A program made the translations under genes and the position numbers. Below are positions 1 to 64,000 of a stretch of 64,000 bases of DNA, piece after piece. Position 1 is the first letter of the stretch. Every line of letters starts with the position of its first letter. Source of the DNA: Synechococcus sp. C9 (GTDB lineage Bacteria > Cyanobacteriota > Cyanobacteriia > Gloeomargaritales > Gloeomargaritaceae). The notes under the pieces are model-generated. The model was not told the DNA's origin. It saw only the letters and a program-made list of their open reading frames with translations, and searched no databases. The stretch is from NCBI RefSeq assembly GCF_022984075.1, contig NZ_JALAAD010000001.1, forward strand, positions 1,034,455 through 1,098,454, in the 5' to 3' direction.

Positions 1-681
<681 letters not shown>

Positions 682-727
682 TCAAGAAACCACAAGCTTC
701 TGATTGTAACATAGGGGTTGCTCCCAA

Positions 728-1567
728 TCAAGAATTGCCCTTGAAGTCCTTGAGGTTAAATAAAAAGGGTACGCCGGTGGTATTGCCGCCCCCCATGACT
801 AAAACTTGGGGCATTTGGGCACCCCCGGATTTCCAGGCTTCGATGGCTTCTTTTTGCAGTACCAATTCCCCCCCTTGGGCCCGCAGGGTTTCGGCGAGCA
901 ACCGCTGGGCTTCCGCTTTCCCCCGGGCCCGGTTAACTTCCGCCTGGGCTTCCTGTTCCGCCGCTTGGGCCACATACACCGCCCGTTGGGCCTGCTGTTC
1001 GGCGATTTGTTTTTCTTCCACCGCCCGGGCAAATTCCGGTGAGAAATTCAAATCCACCACACTCGTATCCAGGACGATGATGCCGTATTTTTCCAAGCGA
1101 CTTTGCAGGGCACTATCAAAATCATTTTTGAGCAATTCCCGCTGGGTAATGGATTCCTCGGCGGTGCGGCGGGCGGCGGCCACCTTGAAGGATTCCTGGG
1201 TCTGGGGGGCAATGATTTTCGCCACGATATTGGCTAGGGAACCCTGGGTACGGCGAATTTCCACCACCCGTTGGGGGTCGAGCCGGAAGTTGATGGCAAA
1301 TCGCCCGGTCAGGTCCTGTAAATCCTTGGTGGCACTTTGCGCCGGGACTTCAAATTTTTGCACCGTCACATCATAGACATCCACCTGGGAAATCAAGGGG
1401 GGTTTGAGGTGTATCCCCTCCAAAAGTGCCCCGTCCTGGGATTTGCCCAAAATACTCAGCACTCCCGCTTCCCCGGGGTTGATGATCACATAGGAACTCA
1501 ACCCCAGAAACAAAACTAGGGCGAGAATCACACCACTGAATAAGTTAGATACATTTGGGGTTTTCAC
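728..1567 (-). CDS. SPFH/prohibitin-family membrane protein
   Basis: A 279-residue band-7 (SPFH) protein of the prohibitin type, in which an N-terminal anchor holds a scaffold domain at the membrane. Residues about 10-30 are one hydrophobic segment. The SPFH domain follows (about 30-220), ending in a long Ala/Glu/Gln-rich coiled coil (EEKQIAEQQAQRAVYVAQAA) and a short C-terminal tail. The start codon is GTG at 1567 and is supported by the anchor immediately after it. Family members oligomerise and can affect membrane proteases. Cyanobacteria carry several such genes, and which paralog this is cannot be told from sequence alone. It lies 58 bp downstream of purA's start on the same strand. Confidence 0.85.
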   Translation of the reverse strand: MKTPNVSNLFSGVILALVLFLGLSSYVIINPGEAGVLSILGKSQDGALLEGIHLKPPLISQVDVYDVTVQKFEVPAQSATKDLQDLTGRFAINFRLDPQRVVEIRRTQGSLANIVAKIIAPQTQESFKVAAARRTAEESITQRELLKNDFDSALQSRLEKYGIIVLDTSVVDLNFSPEFARAVEEKQIAEQQAQRAVYVAQAAEQEAQAEVNRARGKAEAQRLLAETLRAQGGELVLQKEAIEAWKSGGAQMPQVLVMGGGNTTGVPFLFNLKDFKGNS

Positions 1568-1899
1568 GGGGCAATCCCTCCGCAGATGACGCTCCTATTA
1601 TTCCCCACCGGGAGCAGGTCAGGCAACCTGTACTGCATTTGACCCGTCGCTTGGGTCACAAACCCATAGGGTTATGTGCAGATAGAACCACTCTCAAATC
1701 AGGGCACCTCTGTTGAGGAAAAAGCAGGGGTACTGTAGATACTTGCTTCGTATTTTTTTTATTAAGATGCCTGGGGTTTATTGATTTTTATAGATACTAT
1801 GCCAATATGATTGAAAACCGACCGAATATGGGGCGAAAATTCACAAATACCTCAGTTATGATGATAAAATACCATGCGACTGTTCCTCACTGACCCCCT
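1568..1899. promoter_or_regulatory. 332-bp divergent intergenic region
   Basis: There is no gene here. The region holds the upstream sequences of the SPFH gene (minus) and the helicase gene (plus). Two small inverted repeats are visible, TGACCC/GGGTCA at 1640-1658 and AACCC-ATA-GGGTT at 1661-1673. A good -10 hexamer, TATGAT, sits at 1857-1862 about 38 bp before the helicase ATG, with no convincing -35. Promoter use is inferred. Confidence 0.4.
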
Positions 1900-4242
1900 A
1901 TGGACACCCCAAGCCTGCTGTTATCCGGGCTGAATCCGGCACAACGTCAAGCGGTGCAACATTTTTGCGGCCCTCTGCTGGTGGTGGCGGGGGCAGGTTC
2001 GGGCAAAACCCGGGCGTTAACCTACCGGATTGCCTATCTATTGGAACATTACCGGGTTGACCCGCAACACATTTTAGCCGTTACGTTTACGAATAAGGCG
2101 GCCAAGGAAATAAAAACCCGGATTGAGGATTTACTTGCCCAGCGTTTAGCCAAACAGTCCGGTCAGGAATTTGCCCAGCTATCGGGGGTGGAACAAAATC
2201 AATTGCGCTCCCAGATTTATCGCCAGGTGACCCGGCATCTCTGGATGGGGACGTTTCATAGTTTATGTGGTCGCCTCCTGCGTTACGACATTGAAAAATA
2301 TCAGGATGAACAGGGGCGAAAATGGACGAAAAATTTTACGATTTTGGATGAGGGTGAGGCGCAAACTCTGATCAAGCAGATTACCCAAAAAGATATGAAT
2401 TTAGATGAGAAACGTTTTGATCCCCGGCAGGTACGTTATACCATTAGTCGCATCAAAAACCAGGGGAAATCCCCCAGCCAATACGAGCGGGAAGAACCGA
2501 ATTATCGGGGGCGGGTGATTGCGGAAGTGTACAGCCGCTATCAACAGGAACTCGCTAAGAATAATAGCCTGGATTTTGACGATTTACTGCTGGTGCCCGT
2601 GCGGTTATTTCAACAGAATGAACAGATTTTAGCCTACTGGCATCAACAGTTTCGCCACATTGCGGTGGATGAATATCAGGATACCAACCATACCCAGTAT
2701 GAATTAATCCGTTTATTGACCACCAATGGGCAGGCAGTACGGGATATTTCCTGGGAAAACCGTTCCATTTTTGTGGTGGGCGATGCGGATCAATCCATCT
2801 ATCGCTTCCGGGGCGCAGATTTTACGATTTTAATGAATTTTCAAAACGATTTTGGGGACCGCTTGCCGGATGATGACACCCGCACGATGGTGAAATTAGA
2901 ACAAAATTATCGCTCGGTTGCCAACATTTTAACAGCCGCCAACCATCTGATTCAACACAACCAGGAACGGATTGATAAAATACTGCGTCCAACCCACGGT
3001 GCCGGGGACAAAATCCTCACCTTTGAAGCGACGGATGAGCGGGACGAAGCGGATTATATCCTGCAAAAGTTACGGCATTTACGCCAGAAAAATCCCCACT
3101 ATTCCTGGCAAAGTTTCGCCATTTTATACCGCACCAATGCCCAGTCCCGTGCCCTGGAAGAAGTGCTGGTGCGGGGGGATATTCCGTATCAGGTGGTGGG
3201 GGGATTGCGGTTTTATGACCGGAAAGAAATTAAGGATGCCCTAGCCTATTTACGTCTGTTGGTGAACCCTACGGATAATATCAGTTTAATCCGGGTGATT
3301 AATACGCCCAAACGGGGGATTGGTAAAACCACGCTCGACCAGATTGGGCAATGGGCGGAAGAACGTAATCAATCCCTGTGGCAAGTGATTGCCGGGACGG
3401 ATGCCCTCACCCAATTCAAGGGAAAAACCGCTAAATCCATTCAGGAATTTGTTTACTTAATCGAACATTGGCAACAACAATTGGACAGCAAAACTGCCCC
3501 CGAAATTATCCAGGGGATTCTCACCCAGTCGGGCTACCGGCGGGAACTGGAATTGGAAGGCACGGATGAGGCCAACGAACGGTTGCAAAATTTGCAGGAA
3601 TTGGTGAATGCCGCCATTCAGTACGGGGAGGAGAATGAAGACACCTCACTGATTGGTTTTTTGTCCAATGCCTCCCTGGCTTCGGATTTAGACCAGTTGG
3701 AGCAGGGGCCGGACAAGGTGACCCTGATGACCCTCCACGCCTCCAAAGGTTTGGAATTTCCGGTGGTGTTTATGGTGGGCTTGGAGCAGGGGCTGTTCCC
3801 CAATTTTCGCTCCCTGAATGACCCGGTGGCGCTTGAGGAGGAACGCCGCCTCTGTTATGTGGGGATTACCCGAGCCAAGGAACGGCTGTTTCTCACCCAT
3901 GCCACCTCCCGCCGCCTCTACGGCAACCAACGGGAACCGGCGACGGCATCCATGTTTTTGGAGGAATTGCCCCCGGAGGTCGTCCGAGCTGACCGGGCAG
4001 GTTCCTGGAGCCTTCCCTCAAACCCAAGGCAAGCGACCCATCCCCGTTCACCGAAACCCTCTTCCCCCCGGCGGACTTGGAGTGTCGGGGATCGCTGTCT
4101 GCATCGCAAATTTGGGGTGGGGCAGGTTACCCACGTTTTTGGGCAGGCACCCCGAATTCACCTGGGGATTCGGTTTGAGAACCATCCCACCCCCAAAATG
4201 ATTGACCCCCAGTTGGTGGAGTTGACCCCCCTGGAGGACTAG
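1900..4242 (+). CDS. pcrA: UvrD/PcrA-type 3'-5' DNA helicase
   Basis: An SF1 DNA helicase of 780 residues that unwinds DNA in repair and replication restart. Seen motifs are Q-motif LNPAQRQAV, Walker A GAGSGKT (residues 31-37), motif II VDEYQDT near 257, motif III VVGDADQSIYRFRGA, motif V LMTLHASKGLEFPVVF and motif VI RRLCYVGITRAKE. The C-terminal tail (about 710-780) is basic and proline-rich, then ends with GDRCLHRKFGVGQV, a Tudor-like segment found in PcrA. The length and tail fit PcrA better than Rep. The stop TAG shares the palindrome CTAG (4239-4242) with the convergent prk stop. Confidence 0.95.
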   Translation: MDTPSLLLSGLNPAQRQAVQHFCGPLLVVAGAGSGKTRALTYRIAYLLEHYRVDPQHILAVTFTNKAAKEIKTRIEDLLAQRLAKQSGQEFAQLSGVEQNQLRSQIYRQVTRHLWMGTFHSLCGRLLRYDIEKYQDEQGRKWTKNFTILDEGEAQTLIKQITQKDMNLDEKRFDPRQVRYTISRIKNQGKSPSQYEREEPNYRGRVIAEVYSRYQQELAKNNSLDFDDLLLVPVRLFQQNEQILAYWHQQFRHIAVDEYQDTNHTQYELIRLLTTNGQAVRDISWENRSIFVVGDADQSIYRFRGADFTILMNFQNDFGDRLPDDDTRTMVKLEQNYRSVANILTAANHLIQHNQERIDKILRPTHGAGDKILTFEATDERDEADYILQKLRHLRQKNPHYSWQSFAILYRTNAQSRALEEVLVRGDIPYQVVGGLRFYDRKEIKDALAYLRLLVNPTDNISLIRVINTPKRGIGKTTLDQIGQWAEERNQSLWQVIAGTDALTQFKGKTAKSIQEFVYLIEHWQQQLDSKTAPEIIQGILTQSGYRRELELEGTDEANERLQNLQELVNAAIQYGEENEDTSLIGFLSNASLASDLDQLEQGPDKVTLMTLHASKGLEFPVVFMVGLEQGLFPNFRSLNDPVALEEERRLCYVGITRAKERLFLTHATSRRLYGNQREPATASMFLEELPPEVVRADRAGSWSLPSNPRQATHPRSPKPSSPRRTWSVGDRCLHRKFGVGQVTHVFGQAPRIHLGIRFENHPTPKMIDPQLVELTPLED

Positions 4243-5246
4243 ACGGTGGCGGCCACCGGGGCGGCTTCCTTGGCGGTGAGATAGTGGTAGGTCTCCCGCA
4301 TTTTCAGCCCCACCAACACCTGAAACAGCCCAGTACCATTGTTGGAACCCGGATATTCGGGATGCTTGCGGAGCAATTCGGTCATTTCCCCGTAGTGCTG
4401 GGTGGAGGTATTGCTCAGGTGTTGCTCGATGTAGATCAATTCTTCCAGCCGGTCAAATTGCCCATCCACTTCGAGTACGGAAACCTGATGGCCGTAGTAT
4501 TCATCCGGGCCATAGAACAGGCGAATCCCCGGGTAGGAACAGGTGAGTTTGCGGCCGCAGGGAATCCAGGTAATGGTGGAGCCTTCATCGAATAAATAGG
4601 CAGGACGAAAACCCGGGCGACCCTCTTTTTGGATCAACCGCACCCGCAGAACCTTCCGCTCCGTATCGTTGGGGATCAATTGGGTGGGTAAAATCTGAAT
4701 CACCACATCGGCGTACTGTTTTTGCGGGTCAATGTACGCCATGAAATCCGGGCGGCGGGCTTCAATCGAACGGATCACATCCTCGTAGGTATGCCCCCGT
4801 TCCGCCATATCCCGTTGGATTTTCCAAGCGATTTTGACCGCATCATCCAGGTCTAAATAGACCCCAAAATCCACCAACTCCCGCACCCGCTCATCATAAA
4901 AAGGATGCAATCCCTCAATCACCACAATCCGACTGGGTACGATGGTTTCCGGCGGGTCAATTTCACCAGTTTCGTGGTTATAAATGGGTTTTTCAATGGC
5001 TTTACCCGCTTTTAGTGCTTTGATTTGTTCATACATTAAGTCGAAATTGTTCGCCTTGGGGTTGAGTGCCGTGACCCCCGCCGCCTTGCGCTGTTTCCGG
5101 TCGAGGCAGTGGTAATCGTCCAGACAAATTACGGTGAGCCACTCGGCTCCAAACAAATCCGTGAGACGGCGCAAAAACGTGGACTTCCCACACCCGGAGT
5201 CCCCCGCCACGCCAATGACCACAACCGGTTCTGAATGAGTGGACAT
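4239..5246 (-). CDS. prk: Phosphoribulokinase
   Basis: Phosphorylates ribulose 5-phosphate to ribulose 1,5-bisphosphate, a step unique to the Calvin cycle. The protein is 335 residues, the usual cyanobacterial length. Seen: P-loop GDSGCGKST (15-23), CLDDYHCLDR with Asp43/Asp44, and Walker-B-like IVVIEGLHPFYDERV. Cys19 (in the P-loop) and Cys41 sit where the thioredoxin-switched pair of oxygenic phototrophs lies, and a second pair occurs in PCGRKLTC. Known biology: oxidised Prk is held inactive with GAPDH by CP12, and a CP12 gene is present at 17337. The ATG at 5246 starts the conserved N-terminus. Confidence 0.97.
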   Translation of the reverse strand: MSTHSEPVVVIGVAGDSGCGKSTFLRRLTDLFGAEWLTVICLDDYHCLDRKQRKAAGVTALNPKANNFDLMYEQIKALKAGKAIEKPIYNHETGEIDPPETIVPSRIVVIEGLHPFYDERVRELVDFGVYLDLDDAVKIAWKIQRDMAERGHTYEDVIRSIEARRPDFMAYIDPQKQYADVVIQILPTQLIPNDTERKVLRVRLIQKEGRPGFRPAYLFDEGSTITWIPCGRKLTCSYPGIRLFYGPDEYYGHQVSVLEVDGQFDRLEELIYIEQHLSNTSTQHYGEMTELLRKHPEYPGSNNGTGLFQVLVGLKMRETYHYLTAKEAAPVAATV

Positions 5247-5374
5247 GATTGTAGTGAAAATTACTGTTGGGTTGATCTTAACAGAAGGGGGAACGGCTCA
5301 CAACACCAAATTTACCTACGGGGATCAGGGATTTCCTGGCTGGGAACGATGGATTTGGGAGGGAGTGCCCCCCA

Positions 5375-5402
5375 TTGCCCCCAGGGGAAAGTCTGCTATA
5401 GT
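5375..5402 (+). promoter_or_regulatory. Candidate sigma-70 promoter
   Basis: TTGCCC (5375-5380), a 16-bp spacer and TATAGT (5397-5402) form a plausible promoter about 36 bp before a 39-codon ORF and upstream of the deoxyhypusine-synthase-like gene. The assignment rests only on hexamer match and position. Confidence 0.45.
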
Positions 5403-5438
5403 TTTAATTGTGCGTTACTCGTGCCTTCCTGACATCCC

Positions 5439-5558
5439 ATGCCTGACCCGTGGCGACTAGCCAGCCTCTGGCACCTGGAAACCAAGCTGGAAAAACGGCG
5501 GGAATCCGACCCCGGTCTCTTTTGGCATGACCGTTGTGAGGGACCTAGTCCCTGCTAA
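5439..5558 (+). CDS. Possible small protein (39 aa), unknown
   Basis: An open frame from ATG to TAA encodes 39 residues beginning MPDPWRLASLWHLETKLEKR, with an acidic/basic helix and a Trp/Cys-rich end FWHDRCEGPSPC. It lies between prk and the deoxyhypusine-synthase-like gene and just after a plausible promoter. No strong ribosome-binding site is seen. The Cys-Pro-Cys tail faintly recalls the C-terminal loop of CP12 proteins, but the spacing (C-x5-C) differs and the CRxYD end is absent. The composition looks like protein rather than random sequence. I do not recognise the family, and it may be a short leader peptide. Confidence 0.35.
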   Translation: MPDPWRLASLWHLETKLEKRRESDPGLFWHDRCEGPSPC

Positions 5559-5633
5559 CCCTTCCCGTGGAGGGTGGTTGGCAGTAAAAAGCAGTAAAAA
5601 ATTGCTCTTCCTTTTGGACTAGGAGGTATGGAG

Positions 5634-6668
5634 ATGGAGCGTCAAGAATTGTTGCAGACGACCGTAGAAGCGATTGACATCAAGCAGTTTGATGTGGTGG
5701 GTTTGGTGGAATCCATGGCGCAAACCGCCTTTCAAGCCCGCAATCTGGGGCGAGCCGCCCAAATTTACGACCAGATGATCCAGGACCGGGAATGTAACAT
5801 CATCCTGTGTTTGGCTGGTTCCCTGTTCAGTGCGGGTTTGAAGAAAGTGGTGTTGGATTTGGTCACCCACAACATGGTGGATGTGATCGTGTCCACCGGT
5901 GCCAACATTGTGGATCAGGATTTCTTTGAAGCCCTGGGATTTCGGCATTATGTGGGCGACCCCCTGGCGGATGACGAGGTTCTGCGTCAGCACCAGATTG
6001 ACCGGATTTACGACACCTACATTGATGAAAATGAACTGCGGGTGTGTGACCATGTGATCGCCCAAATTGCCGATACGTTGGCACCCCGCCCCTATTCGTC
6101 CCGGGAGTTTATCCAACACATGGGGGCGTATCTGGAGCGGTATGGCAAGGATGACCAGTCGGTGGTGTTGGCGGCGTACCGGCATCAGGTGCCGATTTTT
6201 GTCCCGGCGTTTAGCGACTGCTCGGCGGGGTTTGGGTTGGTCTATCACCAGTGGTATGCGCCGGATCGCCATGTGACGATTGATTCGGTGCGGGATTTCC
6301 GGGAGTTGACCCAGTGCAAGCTGGCAAGTCCCTACACCGGGCTGGTGATGGTCGGCGGCGGCGTACCCAAGAACTTTGCCCAGGATACGGTGGTGGCGGC
6401 GGAATTGTTGGGTTTTGAAGCCACGATGCACCGCTATGCCATTCAGATCACGGTGGCGGATGAGCGGGATGGGGCACTTTCCGGTTCCACCCTGCGGGAA
6501 GCCCATTCCTGGGGCAAGGTGAATATGGCGACGGAACAGATGGTGTTTGCGGAAGCCACGCTTGCCCTGCCCCTGTTGGCGGGGTATGTGTATGGCAAGG
6601 GGAATTGGCGCACCCGTCAGCCCCGCAAGCTCGCCCAGTTGTTCCAGCGGCAGTTGGCGGCGGTTTAG
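5634..6668 (+). CDS. speY: Deoxyhypusine synthase-like protein (homospermidine synthase candidate)
   Basis: A 344-residue member of the deoxyhypusine synthase family. Bacteria mostly lack eIF5A, and related bacterial enzymes are known to make homospermidine from putrescine and spermidine-derived aminobutyl groups, so polyamine synthesis is the likely role. Seen: NAD-binding pieces IVSTGANIVDQD and LVMVGGGVPKNF, plus EAHSWGKV near the C-terminus, matching the EAVSWGK active-site lysine motif of deoxyhypusine synthases. The second ATG (5634) is preferred because AGGAGG (5621-5626) lies 7 nt before it; the first ATG at 5628 would be only 1 nt from it. speA at 20765 fits a polyamine pathway. The speY name is inferred. 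Confidence 0.85.
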   Translation: MERQELLQTTVEAIDIKQFDVVGLVESMAQTAFQARNLGRAAQIYDQMIQDRECNIILCLAGSLFSAGLKKVVLDLVTHNMVDVIVSTGANIVDQDFFEALGFRHYVGDPLADDEVLRQHQIDRIYDTYIDENELRVCDHVIAQIADTLAPRPYSSREFIQHMGAYLERYGKDDQSVVLAAYRHQVPIFVPAFSDCSAGFGLVYHQWYAPDRHVTIDSVRDFRELTQCKLASPYTGLVMVGGGVPKNFAQDTVVAAELLGFEATMHRYAIQITVADERDGALSGSTLREAHSWGKVNMATEQMVFAEATLALPLLAGYVYGKGNWRTRQPRKLAQLFQRQLAAV

Positions 6669-7381
6669 GGGTGGTTTAACCAGGGCGGTGGGGAATCTCC
6701 GGGGGTTCCCCGCTCCTCGACCCGTCCGTAATGGGCGGTGGACGCACCAGTTACCCATGCCCACAGTTGATCCCCCCAGGAAAAATGCCACCATTCTTCG
6801 GGATGACGGACAAAACCGGCGTGTTGCATGACTTGATGGAGTAAATTGCGATGCACGCTGTACTGACTGTCTGGGGGGTAATAATCCGGCAGGGAGCGGG
6901 GCGAACATTCATCAATCGGGGCACCCATATCTATTTCCTGCCCACATTCATCCCATAGGGTTAAATCCACGGCGGCACCAGTGCTGTGGGGGGGTGGGGT
7001 AGCCGGGTCATCGCTGGGGACTGCCCAAATTTGATACACCTGCGCCCAGCGTGCCTCTGGTGAAAGTTCCGGCTGGGTTTTCAGCAATTCTTGATAGGTA
7101 TAGTGCACCATAAATGTTTGCACAAAATTAGGACGATAGCCATCAAAGATACACAGCCGCCAACCGGGTTTAATCTGCTGTAAATAATCCTGGGCTTGTA
7201 ATAATTTTGTTAACACACTTTGCCGGAGGGAGAAAGGGGAATGAGAACCGTAGGGCGCACCGAGTTGGGCGTAGGGGTGGGGCTGGGTTAAACTCACTTG
7301 CTCTTCGGGAATCAGCACTAAAGGTTCACCGCATTCCTGAATCGGGAGATAACGGTAGGGTTTGAGTCCAGGAGTCGGCAT
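6665..7381 (-). CDS. D-Ala-D-Ala dipeptidase, VanX/DdpX family
   Basis: A 238-residue zinc dipeptidase of the VanX type (peptidase family M15D) that cleaves D-alanyl-D-alanine, probably for cell-wall turnover. Seen: FDGYRP, the zinc-site motif STGAAVDLTL (His-less SxGxAxD start with Asp ligand), and EEWWHFSWGD, carrying the catalytic Glu and last His ligand. No vancomycin-resistance genes are nearby, so a recycling role is more likely. No signal peptide is seen. It converges on the upstream gene with a 4-nt overlap (6665-6668) in which both stops lie. Confidence 0.88.
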   Translation of the reverse strand: MPTPGLKPYRYLPIQECGEPLVLIPEEQVSLTQPHPYAQLGAPYGSHSPFSLRQSVLTKLLQAQDYLQQIKPGWRLCIFDGYRPNFVQTFMVHYTYQELLKTQPELSPEARWAQVYQIWAVPSDDPATPPPHSTGAAVDLTLWDECGQEIDMGAPIDECSPRSLPDYYPPDSQYSVHRNLLHQVMQHAGFVRHPEEWWHFSWGDQLWAWVTGASTAHYGRVEERGTPGDSPPPWLNHP

Positions 7382-7385
7382 GAAT

Positions 7386-8030
7386 TTAGGCGGGATTTAG
7401 TTCTAAAAAAGTGCAAATTTCCTGCCAGATAGCGGGTAAATCCCGTTTCAAACTATGGTCATCCGCTACCGGTACCAAGCGCACCCAAGGGCGGGTTTGG
7501 GCATAGGTTTCACTCACGGCAATCGGCACCACATCATCCAAGTTCCCATGAATAATCAGGGTAGGTACGGGGCGGGCTAATTTCCCATCATCATAGGAGC
7601 GTAAATCCACTAAAAAATCGTAGTGCAAGGGTAATTCTTTGCCTGCGCCGTAGTGATAAACCAGCAGGGTGCCCTGGTTTTGCCATTGTTCAATTTGCTC
7701 AGGGGTCATTTTTTCCTGCCAATACTTGAGCATCCCAAAGGCAGGCGCCAGGAGAATCATATGGCTAATTTGGGGATGGTTTTCTGCCAATAAAGCGGCG
7801 GTTAAGCCCCCAAAACTGGAGCCAATTAAAACCGTGCGGGTGGGGGGTAAAATGCTTTCAATTTGTTGAATTTGCCGGGTGAGGGTGAGGTGGGTAAAAT
7901 CCCCCTGGTTCAAATCGGGAACCTGAATCGGAATACCTAAATCCGTAAATTTTTGCTGAAAAAATCGGGCTTTCCCCGAATTGGGGCTGGAGGCAAATCC
8001 ATGAATGTAGATGACCGCAAATTCAGCCAT
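7386..8030 (-). CDS. Alpha/beta hydrolase, YqiA-like esterase
   Basis: A 214-residue alpha/beta hydrolase. YIHGFASSPNSGKA at the N-terminus is the oxyanion-hole strand typical of the YqiA group. The nucleophile elbow is GSSFGG near residue 92. The catalytic Asp is in IIHGNLDDVVPI, and His in DDHSLKRDL near the C-terminus. The substrate is unknown; YqiA proteins show esterase activity on short acyl esters. It begins in a TAATG overlap with the upstream GNAT gene and ends 4 bp before the dipeptidase start, so the three genes are probably co-transcribed. Confidence 0.85.
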   Translation of the reverse strand: MAEFAVIYIHGFASSPNSGKARFFQQKFTDLGIPIQVPDLNQGDFTHLTLTRQIQQIESILPPTRTVLIGSSFGGLTAALLAENHPQISHMILLAPAFGMLKYWQEKMTPEQIEQWQNQGTLLVYHYGAGKELPLHYDFLVDLRSYDDGKLARPVPTLIIHGNLDDVVPIAVSETYAQTRPWVRLVPVADDHSLKRDLPAIWQEICTFLELNPA

Positions 8031-8506
8031 TAGGACGTAGGCAGGGCGGGAGAATTGGGGGCTTCCATTAACCGTTCCAATTCAGGCAAGGGCAAGGCGG
8101 GTTGGCGGTTAAATAAAACCATCGTGGTGGTGAGATTTTCCGTGAATCCCAACCGTTCGTAAAACCCCTGTTGACTGCTGGTCATCAGATACACCCGTTC
8201 CACTTGGTTAATGCTGGGATGGGCGAGGAGGGTGGTCACTAGGGTGCGCCCCAACCCCTGCCCCCGGTACTCCGGGTGAATCACCACGTCCCAAAGCACC
8301 GCCCGATAGACCCGGTCGGAGGTGGCGCGGGCAAAGCCAATCAACCGTTCCCCGTCCCAAGCGGTCACCACCGGCTCACTGTGCTGAATGGCGGTCTCCA
8401 GGTCGCTGAGGGTACGTTGGCTCGCCCAAAACGCCCCAATGGCGAGTAAATGTTGCACCTGGGAGACATCTACTTTGTGCCGGTCGGTGCTGAAGGTAAT
8501 GGTCAT
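8030..8506 (-). CDS. GNAT-family N-acetyltransferase
   Basis: A 158-residue GNAT acetyltransferase. Seen: DVVIHPEYRGQGLGRTLV, the acetyl-CoA pyrophosphate loop (R/QxxGxG/A), followed by VERVYLMTSSQQGFYERLGF, the usual last strand and helix. The substrate cannot be inferred. It is the first gene of a tight three-gene run with the esterase and the VanX-type dipeptidase; its TAA overlaps the esterase ATG by one nucleotide. Confidence 0.88.
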   Translation of the reverse strand: MTITFSTDRHKVDVSQVQHLLAIGAFWASQRTLSDLETAIQHSEPVVTAWDGERLIGFARATSDRVYRAVLWDVVIHPEYRGQGLGRTLVTTLLAHPSINQVERVYLMTSSQQGFYERLGFTENLTTTMVLFNRQPALPLPELERLMEAPNSPALPTS

Positions 8507-8577
8507 GGAGGTGAGTCGTTGACTTTGCGAAGATTAATTCAACCCTGATCGAGCATAACAGAAAAATCTTTGAGTAC

Positions 8578-8600
8578 AAAAAAAGGGGGATGGCTCCCCC
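8578..8600 (-). terminator. Rho-independent terminator after petA
   Basis: Read on the minus strand this is GGGGGA-GCCA-TCCCCC followed by seven T. It lies 23 bp after the petA stop and would end the petC-petA transcript. Confidence 0.85.
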
Positions 8601-8623
8601 CACCGATATGCTTGGGTGACTCC

Positions 8624-9565
8624 CTAAAATTCCATCTGCGCCTGTACCTTTTCCCATTGGCGTTTTTTCAGCACCAGCATCACCTGGGCAAAGGCGACCG
8701 TTGCCAAAAATGCCATCAACCACTTCAACCGGGTGGGGCTTTGCAGGACAATTTCCCCTTCTGCTTGCCCGAAGCCGCCCACGTTGGGATTGTTCGTCAA
8801 GGGCGCATCAGCACTCACCGTATCCCCGACCGCCACAATCAGGCTCGGTCCCGGCGGGATGGTTTCCTCCACAGGCGCACCGGTTTCCGGCTGAATCGTC
8901 ACCCGATAGCCGCCCCCTTCCTGGGGAGTAATGGCGGTAATCTGTCCCGCCACTGGGGTGGTATAGACCGTGTTATTGCTCTTCTCGCCGGTCGGGTAAA
9001 CCTGTCCCCGTCCCCGATTGCCGCCCAGGTACACCGGATACTTGAAGAAATGCACATTCTTGTTGGTCGCCGGGTCGGGGGAGAGGATGGGAAACACAAT
9101 TTCCTGGTACTGGTCCCCCGGCAAAGGCCCCACCAGCAGGATATTGTCCTTATCTTCGCTGTAGGGTTGGTAATAAATGCCTTCAATCTTTTCCTTCATT
9201 TCCGGCGGGATGCGGTCCTCCGGTGCCAGGGTAAACCCCTCCGGCAAAATCACCACCGCCCCCACATTCAACGGTCCAGTACTGCCATCCGCATACACCT
9301 GTGGCACGCTGGTATCGTAGGGAATCTTCACCTTCGCCTCAAAGACCTGGTTGGGTAAAACCGCCTGGGGCAATTCCAACCGCACCGGTTTCTGGGCGAG
9401 ATGGCAGTTGGCGCAGACGATCCGCCCGGTAGCTTCCCGGGGATTTTCATAAGCCTGTTGCGCCCAGAAAGGATAGGCATGGGCAGGGGCGGGGGTCAAA
9501 GCCCACAGGAGCCATATCCCCAAAACCATTACTGCCAGCCGAGTTAAAGAAAAATTGGGTTTCAT
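8624..9565 (-). CDS. petA: Cytochrome f (apocytochrome f precursor)
   Basis: The c-type haem subunit of the b6f complex, passing electrons to plastocyanin or cytochrome c6 in the thylakoid lumen. The precursor has 313 residues. A signal peptide ends at AHA (residue 30), so mature protein starts YPFWAQQAY with Tyr as axial haem ligand. CANCH covers Cys51, Cys54 and His55, equal to the classic 21, 24 and 25 of mature cytochrome f. A single C-terminal membrane helix lies at about 277-298, followed by the stromal tail [14 protein letters not shown]. It follows petC by 25 bp in the standard petCA operon and is followed by a terminator. Confidence 0.98.
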
Positions 9566-9590
9566 AGTGTGATGATGACCTAAAAAAGGG

Positions 9591-10136
9591 TTAAGTCCAC
9601 CAGGGCTTTTGCCCCGTGCGAAAATCCGTCTCCGTCCAGGTGGTAAAGAGTACCTTGTCGTCCTCCGTGACCTGGGCTTTCACCAACGCCAGGGACAAGG
9701 GGGCAGGGCCACGCACCACTTTCCCGGTTTTGTCGTACTGGGAACCATGACAGGGGCAAATGAATTTGTTTTCGCTGGCATTCCAGGGCACCACGCAACC
9801 CAGGTGGGTACAGACCGCATTCAAACCGTATTCAGCAATTTGGGCATCTTCCGTGACGATAATATAAGTCGGGTCACCCTTGGGGCCTTGGGCCAGGGAA
9901 CGGTCGCCGGGGGGATGGGTTTTCAGGTATTCATCCACCTTGATGTCATTTCCCAGGGCGTCCTTGGCAATGATGCCGCCCCCGGCTGAACCCCCGGAAC
10001 CCGCCGGGATAAAAAAGCTGACAAAGGGATAAAGGGCGGCCAAGGCGGTGGCCGTCAATCCCCCGGTCATTAACAAATTCATGAATTGGCGGCGACCCAT
10101 ATCGGGTACATCGGCACTGCTAGAGACGGAAGCCAT
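9591..10136 (-). CDS. petC: Cytochrome b6f Rieske iron-sulfur subunit
   Basis: The Rieske [2Fe-2S] subunit oxidises plastoquinol and passes electrons to cytochrome f. It is 181 residues when started at the ATG at 10136; an in-frame ATG 39 nt upstream adds 13 residues unlike the family. The N-terminus has GRRQFMN then a hydrophobic helix (about 20-43), the Tat-type uncleaved anchor, and a glycine hinge GSGGSAGGG. Cluster motifs are CTHLGC (Cys109, His111, Cys114) and CPCHGS (Cys127, Cys129, His130). It is the first gene of petCA. AGGA lies upstream of the chosen start. Confidence 0.97.
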
Positions 10137-10188
10137 GGCAGGAATCCTGAGAAGGTACGTTATATTTGGACACACGCATCTTAGTCTA

Positions 10189-10404
10189 TCACCTGGGGAA
10201 CCGCCATCGCCGTTGTCCCATCCACAATACCGCCCCAGTCACCAGTCCCAGGGCAAACCCCAGGGTCAACACCCAGCCAAAGGGGAGGGGAATGGATTGC
10301 CAAAACAACCAGCGCAGGTTGACCAAAGTAGCATTTTGTACAGAGAATAAGGCGGTAAATAACAGTCCCAAAGCCAATAAAATCGAGATAACAATAGCAA
10401 CCAC
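10189..10404 (-). CDS. LapA/DUF1049-domain small membrane protein
   Basis: 71 residues with two hydrophobic helices (about 3-23 and 42-62) separated by [21 protein letters not shown], which matches the DUF1049/LapA pattern (FxxQN...V.L..) and ends in a basic QRRWRFPR. The start is GTG at 10404. LapA domains are linked to lipopolysaccharide assembly in proteobacteria; the role in cyanobacteria is not established. It lies just upstream of petC on the same strand. Confidence 0.75.
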
Positions 10405-10529
10405 GATTTGCGAATCCTTCGGAGGTGCCGGGAATTTTTAGGGATAATTTTGACTTGAAATCCTGGGAACAGACAGATTATAGCTTTATTATAATCATGG
10501 CTCGCTCCTAACCTTCGCTACCCTATCCC

Positions 10530-12134
10530 ATGCTGTTTATGTTGCCAATCCTTGCCCAGGCTACCCCAGCGCCGCCCCCGACCCCAGCGGCCCGGCGGAC
10601 GATTTTCAGCCCCCAACCGGTACGGCCTTTGCCGGGGGTATTGGATGGTGTGCTGATGTTCAACAGCAACAGCCCGGAGGTGGTGCAACAGGAAGGGATT
10701 TTACTGTCCACCTTTCCCCCCCAGGGCAAACGCACTCCCCAAGCCCACCTAAATCTGCGGTTGTCGGGGCAGTTTACCCTGTTTGCCCACCATATCTTCC
10801 GCACCAACGACCCGGAGAATACGCCGACGTTGTTTTTGGGGTTCATTTTGTACAACCCTACCCAGGAGTACGTACGACTGAATGTGACCCAGGCGGCGAG
10901 TTTTTTGAGTACGCCAGAGGCACCGTTTGTGAATTTGCCCTCCTACCTGGACAATGCCCGGGGCTATGTGTTTTCCGGGCCAGGGAGTCGGGCGATGAAT
11001 GTGGTCTTGCGGGGGGGACGGCAGAGAAATTGGCCGCCAAATCTCGTGTTGGCGCCGGGGGAGTACCGCTTGTTGGCAAATTTACCCATCCCTGCTCCCC
11101 GCTTACCCCGCACCGTGACCTCCCGTTTGCCCGTACCGCCGGAAATCAATCTGGCGCAGGGGATGGTGCTGGCTCTGCAAAATCCCACCCTGGCTCCAGG
11201 GGAGATGGAGGTGGTGCCGGAACCGAACCTTTATCCGTCTTCCAATGGTCGCTCTACCTTTGCCCGGTTGACCAGCGATGGACCGGTGTATGTGGCGAGT
11301 CTGGCTCGGTATGCCAGCCGTACTTGGGATGGTCGGGAACAAGTGCCCACCCTCCAGGACTGGGTGCAGGTGTTGGAACAGGGCACCTTGGCGGGACCCC
11401 GGGATATTCCCCCCACACCCCTCCATGCCAGTAATGCGGTGCGATTTTTCTATGGTCGGGTGGCGGGGGTGGCACAAGGCTCCCAGTGGTCAGCCCGGTT
11501 GACGGATGAGGCGGCGGGGATTGCTTCGGATCAACCCCAGCTGTTGACCATTCCCCCCCAGGGGCAGGCGTTTTCCTACGGGTTGAGTACCCTGAACCGG
11601 GGCACCTTCGGCACAGGGCAAATCCAGAGTGCCCCCCTGTTGGTACGTTATCCTGACACCGCCTATCTGGCGCATGGGAATTATGGGGTGCATTACGACC
11701 TGCAAATGCCGCTGTACAACCCCAGCAATTTCCCGCAGACGGTGGCGATTTCCCTCCAGTCCCCCCTCAAGGACGATGCCAATCGGGGCGGTCTGCAATT
11801 TCTGGAACCGCCAGAACCCCGGGTCTTTTTCCGGGGCACGATTCGCCTGCGCTATCCGGCGGAAGATGGCTCCCCCCAAGTCCGTTATGTCCATGTGGTC
11901 AAGTATCGGGGGCAACAGGGGGAACCCTTGGTGACGTTAAATTTAGCCCCCAAGGAGCAACGGCTGGTGGAGGTGGATTATCTTTACCCCCCCGATGCCA
12001 CGCCGCCCCAGGTGTTGACGGTGCAGACCCTCAGCCCCAGCGTGACCCAAACGCCCCCCAAACCCAGCAACCCGGAACCTCGACCCTTGACCCAGGTTCC
12101 AGCGGCTACCCCAACAACCCTCAAACCTCGCTAA
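10530..12134 (+). CDS. DUF3370-family protein, probably exported
   Basis: 534 residues. The very short N-terminus MLFMLPILAQATPAPPPTPA resembles a minimal signal peptide followed by a Pro/Ala linker; no other membrane segment is seen. The long body (SPQPVRPLPGVLDGVLMFNS, GPGSRAMNVVLRGG, HGNYGVHYDLQMPLYNPS) matches my memory of the cyanobacterial DUF3370 family, whose function is unknown. The C-terminus is Pro/Thr-rich and low complexity (about 500-534). A perfect TATAAT at 10490-10495 precedes the ATG by about 35 bp without a clear -35. Surface or periplasmic location is inferred. Confidence 0.75.
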   Translation: MLFMLPILAQATPAPPPTPAARRTIFSPQPVRPLPGVLDGVLMFNSNSPEVVQQEGILLSTFPPQGKRTPQAHLNLRLSGQFTLFAHHIFRTNDPENTPTLFLGFILYNPTQEYVRLNVTQAASFLSTPEAPFVNLPSYLDNARGYVFSGPGSRAMNVVLRGGRQRNWPPNLVLAPGEYRLLANLPIPAPRLPRTVTSRLPVPPEINLAQGMVLALQNPTLAPGEMEVVPEPNLYPSSNGRSTFARLTSDGPVYVASLARYASRTWDGREQVPTLQDWVQVLEQGTLAGPRDIPPTPLHASNAVRFFYGRVAGVAQGSQWSARLTDEAAGIASDQPQLLTIPPQGQAFSYGLSTLNRGTFGTGQIQSAPLLVRYPDTAYLAHGNYGVHYDLQMPLYNPSNFPQTVAISLQSPLKDDANRGGLQFLEPPEPRVFFRGTIRLRYPAEDGSPQVRYVHVVKYRGQQGEPLVTLNLAPKEQRLVEVDYLYPPDATPPQVLTVQTLSPSVTQTPPKPSNPEPRPLTQVPAATPTTLKPR

Positions 12135-12210
12135 AGCCACCTGTCAGAACCCGTCCGAGCGAAATGGGGTTACGGCAACACCTCATCCGTAAGAGCGGGG
12201 CAAGCGTTGA

Positions 12211-12810
12211 TCAAATCTCTGCCACCCGGTAGTGAATCCGCCAAGGGGCACCCCATTGGTTCCAGGTTTCTTTATTAAACGGGGGCAACCAATGCTGAAT
12301 CAAGGTTTGTTCCAACCGTTGGCGAGGACGGGTCGCCCGGGGCACCTGCCAATCAAAAACCCACTGGATTTGGGTGTCCAATTGATAGCGGCGATGGTCG
12401 TCTAAATAGTAACTTAAATAGGTTTTGCAATCGTGATGCCCCTGCCACCGCTGGCGCAAATTCACCGTTTCGCCGATGTATAAAATCAACGGGGCGGCTT
12501 GGTCAATCACAAAATAAATACAGGGTTCATTTTGGGAAAATTCCCCCGGTACCCGAAAAAATTCCCCCCCCTGGGGCGTTAGGGAAAAAGGGTTGCGTAA
12601 CGGGGATGGGCTGGAAGTAGCAAATAAATCCGTTTGGTGGCAGAGCCTGGGGGTTTGCCCCTGTTGGTAGGCAATGATTTTTTGTTTCCATTGGCGCAAC
12701 CGTTCCCCATCCCAAGCGACGGGGGGTTGACCGGTAATGTAAATCCCCGGAACCGTCATGGCTCGCCATTGTTGGCGGTTGAACAAGCTAATTTGCTCTG
12801 CTTCAGCCAT
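12211..12810 (-). CDS. GIY-YIG nuclease-domain protein
   Basis: 199 residues. The middle and C-terminal part is a GIY-YIG domain: CIYFVIDQ...LILYIGETVNLRQRW (the two GIY/YIG strands and catalytic Arg), then a His-rich segment and LEQTLIQHWLPPFNKETW, carrying the metal-binding Glu and the Pro-Phe-Asn motif. The N-terminal 90 residues (VPGIYITGQPPVAWDGERLR) are less recognisable. Such proteins act on DNA in repair, restriction or mobility, but many cyanobacterial copies are uncharacterised. No mobile element surrounds it. Confidence 0.82.
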   Translation of the reverse strand: MAEAEQISLFNRQQWRAMTVPGIYITGQPPVAWDGERLRQWKQKIIAYQQGQTPRLCHQTDLFATSSPSPLRNPFSLTPQGGEFFRVPGEFSQNEPCIYFVIDQAAPLILYIGETVNLRQRWQGHHDCKTYLSYYLDDHRRYQLDTQIQWVFDWQVPRATRPRQRLEQTLIQHWLPPFNKETWNQWGAPWRIHYRVAEI

Positions 12811-12877
12811 CCTGACCCCAGCCTTGACTTTGTGATATATTAAAGCAAACCGTGAGCCACCGGGACTGGGGGAAATT

Positions 12878-13972
12878 ATGGTGTTGCTGATAGGGAATAT
12901 CTTTCGGGGTCAATTTATTGATGTCATCGAGTGGTTGGACAATACCAATACCACGATGGTCTATCGTTTTGAACGGTTTAATAATGAAATCAAACAGGGG
13001 GCAAAATTAATCGTCCGCCCGGGGCAGATGGCGGTATTTGTGAATGAAGGTCAGGTGGCGGATGTGTTCCAAGAGGGGACGTATGAACTCTACACCCGCA
13101 ACTTGCCGATTTTAAGCACCCTGAAAGCCTGGTCTTACGGGTTTAATTCCCCGTTTAAGGCGGAAGTGTATTTCTTCAGCACCCGGAATTTTACCAACTT
13201 GAAATGGGGTACCCAAAACCCAATCACCCTGCGGGATGCGGACTTTGGACCGGTGCGGGTGCGGGCATTTGGCTCCTACGCCATGAAAGTAAAAAACCCC
13301 CAGAATATGTTGCAACAGTTGGTGAGTACGGACGGGTTGTTCCAGGTGGATGAAATCAGCAACCAAATCCGCAATGAAATTGTCTCGAGTTTCGCTTCCT
13401 GGGTGGGCAGAAGCAAAATTCCGGTGTTGGATTTGGCGGCGCAGTACCGGGATTTGGGGACAAAAATTCGCACGGAAATTCAACCGGATATTGACCGGTT
13501 TGGGTTGGAATTGACCCAGCTTTTGATCGAAAACATTTCCCTGCCGCCGGAGGTGGAAGCGGTACTGGATAAGCGCACCTCGATGGGGATTTTGGGGAAT
13601 ATGAACCAATACACCCAATTCCAGGCGGCGAATGCCATCGAAGCGGCGGCGAATAATCCCCGGGGTGCTAATCCGGCGATGGATTGGGGGATGGGGATGG
13701 CGATGGCTCAGCAGTTAGCCAACAATCTGGGGCAAGCCAATAACCAACCGAGTCCGGCGACTCCCCCCCCGCCCCCCGGTGCGGAGTTATGGCATTTCTC
13801 CCGGAATGGGCAAACCTTTGGTCCTTTCCCGGTGGAACAGTTGCTCCAGCAGGGTTTGACCGCCGATACCTATGTGTGGAAAGCGGGGATGACCGCCTGG
13901 GTGAAAGTGGCAGAAGTGCCGGGATTAGCCAGCCGTTTGAGTACGATGCCCCCGCCGCCGCCGCCAGCGTAA
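12878..13972 (+). CDS. SPFH-domain protein with C-terminal GYF_2 domain
   Basis: 364 residues. The N-terminus FRGQFIDVIEWLDNTNTTMV and LIVRPGQMAVFVNEGQVADVF mark the YdjI-type SPFH (virion core-like) family. A linker with PAMDWGMGMAMAQQLANN and a proline run leads to a C-terminal GYF_2 module, ELWHFSRNGQTFGPFPVEQL to AWVKVAEVPGL (about 305-355). GGGGGA precedes the ATG. The next gene, 22 bp downstream, encodes a double zinc-ribbon protein; SPFH and zinc-ribbon genes of this kind are often neighbours, suggesting a joint membrane-scaffold function, which is unknown. Confidence 0.85.
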   Translation: MVLLIGNIFRGQFIDVIEWLDNTNTTMVYRFERFNNEIKQGAKLIVRPGQMAVFVNEGQVADVFQEGTYELYTRNLPILSTLKAWSYGFNSPFKAEVYFFSTRNFTNLKWGTQNPITLRDADFGPVRVRAFGSYAMKVKNPQNMLQQLVSTDGLFQVDEISNQIRNEIVSSFASWVGRSKIPVLDLAAQYRDLGTKIRTEIQPDIDRFGLELTQLLIENISLPPEVEAVLDKRTSMGILGNMNQYTQFQAANAIEAAANNPRGANPAMDWGMGMAMAQQLANNLGQANNQPSPATPPPPPGAELWHFSRNGQTFGPFPVEQLLQQGLTADTYVWKAGMTAWVKVAEVPGLASRLSTMPPPPPPA

Positions 13973-13994
13973 CCGTTGCCATTCAGCAAAATCC

Positions 13995-15170
13995 ATGACT
14001 GCACCCCGGTCAGAGACCCCCGTCTATCACACCTGTCCCCAGTGCGGGGCGAAGGGGCTGGAATTTTCTCCCCAATTGCAGAAGTTGCAATGTACCTACT
14101 GTGGTTGGCAGGGGGAGGTGCCCAGCACGGAAGGGGAGATTCAGGAGCAATCCTACGAGGCGTTTTTGCGGAAGGCGGACAGCCAGCAGGTGACCCTGAC
14201 GGCGCAGGAAATCAAATGTCCGGGCTGTGGGGCGGTGACCACCTTTGACCCCCAAAATGTGGCGGATGTGTGTGCGTTTTGTGGCACCCATTTGAATGTG
14301 CAACCCCAAACGAGCAACCCGATCCTTGCCCCCCAGGCGGTACAGCCCTTTGTCGCCAGTCGCCAGCAGACCTTTGCCCAGCTTTTGCAGTGGTTGGGTA
14401 AGAATTGGTTTGCCCCCAATGACCTGAAAAAATTGGCGCAACCGGAAAATCTCCAGGGGATGTATTTGCCCTTTTGGACGTTTGACAGCCATACCCGCAG
14501 TTTTTATCGGGGCGAACGGGGGGAATACTACTACGAAACGGAAACCTATCGGGATGACGAGGGGAATTTGCAAACCCGTGAGGTGCGCCATACCCGTTGG
14601 TACAGTGCCCAGGGCTGGGTGGAGCGGTTTTTTGATGATGTGTTGGTGCCTGCGACCCGTTCGGTGCCGACCCGCCGTCTGGAACAATTGGTGCATTTGG
14701 GCTATTCTCCGGCGGGCTTGAAGAGCTATGCCACCAGTTTTTTGAGCGGCTATCGGGTGGAACGCTACCAAGTACCCCTGCGGGAAGCCTTTGCCCAGGC
14801 GCAACAGAAAATGGATGCGGTGATCCGGGAGGATGTGCGGCAGGATATTGGCGGGGATGAACAACGGATTGAGAGTATCAAAACCCAGTACAATGCCGTT
14901 ACGTTTAAGCATATTCTCCTGCCCGTGTGGATGTTTAGTTATCGCTATCGGGGCAAGTCCTATCAGGTGCTCGCCTGCGGAGTGACGGGCAGAATGTTGG
15001 GGGATTACCCGCTGAGTATCTGGAAGGTGGTTTTAGCGGTGCTTTTGGGGTTAATCGTGGCTGGGATTGGGTTATGGGCGTTCATCGAATCAGAAAAGGA
15101 ATCCCCACCGGAACCGCCCCGCCAGGAACAAAGTTGGGCAACAAATATACGGGTATCTGCGGGTATCTGA
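13995..15170 (+). CDS. Zinc-ribbon membrane protein, partner of SPFH gene
   Basis: 391 residues with two N-terminal zinc ribbons, CPQCGAKGLEF...CTYCGWQG and CPGCGAVTTF...CAFCGTHL. A long domain follows with PFWTFDSHTRSFYRGERGEY and LPVWMFSYRYRGKSY, then one C-terminal membrane helix, WKVVLAVLLGLIVAGIGLWA (about 342-362), and a charged end. It probably sits at the membrane with the upstream SPFH-GYF protein; no enzymatic motif is seen. The last residues (ATNIRVSAGI) are encoded by the duplicated decamer GGGTATCTG[C/A] at 15151-15170, immediately before the AT-rich restriction-modification genes, so the natural C-terminus may have been altered. Confidence 0.78.
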   Translation: MTAPRSETPVYHTCPQCGAKGLEFSPQLQKLQCTYCGWQGEVPSTEGEIQEQSYEAFLRKADSQQVTLTAQEIKCPGCGAVTTFDPQNVADVCAFCGTHLNVQPQTSNPILAPQAVQPFVASRQQTFAQLLQWLGKNWFAPNDLKKLAQPENLQGMYLPFWTFDSHTRSFYRGERGEYYYETETYRDDEGNLQTREVRHTRWYSAQGWVERFFDDVLVPATRSVPTRRLEQLVHLGYSPAGLKSYATSFLSGYRVERYQVPLREAFAQAQQKMDAVIREDVRQDIGGDEQRIESIKTQYNAVTFKHILLPVWMFSYRYRGKSYQVLACGVTGRMLGDYPLSIWKVVLAVLLGLIVAGIGLWAFIESEKESPPEPPRQEQSWATNIRVSAGI

Positions 15171-15188
15171 AGGATGTATGATTGACCC

Positions 15189-15815
15189 ATGAAAATTGCT
15201 GAACTATTCACTGACACTAAAATAGTGGTCAGGATACAAGAGAGATTGCCATCATTATTCCATCTTGCGGAACTGGAAAGTTCTCGCGGTGGAAATGTAG
15301 GGATGGAAGTTGGTTCAATTAGGGAAAAAATTGTCATTGCATTATTGATCTACAAGTTTGGCGAGCATAACGTTGAAACTGACATCCCAACCACTCAACC
15401 AGATGTAGATGTGAAAGTGTTCAATGAGCCAATCTCAGTAAAGACAATCACAGGAAAAAGTTTGAATGGGGTCAAACTTATTTGGACAGTTGATGAAAAA
15501 AAGGCTTCGGAGTTCAGCCAAAGCTATGCTCCAAGCTCTGATATGCTCCTGGTACAGGTGAACTGGAATAATTCGGGCTGGTTTTACTTATTCCCGAAAT
15601 CTGTTCAAGTTGAAATCTTCAATCAAGTTGGATCACAAACTTATATTAAACTTCCGAAACCAGGCACTAATCCACGTGGAGTTGAAATTGCGGGAGAAGC
15701 TCTTCGTCTCCTTGCCAACCATCCAAAAAGTCTCAAAATTCCAATAAATTGGCTACGGGAAACGATTGACTATAATCCCTACGAACGATGGTTAGAATTG
15801 TGGCAAAAGGATTGA
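15189..15815 (+). CDS. Type II restriction endonuclease, ThaI-like candidate
   Basis: 208 residues. A PD-(D/E)XK-like core is seen as PDVDVKVFNEPISVKTITG: Asp residues in strand 2, then Ser-Val-Lys in strand 3. It lies 4 nt before a DNA methyltransferase gene, the normal arrangement of a type II system. From memory the sequence resembles the ThaI (FnuDII-like, CGCG) endonuclease family, but I cannot verify this and the recognition site should be treated as unknown. The base composition is clearly more AT-rich than the flanking zinc-ribbon and SPFH genes, pointing to recent acquisition. Confidence 0.65.
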   Translation: MKIAELFTDTKIVVRIQERLPSLFHLAELESSRGGNVGMEVGSIREKIVIALLIYKFGEHNVETDIPTTQPDVDVKVFNEPISVKTITGKSLNGVKLIWTVDEKKASEFSQSYAPSSDMLLVQVNWNNSGWFYLFPKSVQVEIFNQVGSQTYIKLPKPGTNPRGVEIAGEALRLLANHPKSLKIPINWLRETIDYNPYERWLELWQKD

Positions 15816-15819
15816 CTAT

Positions 15820-16737
15820 ATGAGTAAAAGTTCAAAAACAAGTAAATTTGGTACCACGGCTCGCATCAGTCATGATTCCTCTGAATATTACAGTTCTAGG
15901 CTCTATGCGGAGTTATCACAAGATAATGGTGATCCCCCCGTTCCTGATCAGGTTTTCCCATCAGAGTATGAAAACACGATCCTATTAGGAACTTCTGAGA
16001 ATATGCAAGAACTCCCGGATAACTCTGTCCACCTGATGATTACTTCACCCCCGTACAACGTAACTAAAGAGTATGATGAAAATCTGACCCTCAAAGAATA
16101 TCTCCAGTTACTGAGAAAGGTCTTTACTGAAACCTATCGTGTGCTGGTGCATGGTGGTAGGGCTTGTGTCAATGTAGCCAATTTAGGACGCAAGCCATAT
16201 ATTCCCCTATCGGACTATATTTCGCAGATGATGCTTGAGATCGGTTTTCAGATGCGCGGGGAAATCATTTGGTATAAAGGCGCCGGGGCTGGTGTTTCTA
16301 TGGCTTGGGGAAGTTGGTGCTCTGGGACTAATCCTGTTCTTCGGGATACCCATGAGTATATTCTTGTTTTTTCAAAGGGTTCATTTTCCCGTAAGAAGTC
16401 CGAGGGGAAGGTGGATACAATCACTCGTGATCAATTTATGGAATGGACAAAATCTGTATGGATCATGAATCCAGAATCGGCTAAAAAAGTTGGTCACCCT
16501 GCGCCATTTCCTGTTGCGCTACCCTACAGGCTGATTCAGTTATATACCTTCACGGAAGACATCGTTTTAGACCCTTTTATGGGTAGTGGTTCTACTGCCA
16601 TAGCGGCTTGGAAATCAGGCAGAAAATATGTGGGTTACGAAATTGACCCAAACTACATAAAACTTGCTCAAGAGCGGTTAGCCGCACACACAGATCATCA
16701 GATCGAGCTTGAGATATGGAATTCTCACCCGACCTAA
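15820..16737 (+). CDS. DNA methyltransferase, beta class (N4-cytosine or N6-adenine)
   Basis: 305 residues. Motif IV TSPPYNV lies early (about residue 72) and motif [15 protein letters not shown] late (about 247), followed by [17 protein letters not shown]. That order is the beta class. TSPPY is typical of N4-cytosine methyltransferases, though some N6-adenine enzymes share it. It protects DNA from the endonuclease encoded 4 nt upstream. It is AT-rich like its partner. Its TAA overlaps the stop of a convergent histidine-kinase remnant (16734-16737). Confidence 0.85.
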
Positions 16738-16877
16738 GCCGTCTGGAGTTGGGTAGCCGGACGCAGAGTGAGGGTAAAACAAGTTTGCCCATCTCCACTG
16801 GTGACGGTGATCTGCCCGCCCAGTCGTTCCACCAGACTTTTCACTAAAGCCAAGCCCAAGCCCGTGCCCCCGTACTG
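16734..16877 (-). pseudogene. Histidine kinase C-terminal remnant
   Basis: In one minus-strand frame the sequence reads [20 protein letters not shown] and continues [16 protein letters not shown] to a TAG at 16736. This is the G2 box and last strands of an HATPase_c domain. Only about 44 codons remain. Upstream the frame meets TGA and then the 31-bp repeat at 16880, so the kinase has lost everything before the G2 box. The base composition is like the host genome, unlike the adjacent methyltransferase. It is probably the 3' end of a resident gene broken by rearrangement. Confidence 0.8.
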
Positions 16878-16879
16878 TC

Positions 16880-16910
16880 AATTGATAGAGGTATCCATTT
16901 GTTTCGATAA
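16880..16910 (+). repeat. 31-bp direct repeat, copy 1
   Basis: AATTGATAGAGGTATCCATT (first 20 nt) continues to GATAA at 16910. An identical 31-mer lies at 17157-17187. Copy 1 abuts the truncation point of the histidine-kinase remnant. Confidence 0.9.
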
Positions 16911-16926
16911 AATGCGAATGGCATAG

Positions 16927-17022
16927 GGGTCGCAGGGGCACCGCCCCCGTAAAAGAAGCACCTGCGGTGTATGGTTCTGGAGAATTTTTGTTTGCAAATC
17001 AAGTGGGATTGCTATATCCCTC
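16927..17022 (-). repeat. Dispersed intergenic repeat, copy A
   Basis: On the minus strand this contains ATATAGCAATCC, ACTTGATT, AATTCTCCAGAACCA and, after an insertion, GGGCGGTGCCCCTGCGACCC. The same blocks in the same order are found at 57293-57367, and the GAACCA...GCGACC core at 19467, 19635 and 48468. It has no coding potential and lies between the two 31-bp repeats. Confidence 0.8.
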
Positions 17023-17156
17023 AATTTGTGAACAGGCTGTATAGTAATTTCAAACAAGTTTGCGACATTCGCCTTTACCTGCAAACCCTCTCCCGGAAAG
17101 GAATAAAGCGATTGCCAATACCTAAAAAGTGTCGCATTCTAAAACAGAATGACTAT

Positions 17157-17187
17157 AATTGATAGAGGTATCCATTTGTTTCGATAA
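17157..17187 (+). repeat. 31-bp direct repeat, copy 2
   Basis: Exact copy of 16880-16910, 277 bp downstream. The two copies bracket a segment containing dispersed repeat A. The segment 17023-17156 between them shows no recognisable gene. Confidence 0.9.
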
Positions 17188-17201
17188 TGGGATATGTAAG
17201 T

Positions 17202-17279
17202 AACCCTTATGAATATGGGGTGATATTCGTTTAGATAATAGAATACAGAAGAAACTCCTATGGAAAATGGGTTGATATT
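17202..17279 (+). repeat. Imperfect direct repeats upstream of CP12
   Basis: Two related units of about 26 bp start at 17202 (AACCCTTATGAATATGGGG...) and 17253 (AACTCCTATGGAAAATGGG...), both ending TTGATATT or TGATATT, with 51 bp between their starts. A partial third unit (ACTCCTATGAGG) ends at the CP12 ribosome-binding site. They may be regulator sites or leader elements for CP12. Confidence 0.5.
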
Positions 17280-17336
17280 TACTGGGATTCTGTCTAATTT
17301 GAAGACAGGTAAATCACTCCTATGAGGTACGCTAAA

Positions 17337-17618
17337 ATGTCGCAACTTTTAACCGCCCTAAATGTTGTTGATTCATGTCCCACTCAAGCAGTTAACCACG
17401 ATGTTTCTCTGCAAAATCGTCTCCGGGCTGCCTTGGAACACGCCCGCCGTGTGACCAGTATGTATGGGGAAGATCACATTGAAATTGCCCTCGCTTGGGA
17501 GATGGTGGCAGAACTGGAAAAAGCGCAACGACGTCAGACCCAACCCCGGCTGAGCAATTTTGAGTTGTATTGTTTGATGAATCCCGATGCTCCCGAATGT
17601 CGCATTTATGATTTGTAG
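17337..17618 (+). CDS. cp12: CP12-type regulator with only the C-terminal cysteine pair
   Basis: 93 residues. CP12 is a small, partly disordered redox protein that binds GAPDH and phosphoribulokinase and shuts off the Calvin cycle when oxidised. Seen: the core AWEMVAEL (53-60, matching AWD-VEEL) and the C-terminal loop YCLMNPDAPECRIYDL with Cys79 and Cys88. The N-terminal pair is absent: the usual Cys positions are Thr40 and Ile50. The ATG at 17337 is chosen because GAGGT lies 8 nt before it; an ATG at 17322 is also in frame. It lies upstream of sbtA, so carbon supply and Calvin-cycle control are clustered. Prk is encoded at 4239. Confidence 0.88.
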   Translation: MSQLLTALNVVDSCPTQAVNHDVSLQNRLRAALEHARRVTSMYGEDHIEIALAWEMVAELEKAQRRQTQPRLSNFELYCLMNPDAPECRIYDL

Positions 17619-17663
17619 GGATTTTAATTCCTGATCTGATGCGGTCGGAAGCTAATTTTTTCC

Positions 17664-17708
17664 TATGAGCCTGAGGGTTGCCTGCGACTTCTAGCCTAAT
17701 GGCTCATA
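17664..17708 (+). promoter_or_regulatory. Inverted repeat in the sbtA leader
   Basis: TATGAGCC (17664-17671) and GGCTCATA (17701-17708) are perfect 8-bp inverted repeats with a 29-nt loop, in the interval between CP12 and sbtA about 60 bp before the sbtA start. It could be an operator dyad or an RNA hairpin. Confidence 0.5.
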
Positions 17709-17768
17709 TTTTATACCCATTGCAGGTTTTTGCCAATATATTCCTCATTGAAAGGGAAGGAGGTAGGT

Positions 17769-18875
17769 GTGGATTTCTGGTCTTCGTTTTTAGCGGATTT
17801 TGTTAAGCAGTTGCAGTCCCCGACGCTCAGCTTTTTGATTGGTGGGATGGTGATTGCCGCCCTTGGCAGTCAGTTGGTGATTCCCGAGGCAATTTGTCAG
17901 ATCATTGTCTTTATGTTGCTGATTAAAATCGGTCTGACCGGTGGTATGGCTATCCGTAATTCCAATCTGACCGAGATGGTTTTGCCGATGGCATTTGCCA
18001 TAGTGTTGGGCATTCTGATTGTCTTTATTGCCCGCTATACCTTGGCGCGATTGCCCCGGGTCAAAGTTGTGGATGCGCTGGCGACGGGGGGATTATTTGG
18101 GGCGGTGAGTGGCTCGACGATGGCGGCGGCCTTGGCCACGTTGGAGGAACAAAAAATTCCCTTTGAGGCCTGGGCGGGGGCGCTCTATCCGTTTATGGAC
18201 ATTCCCGCTTTGGTGACGGCGATTGTGGTGGCTAATATTTATCTCAACCAAAAGAAACGGCAGGCTACATCGGAGGAATATTTCAGCAGGGAGCCGGTGG
18301 CGGCAGGGGATTATCCCAGTACCCGGCGGGAGTATCTCAGCAAACAGCGGGGGCCGGTCGCGCATCGGGTGGAAATTTGGCCAATTATCAAGGAAAGTCT
18401 CCAGGGGCCTGCCCTATCAGCCATGTTGCTCGGCATTGCCCTGGGTCTGTTTGCTCAGCCGGAGAGTGTTTATAAGAATTTTTACGATCCCCTGTTCCGG
18501 GGTCTGCTTTCGATTCTGATGTTGGTGATGGGGATGGAGGCCTGGTCACGGGTGGGAGAATTGCGGAAGGTGGCCCAATGGTATGTGGTGTACAGTGTAC
18601 TGGCACCGTTTGTGCATGGCTCCATTGCCTTTGCCCTGGGGATGGTGGCTCACTACCTGACGGGGTTCAGCCTGGGTGGGGTCGTGGTGCTGGCGGTGAT
18701 TGCGGCTTCCAGTTCGGACATCTCTGGTCCACCGACTCTGCGGGCGGGGATTCCATCGGCCAATCCCTCGGCGTACATCGGGGCTTCCACAGCCATTGGC
18801 ACACCCGTTGCTATCAGCTTGTGTATCCCGTTTTTCCTGGGGCTGGCGCAGTCCTTGGGTGCAGGAGCAAATTAG
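17769..18875 (+). CDS. sbtA: Sodium-dependent bicarbonate transporter
   Basis: SbtA is the high-affinity Na+/HCO3- symporter of the plasma membrane, induced at low inorganic carbon. A 368-residue protein results from the GTG start at 17769, with AAGGAGG (17757-17763) 5 nt upstream; the in-frame ATG at 17730 lacks such a site. The N-terminus VDFWSSFLADFVKQLQSPTL and FLIGGMVIAALGSQL match SbtA closely. About ten hydrophobic helices are seen with a hydrophilic central loop (KKRQATSEEYFSREP to AHRVE) and IAASSSDISGPPTLR near the C-terminus. sbtB follows 52 bp downstream, its known regulator. Confidence 0.95.
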   Translation: MDFWSSFLADFVKQLQSPTLSFLIGGMVIAALGSQLVIPEAICQIIVFMLLIKIGLTGGMAIRNSNLTEMVLPMAFAIVLGILIVFIARYTLARLPRVKVVDALATGGLFGAVSGSTMAAALATLEEQKIPFEAWAGALYPFMDIPALVTAIVVANIYLNQKKRQATSEEYFSREPVAAGDYPSTRREYLSKQRGPVAHRVEIWPIIKESLQGPALSAMLLGIALGLFAQPESVYKNFYDPLFRGLLSILMLVMGMEAWSRVGELRKVAQWYVVYSVLAPFVHGSIAFALGMVAHYLTGFSLGGVVVLAVIAASSSDISGPPTLRAGIPSANPSAYIGASTAIGTPVAISLCIPFFLGLAQSLGAGAN

Positions 18876-18903
18876 TGTTGGGAAAATCGTACACACTCTG
18901 TAA

Positions 18904-19260
<357 letters not shown>

Positions 19261-19293
19261 ACTAGCATCAACACCTCACTAATGATGATCAGA

Positions 19294-19318
19294 ACCGGGT
19301 GATCCCCGGTTTTTTTTT
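19294..19318 (+). terminator. Rho-independent terminator after sbtAB
   Basis: ACCGGG (19294-19299), loop TGATC, CCCGGT (19305-19310), then a run of nine T. It lies 34 bp after the sbtB stop. Confidence 0.92.
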
Positions 19319-19320
19319 AG

Positions 19321-19366
19321 TGCTATAGGAATCCTAACTGAATTGAGAACAAGGGTCGCAGTAGGT
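19321..19366 (+). repeat. Dispersed repeat, diverged copy F
   Basis: CTATAGGAATCCTAACTGAA followed by TTGAGAACAAGGGTCGCAG is a short, diverged version of the ATATAGCAATCC...AGAACCAAGGG...GCGAC element at 57293. Confidence 0.5.
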
Positions 19367-19466
19367 TCGTTAATTGAATAAGAGCGCCCTACAATAGGAC
19401 TTTATGGGAACCCCTATTTATTTGCACCAATCATCAATCCCATCCTGGGAATGCCTGTATTACTCA

Positions 19467-19496
19467 GAACCAGAGGCGGGGGTGCCCCCTGCGACC
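19467..19496 (+). repeat. Dispersed repeat core, copy B
   Basis: GAACCAGAGGCGGGGGTGCC then CCCTGCGACC. GGGGG-TG-CCCCC can form a hairpin. The same core occurs in copies A, C and D. The rest of the 470-bp spacer 19261-19730 holds no gene I can recognise; 19500-19600 is AT-rich. Confidence 0.7.
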
Positions 19497-19609
19497 GCTA
19501 ATTTTGAATTTATAGAAGTACCCTTATAATAACTTTATAATAAATAAATTGAGGGCGCCTCTATTTATTACTATCAGTGGAAGATTATTTCGCTAAAGTG
19601 CTCATATTA

Positions 19610-19682
19610 ATGGCTACGCCACGCAGGCTATCGAGAACCAAGACGGGGGCTACGCCCCTGCGACCCATTTTTAGCAGTGCCC
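19610..19682 (+). repeat. Dispersed repeat, copy C
   Basis: Begins with the 19-mer ATGGCTACGCCACGCAGGC (19610-19628), also present exactly at 48529-48547. GAACCA, GGGGGCTACGCCCCTGCGACC and CATTTTTAGCAGTGCCC follow, whose last part recurs at 57350-57367. It lies about 50 bp before tsaD. Confidence 0.8.
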
Positions 19683-19730
19683 TTGATGCTCAACCCCTAA
19701 TAAAAACTTGGAGAAATTTACATCAATTTT

Positions 19731-20768
19731 ATGACTACCATATTAGCCATTGAAACCAGTTGCGATGAAACGGCGGTAGCGGTCGTACAAAACCGGTGCG
19801 TTTTAGCGGAGGCGGTGGCTTCCCAAATTGCTCAGCATCAGGTCTATGGCGGCGTGGTGCCGGAACTTGCGTCTCGCCAACATTTGGAAGGGATTAACCT
19901 CCTCCTCCAGCAGGTGCAAAAGCAAACCGGGCTATCCTGGGGGGACGTGGATGGCATTGCCGTTACCTGTGCGCCGGGGTTGGTGGGTGCCTTGAATATC
20001 GGGCTGGCCGCCGCCAAGACATTAGCAGTACTTTATCAACGCCCCCTCGTGGGGATTCATCACCTGGAAGGTCACATTTGCGCCGCTTATTTGACCGAAC
20101 CTACACTGGAACCGCCGTTTTTGTGCCTGTTGGTATCGGGGGGACACACCAGTTTGGTGGCAGTGCGGGACGGACAGACCTATGACCCCCTGGGGCAAAC
20201 CCGGGACGATGCGGTGGGGGAAGCCTTTGATAAGGTGGCTCGCCTGCTGGGGCTAGGGTATCCCGGTGGCCCGTTGATTGACCGGCTGGCCCAAACCGGA
20301 AATCCGCATACTTTTGCATTACCCGAAGGTAAAATTTCCCTGCCGGGGGGGGGCTACCATCCCTACGACATGAGCTTTAGCGGTCTCAAAACCGCCGTGC
20401 GTCGTTTGGTCGAACAACTGCCCTCACCCCTACCGGTAGCGGATGTGGCGGCGAGTTTTCAGTACACTGTGGTGCAAGCCCTGACCCGCCGGGCGATTCG
20501 CTGTGCCTTGGCAGAGGGGTTGACTACCCTGGTCGTGGCTGGGGGGGTGGCAGCCAATCGGGAATTGCGGCAAACCATGACCACCACTGCGGCTCAGCAC
20601 GGTATCCGGGTGATTATCCCGCCCATGAAGTACTGCACGGATAATGCCGCCATGATTGGCTGTGCTGGGGTATTGCGCCTCACCCAAGGACACCATTCCC
20701 CGTTGCACCTCACCAGTCAGTCCCGCCTGTCCCTCACGGAAATTAGTACTTTGTACGTTAAAGACTAG
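19731..20768 (+). CDS. tsaD: tRNA N6-adenosine threonylcarbamoyltransferase
   Basis: TsaD (formerly Gcp) transfers threonylcarbamoyl to A37 of tRNAs reading ANN codons, an essential cytosolic step done with TsaB/TsaE. 345 residues is normal length. Seen: [14 protein letters not shown] at the N-terminus (nucleotide-binding fold of the ASKHA superfamily), HHLEGH with metal ligands His111 and His115, [25 protein letters not shown] and [12 protein letters not shown]. The stop TAG shares CTAG (20765-20768) with the stop of the convergent speA. Confidence 0.97.
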
Positions 20769-22723
20769 GAATAGCTGGGGTCGCTCAGGTAGGTGTAGCG
20801 GTTCAGGCTGTGTTCGTAGTGGGCAAGCAGGCGTTGGGCTTCATCCAGGGTAATGCGATTGGCTTGCAAAGCGGCTTCACTTTGACGGCGCAGATGTTCA
20901 AGCAAATCCTCCGCATCGTACTGCACATAGCCTAACACTTCCCGGAGGGTGTCGCCCTTGACGACGTGTTCGATGTGATAGCCAGCGGGGGACAACCGAA
21001 TATGCACCGCATTGGTATCCCCAAACAGGTTGTGCAAATTGCCCATAATTTCCTGATAGGCTCCCCCCAAAAACAGCCCCAAGTAGTAGGGTTGCCCCGG
21101 TTGATAGGAGTGCAATTCCAGGAGGGATTTCACATCCCGCAGGTCAATAAAACGATTGATTTTGCCATCACTATCGCAGGTTAAATCCGCTAAAGTACCC
21201 CGGCAAGTGGGTTTTTCATTCAGGCGATGGATGGGCATGATCGGAAAGAGTTGGTCAATTGCCCAGGTATCCGGTGCGGATTGAAAAACGGAAAGATTTA
21301 CATAATAGATGGAAGCCATGATATTGGGCAGGTCTTCGAGGTCGTCGGGAACGTAGTCCTGTTGTTGGGTAATATCCAGAATTTTTTGACAACATCCCCA
21401 ATATAAGCGTTCCGCATCCGCCCGCTCCCGCAGGGTTAAATAACCCAAATTAAATAAGCTAATTGCCTCGTCCTTGAATTGGGTGGCATCGTGGTAGGCT
21501 TCCTGATAGTTATCCGGGCGGATTGTGCTGTAGGTTTCGTACAAATTCCGCAGGACGATATGGGCTGATTCCGGGGGGCTAGGTGGGACATCCCGTGGCA
21601 CTTCCCCGGTTCCCAACACATCGAAAATCAACACGGATTGATGCGCTGTTAATGCCCGCCCACTTTCACTGATTAAGGTCGGGACAGGCAGGTTTTTCTG
21701 CATACAGGCATCTTTGATGGCAGCCACCACATCGTTGGCATAGTTCTGCATGGTGTAATTCACGGAGGCATAAAAATTGGTTTTGGAGCCGTCGTAATCT
21801 ACCCCCAAACCCCCCCCCACATCCAGATAGCCCATCGGCGCACCCAAAGCCATTAATTCTGTGTAAATTTGCCCCGCTTCCTTGAGGGCATCCTTCAGCA
21901 CCCCAATTGCGGAAATTTGCGAACCAATATGGAAATGCAACAGCCGTAAACAGTCCAGTAAATTAACTGCCTGGAGGCGTTCAACGGTTTGCAAAATTTC
22001 CGGTACGGTCAAGCCAAATTTCGCCCGTTCCCCGGCGGAATCTCCCCAACGTCCCACCCCTTTGGTACTGAGTTTTGCCCGCACGCCCACCACCGGACGA
22101 ATGCCGAGGTTTTGACTGGCTTGGATCACCAATTCCAGTTCCGCCAATTGCTCCAAAACGATGATGGTTTCATGCCCCAACCGGCGGCTCAAAATCGCTG
22201 TTTCGATATACTCCCGGTCTTTGTAACCATTACAAATCAAAAGTGGTGCCGCCTGCGGTTGTCCCGTCGGCAGGGTGGATAGGGCAATTAGTAATTCCGG
22301 TTTGGAACCCGCTTCTAACCCAAAATGATAGGGTTGACCAAACTGCACCAGGGCTTCGACCAAATGCCGTTGTTGATTACATTTAACCGGAAATACACCC
22401 CGATAAACGCCTTCGTAATTGTAGCGGGCAATGGCTTTAGCAAAACAGGCATTTAGCCGTTCAATCCGATTCTGTAAAATGTCGGGAAAACGAATCAGTA
22501 AAGGTAGCTGGATATTCCGTCGCTGCAAGGATTGCACCAATTCAAATAAGTCTAGGGAACCGCCCCGTTCTCCCATCGGCGAAACCGTAACCCGACCGGC
22601 GGCATTAATCGAAAAATAGGGTTCGCCCCAGCCCTTGATCCGGTACAATTCCTCGCTATCTTCAATCCCCCAAGATGATGCGGGTGCGGTTGCCGGAACC
22701 ATCAAACCTGCCTGTGTGGTCAT
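20765..22723 (-). CDS. speA: Biosynthetic arginine decarboxylase
   Basis: A PLP fold-III enzyme that converts arginine to agmatine, the entry to polyamine synthesis. Seen: [20 protein letters not shown] at the N-terminus, [16 protein letters not shown] with the PLP lysine, [24 protein letters not shown] and the C-terminal [16 protein letters not shown]. Start is uncertain: ATGs in frame at 22816, 22723 and 22702 give 683, 652 and 645 residues. 22723 or 22702 are favoured because the family usually begins shortly before the SEELY segment and the 22816 ATG collides with the divergent gene's start. The deoxyhypusine-synthase-like gene at 5634 may act downstream in polyamine metabolism. Confidence 0.93.
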
Positions 22724-22814
22724 GAATGCCTGTGCCCCCAATGCGGCTAACATCACAAATCTTACCGGTTCGCCGCTAAAATGGGGGGAACGGGTTGCAA
22801 TGGGCGGAACAGGC

Positions 22815-23588
22815 ATGCGTAAGTATTCCTACTGGTTTTTGGGGTGTGCCCTGGGGGTCGTTCTATGGGGTTGGGCGAGGGCAGGGCAGGCGTTACCGCC
22901 GGAATCCGCACCGGAAGCGGTGAAAACCTTTGTCCGTCAGTTGGATGAGGCGATGAATCAACGCAACCCGGATTCTGTACTAAATTTATACAGCAATAAT
23001 TTTAGCCACGGGGACGGCTACAACCGAGAAGTTATCGCCAAATCCCTCGCTCGACTGTGGCAGAGATTTCCCAATTTGACCTACCGCACCGAGTTGACCA
23101 ACTGGCAACCCCAGGGGCAGGGTTTTGTGGTGGAGTTGCAGACCCGCATCCAGGGCACGGAGACGCAAAAGGGACGGCAGTTTAATTTAGCCAGTATTTT
23201 GAAAACCCGGCAAACCCTGAGCCAGGGGCAAATCCAACGACAGGAAATTCTCAGCGAGCAGACCCAGCTAACTTCTGGGAAGGAGCCACCCCAGGTAACG
23301 GTGAATGCGCCGGAGGTGGTGGCACCGGGGCAACGGTTTGATTTTGATGTGATCGTCCAGGAACCACTTCAGGATGAGCAGGTGTTGGGGACGGCGATGA
23401 CGATGGCGGTGAACCCGGAGCAATTGCTGGAAAATCCCCGCTTGAGTCTGGAGGTGCTGTCCTCTGGCGGTCTGTTCAAAACCGGGCAAGCCCCCAACAC
23501 CCCCGGCAGTCAGTGGTTGTCGGCGGTTCTGGTGCGCCAGGGGGGGATTACAGTGGTCACCCGCCGCCTACGGGTCGCTACGCCATGA
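22815..23588 (+). CDS. Exported NTF2/SnoaL-like protein, unknown
   Basis: 257 residues from the ATG at 22815, chosen because MRKYSYWFLGCALGVVLWGW then AGQA forms a signal peptide; an upstream in-frame ATG would place that peptide internally. Residues about 30-150 (AVKTFVRQLDEAMNQRNPDS, VLNLYSNNFSHGDGYNREVI) look like an NTF2-like cone fold such as SnoaL/DUF4440. The rest is a beta-rich region with PEVVAPGQRFDFDVIVQEPL. The role is unknown. Its TGA overlaps the minC ATG (ATGA). The start codon and the longest speA start overlap in a CATG palindrome at 22814-22817. Confidence 0.75.
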   Translation: MRKYSYWFLGCALGVVLWGWARAGQALPPESAPEAVKTFVRQLDEAMNQRNPDSVLNLYSNNFSHGDGYNREVIAKSLARLWQRFPNLTYRTELTNWQPQGQGFVVELQTRIQGTETQKGRQFNLASILKTRQTLSQGQIQRQEILSEQTQLTSGKEPPQVTVNAPEVVAPGQRFDFDVIVQEPLQDEQVLGTAMTMAVNPEQLLENPRLSLEVLSSGGLFKTGQAPNTPGSQWLSAVLVRQGGITVVTRRLRVATP

Positions 23589-24262
23589 CCTGTCCATTGG
23601 TGCAACCGGGCACCCTGGGGTTGGAGGTGACCTTACCCCCGGATTTGGATTGGACACACCTGCAAGATGTACTGCAACAGTATTTTCAACTCACCGAGTC
23701 CTGGTGGTCACCGGCAAGCCCAGTCCGGCTGGTGGCGGGAACACGGGTTCTGAGTACGGAGCAGTTGGCATGGTTAGCAGAATTATTACAAAAGCATGAT
23801 TTAGTGCTTGTAAATGTGCAAACCGAGGTGCGGGCAACGGCGGTGGCAGGGGCAATGGCGGGGTATTCGGTGGCGCAGGGGGAGTTACCTGCCCAGGCAG
23901 AACCATTAGGGGCACCCGCTTTGTATCTCAACCATGCGGTGCGCTCAGGGGTGGAGGTACGCCATCCGGGGACGGTGGTGGTGGTGGGGGACGTGAACCC
24001 GGGGGGTTGTATCGTGGCAGACGGCGATATTCTGGTGTGGGGGCGGTTGCGGGGGGTCGCCCATGCGGGGGCGGGGGGCAATTCTCAACGGTTGATCATG
24101 GCGTTGGAGATGGCGGCTACCCAATTACGCATCGGTCGTTTGGTCGCCCGTACCCCGGCGCATCTGGCGTTTTACCCGGAGGTCGCCTGTGTGCAGGGGG
24201 ATGCCATTGTCCTCCATCCGGCTCGGGATTTTGGCAGAACGACCCCTGGGGGAGTATTCTGA
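23585..24262 (+). CDS. minC: Septum site-determining protein MinC
   Basis: The FtsZ antagonist that blocks division away from midcell. 226 residues from the ATG at 23585 in an ATGA overlap with the preceding gene. The N-terminal domain is poorly conserved, as usual. The C-terminal beta-helix is clear: GVEVRHPGTVVVVGDVNPGG, IVADGDILVWGRLRGVAHAG and LRIGRLVAR. It starts the minCDE operon, with minD 23 bp and minE 11 bp further on. Confidence 0.93.
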   Translation: MTCPLVQPGTLGLEVTLPPDLDWTHLQDVLQQYFQLTESWWSPASPVRLVAGTRVLSTEQLAWLAELLQKHDLVLVNVQTEVRATAVAGAMAGYSVAQGELPAQAEPLGAPALYLNHAVRSGVEVRHPGTVVVVGDVNPGGCIVADGDILVWGRLRGVAHAGAGGNSQRLIMALEMAATQLRIGRLVARTPAHLAFYPEVACVQGDAIVLHPARDFGRTTPGGVF

Positions 24263-24285
24263 TAGGCAAGCATAGCGGGTCAGGC

Positions 24286-25083
24286 ATGGGACGGATTGTG
24301 GTCATTACTTCGGGCAAGGGGGGTGTGGGCAAAACCACCACCACGGCGAATTTGGGCATGGCGTTGACCCGGTTGGGGCGGACGGTTGCCCTGATGGATG
24401 CGGATTTTGGTCTCCGCAATTTGGATTTACTGTTGGGGCTGGAAAACCGGGTGGTGTACACGGCGTTGGAGGTGTTGGCGGGGGACTGTCGCCTGGAGCA
24501 AGCCCTGGTGCGGGACAAACGGCAACCGGGTTTGGCACTGTTACCGGCGGCACAAAATCGTAATAAAGATGCCATTACGCCGGAGCAAATGAAGCAGTTG
24601 GCAAACCTGCTGGCGGAAAAATTTGATTATGTGCTGATTGACTGCCCCGCCGGGATTGAATCCGGGTTCAAAAATGCCATTGCCCCGGCGCAGGAAGCCC
24701 TGTTGGTGACCACCCCGGAAATTGCCGCCGTGCGGGATGCGGACCGAGTCGTGGGGCTGTTGGAAGCGCATGGGATTCGCAAAATTGCCCTGATTGTCAA
24801 CCGCATTCGCCCCCAGATGGTGCAGGCAAATAACATGATGTCGGTGTCGGATGTGCAGGAGATTTTGGCAATTCCTTTGGCGGGGCTGGTGCCCGATGAT
24901 GAACGGGTGATCATTTCCACCAATCGGGGGGAACCCTTGGTGCTGGAGGCGAATTTATCCCTGCCGGGGATCGCTTTTCATAATATTGCCCGCCGGTTGG
25001 AGGGGGAAAAAGTACCGCTTCTCGACCTCGATGCCCCTTACAATACCCTTATGGGTCGTTTGCGCCGTTTCTTTAGCCGGTAA
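24286..25083 (+). CDS. minD: Septum site-determining protein MinD
   Basis: A membrane-associated ATPase that recruits MinC and oscillates with MinE. 265 residues from the ATG at 24286; the frame is open further upstream but that stretch overlaps minC and is not MinD-like. Seen: deviant Walker A KGGVGKT (11-17) with signature Lys11, [28 protein letters not shown] and the C-terminal amphipathic membrane-targeting helix [11 protein letters not shown]. Confidence 0.97.
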
Positions 25084-25094
25084 TATGGGGTGAT

Positions 25095-25379
25095 ATGTCG
25101 GTACTGACTGTGATTCAAGAATTTTTAGAGCGTTTATTTCCCCGTTCCGGTGGTAGTCGCCAGGATGTGAAACGGCGTTTGCAATTGGTGCTTGCCCATG
25201 ACCGGGCAGATTTAACGCCAGAAATGTTGGAAAAGATGCGCCAAGAAATCGTGGAAGTGATCTCCCGTTATGTGGAATTTGATGCGGAAGGGATGGAATT
25301 TTCTTTAGAAATGGATGAACGGGTCACCGCCTTAATCGCCAATGTCCCGATCCGGCGGGTGCGTAATGAAGTGCTGTAG
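25095..25379 (+). CDS. minE: Cell division topological specificity factor MinE
   Basis: 94 residues. MinE stimulates MinD ATPase and restricts MinC to the poles. Seen: N-terminal [20 protein letters not shown] (membrane-binding and anti-MinCD region), [20 protein letters not shown] and [19 protein letters not shown]. The gene follows minD by 11 bp. Confidence 0.95.
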
Positions 25380-25388
25380 TTGTTCCTC

Positions 25389-26360
25389 ATGATCCGTTAT
25401 TCCCTGCTGGTGCCGGTTTACAATGAAGCGCAAAATTTACCCCAACTGTATCAGCGGCTCCAACCCATCATGGATAGCTTAGATGGAACCACAGAATTGG
25501 TTTTGGTCAATGATGGGAGCCGGGATGAATCTTTAGAATTAATGCGGGAATTGCATCAGAAAGACCGGCGGGTTTGTTATATCAATTTAGCACGGAATTT
25601 TGGGCATCAAATTGCGGTGAGTGCGGGATTACAGTTTGTGCGGGGAGAGGCGGTGATAATTTTAGACGCAGATTTGCAAGACCCACCCGAATTGATCCCC
25701 GATATGATTGCCCTGTGGAAGCAGGATTATCAGGTGGTTTATGGTCAAAGAATCAAACGCAAAGAAAATTGGTTTAAGCGGTTTTGTGCCTATGGTTTTT
25801 ATCGGGTGTTGGGGTATCTAGCAAGTGTGGACATTCCCCGGGATACGGGGGATTTTTGTCTTTTAGACCGGCGGGTGGTGGATGTGTTAAATGCCATGCC
25901 GGAACGGAACCGTTATGTGCGGGGATTGCGGGCGTGGGTAGGGTTTCGGCAAACACCAATTTTCTATCACCGTCCACCCCGATATGCTGGTGAACCAAAG
26001 TACACCTTCCGCAAAAGTTTGTCTCTAGCAATTAATGCTTTGGTTTCTTTTTCCCGGGTGCCTTTACGTTTGGCAACATACTTAGGTTTTTTAGCTGGAT
26101 TGCTGGCTTTGATCATGTCTATTTTAGTAATTTACTGGCGATTTTTTGCCCCCGATTCTCCCCTCACGGGTTATTCATTGATTATTTTAACCATTTTATT
26201 TTTAAGTGCCGCTCAACTGATTACTATTGGCATTCTTGGGGAATATATTGGTCTGATTTATGAAGAAGTGAAAGCCCGTCCTTTATTTACAGTTTCAGAA
26301 GTGTGTGGTTTTGAATCTCAGGAAGTTGCACCATTAGCAAATGAATCCATACGGGTATGA
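25389..26360 (+). CDS. Family 2 glycosyltransferase with two C-terminal membrane helices
   Basis: 323 residues, DPM1/GtrB-like. Seen: [51 protein letters not shown] (the DxD metal site) and the helix before the membrane, [19 protein letters not shown]. Two hydrophobic helices lie at about 232-255 and 265-290. Such enzymes move a sugar from a nucleotide donor to polyprenyl phosphate at the plasma membrane. The ATG at 25389 is preferred over an in-frame TTG at 25380; neither has a good ribosome site. It may be read through from minE. Confidence 0.88.
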
Positions 26361-26418
26361 GGCGATTCAGTTAAAAATTCACAAACCAGATTCCTCAACG
26401 CAGGAATAATACTAACCT

Positions 26419-28221
26419 CTAAGATTTGAGCAATAATAACCTGTTACCTGGCAAACTCACCGCCCAAGGGAACGGAGATTCTTTCTGGAGTTGCCATTTC
26501 TCTTTGAATAGTTCCGCTTGCAGATGGTAATCGTGGCTACCAGTGGGCGGTTCATGGAGTTTGAGATAGAGGGTCATGCGGTGGGGGGTTTCATTGGTCC
26601 ATGCCACCCAGGCGGGGAACGTATTGGGTTGGTCGAGGTTATTCCCAAAGGTGAGGTGATGGGCACGGATGCCAATGTGCGTGTATTCAGGGGTGATTGG
26701 TTCGGCAATATGCAGGCTACACTGCCAGTCATGGGCGTAAACCGTATGGGCGTTGATGACCTCGATGGCAGAAAAATTTTTACACCCCGTGAGTTGGGCA
26801 ATGGTCAGGGTACGAGGGTGAGCAAACACGGTGCGCTTGTGATCGCAGGCAATCACTTTTCCCCCAGACATCACCATTAACCTGTCGCAGACCCGATAGA
26901 GTTCCTCAAGGTTGTGACTCACAAAGAGGGTACAGCCGCCGTAGTTCGCCAGGGTCTGGATCAACTGCTGTTCCATCTGATGGCGTAGGTGGGTGTCCAG
27001 AGCCGAAAACGGTTCATCCAGCAAAAGAGCTTCAGGTTCCGTTGCCAATGCCCGTGCCAGAGCGACCCTTTGTTGCTGTCCCCCCGATAGCTGATGGGGA
27101 TAGCGGTTCCCCAATCCCGATAGTTGAAAAGCCTCTAGGTAGTGGTGGATGCGTCGCCTGCGCTCCCGTGTGTCCAGGTGTTGGAGTCCAAAACCGATAT
27201 TTTGGCTGACGGTCAGGTGCGGGAACAGGGCGTAGTGTTGAAAGACCAAACTGACCTTGCGCCGATGGCTAGGGACATGGATGCCCTTTTCCGAGTCAAA
27301 CAAAGTGCGACCATTGAGGACAATGCGCCCGCAAGTGGGAGTCTCTACCCCAGCAATACACTTGAGGGTCATGCTTTTGCCCGAACCCGACCCCCCCAAA
27401 ATTCCCAAACGCTCGGACTCCGCCTGAAAAGCCAATTGCAGGGAAAAATCGCCCAGGCGCTTGTGTATGTCCACCTCCAGCCCCGTCCCCTTGACCTTGG
27501 CAATGGGAACAGCCGGGTTTGCCCCTGCATACCGAGGTTGCGCCCTAGGAAACTTTTGGGGATGCCCTAGCCATAGATTCACCAAGGCAATCGCCCCAAA
27601 GGACAGCCCCATCATTGCCCCTGTCCAGAGCCACGCCTCCGCCACCGCCCCCGCCTCCACCGCGAAGTAAATCGCCATCGGCATCGTCTGGGTTTCCCCC
27701 CGAATGTTGCCCGCCAGCATGAGGGTCGCCCCAAATTCCCCCAGTGCCCTGGCAAAAGACAGCACTGTGCCCGCCGCCACCCCCGGCATGGACAAGGGCA
27801 AAAGAATCTGCCAAAAGGTACGCCAAGGGTTAGCTCCCAGGGTTTGGGCGACCGCCAACAGGCTGTGATCCACCTGCTCAAATGCTCCCAAAACGGTTTT
27901 GTACATCAAAGGGAACGCCACCACCGCCCCTGCGATCACCCCCCCGTACCAAGTAAACACCACCGAAAAATTAAACTGCGCCAGCCAATGCCCCAGCCAG
28001 CCATTTTTGCCAAAGAGCACCAACAGGATAAACCCCACCACCGTCGGCGGCAGTACCAAGGGAGCTAAAAAAATTCCCTCCAGCAAAGATTTCCAGCGCC
28101 CTCGATAGCCCAACATGGCATAAGCCGTGCCCAGTCCTAAAAAAAAGACCACAACGGTTGCCACCCCGGCGATTCTCAGGGAAATCCAAAAGGGCGAAAA
28201 GTCCAGACTACCCCAGTTCAT
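26419..28221 (-). CDS. modBC: Molybdate ABC transporter, fused permease-ATPase
   Basis: 600 residues joining ModB and ModC. Residues about 1-220 are the permease, with five to six hydrophobic helices and the ATPase-contact loop EQVDHSLLAVAQTLGANPW (about 115-135). From about 248 comes the ABC ATPase: Walker A GGSGSGKS (276-283), Q-loop VFQHYALFP, signature LSGGQQQR, Walker B ALLLDEPFSALD. A C-terminal TOBE/Mop-like part follows (IEVINAHTVYAHDWQCSL). Fused modBC is known in cyanobacteria. The ATG at 28221 overlaps the modA stop in TGATG. It supplies molybdate for the nitrogenase encoded upstream. Confidence 0.95.
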   Translation of the reverse strand: MNWGSLDFSPFWISLRIAGVATVVVFFLGLGTAYAMLGYRGRWKSLLEGIFLAPLVLPPTVVGFILLVLFGKNGWLGHWLAQFNFSVVFTWYGGVIAGAVVAFPLMYKTVLGAFEQVDHSLLAVAQTLGANPWRTFWQILLPLSMPGVAAGTVLSFARALGEFGATLMLAGNIRGETQTMPMAIYFAVEAGAVAEAWLWTGAMMGLSFGAIALVNLWLGHPQKFPRAQPRYAGANPAVPIAKVKGTGLEVDIHKRLGDFSLQLAFQAESERLGILGGSGSGKSMTLKCIAGVETPTCGRIVLNGRTLFDSEKGIHVPSHRRKVSLVFQHYALFPHLTVSQNIGFGLQHLDTRERRRRIHHYLEAFQLSGLGNRYPHQLSGGQQQRVALARALATEPEALLLDEPFSALDTHLRHQMEQQLIQTLANYGGCTLFVSHNLEELYRVCDRLMVMSGGKVIACDHKRTVFAHPRTLTIAQLTGCKNFSAIEVINAHTVYAHDWQCSLHIAEPITPEYTHIGIRAHHLTFGNNLDQPNTFPAWVAWTNETPHRMTLYLKLHEPPTGSHDYHLQAELFKEKWQLQKESPFPWAVSLPGNRLLLLKS

Positions 28222-29012
28222 CAACGCACCATGCCAAAACCGTACTTGCTGAAGACAGGGCGGGCGCGGGGGCTACTGAGAAACGCCACATAGGCTTGGG
28301 CGGACTTTTGCTCACGACTGGTGGACACCACCCCAATGGGATAGACAATCGGCGCATGGGAGTCCTTGGGGGCGACTGCCACCTGCCTGACCCGTTCGCT
28401 AATTTTGGCATCGGTCATAAACACAATCCCCGCATCGGCGTTACCGCTCTCCACCGTCGCCAGCACATTGCGGGCGGTATTGCCCAGCACCAGTTTGGGA
28501 CGCAGTTGTTCCCAAATGCCCAGGGATCGCAATACTTCCTCAGCATATTGTCCTACAGGAACAGATCGAGGTTCTCCCATAGCAAGGCGCTTCACCTCAT
28601 TTTCAGTCAATTGGCGAAAATCGGTCAGCTTCAGGGAAGAATTGCGGGGAACCACCAAAGCCAGTTGATTGCTCACCAGACTGCGGCGGGTTTCCGGGAG
28701 AATCAGACCCTTGGCTTGCAGGGCATCCATCTGTTTACTGGCACCGGAGATAAACACATCAATGGGCGCACCCCGCTCGATCTGCTGTTGCAAGGCACCG
28801 GGGGCAGTAAAACTGTACTTCACCGTGATCCCGGGATGGGCTGATTGAAAAAGGGGCGTGAGTTCTTTTAGGGCATCTTGCAAGCTACTGGCTGACCCCA
28901 CCAGCAGGGTGACAGGTTCGGCGACCGCCCCACTGGGTAGAGCCAACTTCAGGGCAATGGTCAGGGCGAATGCCAAAAACAAGCAAAGTAATGGACGGAA
29001 CTTTAAGGTCAT
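28221..29012 (-). CDS. modA: Molybdate-binding periplasmic protein
   Basis: 263 residues from the ATG at 29012. The N-terminus is a signal peptide (LKFRPLLCLFLAFALTIALK then LPSGAVAEP). The mature protein has LLVGSASSLQDALKELTPLF, the oxyanion-binding Ser-Ser turn of ModA, PIDVFISGASKQMDALQAKG, and NADAGIVFMTDAK near the C-terminus. It is the binding component for the fused ModBC encoded next. The 264 bp upstream (29022-29285) hold no gene I can recognise. Confidence 0.95.
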   Translation of the reverse strand: MTLKFRPLLCLFLAFALTIALKLALPSGAVAEPVTLLVGSASSLQDALKELTPLFQSAHPGITVKYSFTAPGALQQQIERGAPIDVFISGASKQMDALQAKGLILPETRRSLVSNQLALVVPRNSSLKLTDFRQLTENEVKRLAMGEPRSVPVGQYAEEVLRSLGIWEQLRPKLVLGNTARNVLATVESGNADAGIVFMTDAKISERVRQVAVAPKDSHAPIVYPIGVVSTSREQKSAQAYVAFLSSPRARPVFSKYGFGMVR

Positions 29013-29285
29013 AGTTACCAAAGATGATTATAGGGATAAGGTTTCACGATTCAGGGAACCCTTTGGTAGCTTACATAGCAAAATTCATTAATTTTCTCTA
29101 AGGGATTTATCCCAGTGAGAATTGCCCCAAAAATCCCTATTTAATTCCTCCCAAATCGGAACAGTTTGGGTGAATGTTAGGTTAACCAATCATGGTTTTT
29201 TCCTGTTTGAACATTGGGGAAAAATCGGGGCAGGGCTAAAACATTGCTGTTAGAGACACCAGCCCCTTTCTCCTCAACCTCATGC

Positions 29286-29924
29286 CTAATCCACTGGGGT
29301 AGAAACCGCCAGGTCGTGATGACGCACCCGCAGGATTTCAGGATGTTCCAAACAGTATTGTTGGAACGCAGTCATTTCCACAGGCGAGGTGTTTTCCAAG
29401 TAGGCGGCTTCGGCTTGCAGGTCTTCGACAAGTGCCCACGCCTTCACACAGGCATCACTATCAAACCCTTCAGCACTGCAAATAGAACGGGCATTGGCAA
29501 TCGCCTGGGTCAGATTTCTAGCTAAGACCGAGGATTTGGGATTCTCCAGATAATCGCCCCGGTTGAGAATGTTGGTCAACGTCACCATCCCCAGCAGACT
29601 GCCTTGAATCACCGGCGCAACCCGGATGCCCGTATTCGCAAATAGGCGAGCCACATATTCCACTCCTAAATCGGGATTGACCGTGATGCAGGGTTTGGTC
29701 ATGATTTCATGAATCCGCATCTTGTTGGGGTCTTTCCCATAAGCCACCACCTTGTAAACAATGTCGGTTTGGGTAATAATCCCATAGGCATCATCGGGGT
29801 CCCGGACATCCACAATCAAAGCCCCCAGCCCCTTCAGACGCATCAATTTAATCGCCTCAGCAACGGGAGCAGAACCTTTGACCAAGGGTACATCGGTGGT
29901 CATAATGTCAATGGCGCGTAACAT
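29286..29924 (-). CDS. CBS-CP12 fusion protein
   Basis: 212 residues: two CBS domains (about 5-60 and 70-125; IMTTDVPLVKGSAPVAEAIK, GIITQTDIVYKVV, EIMTKPCITVNPDLGVEYVA, LLGMVTLTNIL), then a CP12-like tail. The tail has the N-terminal CP12 pair (Cys149 and Cys159 in ICSAEGFDSDAC) and AWALVEDL. In the C-terminal loop (YCLEHPEILRVRHHDL) Cys191 is present but its partner is missing. CBS pairs bind adenine nucleotides, so this should link energy charge to GAPDH/Prk or another target. It sits between fdxB and modA at the edge of the nif cluster. Confidence 0.9.
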   Translation of the reverse strand: MLRAIDIMTTDVPLVKGSAPVAEAIKLMRLKGLGALIVDVRDPDDAYGIITQTDIVYKVVAYGKDPNKMRIHEIMTKPCITVNPDLGVEYVARLFANTGIRVAPVIQGSLLGMVTLTNILNRGDYLENPKSSVLARNLTQAIANARSICSAEGFDSDACVKAWALVEDLQAEAAYLENTSPVEMTAFQQYCLEHPEILRVRHHDLAVSTPVD

Positions 29925-29961
29925 GGTTGTTCTCCTTTTTGTAAAGATTGGCTAGGGTTGA

Positions 29962-30255
29962 TTAATTCAACGATTGGGGCGCATGGGTGTAGCAATTTTT
30001 GGGACAAATACGGGAGCAAGCCTGACAACCAACACACAGTTCAGGGTGGATAATGGTCATCACTTTGCGTTCGCTTTCTTCCTCATCTTCATCCACAAAT
30101 TCAAATTCATCATTCACCGCCTGTAAATGCAGAACATTTCTGCCACAGACTTTCAAACAGCGACCACAACCCAAACAGCGGGTGATGTCAATGTTTTGCA
30201 CAAATTTGGGAACCCAGGTGGTGCCCCCTTGGGTCAATGCAGTTAAGTAAGCCAT
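29962..30255 (-). CDS. fdxB: Nif-associated ferredoxin III (2x[4Fe-4S])
   Basis: 97 residues. Two cysteine motifs are seen, [13 protein letters not shown] (about 27-39) and [13 protein letters not shown] (about 75-87), separated by an acidic insert [17 protein letters not shown]. That layout is the FdxB/ferredoxin III type found only in nif clusters. It likely carries low-potential electrons to nitrogenase or cofactor assembly. It is 37 bp upstream of the CBS-CP12 gene and divergent from mop. Confidence 0.93.
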
Positions 30256-30318
30256 GATACAGTCCTCATCTGAATTAAGTGTTAGGGTACACAGGTCATT
30301 TCAATTCCAAGAACAAAC

Positions 30319-30528
30319 ATGAAACTGAGTGCACGCAATGTGTTCAAAGGCAATGTGAAAAAATTGGTAACCGGGATGGTTTCCACTGAAGTTACCTTAG
30401 AAATTGCCCCTGACCTAGAGATTACTGCTATCATCAGCAAAGCCTCGGCGGAAGGGTTGGGACTGGCTGAGGGCAAATCAGCTTACGCCCTAGTCAAAGC
30501 CTCAGATGTGCTGATCGCCGTGGATTAG
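30319..30528 (+). CDS. mop: Mop-type molybdate-binding protein
   Basis: 69 residues forming one Mop domain: MKLSARNVFKGNVKKLVTGM, VSTEVTLEIAPDLEITAIIS, GLGLAEGKSAYALVKASDVL. Mop proteins form hexamers that store or buffer molybdate in the cytosol. It is the only plus-strand gene in this part of the cluster, lying between fdxB and fdxH, and it complements modA/modBC in molybdenum supply to nitrogenase. Confidence 0.93.
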   Translation: MKLSARNVFKGNVKKLVTGMVSTEVTLEIAPDLEITAIISKASAEGLGLAEGKSAYALVKASDVLIAVD

Positions 30529-30594
30529 GGGGATAGCGGGGGTAATGGCTACCCATTTCTGCCTGGTTCGCAAGGAAGACCATAGTCATTGTCC

Positions 30595-31226
<632 letters not shown>

Positions 31227-31231
31227 AGTCC

Positions 31232-31984
31232 TTACTCCTGAAAAAGATGGCTACAAACTGGACATTGGGGCTCCCGAAAGGTGCGTAGTTTTTGAAAATG
31301 GAGTGCGTTTAAATTCATCACGAATAGTTCTCCCAAAAGGGTAGGAGCAATGCCGGTGATGAACTTAATCACCTCCAGGGCAGTCAGACACGCCAAAGTG
31401 CCAGAAACCGCCCCTAGCACCCCAAAACCACGCCGATCCCAAGGGGGAAATTCGGGATAGAGACAACGCAGACAGGGAGTTTTTCCAGGTACGATTGTGG
31501 TCAGGTAGGCGGACATTTCATCCATCGCTGATTCCACGAAGGGTTTGCCCTGTTCTACGCAGGTTTGATTGAGTAAAGAGCGCTCCTCAAAGTTGTGGGC
31601 GCAACTGACCGCTAAATCACACTTTTCTATCAGCGACACCCGATTTTTTTCGGTCAAATACTCAGGAACCGCCTCAATCACCACATCGGGATTGATGGAT
31701 TGCAAGGTATTTTTTGCCTGCCAAACCCTGGGTTTGCCTACCCAATCGTGGGTCATCAGCACTTGGCGATTCATGTCATCGAGGCGCAAATTCCCACCCC
31801 GCACCAAAATTAGTTTGCCGATCCCCGCCACCGCCAAATAGAGGGCGACGGTTCCCCCCAACCCACCCACTCCCGTAATCAAGACCGTGGATTGCTTGAG
31901 GGCAATCTGGGCTGACTCGCCAAAGTTGGGCAGTTGCATCTGGCGGCGATAGCGTTCCAGTTCCTGGGGGGATAGGGCGACCAT
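31232..31984 (-). CDS. hesA: HesA, ThiF/MoeB-type adenylyltransferase
   Basis: 250 residues of the E1-like family. Seen: RYRRQMQLPNFGESAQIALK, the nucleotide loop GVGGLGGTVALYLAVAGIG, the adenylate contact region DDMNRQVLM, and two zinc-binding CxxC motifs CLRC and CPVC (the latter in the last 10 residues). It probably activates a C-terminal glycine of a sulfur carrier or another protein for metal-cluster assembly. It sits 5 bp before hesB and 9 bp after nifW. Confidence 0.93.
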   Translation of the reverse strand: MVALSPQELERYRRQMQLPNFGESAQIALKQSTVLITGVGGLGGTVALYLAVAGIGKLILVRGGNLRLDDMNRQVLMTHDWVGKPRVWQAKNTLQSINPDVVIEAVPEYLTEKNRVSLIEKCDLAVSCAHNFEERSLLNQTCVEQGKPFVESAMDEMSAYLTTIVPGKTPCLRCLYPEFPPWDRRGFGVLGAVSGTLACLTALEVIKFITGIAPTLLGELFVMNLNALHFQKLRTFREPQCPVCSHLFQE

Positions 31985-31993
31985 CTGCGTTCC

Positions 31994-32305
31994 TCACTCT
32001 TCCTTGATTTCTGACACCAGCACCACATTGGGCTTGGCATCTTGGAAGACCTTGAACAGTTTCTGCTCTGGGGCGGAAGAGGACAAAAACAGTTCATAGG
32101 CGGCTTGCAATGCCTCACGATAGCGGTCGAGTCTTGTCTGGGGATCAAGAGTTTCTTGGTCAATTTCTGCCTTCAGTTGGGAGAATTTTTGCAGGATGTG
32201 CAAGCGATTCACATTCACTACCTTGGGATCGTAGGGCAGTGCCAGAAATTGAAAGAAATCCTCGGCATTGGTGAGTTTGTTGAATTCCTCTAGGGTGCCT
32301 GTCAT
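31994..32305 (-). CDS. nifW: Nitrogenase-stabilising protein NifW
   Basis: 103 residues from the ATG at 32305, which overlaps the stop of the preceding gene in ATGA; a longer in-frame start adds 13 atypical residues. Seen: LEEFNKLTNAEDFFQFLALP, YDPKVVNVNRLHILQKFSQ and LFKVFQDAKPNVVLVSEIKEE, the NifW pattern. NifW binds the MoFe protein and limits oxygen damage or aids its maturation. Confidence 0.93.
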   Translation of the reverse strand: MTGTLEEFNKLTNAEDFFQFLALPYDPKVVNVNRLHILQKFSQLKAEIDQETLDPQTRLDRYREALQAAYELFLSSSAPEQKLFKVFQDAKPNVVLVSEIKEE

Positions 32306-32523
32306 GGTGTGCGCTCCAATTTTGCAAGCTGTTTTTTGAGGCAATCAATCTGGTGGAAAATCTCATAGGTTTGACTTGCCACCGTCATCAATTGCTCGTA
32401 GTTGGTCGGCAATCCCTCTGCGAGGTCATGTAAGTCCATCTTCATCTGTCCCGCTTTGCTATTCAGGCGACGAATTTGGCTTTTTAACTCCTCTACGCTG
32501 AGGTTTTCTACGGTTTGCGTCAT
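32302..32523 (-). CDS. DUF683 (CCE_0567-like) small nif protein
   Basis: 73 residues, almost entirely alpha-helical: VENLSVEELKSQIRRLNSKA, GQMKMDLHDLAEGLP, then ASQTYEIFHQIDCLKKQLAK. This is the Rop-like helical hairpin family found next to nifX and DUF269 genes in diazotrophs; the function is not established. The second ATG (32523) has GGGGGA upstream and is preferred over 32538. It overlaps nifW by 4 nt. Confidence 0.88.
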   Translation of the reverse strand: MTQTVENLSVEELKSQIRRLNSKAGQMKMDLHDLAEGLPTNYEQLMTVASQTYEIFHQIDCLKKQLAKLERTP

Positions 32524-32541
32524 GGCGTTTTCCCCCATCCT

Positions 32542-32988
32542 TTAGGCTTCAGCAACTTCGGGAAACTTTTGAATGAGGTCAACACCGGATCGCACGGCTT
32601 TTTCTCCCTCCTGTGCCAACTGCTCTAGGCTGGTAAAACCGAAGCGTTGGGCATCGCGCAGGGTGCGGGTAACCGCGAGGAGTTTGCCGCTAAAAACTAA
32701 TGCCCAACCAAACCCTTCCTCATTCACATTGATAACAACCTGCATCAATTTGCCGGTTTGCCGTTCAATTTCCCTGGCAATTGCCCCATAGAAGTAGGTG
32801 ATTCTGCCTTTGGTAACCGGATCAACCGGGGTATCTACGGGGATTTTGCGCTTCTCTTCTTTGCTGAGAATGTAGGGTTTGAGCAGTAGTTCATCACTCC
32901 AACTGCGATAAACGCCATAGGGGTCTTGGGCACGAATTTGAGAAACTAATGCCTGTACAAAAGTCGAATTGGTAACATCGGTAATCAT
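32542..32988 (-). CDS. NifX-associated protein (DUF269)
   Basis: 148 residues from the ATG at 32988, overlapping the nifX stop by 4 nt. Seen: FVQALVSQIRAQDPYGVYRS, WSDELLLKPYILSKEEKR, GRITYFYGAIAREIERQTGK and FGWALVFSGKLLAVTRTLRD, the pattern of the DUF269 family that follows nifX in most cyanobacterial clusters. Its role is not firmly known; cofactor transfer is suggested by position. Confidence 0.92.
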   Translation of the reverse strand: MITDVTNSTFVQALVSQIRAQDPYGVYRSWSDELLLKPYILSKEEKRKIPVDTPVDPVTKGRITYFYGAIAREIERQTGKLMQVVINVNEEGFGWALVFSGKLLAVTRTLRDAQRFGFTSLEQLAQEGEKAVRSGVDLIQKFPEVAEA

Positions 32989-33386
32989 AGGTCTTCCTCC
33001 GTAAATTGGGGTTTGAGTCCCAGGGCTTTGCGTAACCAAGGGGGTGGGCTGGTCTTTAGGGTGCTGACCAAACGATCCAGCAGGGCGGTAATGCTGTCCT
33101 CCTCCGATTGGGATTTGATGGGCGTGATGCCTTGATTGATCAAACGGGCGGCGGCACTACCCCCGATCGCTGAAACATAGACAATTTTGCAGTCCTGACA
33201 ACTTTGCAGAAATTCCAATTTTGGCACCAATTTATCCTCGTTACCATCTTCCGCACTCTGGGGGAAGGAATGGTGTTCTACTAAGGCGTATCCTTGCGGC
33301 GAAACCTCATAGACGGATAGGGTTTCTGCCCAACCAAAATGGGCATTGATGTGTTCGCCGTCCATCGTAGCAAAAGCAACTTTCAT
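32985..33386 (-). CDS. nifX: Nitrogenase cofactor carrier NifX
   Basis: 133 residues from the ATG at 33386 with GGAGAA upstream; the open frame extends farther but overlaps nifN and is not NifX-like. Seen: MKVAFATMDGEHINAHFGWA, the NifX/NafY fold start, and VYVSAIGGSAAARLINQGI. NifX binds NifB-co or FeMo-co precursors between NifB and NifEN. It follows nifN by 34 bp. Confidence 0.94.
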   Translation of the reverse strand: MKVAFATMDGEHINAHFGWAETLSVYEVSPQGYALVEHHSFPQSAEDGNEDKLVPKLEFLQSCQDCKIVYVSAIGGSAAARLINQGITPIKSQSEEDSITALLDRLVSTLKTSPPPWLRKALGLKPQFTEEDL

Positions 33387-33420
33387 GGTGGTTCTCCTAA
33401 GCAAAATGACACAATCAAAT

Positions 33421-34695
33421 TCAATGGGTCTCCGCTTCAATGAGCAAATTCCCAAGGTCAAACAACAACTGGGTGGTTCCCCGATAACCCACATAGGAAC
33501 GCAATCCATTGCCTAAGCGGTCAAAGATGGGAAAACCTAAACGCAACAGGGGAATTCCCAAGGTTTTGGCAATGCCAGCCCCCCGAGAATTGGTAATCAG
33601 TAAATCCGCTCCCTGGGCATGGGTTTCCAGGTCATGCAGATCACCGATAATCACTTGCTCACAGGGCAGTTTTTCTAACTGTGGGGAACGGGTGGGGGAA
33701 ACCGCCACCTGGATCATCGCTCCCATACTCACGAGAAACTGACTGATGCCATAGAGCAAATCTGGTTCCAAAGCGAGGGCAATGCGTTTGCCGCCTAGGT
33801 AGAAATGGGTATCCAGCATGGCATCCAACAATTGCCTTCTTTGCCAGGGATACTGGGCAGGTACACCACAGCCGCTCCATTCCATCAGGCACTGAATTAG
33901 GCAATCGCTTGCCTCCAAACCCGTTACAGTTGGGAATAGTTTGTAGGGCACTTGGAAGCGTTCCTGCCAAATTTTGCCCGCCTGTCGCATGGATTCCCCG
34001 ATCGCCAGCACAAACGCCGATCGCCCCGATACCTGCAATTCCTCCAGCGTTACCCCGCCCGTGGAAACTCCCTGATAGCTATCCGCCAGATGCCCATCCA
34101 TAGAAGTAGAAAGGTCTGGGATGGCGATGGGAAGCAAGTGGAAATCCCGCACCAACTGCTTCAGGTCAGCCACTTCCCCAGGGGTCAAATCTGAGCCAAT
34201 CAGCAGGGTAACTTGTCGGGTGTGCAGTGCGCCCTCTTGGGGAATGGTTTTGACGATCGCTTCCACCGCGCGGCTGTAGCCATCACTCAGGGAGCCATAG
34301 AAGTCTGGTGTATTGGCATAGACTACAGGAATGGGAAGCTCGCAGGTGCGTAAAATCCCCGCTACATCTTCTCCCCTAGCTTCCGAAAGCGCAGTGGAAC
34401 ATAACCCAATCAGTTTAGGGTGAGACTGTTCAATCAGCACCTTGAGACTCTGTTTGATATTGTCCTCACCCCCCAAAATCGTGGACACCTCCGACAGGGC
34501 GGTGGTCGCCAAGGGAATTGCCTCCCGGTAGTGGCGTACTAACATTACCTTGGCAAAGGCAGTACAGCCTTGGGAACCATGGAATAGGGGAATGGCTCCC
34601 TTAATTCCTAAGAAGGCTAACGCCGCTCCCAGCGGTTGGCTCAGCTTGAGGGGCTTAACCGCTACGGGTTTGGAAGTGACCATTACCTTATTCAT
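33421..34695 (-). CDS. nifN: Nitrogenase cofactor scaffold NifN
   Basis: 424 residues from the ATG at 34695 (GGAGG 6 nt upstream), overlapping the nifE 3' end by 8 nt. Seen: PLKLSQPLGAALAFLGIKGA, PLFHGSQGCTAFAKVMLVRH (the NifK-like cluster cysteine segment), LIGLCSTALSEARGEDVAG, and DLLITNSRGAGIAKTLGIPL. NifEN is the scaffold on which NifB-co is matured with Mo and homocitrate. Confidence 0.96.
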   Translation of the reverse strand: MNKVMVTSKPVAVKPLKLSQPLGAALAFLGIKGAIPLFHGSQGCTAFAKVMLVRHYREAIPLATTALSEVSTILGGEDNIKQSLKVLIEQSHPKLIGLCSTALSEARGEDVAGILRTCELPIPVVYANTPDFYGSLSDGYSRAVEAIVKTIPQEGALHTRQVTLLIGSDLTPGEVADLKQLVRDFHLLPIAIPDLSTSMDGHLADSYQGVSTGGVTLEELQVSGRSAFVLAIGESMRQAGKIWQERFQVPYKLFPTVTGLEASDCLIQCLMEWSGCGVPAQYPWQRRQLLDAMLDTHFYLGGKRIALALEPDLLYGISQFLVSMGAMIQVAVSPTRSPQLEKLPCEQVIIGDLHDLETHAQGADLLITNSRGAGIAKTLGIPLLRLGFPIFDRLGNGLRSYVGYRGTTQLLFDLGNLLIEAETH

Positions 34696-36058
34696 CATCC
34701 ACCTCCCATGGTGCTGGCTGGCGAATTTGCGCCCAGATGGGGCTATAGAGGGCATTAGTCAATTCTTGGGCGAGGGTAATCATTCCCTCATAACCTGCGT
34801 AGCCCTTATGCCGCTCTTGATTAATGTCTAGGAAAGGAATGCGCGCTTTCAGGGCAGTGTACTGGTTCCTGCCGCCAGCGATCAGCATATCTGCCTTGGT
34901 ACGCCGAATGACTTCCAATAACTCCTTAGCTCCACCTCCCTCGATCGTGATGCCATCCGTCCCCAGTAACTCCTTAATGCGGGCTTTATCCTCTGCTGTG
35001 CTTTTTTTGGTACTGGTGGCAACCACCTTGATCCCCAAGTCCTGAGCGGCTGAGATCACCGACCAACTCTTCACTCCACCCGTATAGAGCACTATTTTTT
35101 TGCCCGCCAATTGGGCACGGTAGGGAGCGAGGGCTTGGTCTAACTTCTGTGTTTCCTCAGCAATGAGGGCTTCTACTTTAGCAGTGAGTTCGGGGTCTTG
35201 GAAATGCTGGGCAATTTGCCGCAGACATTGATTCATATCAGAAATGCCATAGAAGGAACATTCTATGAAAGGAATGCCATAGCGTTCTTGCATCTTGCGG
35301 GCGACATTTAGAAGAGCCTTAGAACAAATCACCAAATTGAGGTGGGCATGGTGGGCATAGGTAATTTCCTGATAACGGGCATCCCCAGTCATTTTTGCTA
35401 ATACCTGAATCCCCAGCCGTTCAAAGAGAGATAGAACATTCCACATCTCGCCAGCGATGTTGTATTCGCCAATCAAATTAATAACAAACTTGCCCAAGGT
35501 AGGTGGTTCTCCCGTGCCGATGACATAATCGAGGAGCGCTTCCCCTGCCAAGCGATTGCCCAGATTTTTACTCCCCACAAACCCCGGTGCCATTACAGGA
35601 ATGACAGGCAGATTGAGTTTTTCCCGTGCCGTTTTGCACACCGCTTCCACATCCTCCCCTGTCAGAGCTGGCACACAGGTGCAATAGACAAAAATGCCAG
35701 CGGGCTGATAGTTCTGAGCAATGTATTTGATGGATTGATAGAGGCGTTTTTCGCCCCCCATGATGATGTCCTGTTCACTCAGATCGGTGGTAAACCCCGT
35801 TTGGAACAGGTTGGAACCAGAGGACAAACTGCCTCGCCCGCCCCAAGAGTTTCCCGCACAGGCGATGGGACCATGTACCAAATGGGCGCAGTCCGTAATT
35901 GGCACAAGGGTAATGCTGGCACCGTCAAAAGCGCATCCCCCCTGGGCTGAACCAGGTTTTGCCTGTTGGGAACAACTGCGGTTCTTTTTGTCCCCGTGGT
36001 GGTGATTGTGTCCACAGGCAGGTTCCGTAAGTAATTGATTGATTTTGGCTTGTAACAT
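34688..36058 (-). CDS. nifE: Nitrogenase cofactor scaffold NifE
   Basis: 456 residues. Seen: N-terminal CGHNHHHGDKKNRSCSQQ, CAFDGASITLVPITDCAHLV, HGPIACAGNSWGGRGSLSSG, VYCTCVPALTGEDVEAVCK and the C-terminal GYEGMITLAQEL. Like NifD it holds a [4Fe-4S] cluster and binds the cofactor precursor with NifN. The histidine-rich stretch near residue 17 is longer than in most homologs I recall and could bind metal. It follows the Mo-nitrogenase-C-like gene by 13 bp. Confidence 0.96.
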   Translation of the reverse strand: MLQAKINQLLTEPACGHNHHHGDKKNRSCSQQAKPGSAQGGCAFDGASITLVPITDCAHLVHGPIACAGNSWGGRGSLSSGSNLFQTGFTTDLSEQDIIMGGEKRLYQSIKYIAQNYQPAGIFVYCTCVPALTGEDVEAVCKTAREKLNLPVIPVMAPGFVGSKNLGNRLAGEALLDYVIGTGEPPTLGKFVINLIGEYNIAGEMWNVLSLFERLGIQVLAKMTGDARYQEITYAHHAHLNLVICSKALLNVARKMQERYGIPFIECSFYGISDMNQCLRQIAQHFQDPELTAKVEALIAEETQKLDQALAPYRAQLAGKKIVLYTGGVKSWSVISAAQDLGIKVVATSTKKSTAEDKARIKELLGTDGITIEGGGAKELLEVIRRTKADMLIAGGRNQYTALKARIPFLDINQERHKGYAGYEGMITLAQELTNALYSPIWAQIRQPAPWEVDDE

Positions 36059-36071
36059 CTCGACCCTCCTC

Positions 36072-36356
36072 CTATGGCTCTAAATAGGGAGTTACATCTA
36101 TCTCCAACGCCGTGAGATAATCGAGGGCACGCAGACGCAGAGCTACCACCTCGTTATAGAGAGGATTGAGTTGGCACAGGGGCGGGATGTGAATCTTTTT
36201 ACCTGCTACATAGAAGGTGCGCTCAAAGGGGCAACGGCTGGGGATCAACCGACAAATCCAGTGGGCGGTGCGGGAATTGGTCACCTGTATCCCATTGAGG
36301 GCTTGCCGCAAAGGATAGAGCCAATCTTTGGGAGTCTCAAAAACCAGGGTGTGCAT
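36072..36356 (-). CDS. Mo-dependent nitrogenase C-terminal-domain protein
   Basis: 94 residues. WICRLIPSRCPFERTFYVAG, IHIPPLCQLNPLYNEVVALR and LRALDYLTALE match the Mo-nitro_C family, a short cyanobacterial domain that occurs alone or near nitrogenase genes. The function is unknown. It lies between nifK (73 bp upstream) and nifE (13 bp downstream) in the same direction. Confidence 0.88.
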   Translation of the reverse strand: MHTLVFETPKDWLYPLRQALNGIQVTNSRTAHWICRLIPSRCPFERTFYVAGKKIHIPPLCQLNPLYNEVVALRLRALDYLTALEIDVTPYLEP

Positions 36357-36429
36357 AGGGTTCCCTCCAAGGGGTGTGGTGGTTAATCCCCATTCCCTTG
36401 TTCAGAGTTTGGGGATAACCAGTGAGTAA

Positions 36430-37959
36430 TTAACGGATCAAATCAAAGGAAATGTCCGTTTTCGCAGGGATGATGGTCTGGCGATCCAGCTCATCTAAGA
36501 CCGTATTCACGATCCAGTTGAGCAGGTTAATCGCTCCCTGATACCCCAGCGTGGGGTAGCGGTGTAGGTGATGGCGATCAAACAGGGGATAGCCAATCCG
36601 CACCAAGGGAGTTTTGGTATCTCGCCAGAGGTATTTGCCGTAGGAATTGCCGATGAGCAGGTCAACGGGTTCCGTAAACATTAGGGATCGCAAATGCCAC
36701 AGGTCTTTCCCGCCCCAGACAGTAGCTTCCTTGCCGTTGGGATAGCTGTCCAGCAATGCCTTAGCTTCCGCTTCAAAGGTGGTATTGCTGTTGGTGACCA
36801 CGATGTGTACGGGTTCCATGCCCATTTCCAGGGTGAAAGCCAGTAGCCCCAACACCAAATCCGGATCGCCGTAGATGGCAAAGCGCTTGCCGTGCAACCA
36901 GGCTTGGGAATCGGTCATGGCATCCACCGCCCGTCCCCGTTCAATTTCCAACTGGCGGGGAATGGGTTTGCCCGTGAGTTCCGAGAGCTTCATCAAAAAG
37001 GCATCCGTGCCCCGAATCCCAAAGGGACGCAGAACTTGGGTGGGTTGTCCCCAATCGGTTTGAATGAACGCTCTGGTCTTCTCAGTGGAATAGGCTTGCA
37101 GGGAAATCGTCCCTTCGGCATTCACCGCATCCCGGGCTTCCGCCAGGGTGGTCTTGCCGTTGTACATCACAAATTCCCCTTCATTGGGCGAATCGAAGGA
37201 GTCGGAATTGTCCGCCAAGATGGTGTGGGGAATGTCCATCAGGTTGAGGATGCGATCCAGTTCCCGATTGTTGGTGACATAGGTGTCAAAACCGGGGATG
37301 AAATTCCATTTGCCATTGGAACCCGTCTTTTCTCCCCCCAACTCGGTGAGAATCCCCTTGAGCATATTGTCGTAGCCCGTGATGTGGGAGCCGACAAAGC
37401 TGGGGGTGTGGGCATAGGGCACCGGGAACTCTTTGGGAATCGCCCCCTCATTTTTGGCAGTTGTGATGAATGCCCCCAAGTCATCCCCAATCACTTCCGC
37501 CATGCAGGTGGTGCACAGGGCGATCATGGTGGGTTTGTAGAGGGTGTAGGAATTCGCCAACCCCTCGATCATGTTCTTCAAGCCCCCAAAGACAGCGGCA
37601 TCTTCGGTCATGGAAGAGGAAACCGCCGAGAAGGGTTCCTTGAAGTGGCGGGTGAGGTGGGTGCGGAAGTACGCCACACAGCCCTGGGAACCATGCACAA
37701 AGGGTAATGTCCCCTCAAACCCAGCGGCAGCAAAGATAGCGCCAAGGGGTTGGCAGGCTTTGGCGGGGTTGACGGTGAGGGCTTCCCGGGCGAAGTTCTT
37801 TTCCCGATAGTCCCAGCTTTTTGTCCATTCCGCCACCCGTTGGACTTCCTCAGGGCTGTGGCAATTTTCAAACTCCCGCTTGCGAGCAAACAACTCCTGA
37901 TACTCCGGCTGGTGAAACAGGCGGGCGTGATCGTTAATCTTTTCGACATTTTGAGACAT
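36430..37959 (-). CDS. nifK: Nitrogenase MoFe protein beta chain
   Basis: 509 residues from the ATG at 37959 (AGGAGAA upstream). With NifD it forms the alpha2-beta2 MoFe protein that reduces N2. P-cluster cysteines are seen in KACQPLGAIFAAAGFEGTLP, VHGSQGCVAYFRTHLTRHF and ALCTTCMAEVIGDDL; the Ser ligand region SFVGSHITGYDNML follows. The N-terminus YQELFARKREFENCHSPEEV is the normal NifK extension. It follows nifD by 26 bp. Confidence 0.98.
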   Translation of the reverse strand: MSQNVEKINDHARLFHQPEYQELFARKREFENCHSPEEVQRVAEWTKSWDYREKNFAREALTVNPAKACQPLGAIFAAAGFEGTLPFVHGSQGCVAYFRTHLTRHFKEPFSAVSSSMTEDAAVFGGLKNMIEGLANSYTLYKPTMIALCTTCMAEVIGDDLGAFITTAKNEGAIPKEFPVPYAHTPSFVGSHITGYDNMLKGILTELGGEKTGSNGKWNFIPGFDTYVTNNRELDRILNLMDIPHTILADNSDSFDSPNEGEFVMYNGKTTLAEARDAVNAEGTISLQAYSTEKTRAFIQTDWGQPTQVLRPFGIRGTDAFLMKLSELTGKPIPRQLEIERGRAVDAMTDSQAWLHGKRFAIYGDPDLVLGLLAFTLEMGMEPVHIVVTNSNTTFEAEAKALLDSYPNGKEATVWGGKDLWHLRSLMFTEPVDLLIGNSYGKYLWRDTKTPLVRIGYPLFDRHHLHRYPTLGYQGAINLLNWIVNTVLDELDRQTIIPAKTDISFDLIR

Positions 37960-37985
37960 GACAGTTCTCCTGCTAAATGGGGTGA

Positions 37986-39437
37986 TTAGGCGGTCTTCCA
38001 AGGGGCATTGACCAATCCCCAGGTGGGACTATTGAGCGCCAAGTCCATGTCTCTGGCGAAAATGGCAAAACCATCGTAGCCGTGGTACGGACCGGAATAA
38101 TCCCAAGAGTGCATCTGCCGGAAGGGAAGCGCCATCTTTTGGAAGACATACTTCTCTTTGATGCCAGCGGCGATCAGGTCGGGCTTCAGCTTGCGGGCAA
38201 ATTCCTCAAATTCGTAGGCGGTCACATCGTCGTAGATCAGCGTGCCGGGGTCGGTATAGTGGGTCGTGCGCTGGTAATCGTCCCCGTGCCCAAACTCGTA
38301 CCCGGTGCCGATCACTTCCATCCCCAAATCCCGGAAGGCGGGAATCACGTGGCGGGGACGCAAGCCACCCACCATCAGCATCACCCGTTTGCCCTCCAAG
38401 CGAGGACGATATTTGGCAATCACCGCATCGGTCTGGGGCTGGTACTTGGCAATCACCTCTTCTGCCTTGGCTTGAATGGTCTCGTCAAAACGAGAGGCGA
38501 TCTCCCGCAGGGAACGGGCAATCTCGGTAGGACCAAAGAAGTTGTACTCCAGCCAGGGGATGCCGTATTTTTCCTCCATGTGGCGGCAGAGGTAGTTCAT
38601 CGAGCGATAGCAGTGGATCAGATTGATTTTTGCCCGATGGCTGAGCATCACCTCATGGAGGGTGCCGTCCCCAGAGAATTGGGAAATCACCCGCAGACCG
38701 ATCTCTTCCAAGAGAATCCGGGAAGACCAGGCATCCCCCCCGATGTTGTAATCCCCGATCACGCTGACATCATAGGGAGAAGGGGTGAAACCGAGTTCTT
38801 CGTTGGGAATTTTCTCCGATTTGGAAAACACCCAGTCCCGCACCGTGTCATTAGCAATGTGGTGCCCGAGGGATTGGGAAACGCCCCGGAAGCCTTCGCA
38901 CCGTACAGGCACAACGGGCTTGCCGATCTGTTTGCTCTTTTTCTTGGCGACCGCTTCAATGTCATCGCCGATCAGACCGATGGGGCATTCGGATTCGATG
39001 GTGACCCCTTGACTGAGGGGAAACAGGGTTTCCAGTTCGTCAATGAGTTTAGCCAGCTTTTTGTCGCCCCCGAAAACAATATCCCGCTCTTGGAAGTCGC
39101 TGGTAAACTGCATGGTGCCGAAGGTATCTACCCCCGTCGTACCGATGTAGTAGTTGCGGCGACCCGACCAGGAGTAGTAACCGCACCCCACTGGACCGTG
39201 GCTCAGGTGAATCATGTCTTTGACGGGACCCCAGACCACCCCTTTGGCACCGGCGTAGGCACAGCCCCTAGTGGTCATTACCCCAGGCACGGATTTGATG
39301 TTGGATTTCACGCCGCAGTCGGATTTGCCTTCTTCGGTGACATTCAGGTGCTTTTCCCGCTTTTTGCGCGACTTTTCAGGATATGCCTCGAGCACCTCCT
39401 TGATAATTTGTCGCTTTTCGTCTTGAGTGTATGTCAT
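37986..39437 (-). CDS. nifD: Nitrogenase MoFe protein alpha chain
   Basis: 483 residues. It binds FeMo-co and shares the P-cluster with NifK. Seen: [20 protein letters not shown] and [20 protein letters not shown] (P-cluster Cys), [37 protein letters not shown] (region near the FeMo-co Cys), [20 protein letters not shown] and [20 protein letters not shown] (FeMo-co His region). No insertion element interrupts it, unlike some heterocystous strains. It lies 69 bp after nifH. Confidence 0.98.
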
Positions 39438-39468
39438 GGTATTGTCCTCTTGGTAGTGGGTGGTTCAA

Positions 39469-39491
39469 CCCCTCCCCAAGGCGGGAAGGGG
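39469..39491 (-). promoter_or_regulatory. nifH-nifD intergenic hairpin
   Basis: On the minus strand CCCCTTCCC and GGGGAGGGG flank a short loop GCCTT, giving a stable stem with one mismatch or wobble. It lies between the nifH stop and nifD start, with no T-run. Such hairpins in other diazotrophs separate abundant nifH mRNA from nifDK by processing. Confidence 0.7.
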
Positions 39492-39506
39492 CTGAGATTG
39501 GGTTAG

Positions 39507-40445
<939 letters not shown>

Positions 40446-40559
40446 CTAATGAATGTTGCCGATGGTCTGAAGGGGGGATAAATTCGCCGGGGGCGAGCGT
40501 TCCCCTGGGCTTGAGCATGAAGTGGGTAACATAAAACCTCCGTCAGAAGTGAATCAAAA

Positions 40560-41387
40560 CTAAACCGCTTCTACCGTGAGAGAAGCCAAGACCTCCTGCC
40601 GCAACCGCTCTTCGATGAGACCTTTCAGGGTGTCTAAACTACTGGCGCAACTGCCACAGGCACCCTTGAGAATCACCAAAACCCGGTCATTTTCCACATC
40701 AAACAACTCCACATCACCGCCATCCGCCTGTAGGTAGGGACGCAGGCTCTCCAGGGTGGTTTGAATTTTGTTGATCTTTTGCAGATTGGTCATCCCGGCG
40801 GGGAAATGGCAACTCGCCAAAATGTCATCAATGACACTCAAACAGGAACCACAACCCCCCCCTGCCTTGACATAGCTCATCACCTGTTCAGCGGTGGTCA
40901 GGCGATTTTCCTTGATCACCTTGCGGAGGCGTTCCCCGCTCACCCCAAAACAGGTACAGACCAAACTGCCTTCATCCTCCTCATGTTCGGGAAGCGCAAT
41001 GCCCCGATAGTTATAAATGGCTTTTTCCAATGCTTCCTGCCCCATCACCGAACAGTGCATTTTCTGCTCCGGCAAACCTCCTAAATAATTGGCAATATCC
41101 CGGTTGGTAATGGCGAGGGCTTCATCCAGGGTCAAACCTTTCACCATTTCCGTCAAGGCGGACGAAGAGGCAATGGCACTGGTACAGCCGAAGGTTTGGA
41201 ATTTGGCATCCACGATTTTGTCAGAGGCAATCTCAATTTTGAGGTGCAATCTCAGCGCATCCCCGCAGGCGATACTGCCCACTTCCCCACGGGATACCGC
41301 ATATTCGGGTTCGCCCTGGTCTTCAATCACGCCCTGATTGCGGGGATGGTAAAACAGCTCTAAGACCTTTTCGCTATAGTTCCACAT
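40560..41387 (-). CDS. nifU: Iron-sulfur scaffold NifU
   Basis: 275 residues in three parts. The IscU-like N-domain (about 1-125) has ACGDALRL, FGCTSAIASSSAL and KMHCSVMGQEAL. The central [2Fe-2S] BFD-like domain (about 135-185) has CTCFGVSGERLRKVI and GGGCGSCLSVIDDIL. The C-terminal Nfu domain (about 205-275) has LQADGGDVELFDVENDRVLV and GACGSCASSLDTLK. It assembles clusters for nitrogenase with NifS, encoded 14 bp upstream. The 159-bp spacer to nifH probably holds the nifH promoter. Confidence 0.97.
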   Translation of the reverse strand: MWNYSEKVLELFYHPRNQGVIEDQGEPEYAVSRGEVGSIACGDALRLHLKIEIASDKIVDAKFQTFGCTSAIASSSALTEMVKGLTLDEALAITNRDIANYLGGLPEQKMHCSVMGQEALEKAIYNYRGIALPEHEEDEGSLVCTCFGVSGERLRKVIKENRLTTAEQVMSYVKAGGGCGSCLSVIDDILASCHFPAGMTNLQKINKIQTTLESLRPYLQADGGDVELFDVENDRVLVILKGACGSCASSLDTLKGLIEERLRQEVLASLTVEAV

Positions 41388-41401
41388 GGTTGTTTCACCT
41401 C

Positions 41402-42598
41402 CTATTTGGGGACAACAGCTTGAGTGCGTTCTTCGATCCAGCCCTGATCCGCCGCATTAAAAGGAGAAAGGGCACGGAGTTGCGCCACGATTCCCGGCAG
41501 TACGGCGAGCAACTGCTCCACTTCCGCTTCGGTCGTGTAGCGGGAGAGACTGAAGCGAATGGAACCATGCAAAACGCTGTAGGGAAGCCCCATCGCCCGC
41601 AGGACATGGGAAGGTTCTAAAGAATCAGAGGTGCAAGCGGAACCCGAGGACGCACAAATGCCCTCCCGATCCAGCAGGAGGAGGATCGCTTCTCCCTCGA
41701 TGTACTTGAAGCCAATGTTGGTGGTATTGGGCAAACGGGGACTGCCCTGACCGTTGACCACCGTATCGGGAATCGTCCGCAGGACTGAAGCTTCTAGGTG
41801 ATCCCGTAGAGCTTGAACCGATTGCATTTGTGCCAGATGCTGTTGTGCCAATAGTGCTGCCTGCCCCAGCCCCACAATCCCCGCCACGTTTTCGGTGCCG
41901 CCCCTGCGGTTGCGTTCCTGGTGCCCACCGATGAGCAGGGGACGAAAGCGTACCCCCCGTCGGACGAATAGGGCACCCACCCCCTTGGGCGCATGGAATT
42001 TATGCCCCGATAGGGTGAGAAAATCAATAGTACTGTTTTGCAGATGGATGGGAATTTTCCCCACCGCTTGCACCGCATCCACATGGAATAAAGCTCCGTA
42101 GGACTTGACTAAAGCACCGATTTGCTCCACCGGGAAAATCACCCCCGTTTCGTTGTTGGCATACATGGTGGAAACGACCGCCGTATCCCCCGTCAAAGCC
42201 GCCTCCAATTCCATCAAGTCCAACATTCCTCGGCTATCCACCGAGAGGTAGGTCACCCGGTAGCCCTGTTTTTCCAGGGTCTTGCAGAGATTGAGAACGC
42301 AGGCGTGTTCCACTTGGGTGGTGATGATGTGCTTGCGGTCGGGGAAGGTTGCCAACGCCGAACGAATCGCCGCATTATTCCCTTCCGTGCCACAACTGGT
42401 GAAAATGATTTCCGAAGGGAGTGCCCCAATCAGGTCTGCCAACTGTTCCCGGGCGGTTTGGACTGCCTTTGCCACCTGTCCACCAAAGCGGTGCATACTG
42501 GAAGGATTGCCATAAAACTCGGTCAAATAGGGCAACATGGCGGCTAAAACCCGCTCATCCACCTGGGTGGTGGCGTTGTTATCTAAGTAAATGGTCAT
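41402..42598 (-). CDS. nifS: Cysteine desulfurase NifS
   Basis: 398 residues from the ATG at 42598, overlapping the FdxN-like stop by 4 nt. A PLP enzyme that gives sulfur from cysteine to NifU. Seen: YLDNNATTQVDERVLAAMLP, TSCGTEGNNAAIRSAL, HVDAVQAVGKIPI, the PLP lysine in LSGHKFHAPKGVGALFVRRG, and the active-site Cys loop SSGSACTSDSLEPSHVLRAM. Confidence 0.97.
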   Translation of the reverse strand: MTIYLDNNATTQVDERVLAAMLPYLTEFYGNPSSMHRFGGQVAKAVQTAREQLADLIGALPSEIIFTSCGTEGNNAAIRSALATFPDRKHIITTQVEHACVLNLCKTLEKQGYRVTYLSVDSRGMLDLMELEAALTGDTAVVSTMYANNETGVIFPVEQIGALVKSYGALFHVDAVQAVGKIPIHLQNSTIDFLTLSGHKFHAPKGVGALFVRRGVRFRPLLIGGHQERNRRGGTENVAGIVGLGQAALLAQQHLAQMQSVQALRDHLEASVLRTIPDTVVNGQGSPRLPNTTNIGFKYIEGEAILLLLDREGICASSGSACTSDSLEPSHVLRAMGLPYSVLHGSIRFSLSRYTTEAEVEQLLAVLPGIVAQLRALSPFNAADQGWIEERTQAVVPK

Positions 42599-42864
42599 GC
42601 CCGACCTCCTTTTTGGTGCAAGCGATGGACAAGTTGGTTGTAGTGGGTGAACCATTCCCGCCAGTAGGTGTTGAAATCCTCCAACTGGTAGGGGGAATTG
42701 TTGACAAAAATGCCGCCGCAGGGATATTCCTTCAAGCTGTGACAGCGGTCGCATAACTTGGCATCGAGTTGATAGTGGTGGTTACGGTATTGAATCGCCC
42801 CCCGGGGACACCGGGCACGGCACTCCGCCCAACTCATGTATTGATTAGTGGCTGTGTAGGGCAT
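42595..42864 (-). CDS. fdxN: FdxN-type nif ferredoxin with lost cluster cysteines
   Basis: 89 residues from the ATG at 42864 (GGAGG upstream), between nifB and nifS, where cyanobacteria carry fdxN. The N-terminus [20 protein letters not shown] aligns with the C-x2-C-x2-C-x3-CP motif, but Tyr9 and Trp12 replace the first two cysteines. In [17 protein letters not shown] the fourth cysteine is Phe53. Five of the eight ligands remain (15, 19, 38, 41, 49). The C-terminal tail [16 protein letters not shown] resembles the tail of extended FdxN proteins. It probably cannot hold two normal [4Fe-4S] clusters. The frame is intact and coupled to nifB and nifS by overlaps. Confidence 0.8.
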
Positions 42865-44278
42865 GATCCACCTCCATTTGGGTGCGCATAAACTGGGTGT
42901 AAAACTTGCGGGCGACGGTTTCAATTACGTCGTAATCTTCAAAGGGTTCAATCCCGCTCTTTCTTAATTTTTCCTGGGGACAACTGCCAATTTTGGAACA
43001 GAGCACACCCCGACAATCACTAATCGTTTGGATGATATTTTCCAAAGTTGCCTCTTCCCCATAACCGCTTTGGCAATAGTGATCGATCTTGCGATGGCTG
43101 ACGAAGTTGACCGTATTCCCATCCACTTCATAGATGAGAAATTCCTTCGCATGACCGAAGTGTTGATTGACCAAGCCACCGCCTTTGCTGGCAACGGCAA
43201 CCAAAATTTTGGGAGTGGGTTTGACATTTTTGCCCTGAAGTTTGGCTTTTTGTTCTGCCAATTCCATTTTTCGGAGTTCGATGCGGGTATGCGCCAACCG
43301 CCGCTGTTCCGTATCGTATTCGGGTTGCATGGTCATGAATTTCTCTTTGGTGAATTCCTGGGAGCGGTCTTCCCCTAATAAACCCACCGCATCCGCCCGA
43401 CACTGGCGACAATGGCGCATCATTTTCATATTGCCCGCGCACCTATCCTGCAATTCCTTCAGTTCCTTGGGGGTGGGTCCCCGCTGTCCATTTAGCCCAA
43501 AATAAGTGCCATGTTCTGGTGCGGAAATCAGGGGCATAATGTTATGCAAAAATGCGCCCCGCTCCCGAATCACCCGATTCACTTCCACCAAATGCTGGTC
43601 ATTAATGCCGGGAATCATCACCGAATTCACCTTGCAGAGAATGTCCGCTTCCTGGAGTGCCTGCAAACCTTCCTGTTGCCGTTCGAGGAGGATTTTCACC
43701 CCTTCGATGCCCTTAATCCGCTTTCTCTGCCAGCGAATCCAAGGATAAATGCGAGCGCCAATTTCTGGGTCAACGGTGTTAATCGTGATCGTCACATGGT
43801 CAATGTTCAGTTCCTTGATTTTGTCCACATAGTCCGGCAAATTTAAGCCATTCGTAGAAAGGCAGAGTTTAATATCCGGGGCTTTTTCGGCAATCCGAGC
43901 AAAGGTTTCAAAGGTCTGTTTGGGATTTGCCAAGGGATCGCCAGGACCCGCAATGCCCACCACCGTCATCTGCGGAATTTTGCCCGCAATCACCAGTACC
44001 TTATGGGCGGCTTCCTCTGGGGTCAGGGTTTCGCTCACCACACCAGGGCGGCTCTCATTGGCACAGTCATATTTGCGATTGCAATAATTGCACTGAATGT
44101 TACACGCCGGGGCGACGGCAACGTGCATCCGGGCGTAATGGTGGTGCGCCTCCTCGCTATAACAGGGATGCTTGGCAATACGCTCCTTGATACGTTCATC
44201 CCGACTGGCGAGGGTATCGCCGAGATTTTGTTGGGTACATCCGCAATTTTTAGCGGCATTAGCAGGGGGGGGAGTCAT
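42845..44278 (-). CDS. nifB: Nitrogenase cofactor biosynthesis radical SAM protein NifB
   Basis: 477 residues from the ATG at 44278. NifB builds the carbide-containing NifB-co. Seen: radical-SAM motif CNIQCNYC (Cys59, Cys63, Cys66), [51 protein letters not shown] (second cluster Cys), and a C-terminal NifX-like domain (about 370-460, [20 protein letters not shown]). An in-frame start 30 nt upstream (44308) is also possible; neither has a strong ribosome site. It is the first gene of the minus-strand nif block, and its end overlaps fdxN by 20 nt. Confidence 0.97.
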
Positions 44279-44378
44279 GGATAGAGTGCCTGTACGAATC
44301 GATTGCACTCGTTATAACACCGCCCCCTTTTGCCGACGGACATCCCCCTGGAAATAACTTGATTAAACCTATTAAAAA

Positions 44379-44913
44379 TGTACTCAGCCCTCCAATCCCT
44401 ATGCCCCGGGGACATTGATTTTTCTTTTGCCCTAGAGAACGGGTATATTTCCAGGCAGAGTCAGGATATATCTGCGGATTTTTGAGATTAAATGCACTCA
44501 GCCAAACCCTTGGCTGGCAAGGATTTCAGGGATAAATCGCCACCGTTTATCAGTGTACTCACCCCCACCTAATCCACTGGTTAAACCCTCCACTGACTTC
44601 TGTATAAATAGTAACATAATCCCCGCAAATGGTTACATAAGATACCAAAAATAATGTTAAATTTCTTCTCTGTCGGGCATCTGGTAGTCAATAATACAAA
44701 TTAGGGTGAGTACAGCCTATTCACCGGCACATTTCCCCGTTGATACGGATGGGGATGAACGTTGCGTTGAGTACACATATTCCTACTTCGGCAACCGGAA
44801 ATCCATAGAAAACTGCGGAAAACACCCGTACCTGCCCCTGGGATGAGGGGGAGTGCGGGCGAGAACATGGCTTCGGATGGGAGTTTGGGGGATTGGTGCC
44901 CCAGATGAGTACA
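44379..44913. promoter_or_regulatory. Five TGAGTACA octamers, candidate regulator sites
   Basis: Exact copies lie at 44379-44386 and 44554-44561 (minus orientation) and at 44707-44714, 44768-44775 and 44906-44913 (plus). Several share flanking bases (GGGTGAGTACA at 44554 and 44707). Copies nearest nifB point toward nifB and copies nearest the plus genes point toward those genes. Binding protein unknown. Confidence 0.6.
44632..44645. promoter_or_regulatory. NtcA-like site (weak)
   Basis: GTT-N8-TAC, one mismatch from the NtcA consensus GTA-N8-TAC, about 350 bp before nifB. On the minus strand a TACTAT lies 18 nt past it, closer than the usual 20-24 nt. Confidence 0.3.
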
Positions 44914-45008
44914 TTGCAATAAATCCAATAAAACGATTGGGACTTGGTGCCGGAGCTTAATGCGAGACACTTGCTATAACCAAGCCATCCCATTACGGAG
45001 TTTGATTC

Positions 45009-45260
45009 ATGCCAGAGTATGTCTTGACCGACCGCATTGATTCCCTACCCATTGGGGAGCGGTGGAATGTGCGTTTGCGTTTGGAAGAACTAGCGATTAG
45101 TTGCGAATGCCGGAAAGATGGTTTGCTGGATATTCACATCAAGAATGCCGACGAAGCATTGTTAGTCCGCATGATTCTTTTGCGGCACCAGACCGCCCGC
45201 CCGCAACATTTGGCGTGGTTAGAACGATGTTGGCATTTATCCCCTGTTTCAGGAGTCTAA
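45009..45260 (+). CDS. Asr1405/Asl0597-type small nif-cluster protein
   Basis: 83 residues. RWNVRLRLEELAISCECRKD and ARPQHLAWLERCWHLSPVSG match the small cyanobacterial family represented by Asr1405 of Anabaena, found in nif clusters and of unknown function. Cys and Trp positions (ISCEC, LERCW) are conserved as I recall them. It is the first plus-strand gene after the regulatory region and leads toward nifV. Confidence 0.75.
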   Translation: MPEYVLTDRIDSLPIGERWNVRLRLEELAISCECRKDGLLDIHIKNADEALLVRMILLRHQTARPQHLAWLERCWHLSPVSGV

Positions 45261-45264
45261 AACC

Positions 45265-45348
45265 ATGACCACCGTTACTTTTTTGGTAATTTACCTGTTG
45301 ATTTTTTGGTTGTTTCTCAAAGGCATGTTTGGGAATCAACTCAAATGA
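45265..45348 (+). CDS. Tiny membrane-protein ORF (27 aa)
   Basis: ATG to TGA encodes MTTVTFLVIYLLIFWLFLKG and then MFGNQLK: one membrane helix with a short basic/polar tail. It starts 4 nt after the Asr1405-type stop and overlaps the next small ORF in ATGA, a translational-coupling layout. No clear ribosome site precedes it apart from AGGAG about 12 nt upstream. I do not recognise the family. It is not an obvious b6f or photosystem small subunit. Confidence 0.5.
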   Translation: MTTVTFLVIYLLIFWLFLKGMFGNQLK

Positions 45349-45413
45349 TTGACCCTCAATTGCTAGGCATCATGCCTTGGTTAATCATCTCGTTTGTGAT
45401 CAATCATGATTGA
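45345..45413 (+). CDS. Tiny ORF (22 aa) overlapping nifV start
   Basis: ATG at 45345 overlaps the previous TGA (ATGA) and encodes MIDPQLLGIMPWLIISFVIN then HD, a hydrophobic peptide ending inside the nifV 5' end. The first 13 nt, ATGATTGACCCNN, repeat at the nifV start (45406). It may be a translated coupler or leader for nifV, or a relic of a start duplication. Confidence 0.3.
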   Translation: MIDPQLLGIMPWLIISFVINHD

Positions 45414-46542
45414 CCCAATTATCATCAACGATACCACCCTAAGAGATGGGGAACAGACCGCTGGGGTTGCTTTTAATGTGCGGGAAAAATTAGCCATTGC
45501 CCGTCTATTAGACCAAATTGGCATTCCCGAATTAGAGGTAGGCATTCCCATCATGGGGGGCGAGGAGGCGGAAGCGATCAAAGCCCTGGTGCAAGCGGGA
45601 TTAAACGCCCGGTTACTCGGCTGGAATCGCTGTAAAATTTCCGACCTGGAAGCCTCCCTTGCCTGTGGGCTGCAACGGGTGCATATTTCCGTGCCCGTAT
45701 CGGATGTGCAAATTGCCGTCAAATTTCACAGCAACCGCTGGGCGATGCTTGCCCAACTGAAAAAATGCATCGAGTTTGCCAAAGCCCACGGGCTGTTTGT
45801 GGCGGTCGGGGGGGAGGATAGTTCCCGGGCAGACCCGGCGTTTCTCCTGGACGTTGCCCGCTATAGCCAAGCCTGGGGAGCGGAGCGATTTCGCTTCTGT
45901 GATACGGTGGGGAGACTTGACCCCTTTGCCACCTACGCACAGATTGAACAATTGACCAGCGCCCTGGAGATTCCGGTGGAAATGCACACCCACAATGACC
46001 TGGGAATGGCGGTGGCGAATGCGTTGGCAGGCATCAGAGCCGGGGCGCGCTCGGTGAATACCACGGTGAATGGGTTAGGAGAACGGGCGGGGAATGCGGC
46101 ACTAGAGGAAGTCGTGATCGCCCTCAAGGAACTCTATGGCATCAAATTACCCATCCGCACGGAGCGTTTTTGGGAACTCTCCCAGGTGGTTGCTCAAGCC
46201 GCCAATTGCCCGCCCCCGTTGTGCAAACCCGTGGTGGGTGAAAACACCTTTTCCCACGAATCGGGGATTCATACCCACGGTCTTTTGGTGAATGCCTGCA
46301 CCTACGAACCCTACCCCCCCGAAGCGGTTGGGCGGCAACGCCGGTTTGTGATTGGCAAACATTCGGGTACCCATTTAATCATTTATCTCCTGCAACAGGA
46401 GGGCATCCAGGTTACTCCCCCGCAAGCCCGGGCGATTTTAGCCATCGTGCGCCGTCGGGCTACGGAATCCAAACGGGGGTTATCCCTAGCGGAGTTAGTG
46501 GAAATTAGTCAACACATTCGTCAAACCCTGGAGGCATCCTAA
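45406..46542 (+). CDS. nifV: Homocitrate synthase
   Basis: 378 residues. NifV condenses acetyl-CoA and 2-oxoglutarate to homocitrate, the organic ligand of FeMo-co. Seen: [20 protein letters not shown] (catalytic Arg and metal Asp), [20 protein letters not shown] (HxH metal ligands), [20 protein letters not shown] and [11 protein letters not shown]. It is followed by nifZ after 1 nt. Confidence 0.96.
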
Positions 46543-46543
46543 A

Positions 46544-46843
46544 ATGAGCCGTTCAGAAATGGAACTCGATGCACCCCCAGTTTTTGAAATTGGTGAGAAA
46601 GTCCAACTGACCAAAACCATCCGCAATGACGGCACTTTTTCTGGTCGGGAACTGCGGGATATTCTGGCTCGCAAAGGCGACGTGGGCTATGTTGTGGCGA
46701 TTGGTACCTTTTTACAATCCTTCTACATCTACAGCGTGCATTTCATTGAGTTGGGGATTGTGGTGGGGTGTCGTGCCTCTGAATTGGCATCCCTAGCCGG
46801 GGAAAAAAGTCACACTGGATACCAAAATCCAGAAAAGTCTTAA
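46544..46843 (+). CDS. nifZ: NifZ-domain protein
   Basis: 99 residues. FEIGEKVQLTKTIRNDGTF, RKGDVGYVVAIGTFLQSFYI and YSVHFIELGIVVGCRASELA fit the NifZ domain, a small SH3-like fold involved in P-cluster maturation of the MoFe protein. It is 1 nt after nifV, hence translationally linked. nifT, often next to nifZ, is not seen. Confidence 0.9.
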   Translation: MSRSEMELDAPPVFEIGEKVQLTKTIRNDGTFSGRELRDILARKGDVGYVVAIGTFLQSFYIYSVHFIELGIVVGCRASELASLAGEKSHTGYQNPEKS

Positions 46844-46926
46844 AAAATAGTAAATATGCTTACTAGATGACAGAAAATTATGGGTTCAGGCGATTAGAGT
46901 CTAAACTACTTTAACCGTAACCAATA

Positions 46927-48423
46927 ATGGCTGACCCGAATGTGAATTGCGGGATTTGCCCCGTCCAAACCTTCAGGACACAGGAGGCGGAGGGGTATGT
47001 AATACCAGAACCGATTACCCTTTCACCGGTGGATTCAGCTTGCCAACAGGTATCTTCCTGTCTGAGTCATTGGTTCACCGTTCCCCAAGGTAAACCCGCC
47101 TCAATTGACTATCCCCAAGCCAATATCACGCTCTATCAAAATGGGAAAAATCAGCCCTTTGCCTCCTGTTTGGTGATTTGGCAAGCCTGTCATGTGATGA
47201 CCCAAAGACCATACCAGCACTGGCAACCCGCCGGGGAATTCATGACCTATGAATATGAAAGCCGAGCCGGTCGGTTGATTTATCGCCTGCCACGTCAGGG
47301 AGCAAAAAATCGGGATATGCGGGTGGTTTTGATCCATTTATTCCTAGCCGCCTGTGCCACCCAAAAAGCCCGTCCTTGGGAAGAAGAAATTGTGATTAAT
47401 GACCGGATTATTGCTGAATTTTTGGGGCTAAATCAGCGCAAGGATATGAATCGGGTGAAAAAATTGCTTTTAATTGAATCTTTGGTCAGACAAGCCTGCG
47501 AATTAGAAGTGGAAATCCATTGGCAGGCAAAAGGCAGGATCAAGGCATTTCATCTACCTGCGGAACCCCTCTGGTTTGCCCGCCCCACCTACCATCTCAC
47601 CACCACCGAAGACGGTTCCCATTATCTGAGTGGTTTATCGTTCCGAGTGTTAGCAGGTCGTTGGTCAACCTATTTTTTGAATCCCCAACAGGCACGGAGC
47701 AAAACCGCCTATTACCAATACGGGTGTCTGCCCATGTCTTTGCCCCCCAAAATCATGTATCTCTGGCAACGGCATGAGGGGGCGGTGGTGATGTTACTGC
47801 ATTTCCTATTTCGGTTACGAGTTGGGCAAGACCGCAGTGCCAAAATTGCTACCCTATTAAAACTCATCTATGGGGAAGAATCTCTGCAAATTGCTTGGTA
47901 TAAATCCGACGTGCGGCGCAAGTTAATGACCAGCTTTGAAGCCGATTTAGAACAGCTATTTTACTACGGCATCAAGCCCCTATTTGAGAACAGTACCTAT
48001 CCTGAGTTCATTCAACCCTGGTGGGTAAGTGCCCAGAATTTACCGGATGATCCAGAGGAAGCACTGAACTACTGGACAGAAGTAGCTCAGGCAGAAAAAG
48101 CCATGATCAACTCGAAGCAAAAATGGTCCCAACTCTTAAATGCGGCGATTACCATTCGGGAATTTCCCGAGGATTGGCAAGCGGAAACCCCTAAAAAGGA
48201 AATAAAATCCAAAACCAGCCGTAAAGCCACCGCAGTTCATTCGCTCACGGGAGCCATGATCAAACAAGCCAGACTCCGGCAAGGCATTAGTCAAAGACAG
48301 CTTTCTACCCTGTTGCATAAAAGTCAAAGCTGGATTCGTGATATTGAATCGGGGAGATATAAAATCAAACCCAAAGATGTACAACTTCTTGCTTCCGTGC
48401 TGGTGGATTTACCCCATCCATAA
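46927..48423 (+). CDS. Large protein with C-terminal HTH (XRE type), unknown
   Basis: 498 residues. The N-terminus has several cysteines (NCGICPV, SACQQVSSC) without a ferredoxin pattern. The middle (YEYESRAGRLIYRLPRQGAK, FLGLNQRKDMNRVKKLLLIE) is unfamiliar and somewhat like plasmid replication-initiator winged helices. The last 55 residues are a Cro/CI-type helix-turn-helix: IKQARLRQGISQRQLSTLLH then QSWIRDIESGRYKI. It follows nifZ by 83 bp in the same direction. It is not CnfR/PatB, which has an N-terminal bacterial-type ferredoxin domain. A nif regulator is an inference from position and the HTH. Confidence 0.7.
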   Translation: MADPNVNCGICPVQTFRTQEAEGYVIPEPITLSPVDSACQQVSSCLSHWFTVPQGKPASIDYPQANITLYQNGKNQPFASCLVIWQACHVMTQRPYQHWQPAGEFMTYEYESRAGRLIYRLPRQGAKNRDMRVVLIHLFLAACATQKARPWEEEIVINDRIIAEFLGLNQRKDMNRVKKLLLIESLVRQACELEVEIHWQAKGRIKAFHLPAEPLWFARPTYHLTTTEDGSHYLSGLSFRVLAGRWSTYFLNPQQARSKTAYYQYGCLPMSLPPKIMYLWQRHEGAVVMLLHFLFRLRVGQDRSAKIATLLKLIYGEESLQIAWYKSDVRRKLMTSFEADLEQLFYYGIKPLFENSTYPEFIQPWWVSAQNLPDDPEEALNYWTEVAQAEKAMINSKQKWSQLLNAAITIREFPEDWQAETPKKEIKSKTSRKATAVHSLTGAMIKQARLRQGISQRQLSTLLHKSQSWIRDIESGRYKIKPKDVQLLASVLVDLPHP

Positions 48424-48467
48424 TATTGATAATTTGTAACATTACCCTAAGCCATATTGAGAACACG

Positions 48468-48547
48468 GGTTACAGGGGCACCCCCGCCCTTGGTTCTGGG
48501 TAATATGGGTATGCCAACGCTGAGATTTATGGCTACGCCACGCAGGC
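48468..48547 (+). repeat. Dispersed repeat, copy D
   Basis: GGTTACAGGGGCACCCCCGC followed by CCTTGGTTCTG is the reverse-complement core of copies B and C. The 19-mer ATGGCTACGCCACGCAGGC (48529-48547) is identical to 19610-19628. It lies between the HTH gene and pflB. The rest of that 294-bp spacer is AT-rich and holds TATAAA-like -10 sequences near 48658 but no gene. Confidence 0.75.
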
Positions 48548-48717
48548 GATAGGTTGGCTCAAATCATATAGAGATGCCCTGTCGTGAAAATAAAAGGCAA
48601 TTATTAGAAACGTTCACAAAATTTCACGATAAAATCCTAAAAAAAATCTAACAGAATTATAAAATTCCCGTATAAGGTTGGTGCAGGGGTTAATAATAGG
48701 AACAGGGGAATATTACG

Positions 48718-51048
48718 ATGTCCCCAAAGGAAGGGAAACCTATGGGCAAAGAAGGCTTGGAAGCAGGATTTTTGACAGACAATAATTTGGCAGAACTTCC
48801 CTCCAAGGAGGGGGGGAAATTGAGAGCAGAGTGGCAAGGATTTCAGCCAAATGTATGGAATGAAAGGGTTGATGTCCGGGACTTCATTCAAACCAACTAC
48901 ACTCCTTACACGGGGGATGGTGCCTTTTTAACAGGACCAACCGATCGGACGGCAAGGCTTTGGGCACAGGTCAAGGAACTCATGCGCCAAGAACGGGAAA
49001 AAGGGGTGCTGGATGCGGATACGGCGGTTCCTTCTAGCATCACTGCCCATGCCCCTGGCTACATCGATCGGGAATTGGAACAGGTGGTCGGACTGCAAAC
49101 GGATAAGCCCCTCAAACGTGCCATCATGCCCTTTGGCGGAATTCGCATGGTCAAAAGTGCCCTGGAGGCATACGGTTATCAGCTTGATCCCCAAACGGAG
49201 GCGGTCTTCACCAAGTACCGCAAAACCCATAACGACGGGGTGTTTGATGCCTACACGACGGAAATGCGCAACTGTCGCCGATCGGGGATTATCACCGGTC
49301 TGCCCGATGCCTATGGACGGGGACGGATCATCGGGGACTATCGCCGGGTGGCACTCTATGGCACGGAGTTTTTGATCAAGGACAAGCAGGAGCAACTGCG
49401 CTCCCTGGAAGGCAATGTCATGGATGAGCCGACCATTCGCCTGCGGGAGGAACTTTCTGAACAAATTAAAGCCCTGAAAGAATTGCAACAGATGGCACAG
49501 AGTTACGGGTTTGACATCAGCAAGCCGGCGGCGAATGCCAGGGAAGCCTTCCAGTGGCTCTATTTTGGCTATTTGGCGGCGGTGAAAGAACAAAACGGAG
49601 CCGCCATGTCCTTGGGTCGGGTGTCCACGTTCCTCGATATTTATTGCGAACGGGATTTGGCACTAGGGCTGATCACCGAAGCGGAAATCCAGGAGTTGGT
49701 GGATCATTTTGTGATGAAGCTCCGTATGGTGCGGTTCCTGAGAACGCCCGATTACAACGAACTGTTTTCCGGCGATCCCACTTGGGTTACAGAAGCGATC
49801 GGGGGTGTGGGAGAAGATGGCAGACCCCTGGTGACCAAAAATAGTTTCCGGTTTTTGCAGACCCTCTACAATCTGGGACCCGCCCCGGAACCCAATTTGA
49901 CAGTGTTGTGGTCAGAACAATTACCCGACAACTTCAAACGTTTCTGCGCCCAAACTTCCGTTGATACCAGTTCCATCCAATACGAGAATGACGACCTGAT
50001 GCGTCCCTACTTCGGGGATGACTACGGCATTGCCTGCTGTGTGTCGGCGATGCGGATCGGTAAGCAGATGCAGTTTTTTGGTGCCAGGGTAAACTTAGCA
50101 AAAGCACTGCTCTACGCGATCAACGGCGGCAGGGATGAAAAGTCGGGGGATCAGGTTGCTCCCGTGATGAATCCAATTACCGACGCAGTGCTGGATTTTG
50201 AGGTGGTGAAAGCCCGATTTGCAGAGGTCATAGCCTGGTTAGCCCGCACCTATGTGAATACCCTCAATGTGATTCACTATATGCACGACAAGTACTGCTA
50301 TGAGCGCATTGAGATGGCACTCCACGATCGGGATGTGTATCGCACGATGGCGTGTGGGATTGCGGGGCTGTCGGTGGTGGCTGATTCCCTGTCTGCGATT
50401 AAGTACGCCCAGGTGCAACCCATTCGGGACGACCGGGGTTTAGCCATTGACTTCAAGATCGAGGGCAGTTATCCCACCTACGGCAACAACGACGACCGGG
50501 CGGATGAACTGGCAGTCTGGGTGGTGCAGACCATGATGAATGCCCTTAGGCAACAAAAGACCTACCGAGATGCAGTGCCGACCCAATCGGTGTTGACCAT
50601 TACTTCCAATGTGGTCTATGGCAAAAAGACGGGCACGACCCCCGATGGACGCAAAGCCGGTCAACCCTTTGCCCCCGGTGCCAACCCCATGCACGGGCGG
50701 GACTGTTGCGGTGCGCTGGCTTCTTTGGCTTCTGTTGCGAAGTTGCCCTACCAGGACAGCTTGGACGGCATTTCCAATACGTTCTCCATCGTGCCCAAGG
50801 CGTTAGGGCGCACGGGAGCCGAACAGGTGAGCAACTTGGTGAATATGCTGGACGGCTATTTCCACGACGGCGGGCATCACTTGAACGTCAATGTACTGCA
50901 ACGGGAAACCCTCCTGGATGCGATGGAACATCCGGAACAGTATCCCCAACTCACCATCCGGGTATCGGGTTATGCGGTCAACTTTGTCAAACTTACCCGT
51001 GAGCAACAGTTAGATGTCATCAGCCGCACCTTCCACGACCGGTGTTAA
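48718..51048 (+). CDS. pflB: Pyruvate formate-lyase
   Basis: A glycyl-radical enzyme that splits pyruvate with CoA to acetyl-CoA and formate under anoxia. 776 residues. Seen: [20 protein letters not shown], the adjacent active-site cysteines in [12 protein letters not shown] (about residues 439-442), [20 protein letters not shown], and the radical glycine loop [15 protein letters not shown] near the C-terminus. The first 35 residues are an unusual lead; an ATG at 48742 with AGGAAGGG upstream is an alternative start. pflA overlaps its 3' end. The enzyme is oxygen-sensitive, so it should work only in the dark or in anoxic mats. Confidence 0.96.
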
Positions 51049-51763
51049 GGGCAAAATCCATTCCTTTGAGAGCATGGGGACGGTGGATGGTCCCGGTATC
51101 CGCTTTGTGGTGTTTACCCAGGGCTGTCCCCTCCGATGCCTCTACTGCCACAATCCCGACTGTCGGACGATCTATGGCGGCAGGGAAATCACCGCAGGGG
51201 AAGTGCTTGCCGAAATCCAAAAGTACCGTTCCTACCTGAGGGGCGGCGGGGTGACGGTGAGTGGCGGCGAACCCCTGATGCAACCGGAATTTGTTTCCGC
51301 CATCTTTCAAGGTTGCCACGAGTTGGGACTCCATACCGCCCTGGATACCTCTGGCTATTGCCCCGTTGAAGTTGCCCAGCCCGTTTTGGATCATACGGAT
51401 TTGGTGCTGTTGGATATTAAATCCTTTGATCCCCAAATTTATCAGCGGGTGACCCATGTTTCCCTGGAGCCAACCCTGGCGATGGCAAGGCATTTGAACC
51501 GGATTCATAAACCTACCTGGATTCGGTTTGTGTTGGTGCCCGGTCTGACCGATGCGCCCCATAACATTGAGGGATTGGCGGATTTTGTGGCGACCCTTGA
51601 CAATGTGGAGCGGGTGGAGGTCTTGCCCTTTCATAAAATGGGGGAATACAAATGGGAACAGTTGGGTTTGAACTATTTATTAAAAGATACGCCCGAACCG
51701 GAGGAATCCTTAATCAACCAAACCAAAGCCACTTTCCGATCACGAGGACTATTTACCCCTTGA
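51014..51763 (+). CDS. pflA: Pyruvate formate-lyase-activating enzyme
   Basis: 249 residues. The radical SAM enzyme that installs the glycyl radical on PflB. Seen: [20 protein letters not shown], cluster motif [13 protein letters not shown] (C-x3-C-x2-C), [15 protein letters not shown] and [10 protein letters not shown]. The ATG at 51014 overlaps pflB by 35 nt. AdhE follows after 78 bp. Confidence 0.96.
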
Positions 51764-51841
51764 TCCCAATCAGAAGCTGAAGTTTCCTAGCAGAAAAGTA
51801 AAAACGTTTGTAGCCTAAAGATAGGCAAAGGAGGAACTGAG

Positions 51842-54496
51842 ATGCGCGTCACTGATGAAGCAACCTTAAATGAATTGATTGCCAGAGTCAAAGTTGCTCA
51901 GGAAGCGTTCGCCACCTTTTCCCAGGCGCAGGTTGACCGGATTTTCCAGCAGGCGGCAATTGCGGCGAATGAAGCCCGTATTCCCCTGGCGAAAATGGCG
52001 GTGGCAGAAACCGGTATGGGCATTGTGGAAGACAAGGTGATCAAAAATCACTTTGCCTCGGAGATGATCTACAACAAATACAAAAATGAAAAAACCTGCG
52101 GGGTGATCGAAGAAGACAAACATTTTGGCATTCAGAAAATTGCCGAACCCGTTGGCATTTTGGCGGGCATTGTCCCTACGACCAATCCTACTTCTACGGC
52201 TATTTTTAAGGCATTGTTAGCCATCAAAACCCGCAATGCCATTATTTTTTCCCCCCACCCCAGAGCCAAAGCCTGCACGATTGAAGCCGCCCGCATTGTC
52301 CTCAAAGCCGCCGTTGCCGCCGGTGCTCCCGATCCGATCATCGGCTGGATTGATGAACCCACCGTGCCCCTGTCCCAAGCCCTCATGCAACACCCAGACA
52401 TTAAACTGATCCTGGCGACGGGGGGACCTGCAATGGTCAAAGCCGCCTACTCCTCCGGGCATCCCTCCTTGGGGGTAGGGGCAGGCAATACCCCCGCCCT
52501 GATTGATGTGAGTGCCGATATACCGATGGCGGTCAGTTCCATTCTGCTGAGCAAAACCTTTGACAATGGCACGATTTGTGCTTCGGAACAGGCGGTGATC
52601 GTGGTGGAAGATATTTATGAATCAGTGAAACAGGAATTTGTCCGGCGGGGTGCCTACATTCTCTCCCCCGAAGAAGTGGCGAAAGTGCGGCAAATTATTC
52701 TCCAGGACGGCAGATTGAATCCGGCGATTGTGGGACAACCGGTGGAGCACATTGCCCAGTTGGCGGGCTTTACGGTGCCCCAGGGGACTCGGTTGTTAAT
52801 TGGCGAAGTGACCGAAGTCGGGGAACATGAACCCTTTTCCTATGAGAAACTATCGCCGATTTTAGCCATGTATCGGGTACCCAATTTCCGAGCCGGGGTA
52901 GAAATTGCCGCCCAGTTGGTGAATTTTGGCGGTAAGGGACATACGGCGGTGCTCTACACCGACCCTGCGAACCGGGATGACCTCGCCTATTTTGAACACC
53001 ATGTCGCCGCCAGTCGGGTGTTATTAAATACGCCTTCTTCCCAGGGGGCAATTGGGGATTTGTATAACTTCAAACTTGACCCTTCCCTCACTTTGGGTTG
53101 CGGCACTTGGGGCGGTAATTCTATCTCGGAAAACGTGGCTCCCCACCATCTGCTGAATATCAAAACCGTGACGGAACGGCGGGAAAATATGCTGTGGTTC
53201 CGGGTGCCCCCCAAAATTTATTTCAAGTTTGGGTGTCTGCCGGTGGCATTGCAGGAATTGCAGGGGAAAAAACGGGCATTTCTGGTTACCGACAAGCCCC
53301 TATTTGATATGGGAATGCTCAAGGAAGTGGAGGACATTTTGGAAGACCTGGGGATCGAGTTTCAAACCTTCTATGAAGTGGAACCCGACCCGACCCTGAC
53401 GACGGTGGAAAAAGGTTTAGCCCGGTGTCGCAGTTTTAACCCCGATGTGATCATTGCCTTTGGCGGCGGTTCACCGATGGATGCGGCGAAGGTGATCTGG
53501 CTGATGTATGAACATCCTGAGGTGGAATTTTCCGGGGTTGCCATGCGGTTTATGGACATCCGCAAGCGGGTCTATGCCCTGCCCACCCTGGGACAAAAGG
53601 CGATTTTGGTGGCGATTCCCACCACTTCCGGTACGGGGTCAGAAGTCACGCCCTTTGCCGTTGTGACCGATGATAAAACCGGCATCAAATATCCCCTGGC
53701 GGATTACGCCCTCACCCCCAATATGGCAATCGTTGACCCGGAATTGGTGATGAATATGCCCAAGAAACTCACTGCCTACGGGGGGATTGATGCCCTTACC
53801 CATGCCATTGAAGCCTACGTTTCCATCTTGGCGACGGAATTTACCGAGGGCTTGGCACGGGAGGCGATTCAACTGTTATTTGAATATCTACCCAGGGCGT
53901 ACAAATTGGGAGCCAAAGACCCCGTTGCCAGGGAAAAAGTCCACTATGCCGCCACGATTGCGGGGATGGCGTTTGCCAATGCCTTTTTAGGGATTTGTCA
54001 CTCTTTGGCACACAAACTCGGCTCCACCTTCCATGTGCCGCACGGTTTAGCCAATGCCCTGATGATCTCCCATGTGATCCGCTACAACGCCACCGATGCC
54101 CCCTTCAAGCAGGCGATTTTCCCCCAATACACCTATCCCCACGCCAAGCAACGCTATGCGGAAATTGCCGACTTTCTCCACCTGGGCGGGCGCACGGAGG
54201 AGGATAAGGTCGAGCGGTTGATCCATGCCATTGAAAACCTCAAACAGGAACTCGATATTCCCCTTTCCATTAAGGAAGCACTCCCGGATCGGGAACGGGA
54301 ATTTTATGAAAGCGTGGAAAAAATGGCAGAGCAAGCCTTTGACGACCAATGCACGGGGGCAAATCCCCGTTATCCCCTGATGCGGGACCTGAAGGAGCTG
54401 TACATCCTCTCCTACCAAGGGTGCCGCCTGGAGAGTGCCCTCTACCATCAAGCGGATAACTGGGACAACTTGGCGGTCACCACCACCGATGGTTAA
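51842..54496 (+). CDS. adhE: Bifunctional acetaldehyde-CoA/alcohol dehydrogenase
   Basis: 884 residues. The N-terminal CoA-acylating aldehyde dehydrogenase (about 1-440) has GILAGIVPTTNPTSTAIFKA and the catalytic Cys in DNGTICASEQAVIV (about residue 249). The C-terminal iron alcohol dehydrogenase (about 455-870) has IIAFGGGSPMDAAKVIW, PTTSGTGSEVTPFAV, GGIDALTHAIEAYVS and GICHSLAHKLGSTFHVPHG with iron-binding histidines. It reduces acetyl-CoA to ethanol, re-oxidising two NADH. GGAGG precedes the ATG. Confidence 0.97.
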   Translation: MRVTDEATLNELIARVKVAQEAFATFSQAQVDRIFQQAAIAANEARIPLAKMAVAETGMGIVEDKVIKNHFASEMIYNKYKNEKTCGVIEEDKHFGIQKIAEPVGILAGIVPTTNPTSTAIFKALLAIKTRNAIIFSPHPRAKACTIEAARIVLKAAVAAGAPDPIIGWIDEPTVPLSQALMQHPDIKLILATGGPAMVKAAYSSGHPSLGVGAGNTPALIDVSADIPMAVSSILLSKTFDNGTICASEQAVIVVEDIYESVKQEFVRRGAYILSPEEVAKVRQIILQDGRLNPAIVGQPVEHIAQLAGFTVPQGTRLLIGEVTEVGEHEPFSYEKLSPILAMYRVPNFRAGVEIAAQLVNFGGKGHTAVLYTDPANRDDLAYFEHHVAASRVLLNTPSSQGAIGDLYNFKLDPSLTLGCGTWGGNSISENVAPHHLLNIKTVTERRENMLWFRVPPKIYFKFGCLPVALQELQGKKRAFLVTDKPLFDMGMLKEVEDILEDLGIEFQTFYEVEPDPTLTTVEKGLARCRSFNPDVIIAFGGGSPMDAAKVIWLMYEHPEVEFSGVAMRFMDIRKRVYALPTLGQKAILVAIPTTSGTGSEVTPFAVVTDDKTGIKYPLADYALTPNMAIVDPELVMNMPKKLTAYGGIDALTHAIEAYVSILATEFTEGLAREAIQLLFEYLPRAYKLGAKDPVAREKVHYAATIAGMAFANAFLGICHSLAHKLGSTFHVPHGLANALMISHVIRYNATDAPFKQAIFPQYTYPHAKQRYAEIADFLHLGGRTEEDKVERLIHAIENLKQELDIPLSIKEALPDREREFYESVEKMAEQAFDDQCTGANPRYPLMRDLKELYILSYQGCRLESALYHQADNWDNLAVTTTDG

Positions 54497-54520
54497 TTGG
54501 TTCATTTAAGGAGAACCCCG

Positions 54521-57265
54521 ATGCAGTCCGCCACCCTTGCCCCTGGAAACGAAGCCATTTCTGACGTTTGGCGCACCCCCTACCGCTATCCCCTGGAGGT
54601 TTTTTTCCATCCCCAAACCATCGCCGTGATTGGGGCAACGGAACGCCCTGGCAGTGTCGGACGCACCTTGCTGAGTAATCTGATTGCCACGCCCTTTGGG
54701 GGAACCGTGTTTCCCATCAATCCCAAGCGTCCGAGTGTGTTGGGGATTAAAGCCTATCCCACCATTCACGATGTCCCCGACCGGGTTGATCTGGCGGTGG
54801 TGGTCACGCCTGCGCCGACAGTACCGGGGGTGATTGCCGAATGTGCCCAGGCGGGGGTGAAGGGAGCAATCGTGATCTCGGCGGGCTTTCGGGAAATTGG
54901 CGCAGAGGGAATGGCGCTGGAGCAGGAAATCTTAGCAAATGCGGGTCAAATGCGGATTATCGGACCCAACTGCCTGGGGGTGATGAACCCGGTCACCGGC
55001 TTAAATGCCACCTTTGCCAGCACCATTGCCCGCCCTGGAAGTGTGGGGTTTATTTCCCAGAGTGGGGCGCTGTGTACTTCGATTTTGGACTGGAGTTTTC
55101 AGGAAAATGTCGGGTTTAGCGCCTTTATCTCCATCGGCTCCATGCTGGATGTGAGTTGGGGGGATTTGATCTACTACTTAGGAGATGACCCCCACACCAA
55201 AAGCATTGTCATTTATATGGAATCCATCGGCGATGCCCGTTCCTTTCTCTCGGCGGCTCGGGAGGTGGCGTTGACCAAACCGATCATTGTGCTGAAGGCA
55301 GGGCGTACCGCAGCGGCGGCGCAAGCCTCTACTTCTCACACGGGAGCTTTGGCGGGGAGCGATGAGGTGCTCAATGCCGCCTTTCGCCGGTGTGGCGTTT
55401 TGCGGGTGGATAATATCTCCGATCTCTTTGACATGGCGGAGGTGCTTTCCAAACAGCCCAAACTGCCCCAGGGGAATCGTTTAATTATTCTCACGAATGC
55501 CGGTGGTCCGGGGGTGATCGCCACGGATGCGTTTATTGAGGGGGGGGGCACGTTGGCGGCAATTGCTTCTGAGACCCAAGCCAAACTCGACCCGATTTTG
55601 CCCAAGCACTGGAGTCATGGGAATCCGGTGGACATTTTGGGAGATGCGGATGCCCAACGGTATGCCCAAGCCTTAGATGTGGTCGCCCATGACCCCAATG
55701 GGGATGCCATTTTGGTCATTCTCACGCCTCAAGCCATGTCCCAACCGACGGAAACGGCGGCACAACTGATTGCCTGTGCCAAAAATTATCCCAAACCGCT
55801 CCTTGCCAGTTGGATGGGGGGAGAAAGTGTCGCCCCTGCCATGCACGCCCTGAATGCGGCGGGGATTCCCACCTTTAGTTATCCCGACACGGCGGCGCAC
55901 ATTTTTAACTATATGTGTCATTACAGCAGTAACCTGCGGGCACTCTACGAAACCCCCCAACTGCCCCCGGATTCGGACGAATTTACCCCGAACCGCCCCC
56001 TGGTACAGGAGATATTTGCCCAGGCACGCCAAGCCGGACGGAACCTGCTCACCGAGTACGAAGCCAAACAAGTCCTCACCGCCTATGGGATACCCACGGT
56101 GCCGACGGAAATTGCCACCAGCGCCGAGGAAGCCATTGCCATTGCCAACCGCATGGGTTATCCGGTGGTCGTGAAATTACTTTCCGAGGTGATCACCCAT
56201 AAGAGTGATGTGGGGGGGGTGCAACTGAATTTATCCAACCCTGAGGCGGTAGCGGCGGCTTTTAATCTGATTCGCACCAATGTCAAACCTTGGGAAGCCC
56301 AGCATCCCGATGTGTTTTTGGGTGTCACCGTGCAACCCATGTTCCGTGCCCAGGGCTACGAACTGATTTTAGGCAGTAGCATGGACGTGCAGTTTGGTCC
56401 TGTGATTCTCTTCGGCACGGGCGGGCAACTGGTAGAAGTCTTCCAGGATCGTTCCTTGGCACTGCCCCCCCTGAATAGCACTTTAGCCAAGCGGATGATG
56501 GAGCGCACCCGGATTTACCAAGCCCTGTTGGGGGTACGGGGCAACCGTCCGGTGGACATGGATGGTTTGGCGCAACTGCTGGTGCGGTTTAGCCAGTTGG
56601 TGGTGGAACAGCCGGAAATTCAAGAGATTGACATCAATCCGCTCTTGGCTTCGGCGGAACATCTGATTGCCCTGGATGCCAGGGTGGTTTTGCGCTCAGA
56701 CGCTCCCCCCAAATTGGCGATTCGCCCCTATCCCAGCCAATACATCAGCACTTTTACCCTCAAAAATCATCTGCCGGTCACCATTCGCCCGATTCGCCCG
56801 GAGGATGAACCCCTGCTGGTGGAATTTCATAAACTCCTGTCCGAGGAGAGCGTGTATATGCGCTACACCCACATGATGAACCTGCAACACCGGATTGCCC
56901 ACGACCGGCTCACCCGCATTTGTTTTATTGACTACGACCGGGAAATGGTGTTAGTCGCTGACCACAAGGACCCCGAAACCGGCAACCATCATGTGGTGGG
57001 GGTGGGGCGGTTATCCCGTTTTCATAACTCAAATAAGGCGGAATTTGCGATGATTATTGGGGATCGTTTTCAAAAGCAAGGTTTGGGCACCGAACTCCTG
57101 CGCCGTTTGGTGGAAATTGCCCGGATGGAACACATATCCCAAGTGGAGGCGTATATGTTACCGACCAACACCGCCATGCAAAAAATCTGTGAACGGGCAG
57201 GGTTTGCCTTTGACCCCCAATTAGAAGAAGGGATGGTGAAAGCCGTCTTAACTTTATCCCCATAA
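54521..57265 (+). CDS. ADP-forming acyl-CoA synthetase fused to GNAT domain
   Basis: 914 residues from the ATG at 54521 (AAGGAGAA upstream). Order: CoA-binding domain (about 25-150, [20 protein letters not shown]), succinyl-CoA-ligase-like domain with phospho-His in [15 protein letters not shown] (about residue 272), ATP-grasp domain (about 510-730, [20 protein letters not shown]) and GNAT (about 755-914, [20 protein letters not shown]). The fusion is that of Pat/YfiQ lysine acetyltransferases. Because the catalytic His is kept, it could also make acetate and ATP from acetyl-CoA, fitting the pfl-adhE operon. Dual function is inferred. Confidence 0.88.
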
Positions 57266-57292
57266 TTTGATAGGCTATTTTGCGCCCAAGAA

Positions 57293-57367
57293 TATAGCAA
57301 TCCTACTTGATTAACAAACAGCAATTCTCCAGAACCAAGGGCGTGCGACCCATTTTTAGAAGTGCCC
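57293..57367 (+). repeat. Dispersed repeat, copy E (fullest)
   Basis: Carries ATATAGCAATCCTACTTGAT, AATTCTCCAGAACCAAGGGC, GTGCGACCCATTTTTAG and AAGTGCCC in that order. The left half matches copy A and the right half matches copy C. It lies between the acyl-CoA synthetase gene and tRNA-Ser. Confidence 0.8.
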
Positions 57368-57480
57368 ATAATTTAATTTTTTGCCCAGGTGTTGGTGGGA
57401 TTTGGTTTTCCCTTCGTTCTTAAACATGACCCGCTACCCAAACCCTGAGCCACATGGCCACGAGTACGGGAGCGTGGGTA

Positions 57481-57567
57481 CGGAGAGGGGGGGATTTGAA
57501 CCCCCGTTGGGTGTGACCCCAAACTTGATTTCGAGTCAAGCGCATTCAACCACTCTGCCACCTCTCC
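57481..57567 (-). tRNA. tRNA-Ser (anticodon CGA)
   Basis: 87 nt on the minus strand. Acceptor arms GGAGAGG (57567-57561) and CCTCTCC (57488-57482) pair perfectly, with G as discriminator. The anticodon arm CTTGA-CTCGAAA-TCAAG gives anticodon CGA, reading UCG serine codons. The long variable arm (TTGGGGTCACACCCAA) and GGTTCAAATCC T-arm confirm a type II tRNA. CCA is not encoded. Confidence 0.97.
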
Positions 57568-57671
57568 TGGGGCATTCTCTATTATTAGCCGATTTATCAA
57601 CCCCTGCGCTGGGATGCAAATGACCCCAGGGGTGATACCCTAGTAGGGGGCGAGGCTTGCGCTCTTCGTAA

Positions 57672-59556
<1,885 letters not shown>

Positions 59557-59560
<4 letters not shown>

Positions 59561-60300
59561 TTGCGGTTGCCAGTTACACCCACCCGATTCCCCCGCCGAC
59601 GGAACCTTTGCAGTACCGGGCGATTGGGGTATTGCGGGGTCGTTATGAACCTTCCCAGGAGCAGTTCACAAAGGGCATTTTGACCACCCACGACGGGGTG
59701 CAGGTGGATGCGGTACTCCTGGGGCGGTTGATGACCTTGGTGAAAAAAAAGCTCGACCTGTCCCAGGAACACCTCTGGGTGGTTTATCCCCGCACCCGCA
59801 ACAAACCCCGCACTAAACCCGGAGAACCGGTGCCGGACACGCCCTTTTTGCCCTTGCACGTGCAGATGATGGGGGTGTGGGAACCGGGGGAACTGCACCC
59901 GGAGGAGGAGGACTTGGTCGCCGGGGACATTCGGGTCGAGGAAGATTATTTCTCCGTGCGGGGGGAGGTGGTGCGCCAAAATCATCGGGCAGAGGTGGTC
60001 ACGGTACGGATTCGGCGGGCGCCCATGAATTTAACGGGAACGGCGGAAACCTTTAAGCTGGAACTGAAGGGCACGCTGCCCCAACCGGGGAAGGGAATGT
60101 TTTGGGATTTGCAGGTGCAACGCCAGGGCACCGACCTCCTGATCCGGCAAGCCCATCAGGTGGCGGCGATTTTGCCCAACAAACCAGCGGCTCGCCGTCC
60201 TGGCCCTGGTGCCCGCCCTTCCCGACCGCCAACGACCGGGGGGGGTGGTCGTCCCGTGCCCCGTCCCAAACCCGCACCCCCTAGTGCTGGAACCTCCTAA
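59557..60300 (+). CDS. Conserved hypothetical, proline-rich C-terminus
   Basis: 247 residues from the ATG at 59557, overlapping the epsilon gene stop (ATGA). The N-terminal domain (about 10-200; LQYRAIGVLRGRYEPSQEQF, THDGVQVDAVLLGRLMTLVK, HLWVVYPRTRNKPRTKPGEP) is globular without a motif I can name. The last 50 residues are Pro/Arg/Gly-rich and likely disordered (a candidate RNA or protein-binding tail). No signal peptide or membrane helix. Tight coupling to atpC suggests co-expression rather than function in ATP synthase. Confidence 0.7.
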
Positions 60301-60850
60301 ACCCCAACTCCGGGCGCATTTACGGGGACAACGGCAGAGCATTTCACCAGCCCAACATCGGCAATTCAGCCAGCAGGTGATACATCATTTAACCCGCCAT
60401 CCCCGCTGGCGGACAGCAGAACAGGTCTTTGGCTATGTCAGCATCCAAGGCGAACCGGATTTGGACTGTTTGTGGGACGAGGGGGGCAAAATCTGGGGCT
60501 TACCCCGCCGTTATGGGCAGACCTTGCGCTGGCATCGCTGGCAGACAGGTACCGCTTTAATCGCAGGCACAATCCCGGAACCGAACCCGGATGCCCCCCT
60601 ACTCACACCCCAACCGGGGGATTTACTGCTCATCCCGGCGTTAGCCTACGACCGGCAGGGCTATCGTTTGGGGTATGGGGGCGGTTATTTCGACCGGCTG
60701 TTGGCGCAACCGGAGTGGCAGGGGGTGTACCGGGTGGGCATTATTTTCCAGGCATTTCTCCTGCCCCTGTTGCCCCGTGACCCTTGGGATCAGGCGGTGC
60801 AGGCGGTGTGTACCGAGCAGGGTTGGTGGGAGATAAGCCCGCCTGGGTAA
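60284..60850 (+). CDS. 5-formyltetrahydrofolate cyclo-ligase family
   Basis: 188 residues from a GTG at 60284, which overlaps the upstream gene's end; longer in-frame starts would read a Pro-rich stretch unlike the family. Seen: KPQLRAHLRGQRQSISPAQH, VFGYVSIQGEPDL, DLLLIPALAYDRQGYRLGYG and GGYFDRLLAQPEW, the ATP and folate-binding glycine loop. It returns 5-formyl-THF to methenyl-THF. Its last 110 nt overlap the 3' end of the opposite-strand MTHFR gene. Confidence 0.88.
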   Translation: MLEPPKPQLRAHLRGQRQSISPAQHRQFSQQVIHHLTRHPRWRTAEQVFGYVSIQGEPDLDCLWDEGGKIWGLPRRYGQTLRWHRWQTGTALIAGTIPEPNPDAPLLTPQPGDLLLIPALAYDRQGYRLGYGGGYFDRLLAQPEWQGVYRVGIIFQAFLLPLLPRDPWDQAVQAVCTEQGWWEISPPG

Positions 60851-61715
60851 GAATTTCCGGGATCAAATCCTCCCGTTTGACCGCCATCAGATGCACCCCT
60901 TGGCAGAGTTGTCGCGCCCATTGCACCTGCTCGCTGGCGATGCGTATCCCTTCTTCTAGGGGATGGACTGCCCGTTCCAAGCGTTGGATCAGGGCTTCGG
61001 GAATCTTCACCCCCGGCACGTTCTTATTAATATAGTGGGCGTTTTTGGCGGATTTGAGCAGAAAAATGCCTGCTAAAATGGGGCGACCACACCCCTGGGC
61101 AATCTGGGTCATGAACTTTTCTAAACGGTCAAAATCCACAATCATTTGACTTTGGAAAAATTGCGCCCCCGCTTGCAGTTTCCGTTCAAAACGCCTTTGT
61201 AATCCCGACCAACTCCCGGATTGGGGGTCAACGGCGGCACCGGGAAATAGATTTAACGCCCCGTCTGGCAAGGGTTGATTTTCGCTGTCCATGCCCTGGT
61301 TGAGTTTTTGGATCACCTGCAACAAGCGCACCGATTCGTAGTCATAAACTGCCTTGGCTTGGGGCTGATCCCCCGCCCGCACCGGGTCGCCGGTCAACGC
61401 CAGAACATTGCGAATGCCCAGGGCGTTGGCACCCATCAAATCCGCTTGTAGGGCGATGCGATTGCGATCCCGACAGGCGACTTGGTAAATCGGTTCTAGG
61501 TGATGCTGTTGTAATAAGCTCGCCGCCGCCAGAGAACTCATACGCAGGACCGCACGACTGCCATCGGTGACGTTGATGCCATGCACCCAGGGGTCTAAAA
61601 GCTGTGCCATGTGGAGCATGGTTGCGGGGTTGCCACCTTTGGGGGGCATGACTTCGGCGGTGATCAGAAATTCCCCCCGTTGAATCCCCTGTTGCAAACG
61701 GCTGAGATGGGTCAT
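60741..61715 (-). CDS. metF: Methylenetetrahydrofolate reductase family protein
   Basis: 324 residues from the ATG at 61715 (GGGGA upstream; another ATG at 61727). A TIM-barrel flavoprotein of the MTHFR family, reducing 5,10-methylene-THF to 5-methyl-THF for methionine synthesis. Seen: GEFLITAEVMPPKGGNPATM with catalytic Glu, HGINVTDGSRAVLRMSSLAA, IRNVLALTGDPVRAGDQPQA and FQSQMIVDFDRLEKFMTQI. The C-terminal 35 residues (NPARYTPPAPPDPKGHGATG) are Pro-rich and lie antisense to the cyclo-ligase gene, so may be a recent extension. Confidence 0.88.
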   Translation of the reverse strand: MTHLSRLQQGIQRGEFLITAEVMPPKGGNPATMLHMAQLLDPWVHGINVTDGSRAVLRMSSLAAASLLQQHHLEPIYQVACRDRNRIALQADLMGANALGIRNVLALTGDPVRAGDQPQAKAVYDYESVRLLQVIQKLNQGMDSENQPLPDGALNLFPGAAVDPQSGSWSGLQRRFERKLQAGAQFFQSQMIVDFDRLEKFMTQIAQGCGRPILAGIFLLKSAKNAHYINKNVPGVKIPEALIQRLERAVHPLEEGIRIASEQVQWARQLCQGVHLMAVKREDLIPEILTQAGLSPTNPARYTPPAPPDPKGHGATGAGEMPGK

Positions 61716-61767
61716 GCAATTCCCCATCCATTGGTTAGGAAATTCATGGGCAAGTTTATAGGCAAAT

Positions 61768-62778
61768 TCATAAAAGCGCCGCCATGCCCATCGCTTTTTG
61801 CACCTGTTCTAAGGTGGTTTGCGCCACCTGATGCGCCCGTTCCCGTCCCTCCCGCAACACTTGATAAAGGTAATCTTTTGCCCCCATTAATTCCTGATAA
61901 CGGGTTTGCAAGGGACGCAGATGCTCAATAATGGCATCGGTTAATTTGGGCTTAAATTCTCCCCAACCCATGTCTTTCACTTCACTAGCCACAGCGGTTT
62001 TTTCCCGTTCCGTAAAAATTTGATAGAGGGTCAGGAGATTATGGCATTCCGGTCGCTCAGGATGGTCAAATTCCAAGCCCTTGATCGGGTCGGTTTTACA
62101 GCGTTTAATTTTTTTCTGAATCAGATCGGGCGGGTCGAGTAAGTTAATCCGGCTCATGTCTGAGGGGTCGGATTTGGACATTTTGCTCGTACCATCGGTC
62201 AAACTCATCACCCGTGCGCCTGCCGTGCCAATCAGGGGTTCCGGCACTTTCAAAATCGGTGTCTCCGGCGTGGCAAATAGATAATTGAACCGCTGGGCAA
62301 TGTCCCGGGTGAGTTCCAAATGCTGTTTTTGATCCTCCCCCACCGGCACCAAATCCGCCTGATACAGCAAAATATCGGCAGCCATCAACACCGGATAATC
62401 CAATAACCCCACCCCCACATCTTCCCCCTGTTTCAGGGCTTTTTCCTTGAATTGAATCATCCGCTCCAACCAATTCAAGGGCGTGATGCAATTTAACAAC
62501 CAAGCCAGTTGGCTGTGGGCAGGCACATGGGATTGGATGAATATCACACTGTACTGGGGGTCGAGTCCGCATGCTAAGTACAAAGCCGCTACAGTGTAGG
62601 AATTTTGTGCCAGTTCTGCGGGCTGGTAGGGCACGGTCATGGCGTGTAAATCCACCACACAGAAATAATTTTCCCGCTCCTTTTGCCCCATCACCCAGTT
62701 GCGGATGGCACCCAGGTAATTGCCGAGATGGAGATTGCCGGTGGGCTGTACCCCCGAAAGCACCCGTGGACGTTGCAT
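61768..62778 (-). CDS. trpS: Tryptophanyl-tRNA synthetase
   Basis: 336 residues, class I. HIGH-like motif TGNLHLGNYLGAI (13-25) and KMSKS in GTSKMSKSDPSDMSRI. LLYQADLVPVGEDQKQHLEL is the Trp-tRNA synthetase signature. Normal length for bacteria. It ends 53 bp before the metF start on the same strand. Confidence 0.97.
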   Translation of the reverse strand: MQRPRVLSGVQPTGNLHLGNYLGAIRNWVMGQKERENYFCVVDLHAMTVPYQPAELAQNSYTVAALYLACGLDPQYSVIFIQSHVPAHSQLAWLLNCITPLNWLERMIQFKEKALKQGEDVGVGLLDYPVLMAADILLYQADLVPVGEDQKQHLELTRDIAQRFNYLFATPETPILKVPEPLIGTAGARVMSLTDGTSKMSKSDPSDMSRINLLDPPDLIQKKIKRCKTDPIKGLEFDHPERPECHNLLTLYQIFTEREKTAVASEVKDMGWGEFKPKLTDAIIEHLRPLQTRYQELMGAKDYLYQVLREGRERAHQVAQTTLEQVQKAMGMAALL

Positions 62779-62887
62779 TCTGTTCTGAAAAAATTAATTA
62801 AGGCTGAAACCTATTGTAAGGGGCGGAGGGATGCCCGGCGGGATTCCGTGCTAAAAAGGGAGGGAAGGGGTCAGCGAGTGGGTCGGG

Positions 62888-63805
62888 GTGGGCAACCGCA
62901 CACACCATTGGTTTCGTTTGGCGGTGCAACTGCGGGGGTCGGTGTTGCCACGAATTGCCCCCCGGATTGTCCTATTCATGGGCTACAGTGCTCTGATTGT
63001 TTTTTCCCGGCAGATGGGTTGGAAATTGCCGATCAGTATTTTGGGGGAATTGACCTCAAATGTGGCTTATAATTTGGTACTCGGTCTTTTACTGGTTTTT
63101 CGCACGAATAATTCCTACGACCGCTACTGGGAAGGGCGCAAAGCCTGGGGACAAATTGTGATTTCCCTGCGCAATTTGGCGCGCACGATGCAGGTGAGTA
63201 TCCCGGTGCAAAATGAACAGGAATGGCAACAGAAAAAAAGGGCATTTCAATTACTCATTGCCTTTCCCATTGCGGTGAAACTCCACCTGCGGGAAAACCC
63301 AGATAATCAAGAATTAACGGATTTCCTGACCCCCGCTGAACGTGCGACCCTTGACCAGGTACCCAATCGCCCCATTTATATCACGCTGTGGTTGCAGGAT
63401 TATTTCCAAAAACAAGTGGCGCACCAACGTTTGGATTCCAACCGTGCCTGGGAATTGGATGATTCAGTGAATCAATTGATTCAGGGTTTAGCTACCTGTG
63501 AACGCATCGTCAGTACCCCCCTGCCGATGGCTTATGTGATTTATTTGAAACAATTAATTTTGGTCTATTGCTTGGCGTTGCCTTGGGGGTTGAAACCGGA
63601 GTTGGGCTGGGCAATGGTTTTGATCGTGGGGGTGGTGGCGTTTATTTTAATGGGCGTGGAAGAATTGGCGCGGGAGATTGAAAACCCCTTTGGTTTGGAT
63701 GTGAATGACTTGCCTTTGGAAGACCTCTGCACCATGATTCGCCGGAGTGTTAATATGATTAGCCAGTTTCAGCCCCCCGTGTTCCCTGCTGCCGATGACC
63801 GCTAA
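62888..63805 (+). CDS. Bestrophin-like anion channel, copy 1
   Basis: 305 residues from a GTG at 62888. Bestrophin (UPF0187) family. Seen: RLAVQLRGSVLPRIAPRIVL, the pore-helix region GELTSNVAYNLVLGLLLVFR, TNNSYDRYWEGRKAWGQIVI and the C-terminal EELAREIENPFGLDVNDLPL (calcium-clasp-like acidic segment). Hydrophobic helices lie at about 21-40, 52-72 and 212-255. Prokaryotic members are cation- or anion-selective; algal ones carry bicarbonate, so a role in carbon supply is possible. The stop overlaps the start of a paralog by 11 nt. Confidence 0.88.
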   Translation: MGNRTHHWFRLAVQLRGSVLPRIAPRIVLFMGYSALIVFSRQMGWKLPISILGELTSNVAYNLVLGLLLVFRTNNSYDRYWEGRKAWGQIVISLRNLARTMQVSIPVQNEQEWQQKKRAFQLLIAFPIAVKLHLRENPDNQELTDFLTPAERATLDQVPNRPIYITLWLQDYFQKQVAHQRLDSNRAWELDDSVNQLIQGLATCERIVSTPLPMAYVIYLKQLILVYCLALPWGLKPELGWAMVLIVGVVAFILMGVEELAREIENPFGLDVNDLPLEDLCTMIRRSVNMISQFQPPVFPAADDR

Positions 63806-64000
63806 ATCCCCGCCCCCGGCGCACATCTGGCTCTGGTTGCGTACCGTGTTGACCCTGCGGGGGTCGTTACTCCCCAACATTTTACCATTAATGGGTGTAT
63901 TTACATTATACAGTGCAGCAATTGTGGAGGCGTGGCAGATGCATTTCCCTTTACCCATCCGTGTCTTTGGGGAATTGACCAACAACGTGGTGTTTAACCT
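63795..64000 (+). CDS. Bestrophin-like channel, copy 2 (partial, cut by window)
   Basis: The first 68 codons are visible from the ATG at 63795. LRTVLTLRGSLLPNILPLMG and PLPIRVFGELTNNVVFN line up with copy 1 (LRGSVLPRIAP and LPISILGELTSNVAYN), so it is a tandem paralog. Its start overlaps the end of copy 1 by 11 nt, suggesting translational coupling and perhaps mixed pentamers. Confidence 0.85.
   Translation, partial: MTAKSPPPAHIWLWLRTVLTLRGSLLPNILPLMGVFTLYSAAIVEAWQMHFPLPIRVFGELTNNVVFN

Follow-up and report, generated by a model that had tools for sequence, protein, structure and literature searches.

The nifB-nifV intergenic region

The window (the whole 64-kb stretch of DNA that was analysed) carries nifB on the minus strand and, divergently from it, an operon running from 45009 to 48423 with the gene order Asr1405-nifV-nifZ-cnfR, cnfR being last. 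The initial annotation had described a divergent nifB/nifV region; the divergence holds, but the first right-hand gene is an Asr1405/Asl0597-family ORF, with nifV after it. The genes and sequence features of the locus are listed below, with octamer sites numbered 1 to 3 on each side.

42845..44278, minus strand: nifB (TIGR01290), ATG at 44278; target gene
44311..44319, minus strand: nifB extended -10, TGTTATAAC, 67 bp from site 3
44379..44386, minus strand: nifB-side site 3, TGAGTACA, exact; 114 bp from site 2
44493..44500, minus strand: nifB-side site 2, TGAGTGCA, diverged sixth copy; octamer variant aligned in other Gloeomargarita-type loci
44554..44561, minus strand: nifB-side site 1, TGAGTACA, exact; 61 bp from its partner, site 2
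44602..44615, no strand assigned: NtcA-like box A (tentative), GTATAAATAGTAAC; recognisable in most of 8 Gloeomargarita-type loci
44632..44645, no strand assigned: NtcA-like box B (tentative), GTTACATAAGATAC; GTN10AC conserved in 7 of the 8 Gloeomargarita-type loci
44684..44697, no strand assigned: GTAN8TAC match (tentative NtcA box), GTAGTCAATAATAC; otherwise only in the nearest relative, G317
44707..44714, plus strand: nifV-side site 1, TGAGTACA, exact
44768..44775, plus strand: nifV-side site 2, TGAGTACA, exact; 61 bp from site 1
44906..44913, plus strand: nifV-side site 3, TGAGTACA then AATAAATCCAATAAA; 138 bp from site 2
44972..44980, plus strand: nifV-side extended -10, TGCTATAAC, 66 bp from site 3
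45009..45260, plus strand: Asr1405/Asl0597-family ORF (NF045598), first gene of the divergent operon
45406..46542, plus strand: nifV (TIGR02660)
46544..46843, plus strand: nifZ (PF04319)
46927..48423, plus strand: cnfR orthologue; product has a C-terminal XRE-type HTH and lacks the ferredoxin module

A 27-residue hydrophobic ORF (45265-45348; MTTVTFLVIYLLIFWLFLKGMFGNQLK) lies between the Asr1405-family gene and nifV. Downstream of cnfR, genes judged from their sequence to be pyruvate formate-lyase-, activating-enzyme- and bifunctional AdhE-like (48718-54496) make up what looks like a fermentation cluster adjoining nif.

Exact motif counting bore out the earlier claim of five exact octamers in ~535 bp, and recovered the diverged sixth copy at 44493 (TGAGTGCA, minus strand), the partly shared flanks and the extra copy at 8571 (plus strand) that had been reported with them. 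The proposed orientation split of two versus three is correct for exact copies but not overall, the copy at 44493 making it 3+3. The octamers thus form two mirrored triads of same-orientation blocks, one per divergent nif promoter: 44554/44493/44379 on the minus strand, upstream of nifB, and 44707/44768/44906 on the plus strand. Downstream of each triad, at a fixed distance, stands an extended -10: TGTTATAAC at +67 and TGCTATAAC at +66.

In the 64-kb window, TGAGTACA was found 6 times against 0.60 expected, the sixth exact copy (8571) lying outside the array. The genome-wide count suggested by the initial annotation yielded 72 copies in 2.96 Mb, so that 0.012 copies are expected per 535 bp; the Poisson P(≥5) in 535 bp is ~2e-12 for one place fixed in advance. 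No second stretch within the window held any 8-mer five times in ~700 bp. Paired octamers occur nowhere in the 2.96-Mb genome other than at these two nif promoters, and an octamer with a -10 at the observed distance was likewise confined to them genome-wide. Scanning around the operon for terminators and promoters gave no signal above chance level.

Conservation and spacing of the octamers

The octamers proved to be kept both in related strains and upstream of cyanobacterial nifB. Neither of the two outcomes that the initial annotation had named as refuting its reading, a random genome-wide distribution at similar local density or a lack of conservation in related strains, was observed. TGAGTACA was present upstream of nifB in 87 of 95 cyanobacterial regions from many families and in the majority of 52 scanned loci from named cyanobacteria, and at least two TGAGTRCA copies were present in 89/94 cyanobacterial regions, with 0 copies in 26 regions upstream of non-cyanobacterial nifB. 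Across cyanobacterial loci, three copies recurred, all oriented like nifB and at conserved distances. In a phylum-wide sample of 291 genomes, 43 had paired octamers, the reversed control pattern giving few matches. In the eight Gloeomargarita-type loci, the octamers stand as conserved islands amid diverged intergenic DNA, some copies being missing in some strains. A site-3 matrix built from other families only ranked 44386(-) first and 44906(+) second on the window; with the octamer masked, 44386 remained near the top and 44906 was absent among the listed matches. The flanks of the window octamers agreed only partially with those of other families.

NifB identity to same-genus genomes, where NifB was present, was 76-99%, and the best named relative was Gloeomargarita sp. 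SKYG116 (77% identity). In G317 (L219), the third right-hand octamer (window 44906) is deleted. Two genomes placed in another family, f26 (G450 and G482, with loci L112 and L114), carry a nifB 83-87% identical to that of the window together with a Gloeomargarita-type cnfR, pointing to horizontal transfer of the nif cluster or to misplaced assemblies. Mirrored octamer sets also occur in other cyanobacteria, and L126, L135, L137 and L142 have a divergent-side element with two octamers only 10 bp apart.

Spacing between same-orientation copies fell into discrete classes. In a family-collapsed list, the first spacing was 61-62, 70-74 or 84 bp and the second 113-118, 126-129, 138-139 or 146-149 bp, with no spacings between these classes; other locus sets contained two outliers, one of 80 and one of 58. 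The classes step by ~11 bp, or one helical turn (61/72/84 for the first spacing; 115/127/138/148 for the second), and the window spacings of 61, 114 and 138 bp all fall within them. Because the loci share ancestry, P values from Rayleigh tests are descriptive only, and the argument rests on the gaps between classes. The ~11-bp classes suggest that the helical phase of the copies is conserved; such whole-turn spacing classes appear to be new here, with no earlier description found in the literature searched. The -10 pattern TGNTATAAC lay 66-68 bp (rarely 63-65) after site 3 in most nifB promoters with 113-118 bp spacing and was not found in promoters with a 126-128 bp second spacing. In Leptolyngbya boryana, 76 bp separate the element from the start site downstream of it, a distance that agrees with 66-68 bp to the -10.

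A CnfR orthologue without the ferredoxin module

The 498-residue protein encoded at 46927 showed ~40% identity to ~530-residue nif-linked proteins of nif+ cyanobacteria. Its homology to canonical CnfR members extends over most of its length (E 1e-79 to 1e-110), with 33-39% identity over the middle and the C-terminal XRE-type HTH (PF01381, E 1.8e-9). The canonical nif-linked proteins combine an N-terminal 2[4Fe-4S] ferredoxin module with a C-terminal XRE HTH, which matches the published description of CnfR (PMC8510180). Because the window protein is homologous to proteins fitting that description, it is, judged by sequence, a CnfR orthologue. CnfR and the HTH protein at 46927 had earlier been offered as alternative candidates for the regulator; CnfR stands, but the two are one protein.

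The two N-terminal 4Fe-4S motifs were found in none of the eight Gloeomargarita-type CnfRs (L218-L225), compared with 22/22 of the other cyanobacterial CnfRs examined, and we therefore use the label CnfR orthologue rather than typical CnfR. None of the eight has the CxxCxxCxxxCP pair; they retain four cysteines ahead of residue 50, mostly as CxxCP plus Cx5C, together with the HTH stretch KSQSWIRDIE. Identity to canonical members was highest in the HTH (0.48), intermediate in the middle part (0.40) and lowest at the N-terminus (0.18). The window protein accordingly resembles the CnfR/PatB activator in its nif linkage and in orthology over the middle and C-terminal XRE-HTH, and differs from it in lacking the 2[4Fe-4S] module, with four N-terminal cysteines (C8, C11, C39 and C45; CxxCP, Cx5C) remaining. 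In L. boryana, CnfR needs the ferredoxin module to activate nifB (PMC8510180); since this module is missing, Gloeomargarita-type CnfR may behave unlike those studied. A ferredoxin-less CnfR lineage appears to be described here for the first time, no earlier description having been found in the literature searched.

A CnfR orthologue was present in all 34 nifB-bearing genomes searched, and was not found in G239 and G327, the nearest genomes that gave no nifB match; paired octamers were also not found in G239. No second CnfR was found in the source genome, the 46927 protein being its sole CnfR-family match. As for a separate ferredoxin-bearing CnfR, none of the Fer4_7 matches inspected resembles CnfR: the one in the longest frame is GlcF-like, and another has the look of an epoxyqueuosine reductase. 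The genome's second HTH_3 match is a short XRE protein, and an initial search of nifB loci for CnfR by motif found nothing.

In the closest relative, G317 (NifB 99% identical), an insertion (L219:2720-3830) splits cnfR and detaches the HTH; the insertion has inverted ends, a transposase-like 330-aa ORF and a short target repeat. The remaining Gloeomargarita-type genomes have an intact, nif-linked cnfR.

Identity of the array and proposed regulation

Upstream of nifB lie three conserved cis elements believed to bind CnfR; nifB1 expression drops by 75% when two of the three are deleted, and promoters of this kind have no -35 but an extended -10 (PMC8510180). Compared by layout rather than by motif letters, the window array resembles the nifB/nifP element of L. 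boryana and CS1-CS3 of Anabaena variabilis nifB1/nifB2 in its three upstream blocks, divergent nif promoters, extended -10 and accompanying CnfR (PMC8510180; PMC5943405). It differs from them in its first spacing (61 bp, usually 70-74), in its second spacings (114 and 138) and in having a complete triad for each direction. The letters of the published elements (motifs I-IX, CS1-CS3) are reportedly given in Tsujimoto 2016 and Vernon 2017, and a literature search found no paper printing the octamer in a nif-element context. The octamers are most likely the known CnfR cis-element, an identity drawn from layout, location and promoter type rather than from a comparison of published letters; the array would then be a fresh example of a known cyanobacterial nif activator element, ordinary in kind, whose regulator is a variant. 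We consider it highly probable that two CnfR-type activator elements, one per nif direction, have these octamers as their cores; this supports the earlier proposal of a regulator array serving both directions and distinct from an NtcA site.

It is unlikely that another regulator reads the array because the local CnfR, having lost its sensor module, is a relic or binds differently. The missing module in all eight Gloeomargarita-type CnfRs and the split cnfR of G317 speak for this reading; the conserved HTH with KSQSWIRDIE, the intact and nif-linked cnfR of the other Gloeomargarita-type genomes and the single CnfR-family match in the source genome speak against it.

NtcA-like boxes at 44602, 44632 and 44684 stand between the two triads, and a perfect GTAN8TAC box, GTAAATATGCTTAC, lies at 46850-46863, 77 bp before cnfR. 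The same 14-mer is found unchanged 75 bp before cnfR in the diverged L221 and is absent in other relatives. The region thus resembles NtcA-activated promoters (GTAN8TAC) in its boxes, whereas the octamers themselves are off the NtcA consensus. In other families, NtcA-like boxes showed no enrichment upstream of site 1 (5 observed, 8.8 expected), and are therefore lineage-specific at best; that they could supply nitrogen control is a lead only. That the octamers are sites of NtcA or another global nitrogen regulator is very improbable: the boxes share the intergenic region with them, but TGAGTACA does not fit GTAN8TAC, its clusters occur only at nif promoters in the source genome, and in the genomes checked it occurs together with nifB and CnfR. 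An origin by chance or as a dispersed repeat, to which the 72 genomic copies might point, has the slimmest probability of all and is refuted, since both the octamers and their spacing are conserved across many families; the Poisson value and the mirrored triads also stand against it.

With the octamers read as CnfR-type elements, one element would serve nifB and the genes after it, and the other Asr1405-nifV-nifZ-cnfR, each built of three TGAGTRCA copies that share orientation and helical phase, plus an extended -10 downstream at a set distance. In all likelihood, CnfR (46927-48423) contacts every octamer through its XRE-type HTH; occupancy of the three sites would then bring RNA polymerase to the extended -10. 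Because cnfR lies in the right-hand operon, CnfR probably activates its own operon in a positive feedback, and the NtcA-like boxes between the triads could add a nitrogen-starvation signal. Placement of cnfR inside an operon expected to be activated by its product differs from studied CnfR/PatB systems; in L. boryana, cnfR expression is independent of CnfR (PMC5943405), whereas feedback is expected here.

On balance, we lean towards a picture in which the nif master activator of the Gloeomargarita lineage has lost its oxygen-sensor ferredoxin while retaining four respaced cysteines and an unchanged DNA-reading helix; it would still work through phased octamer triads, whose copies shift only by whole turns, and would drive its own operon. 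A rebuilt single cluster or thiols would then do the oxygen sensing, unless CnfR plays no part in it. The two-cluster ferredoxin of CnfR is thought to confer its oxygen response, and Gloeomargarita are the closest known cyanobacterial relatives of plastids. The compact, genome-unique array, tied to a named activator, offers a testable rule for cyanobacterial nif promoters (an octamer core, ~11-bp phase and ~66 bp to the -10) that would be useful for transferring nif genes to other hosts, and the ferredoxin-less Gloeomargarita CnfR would make it possible to test directly if CnfR owes its oxygen response to the Fe-S module.
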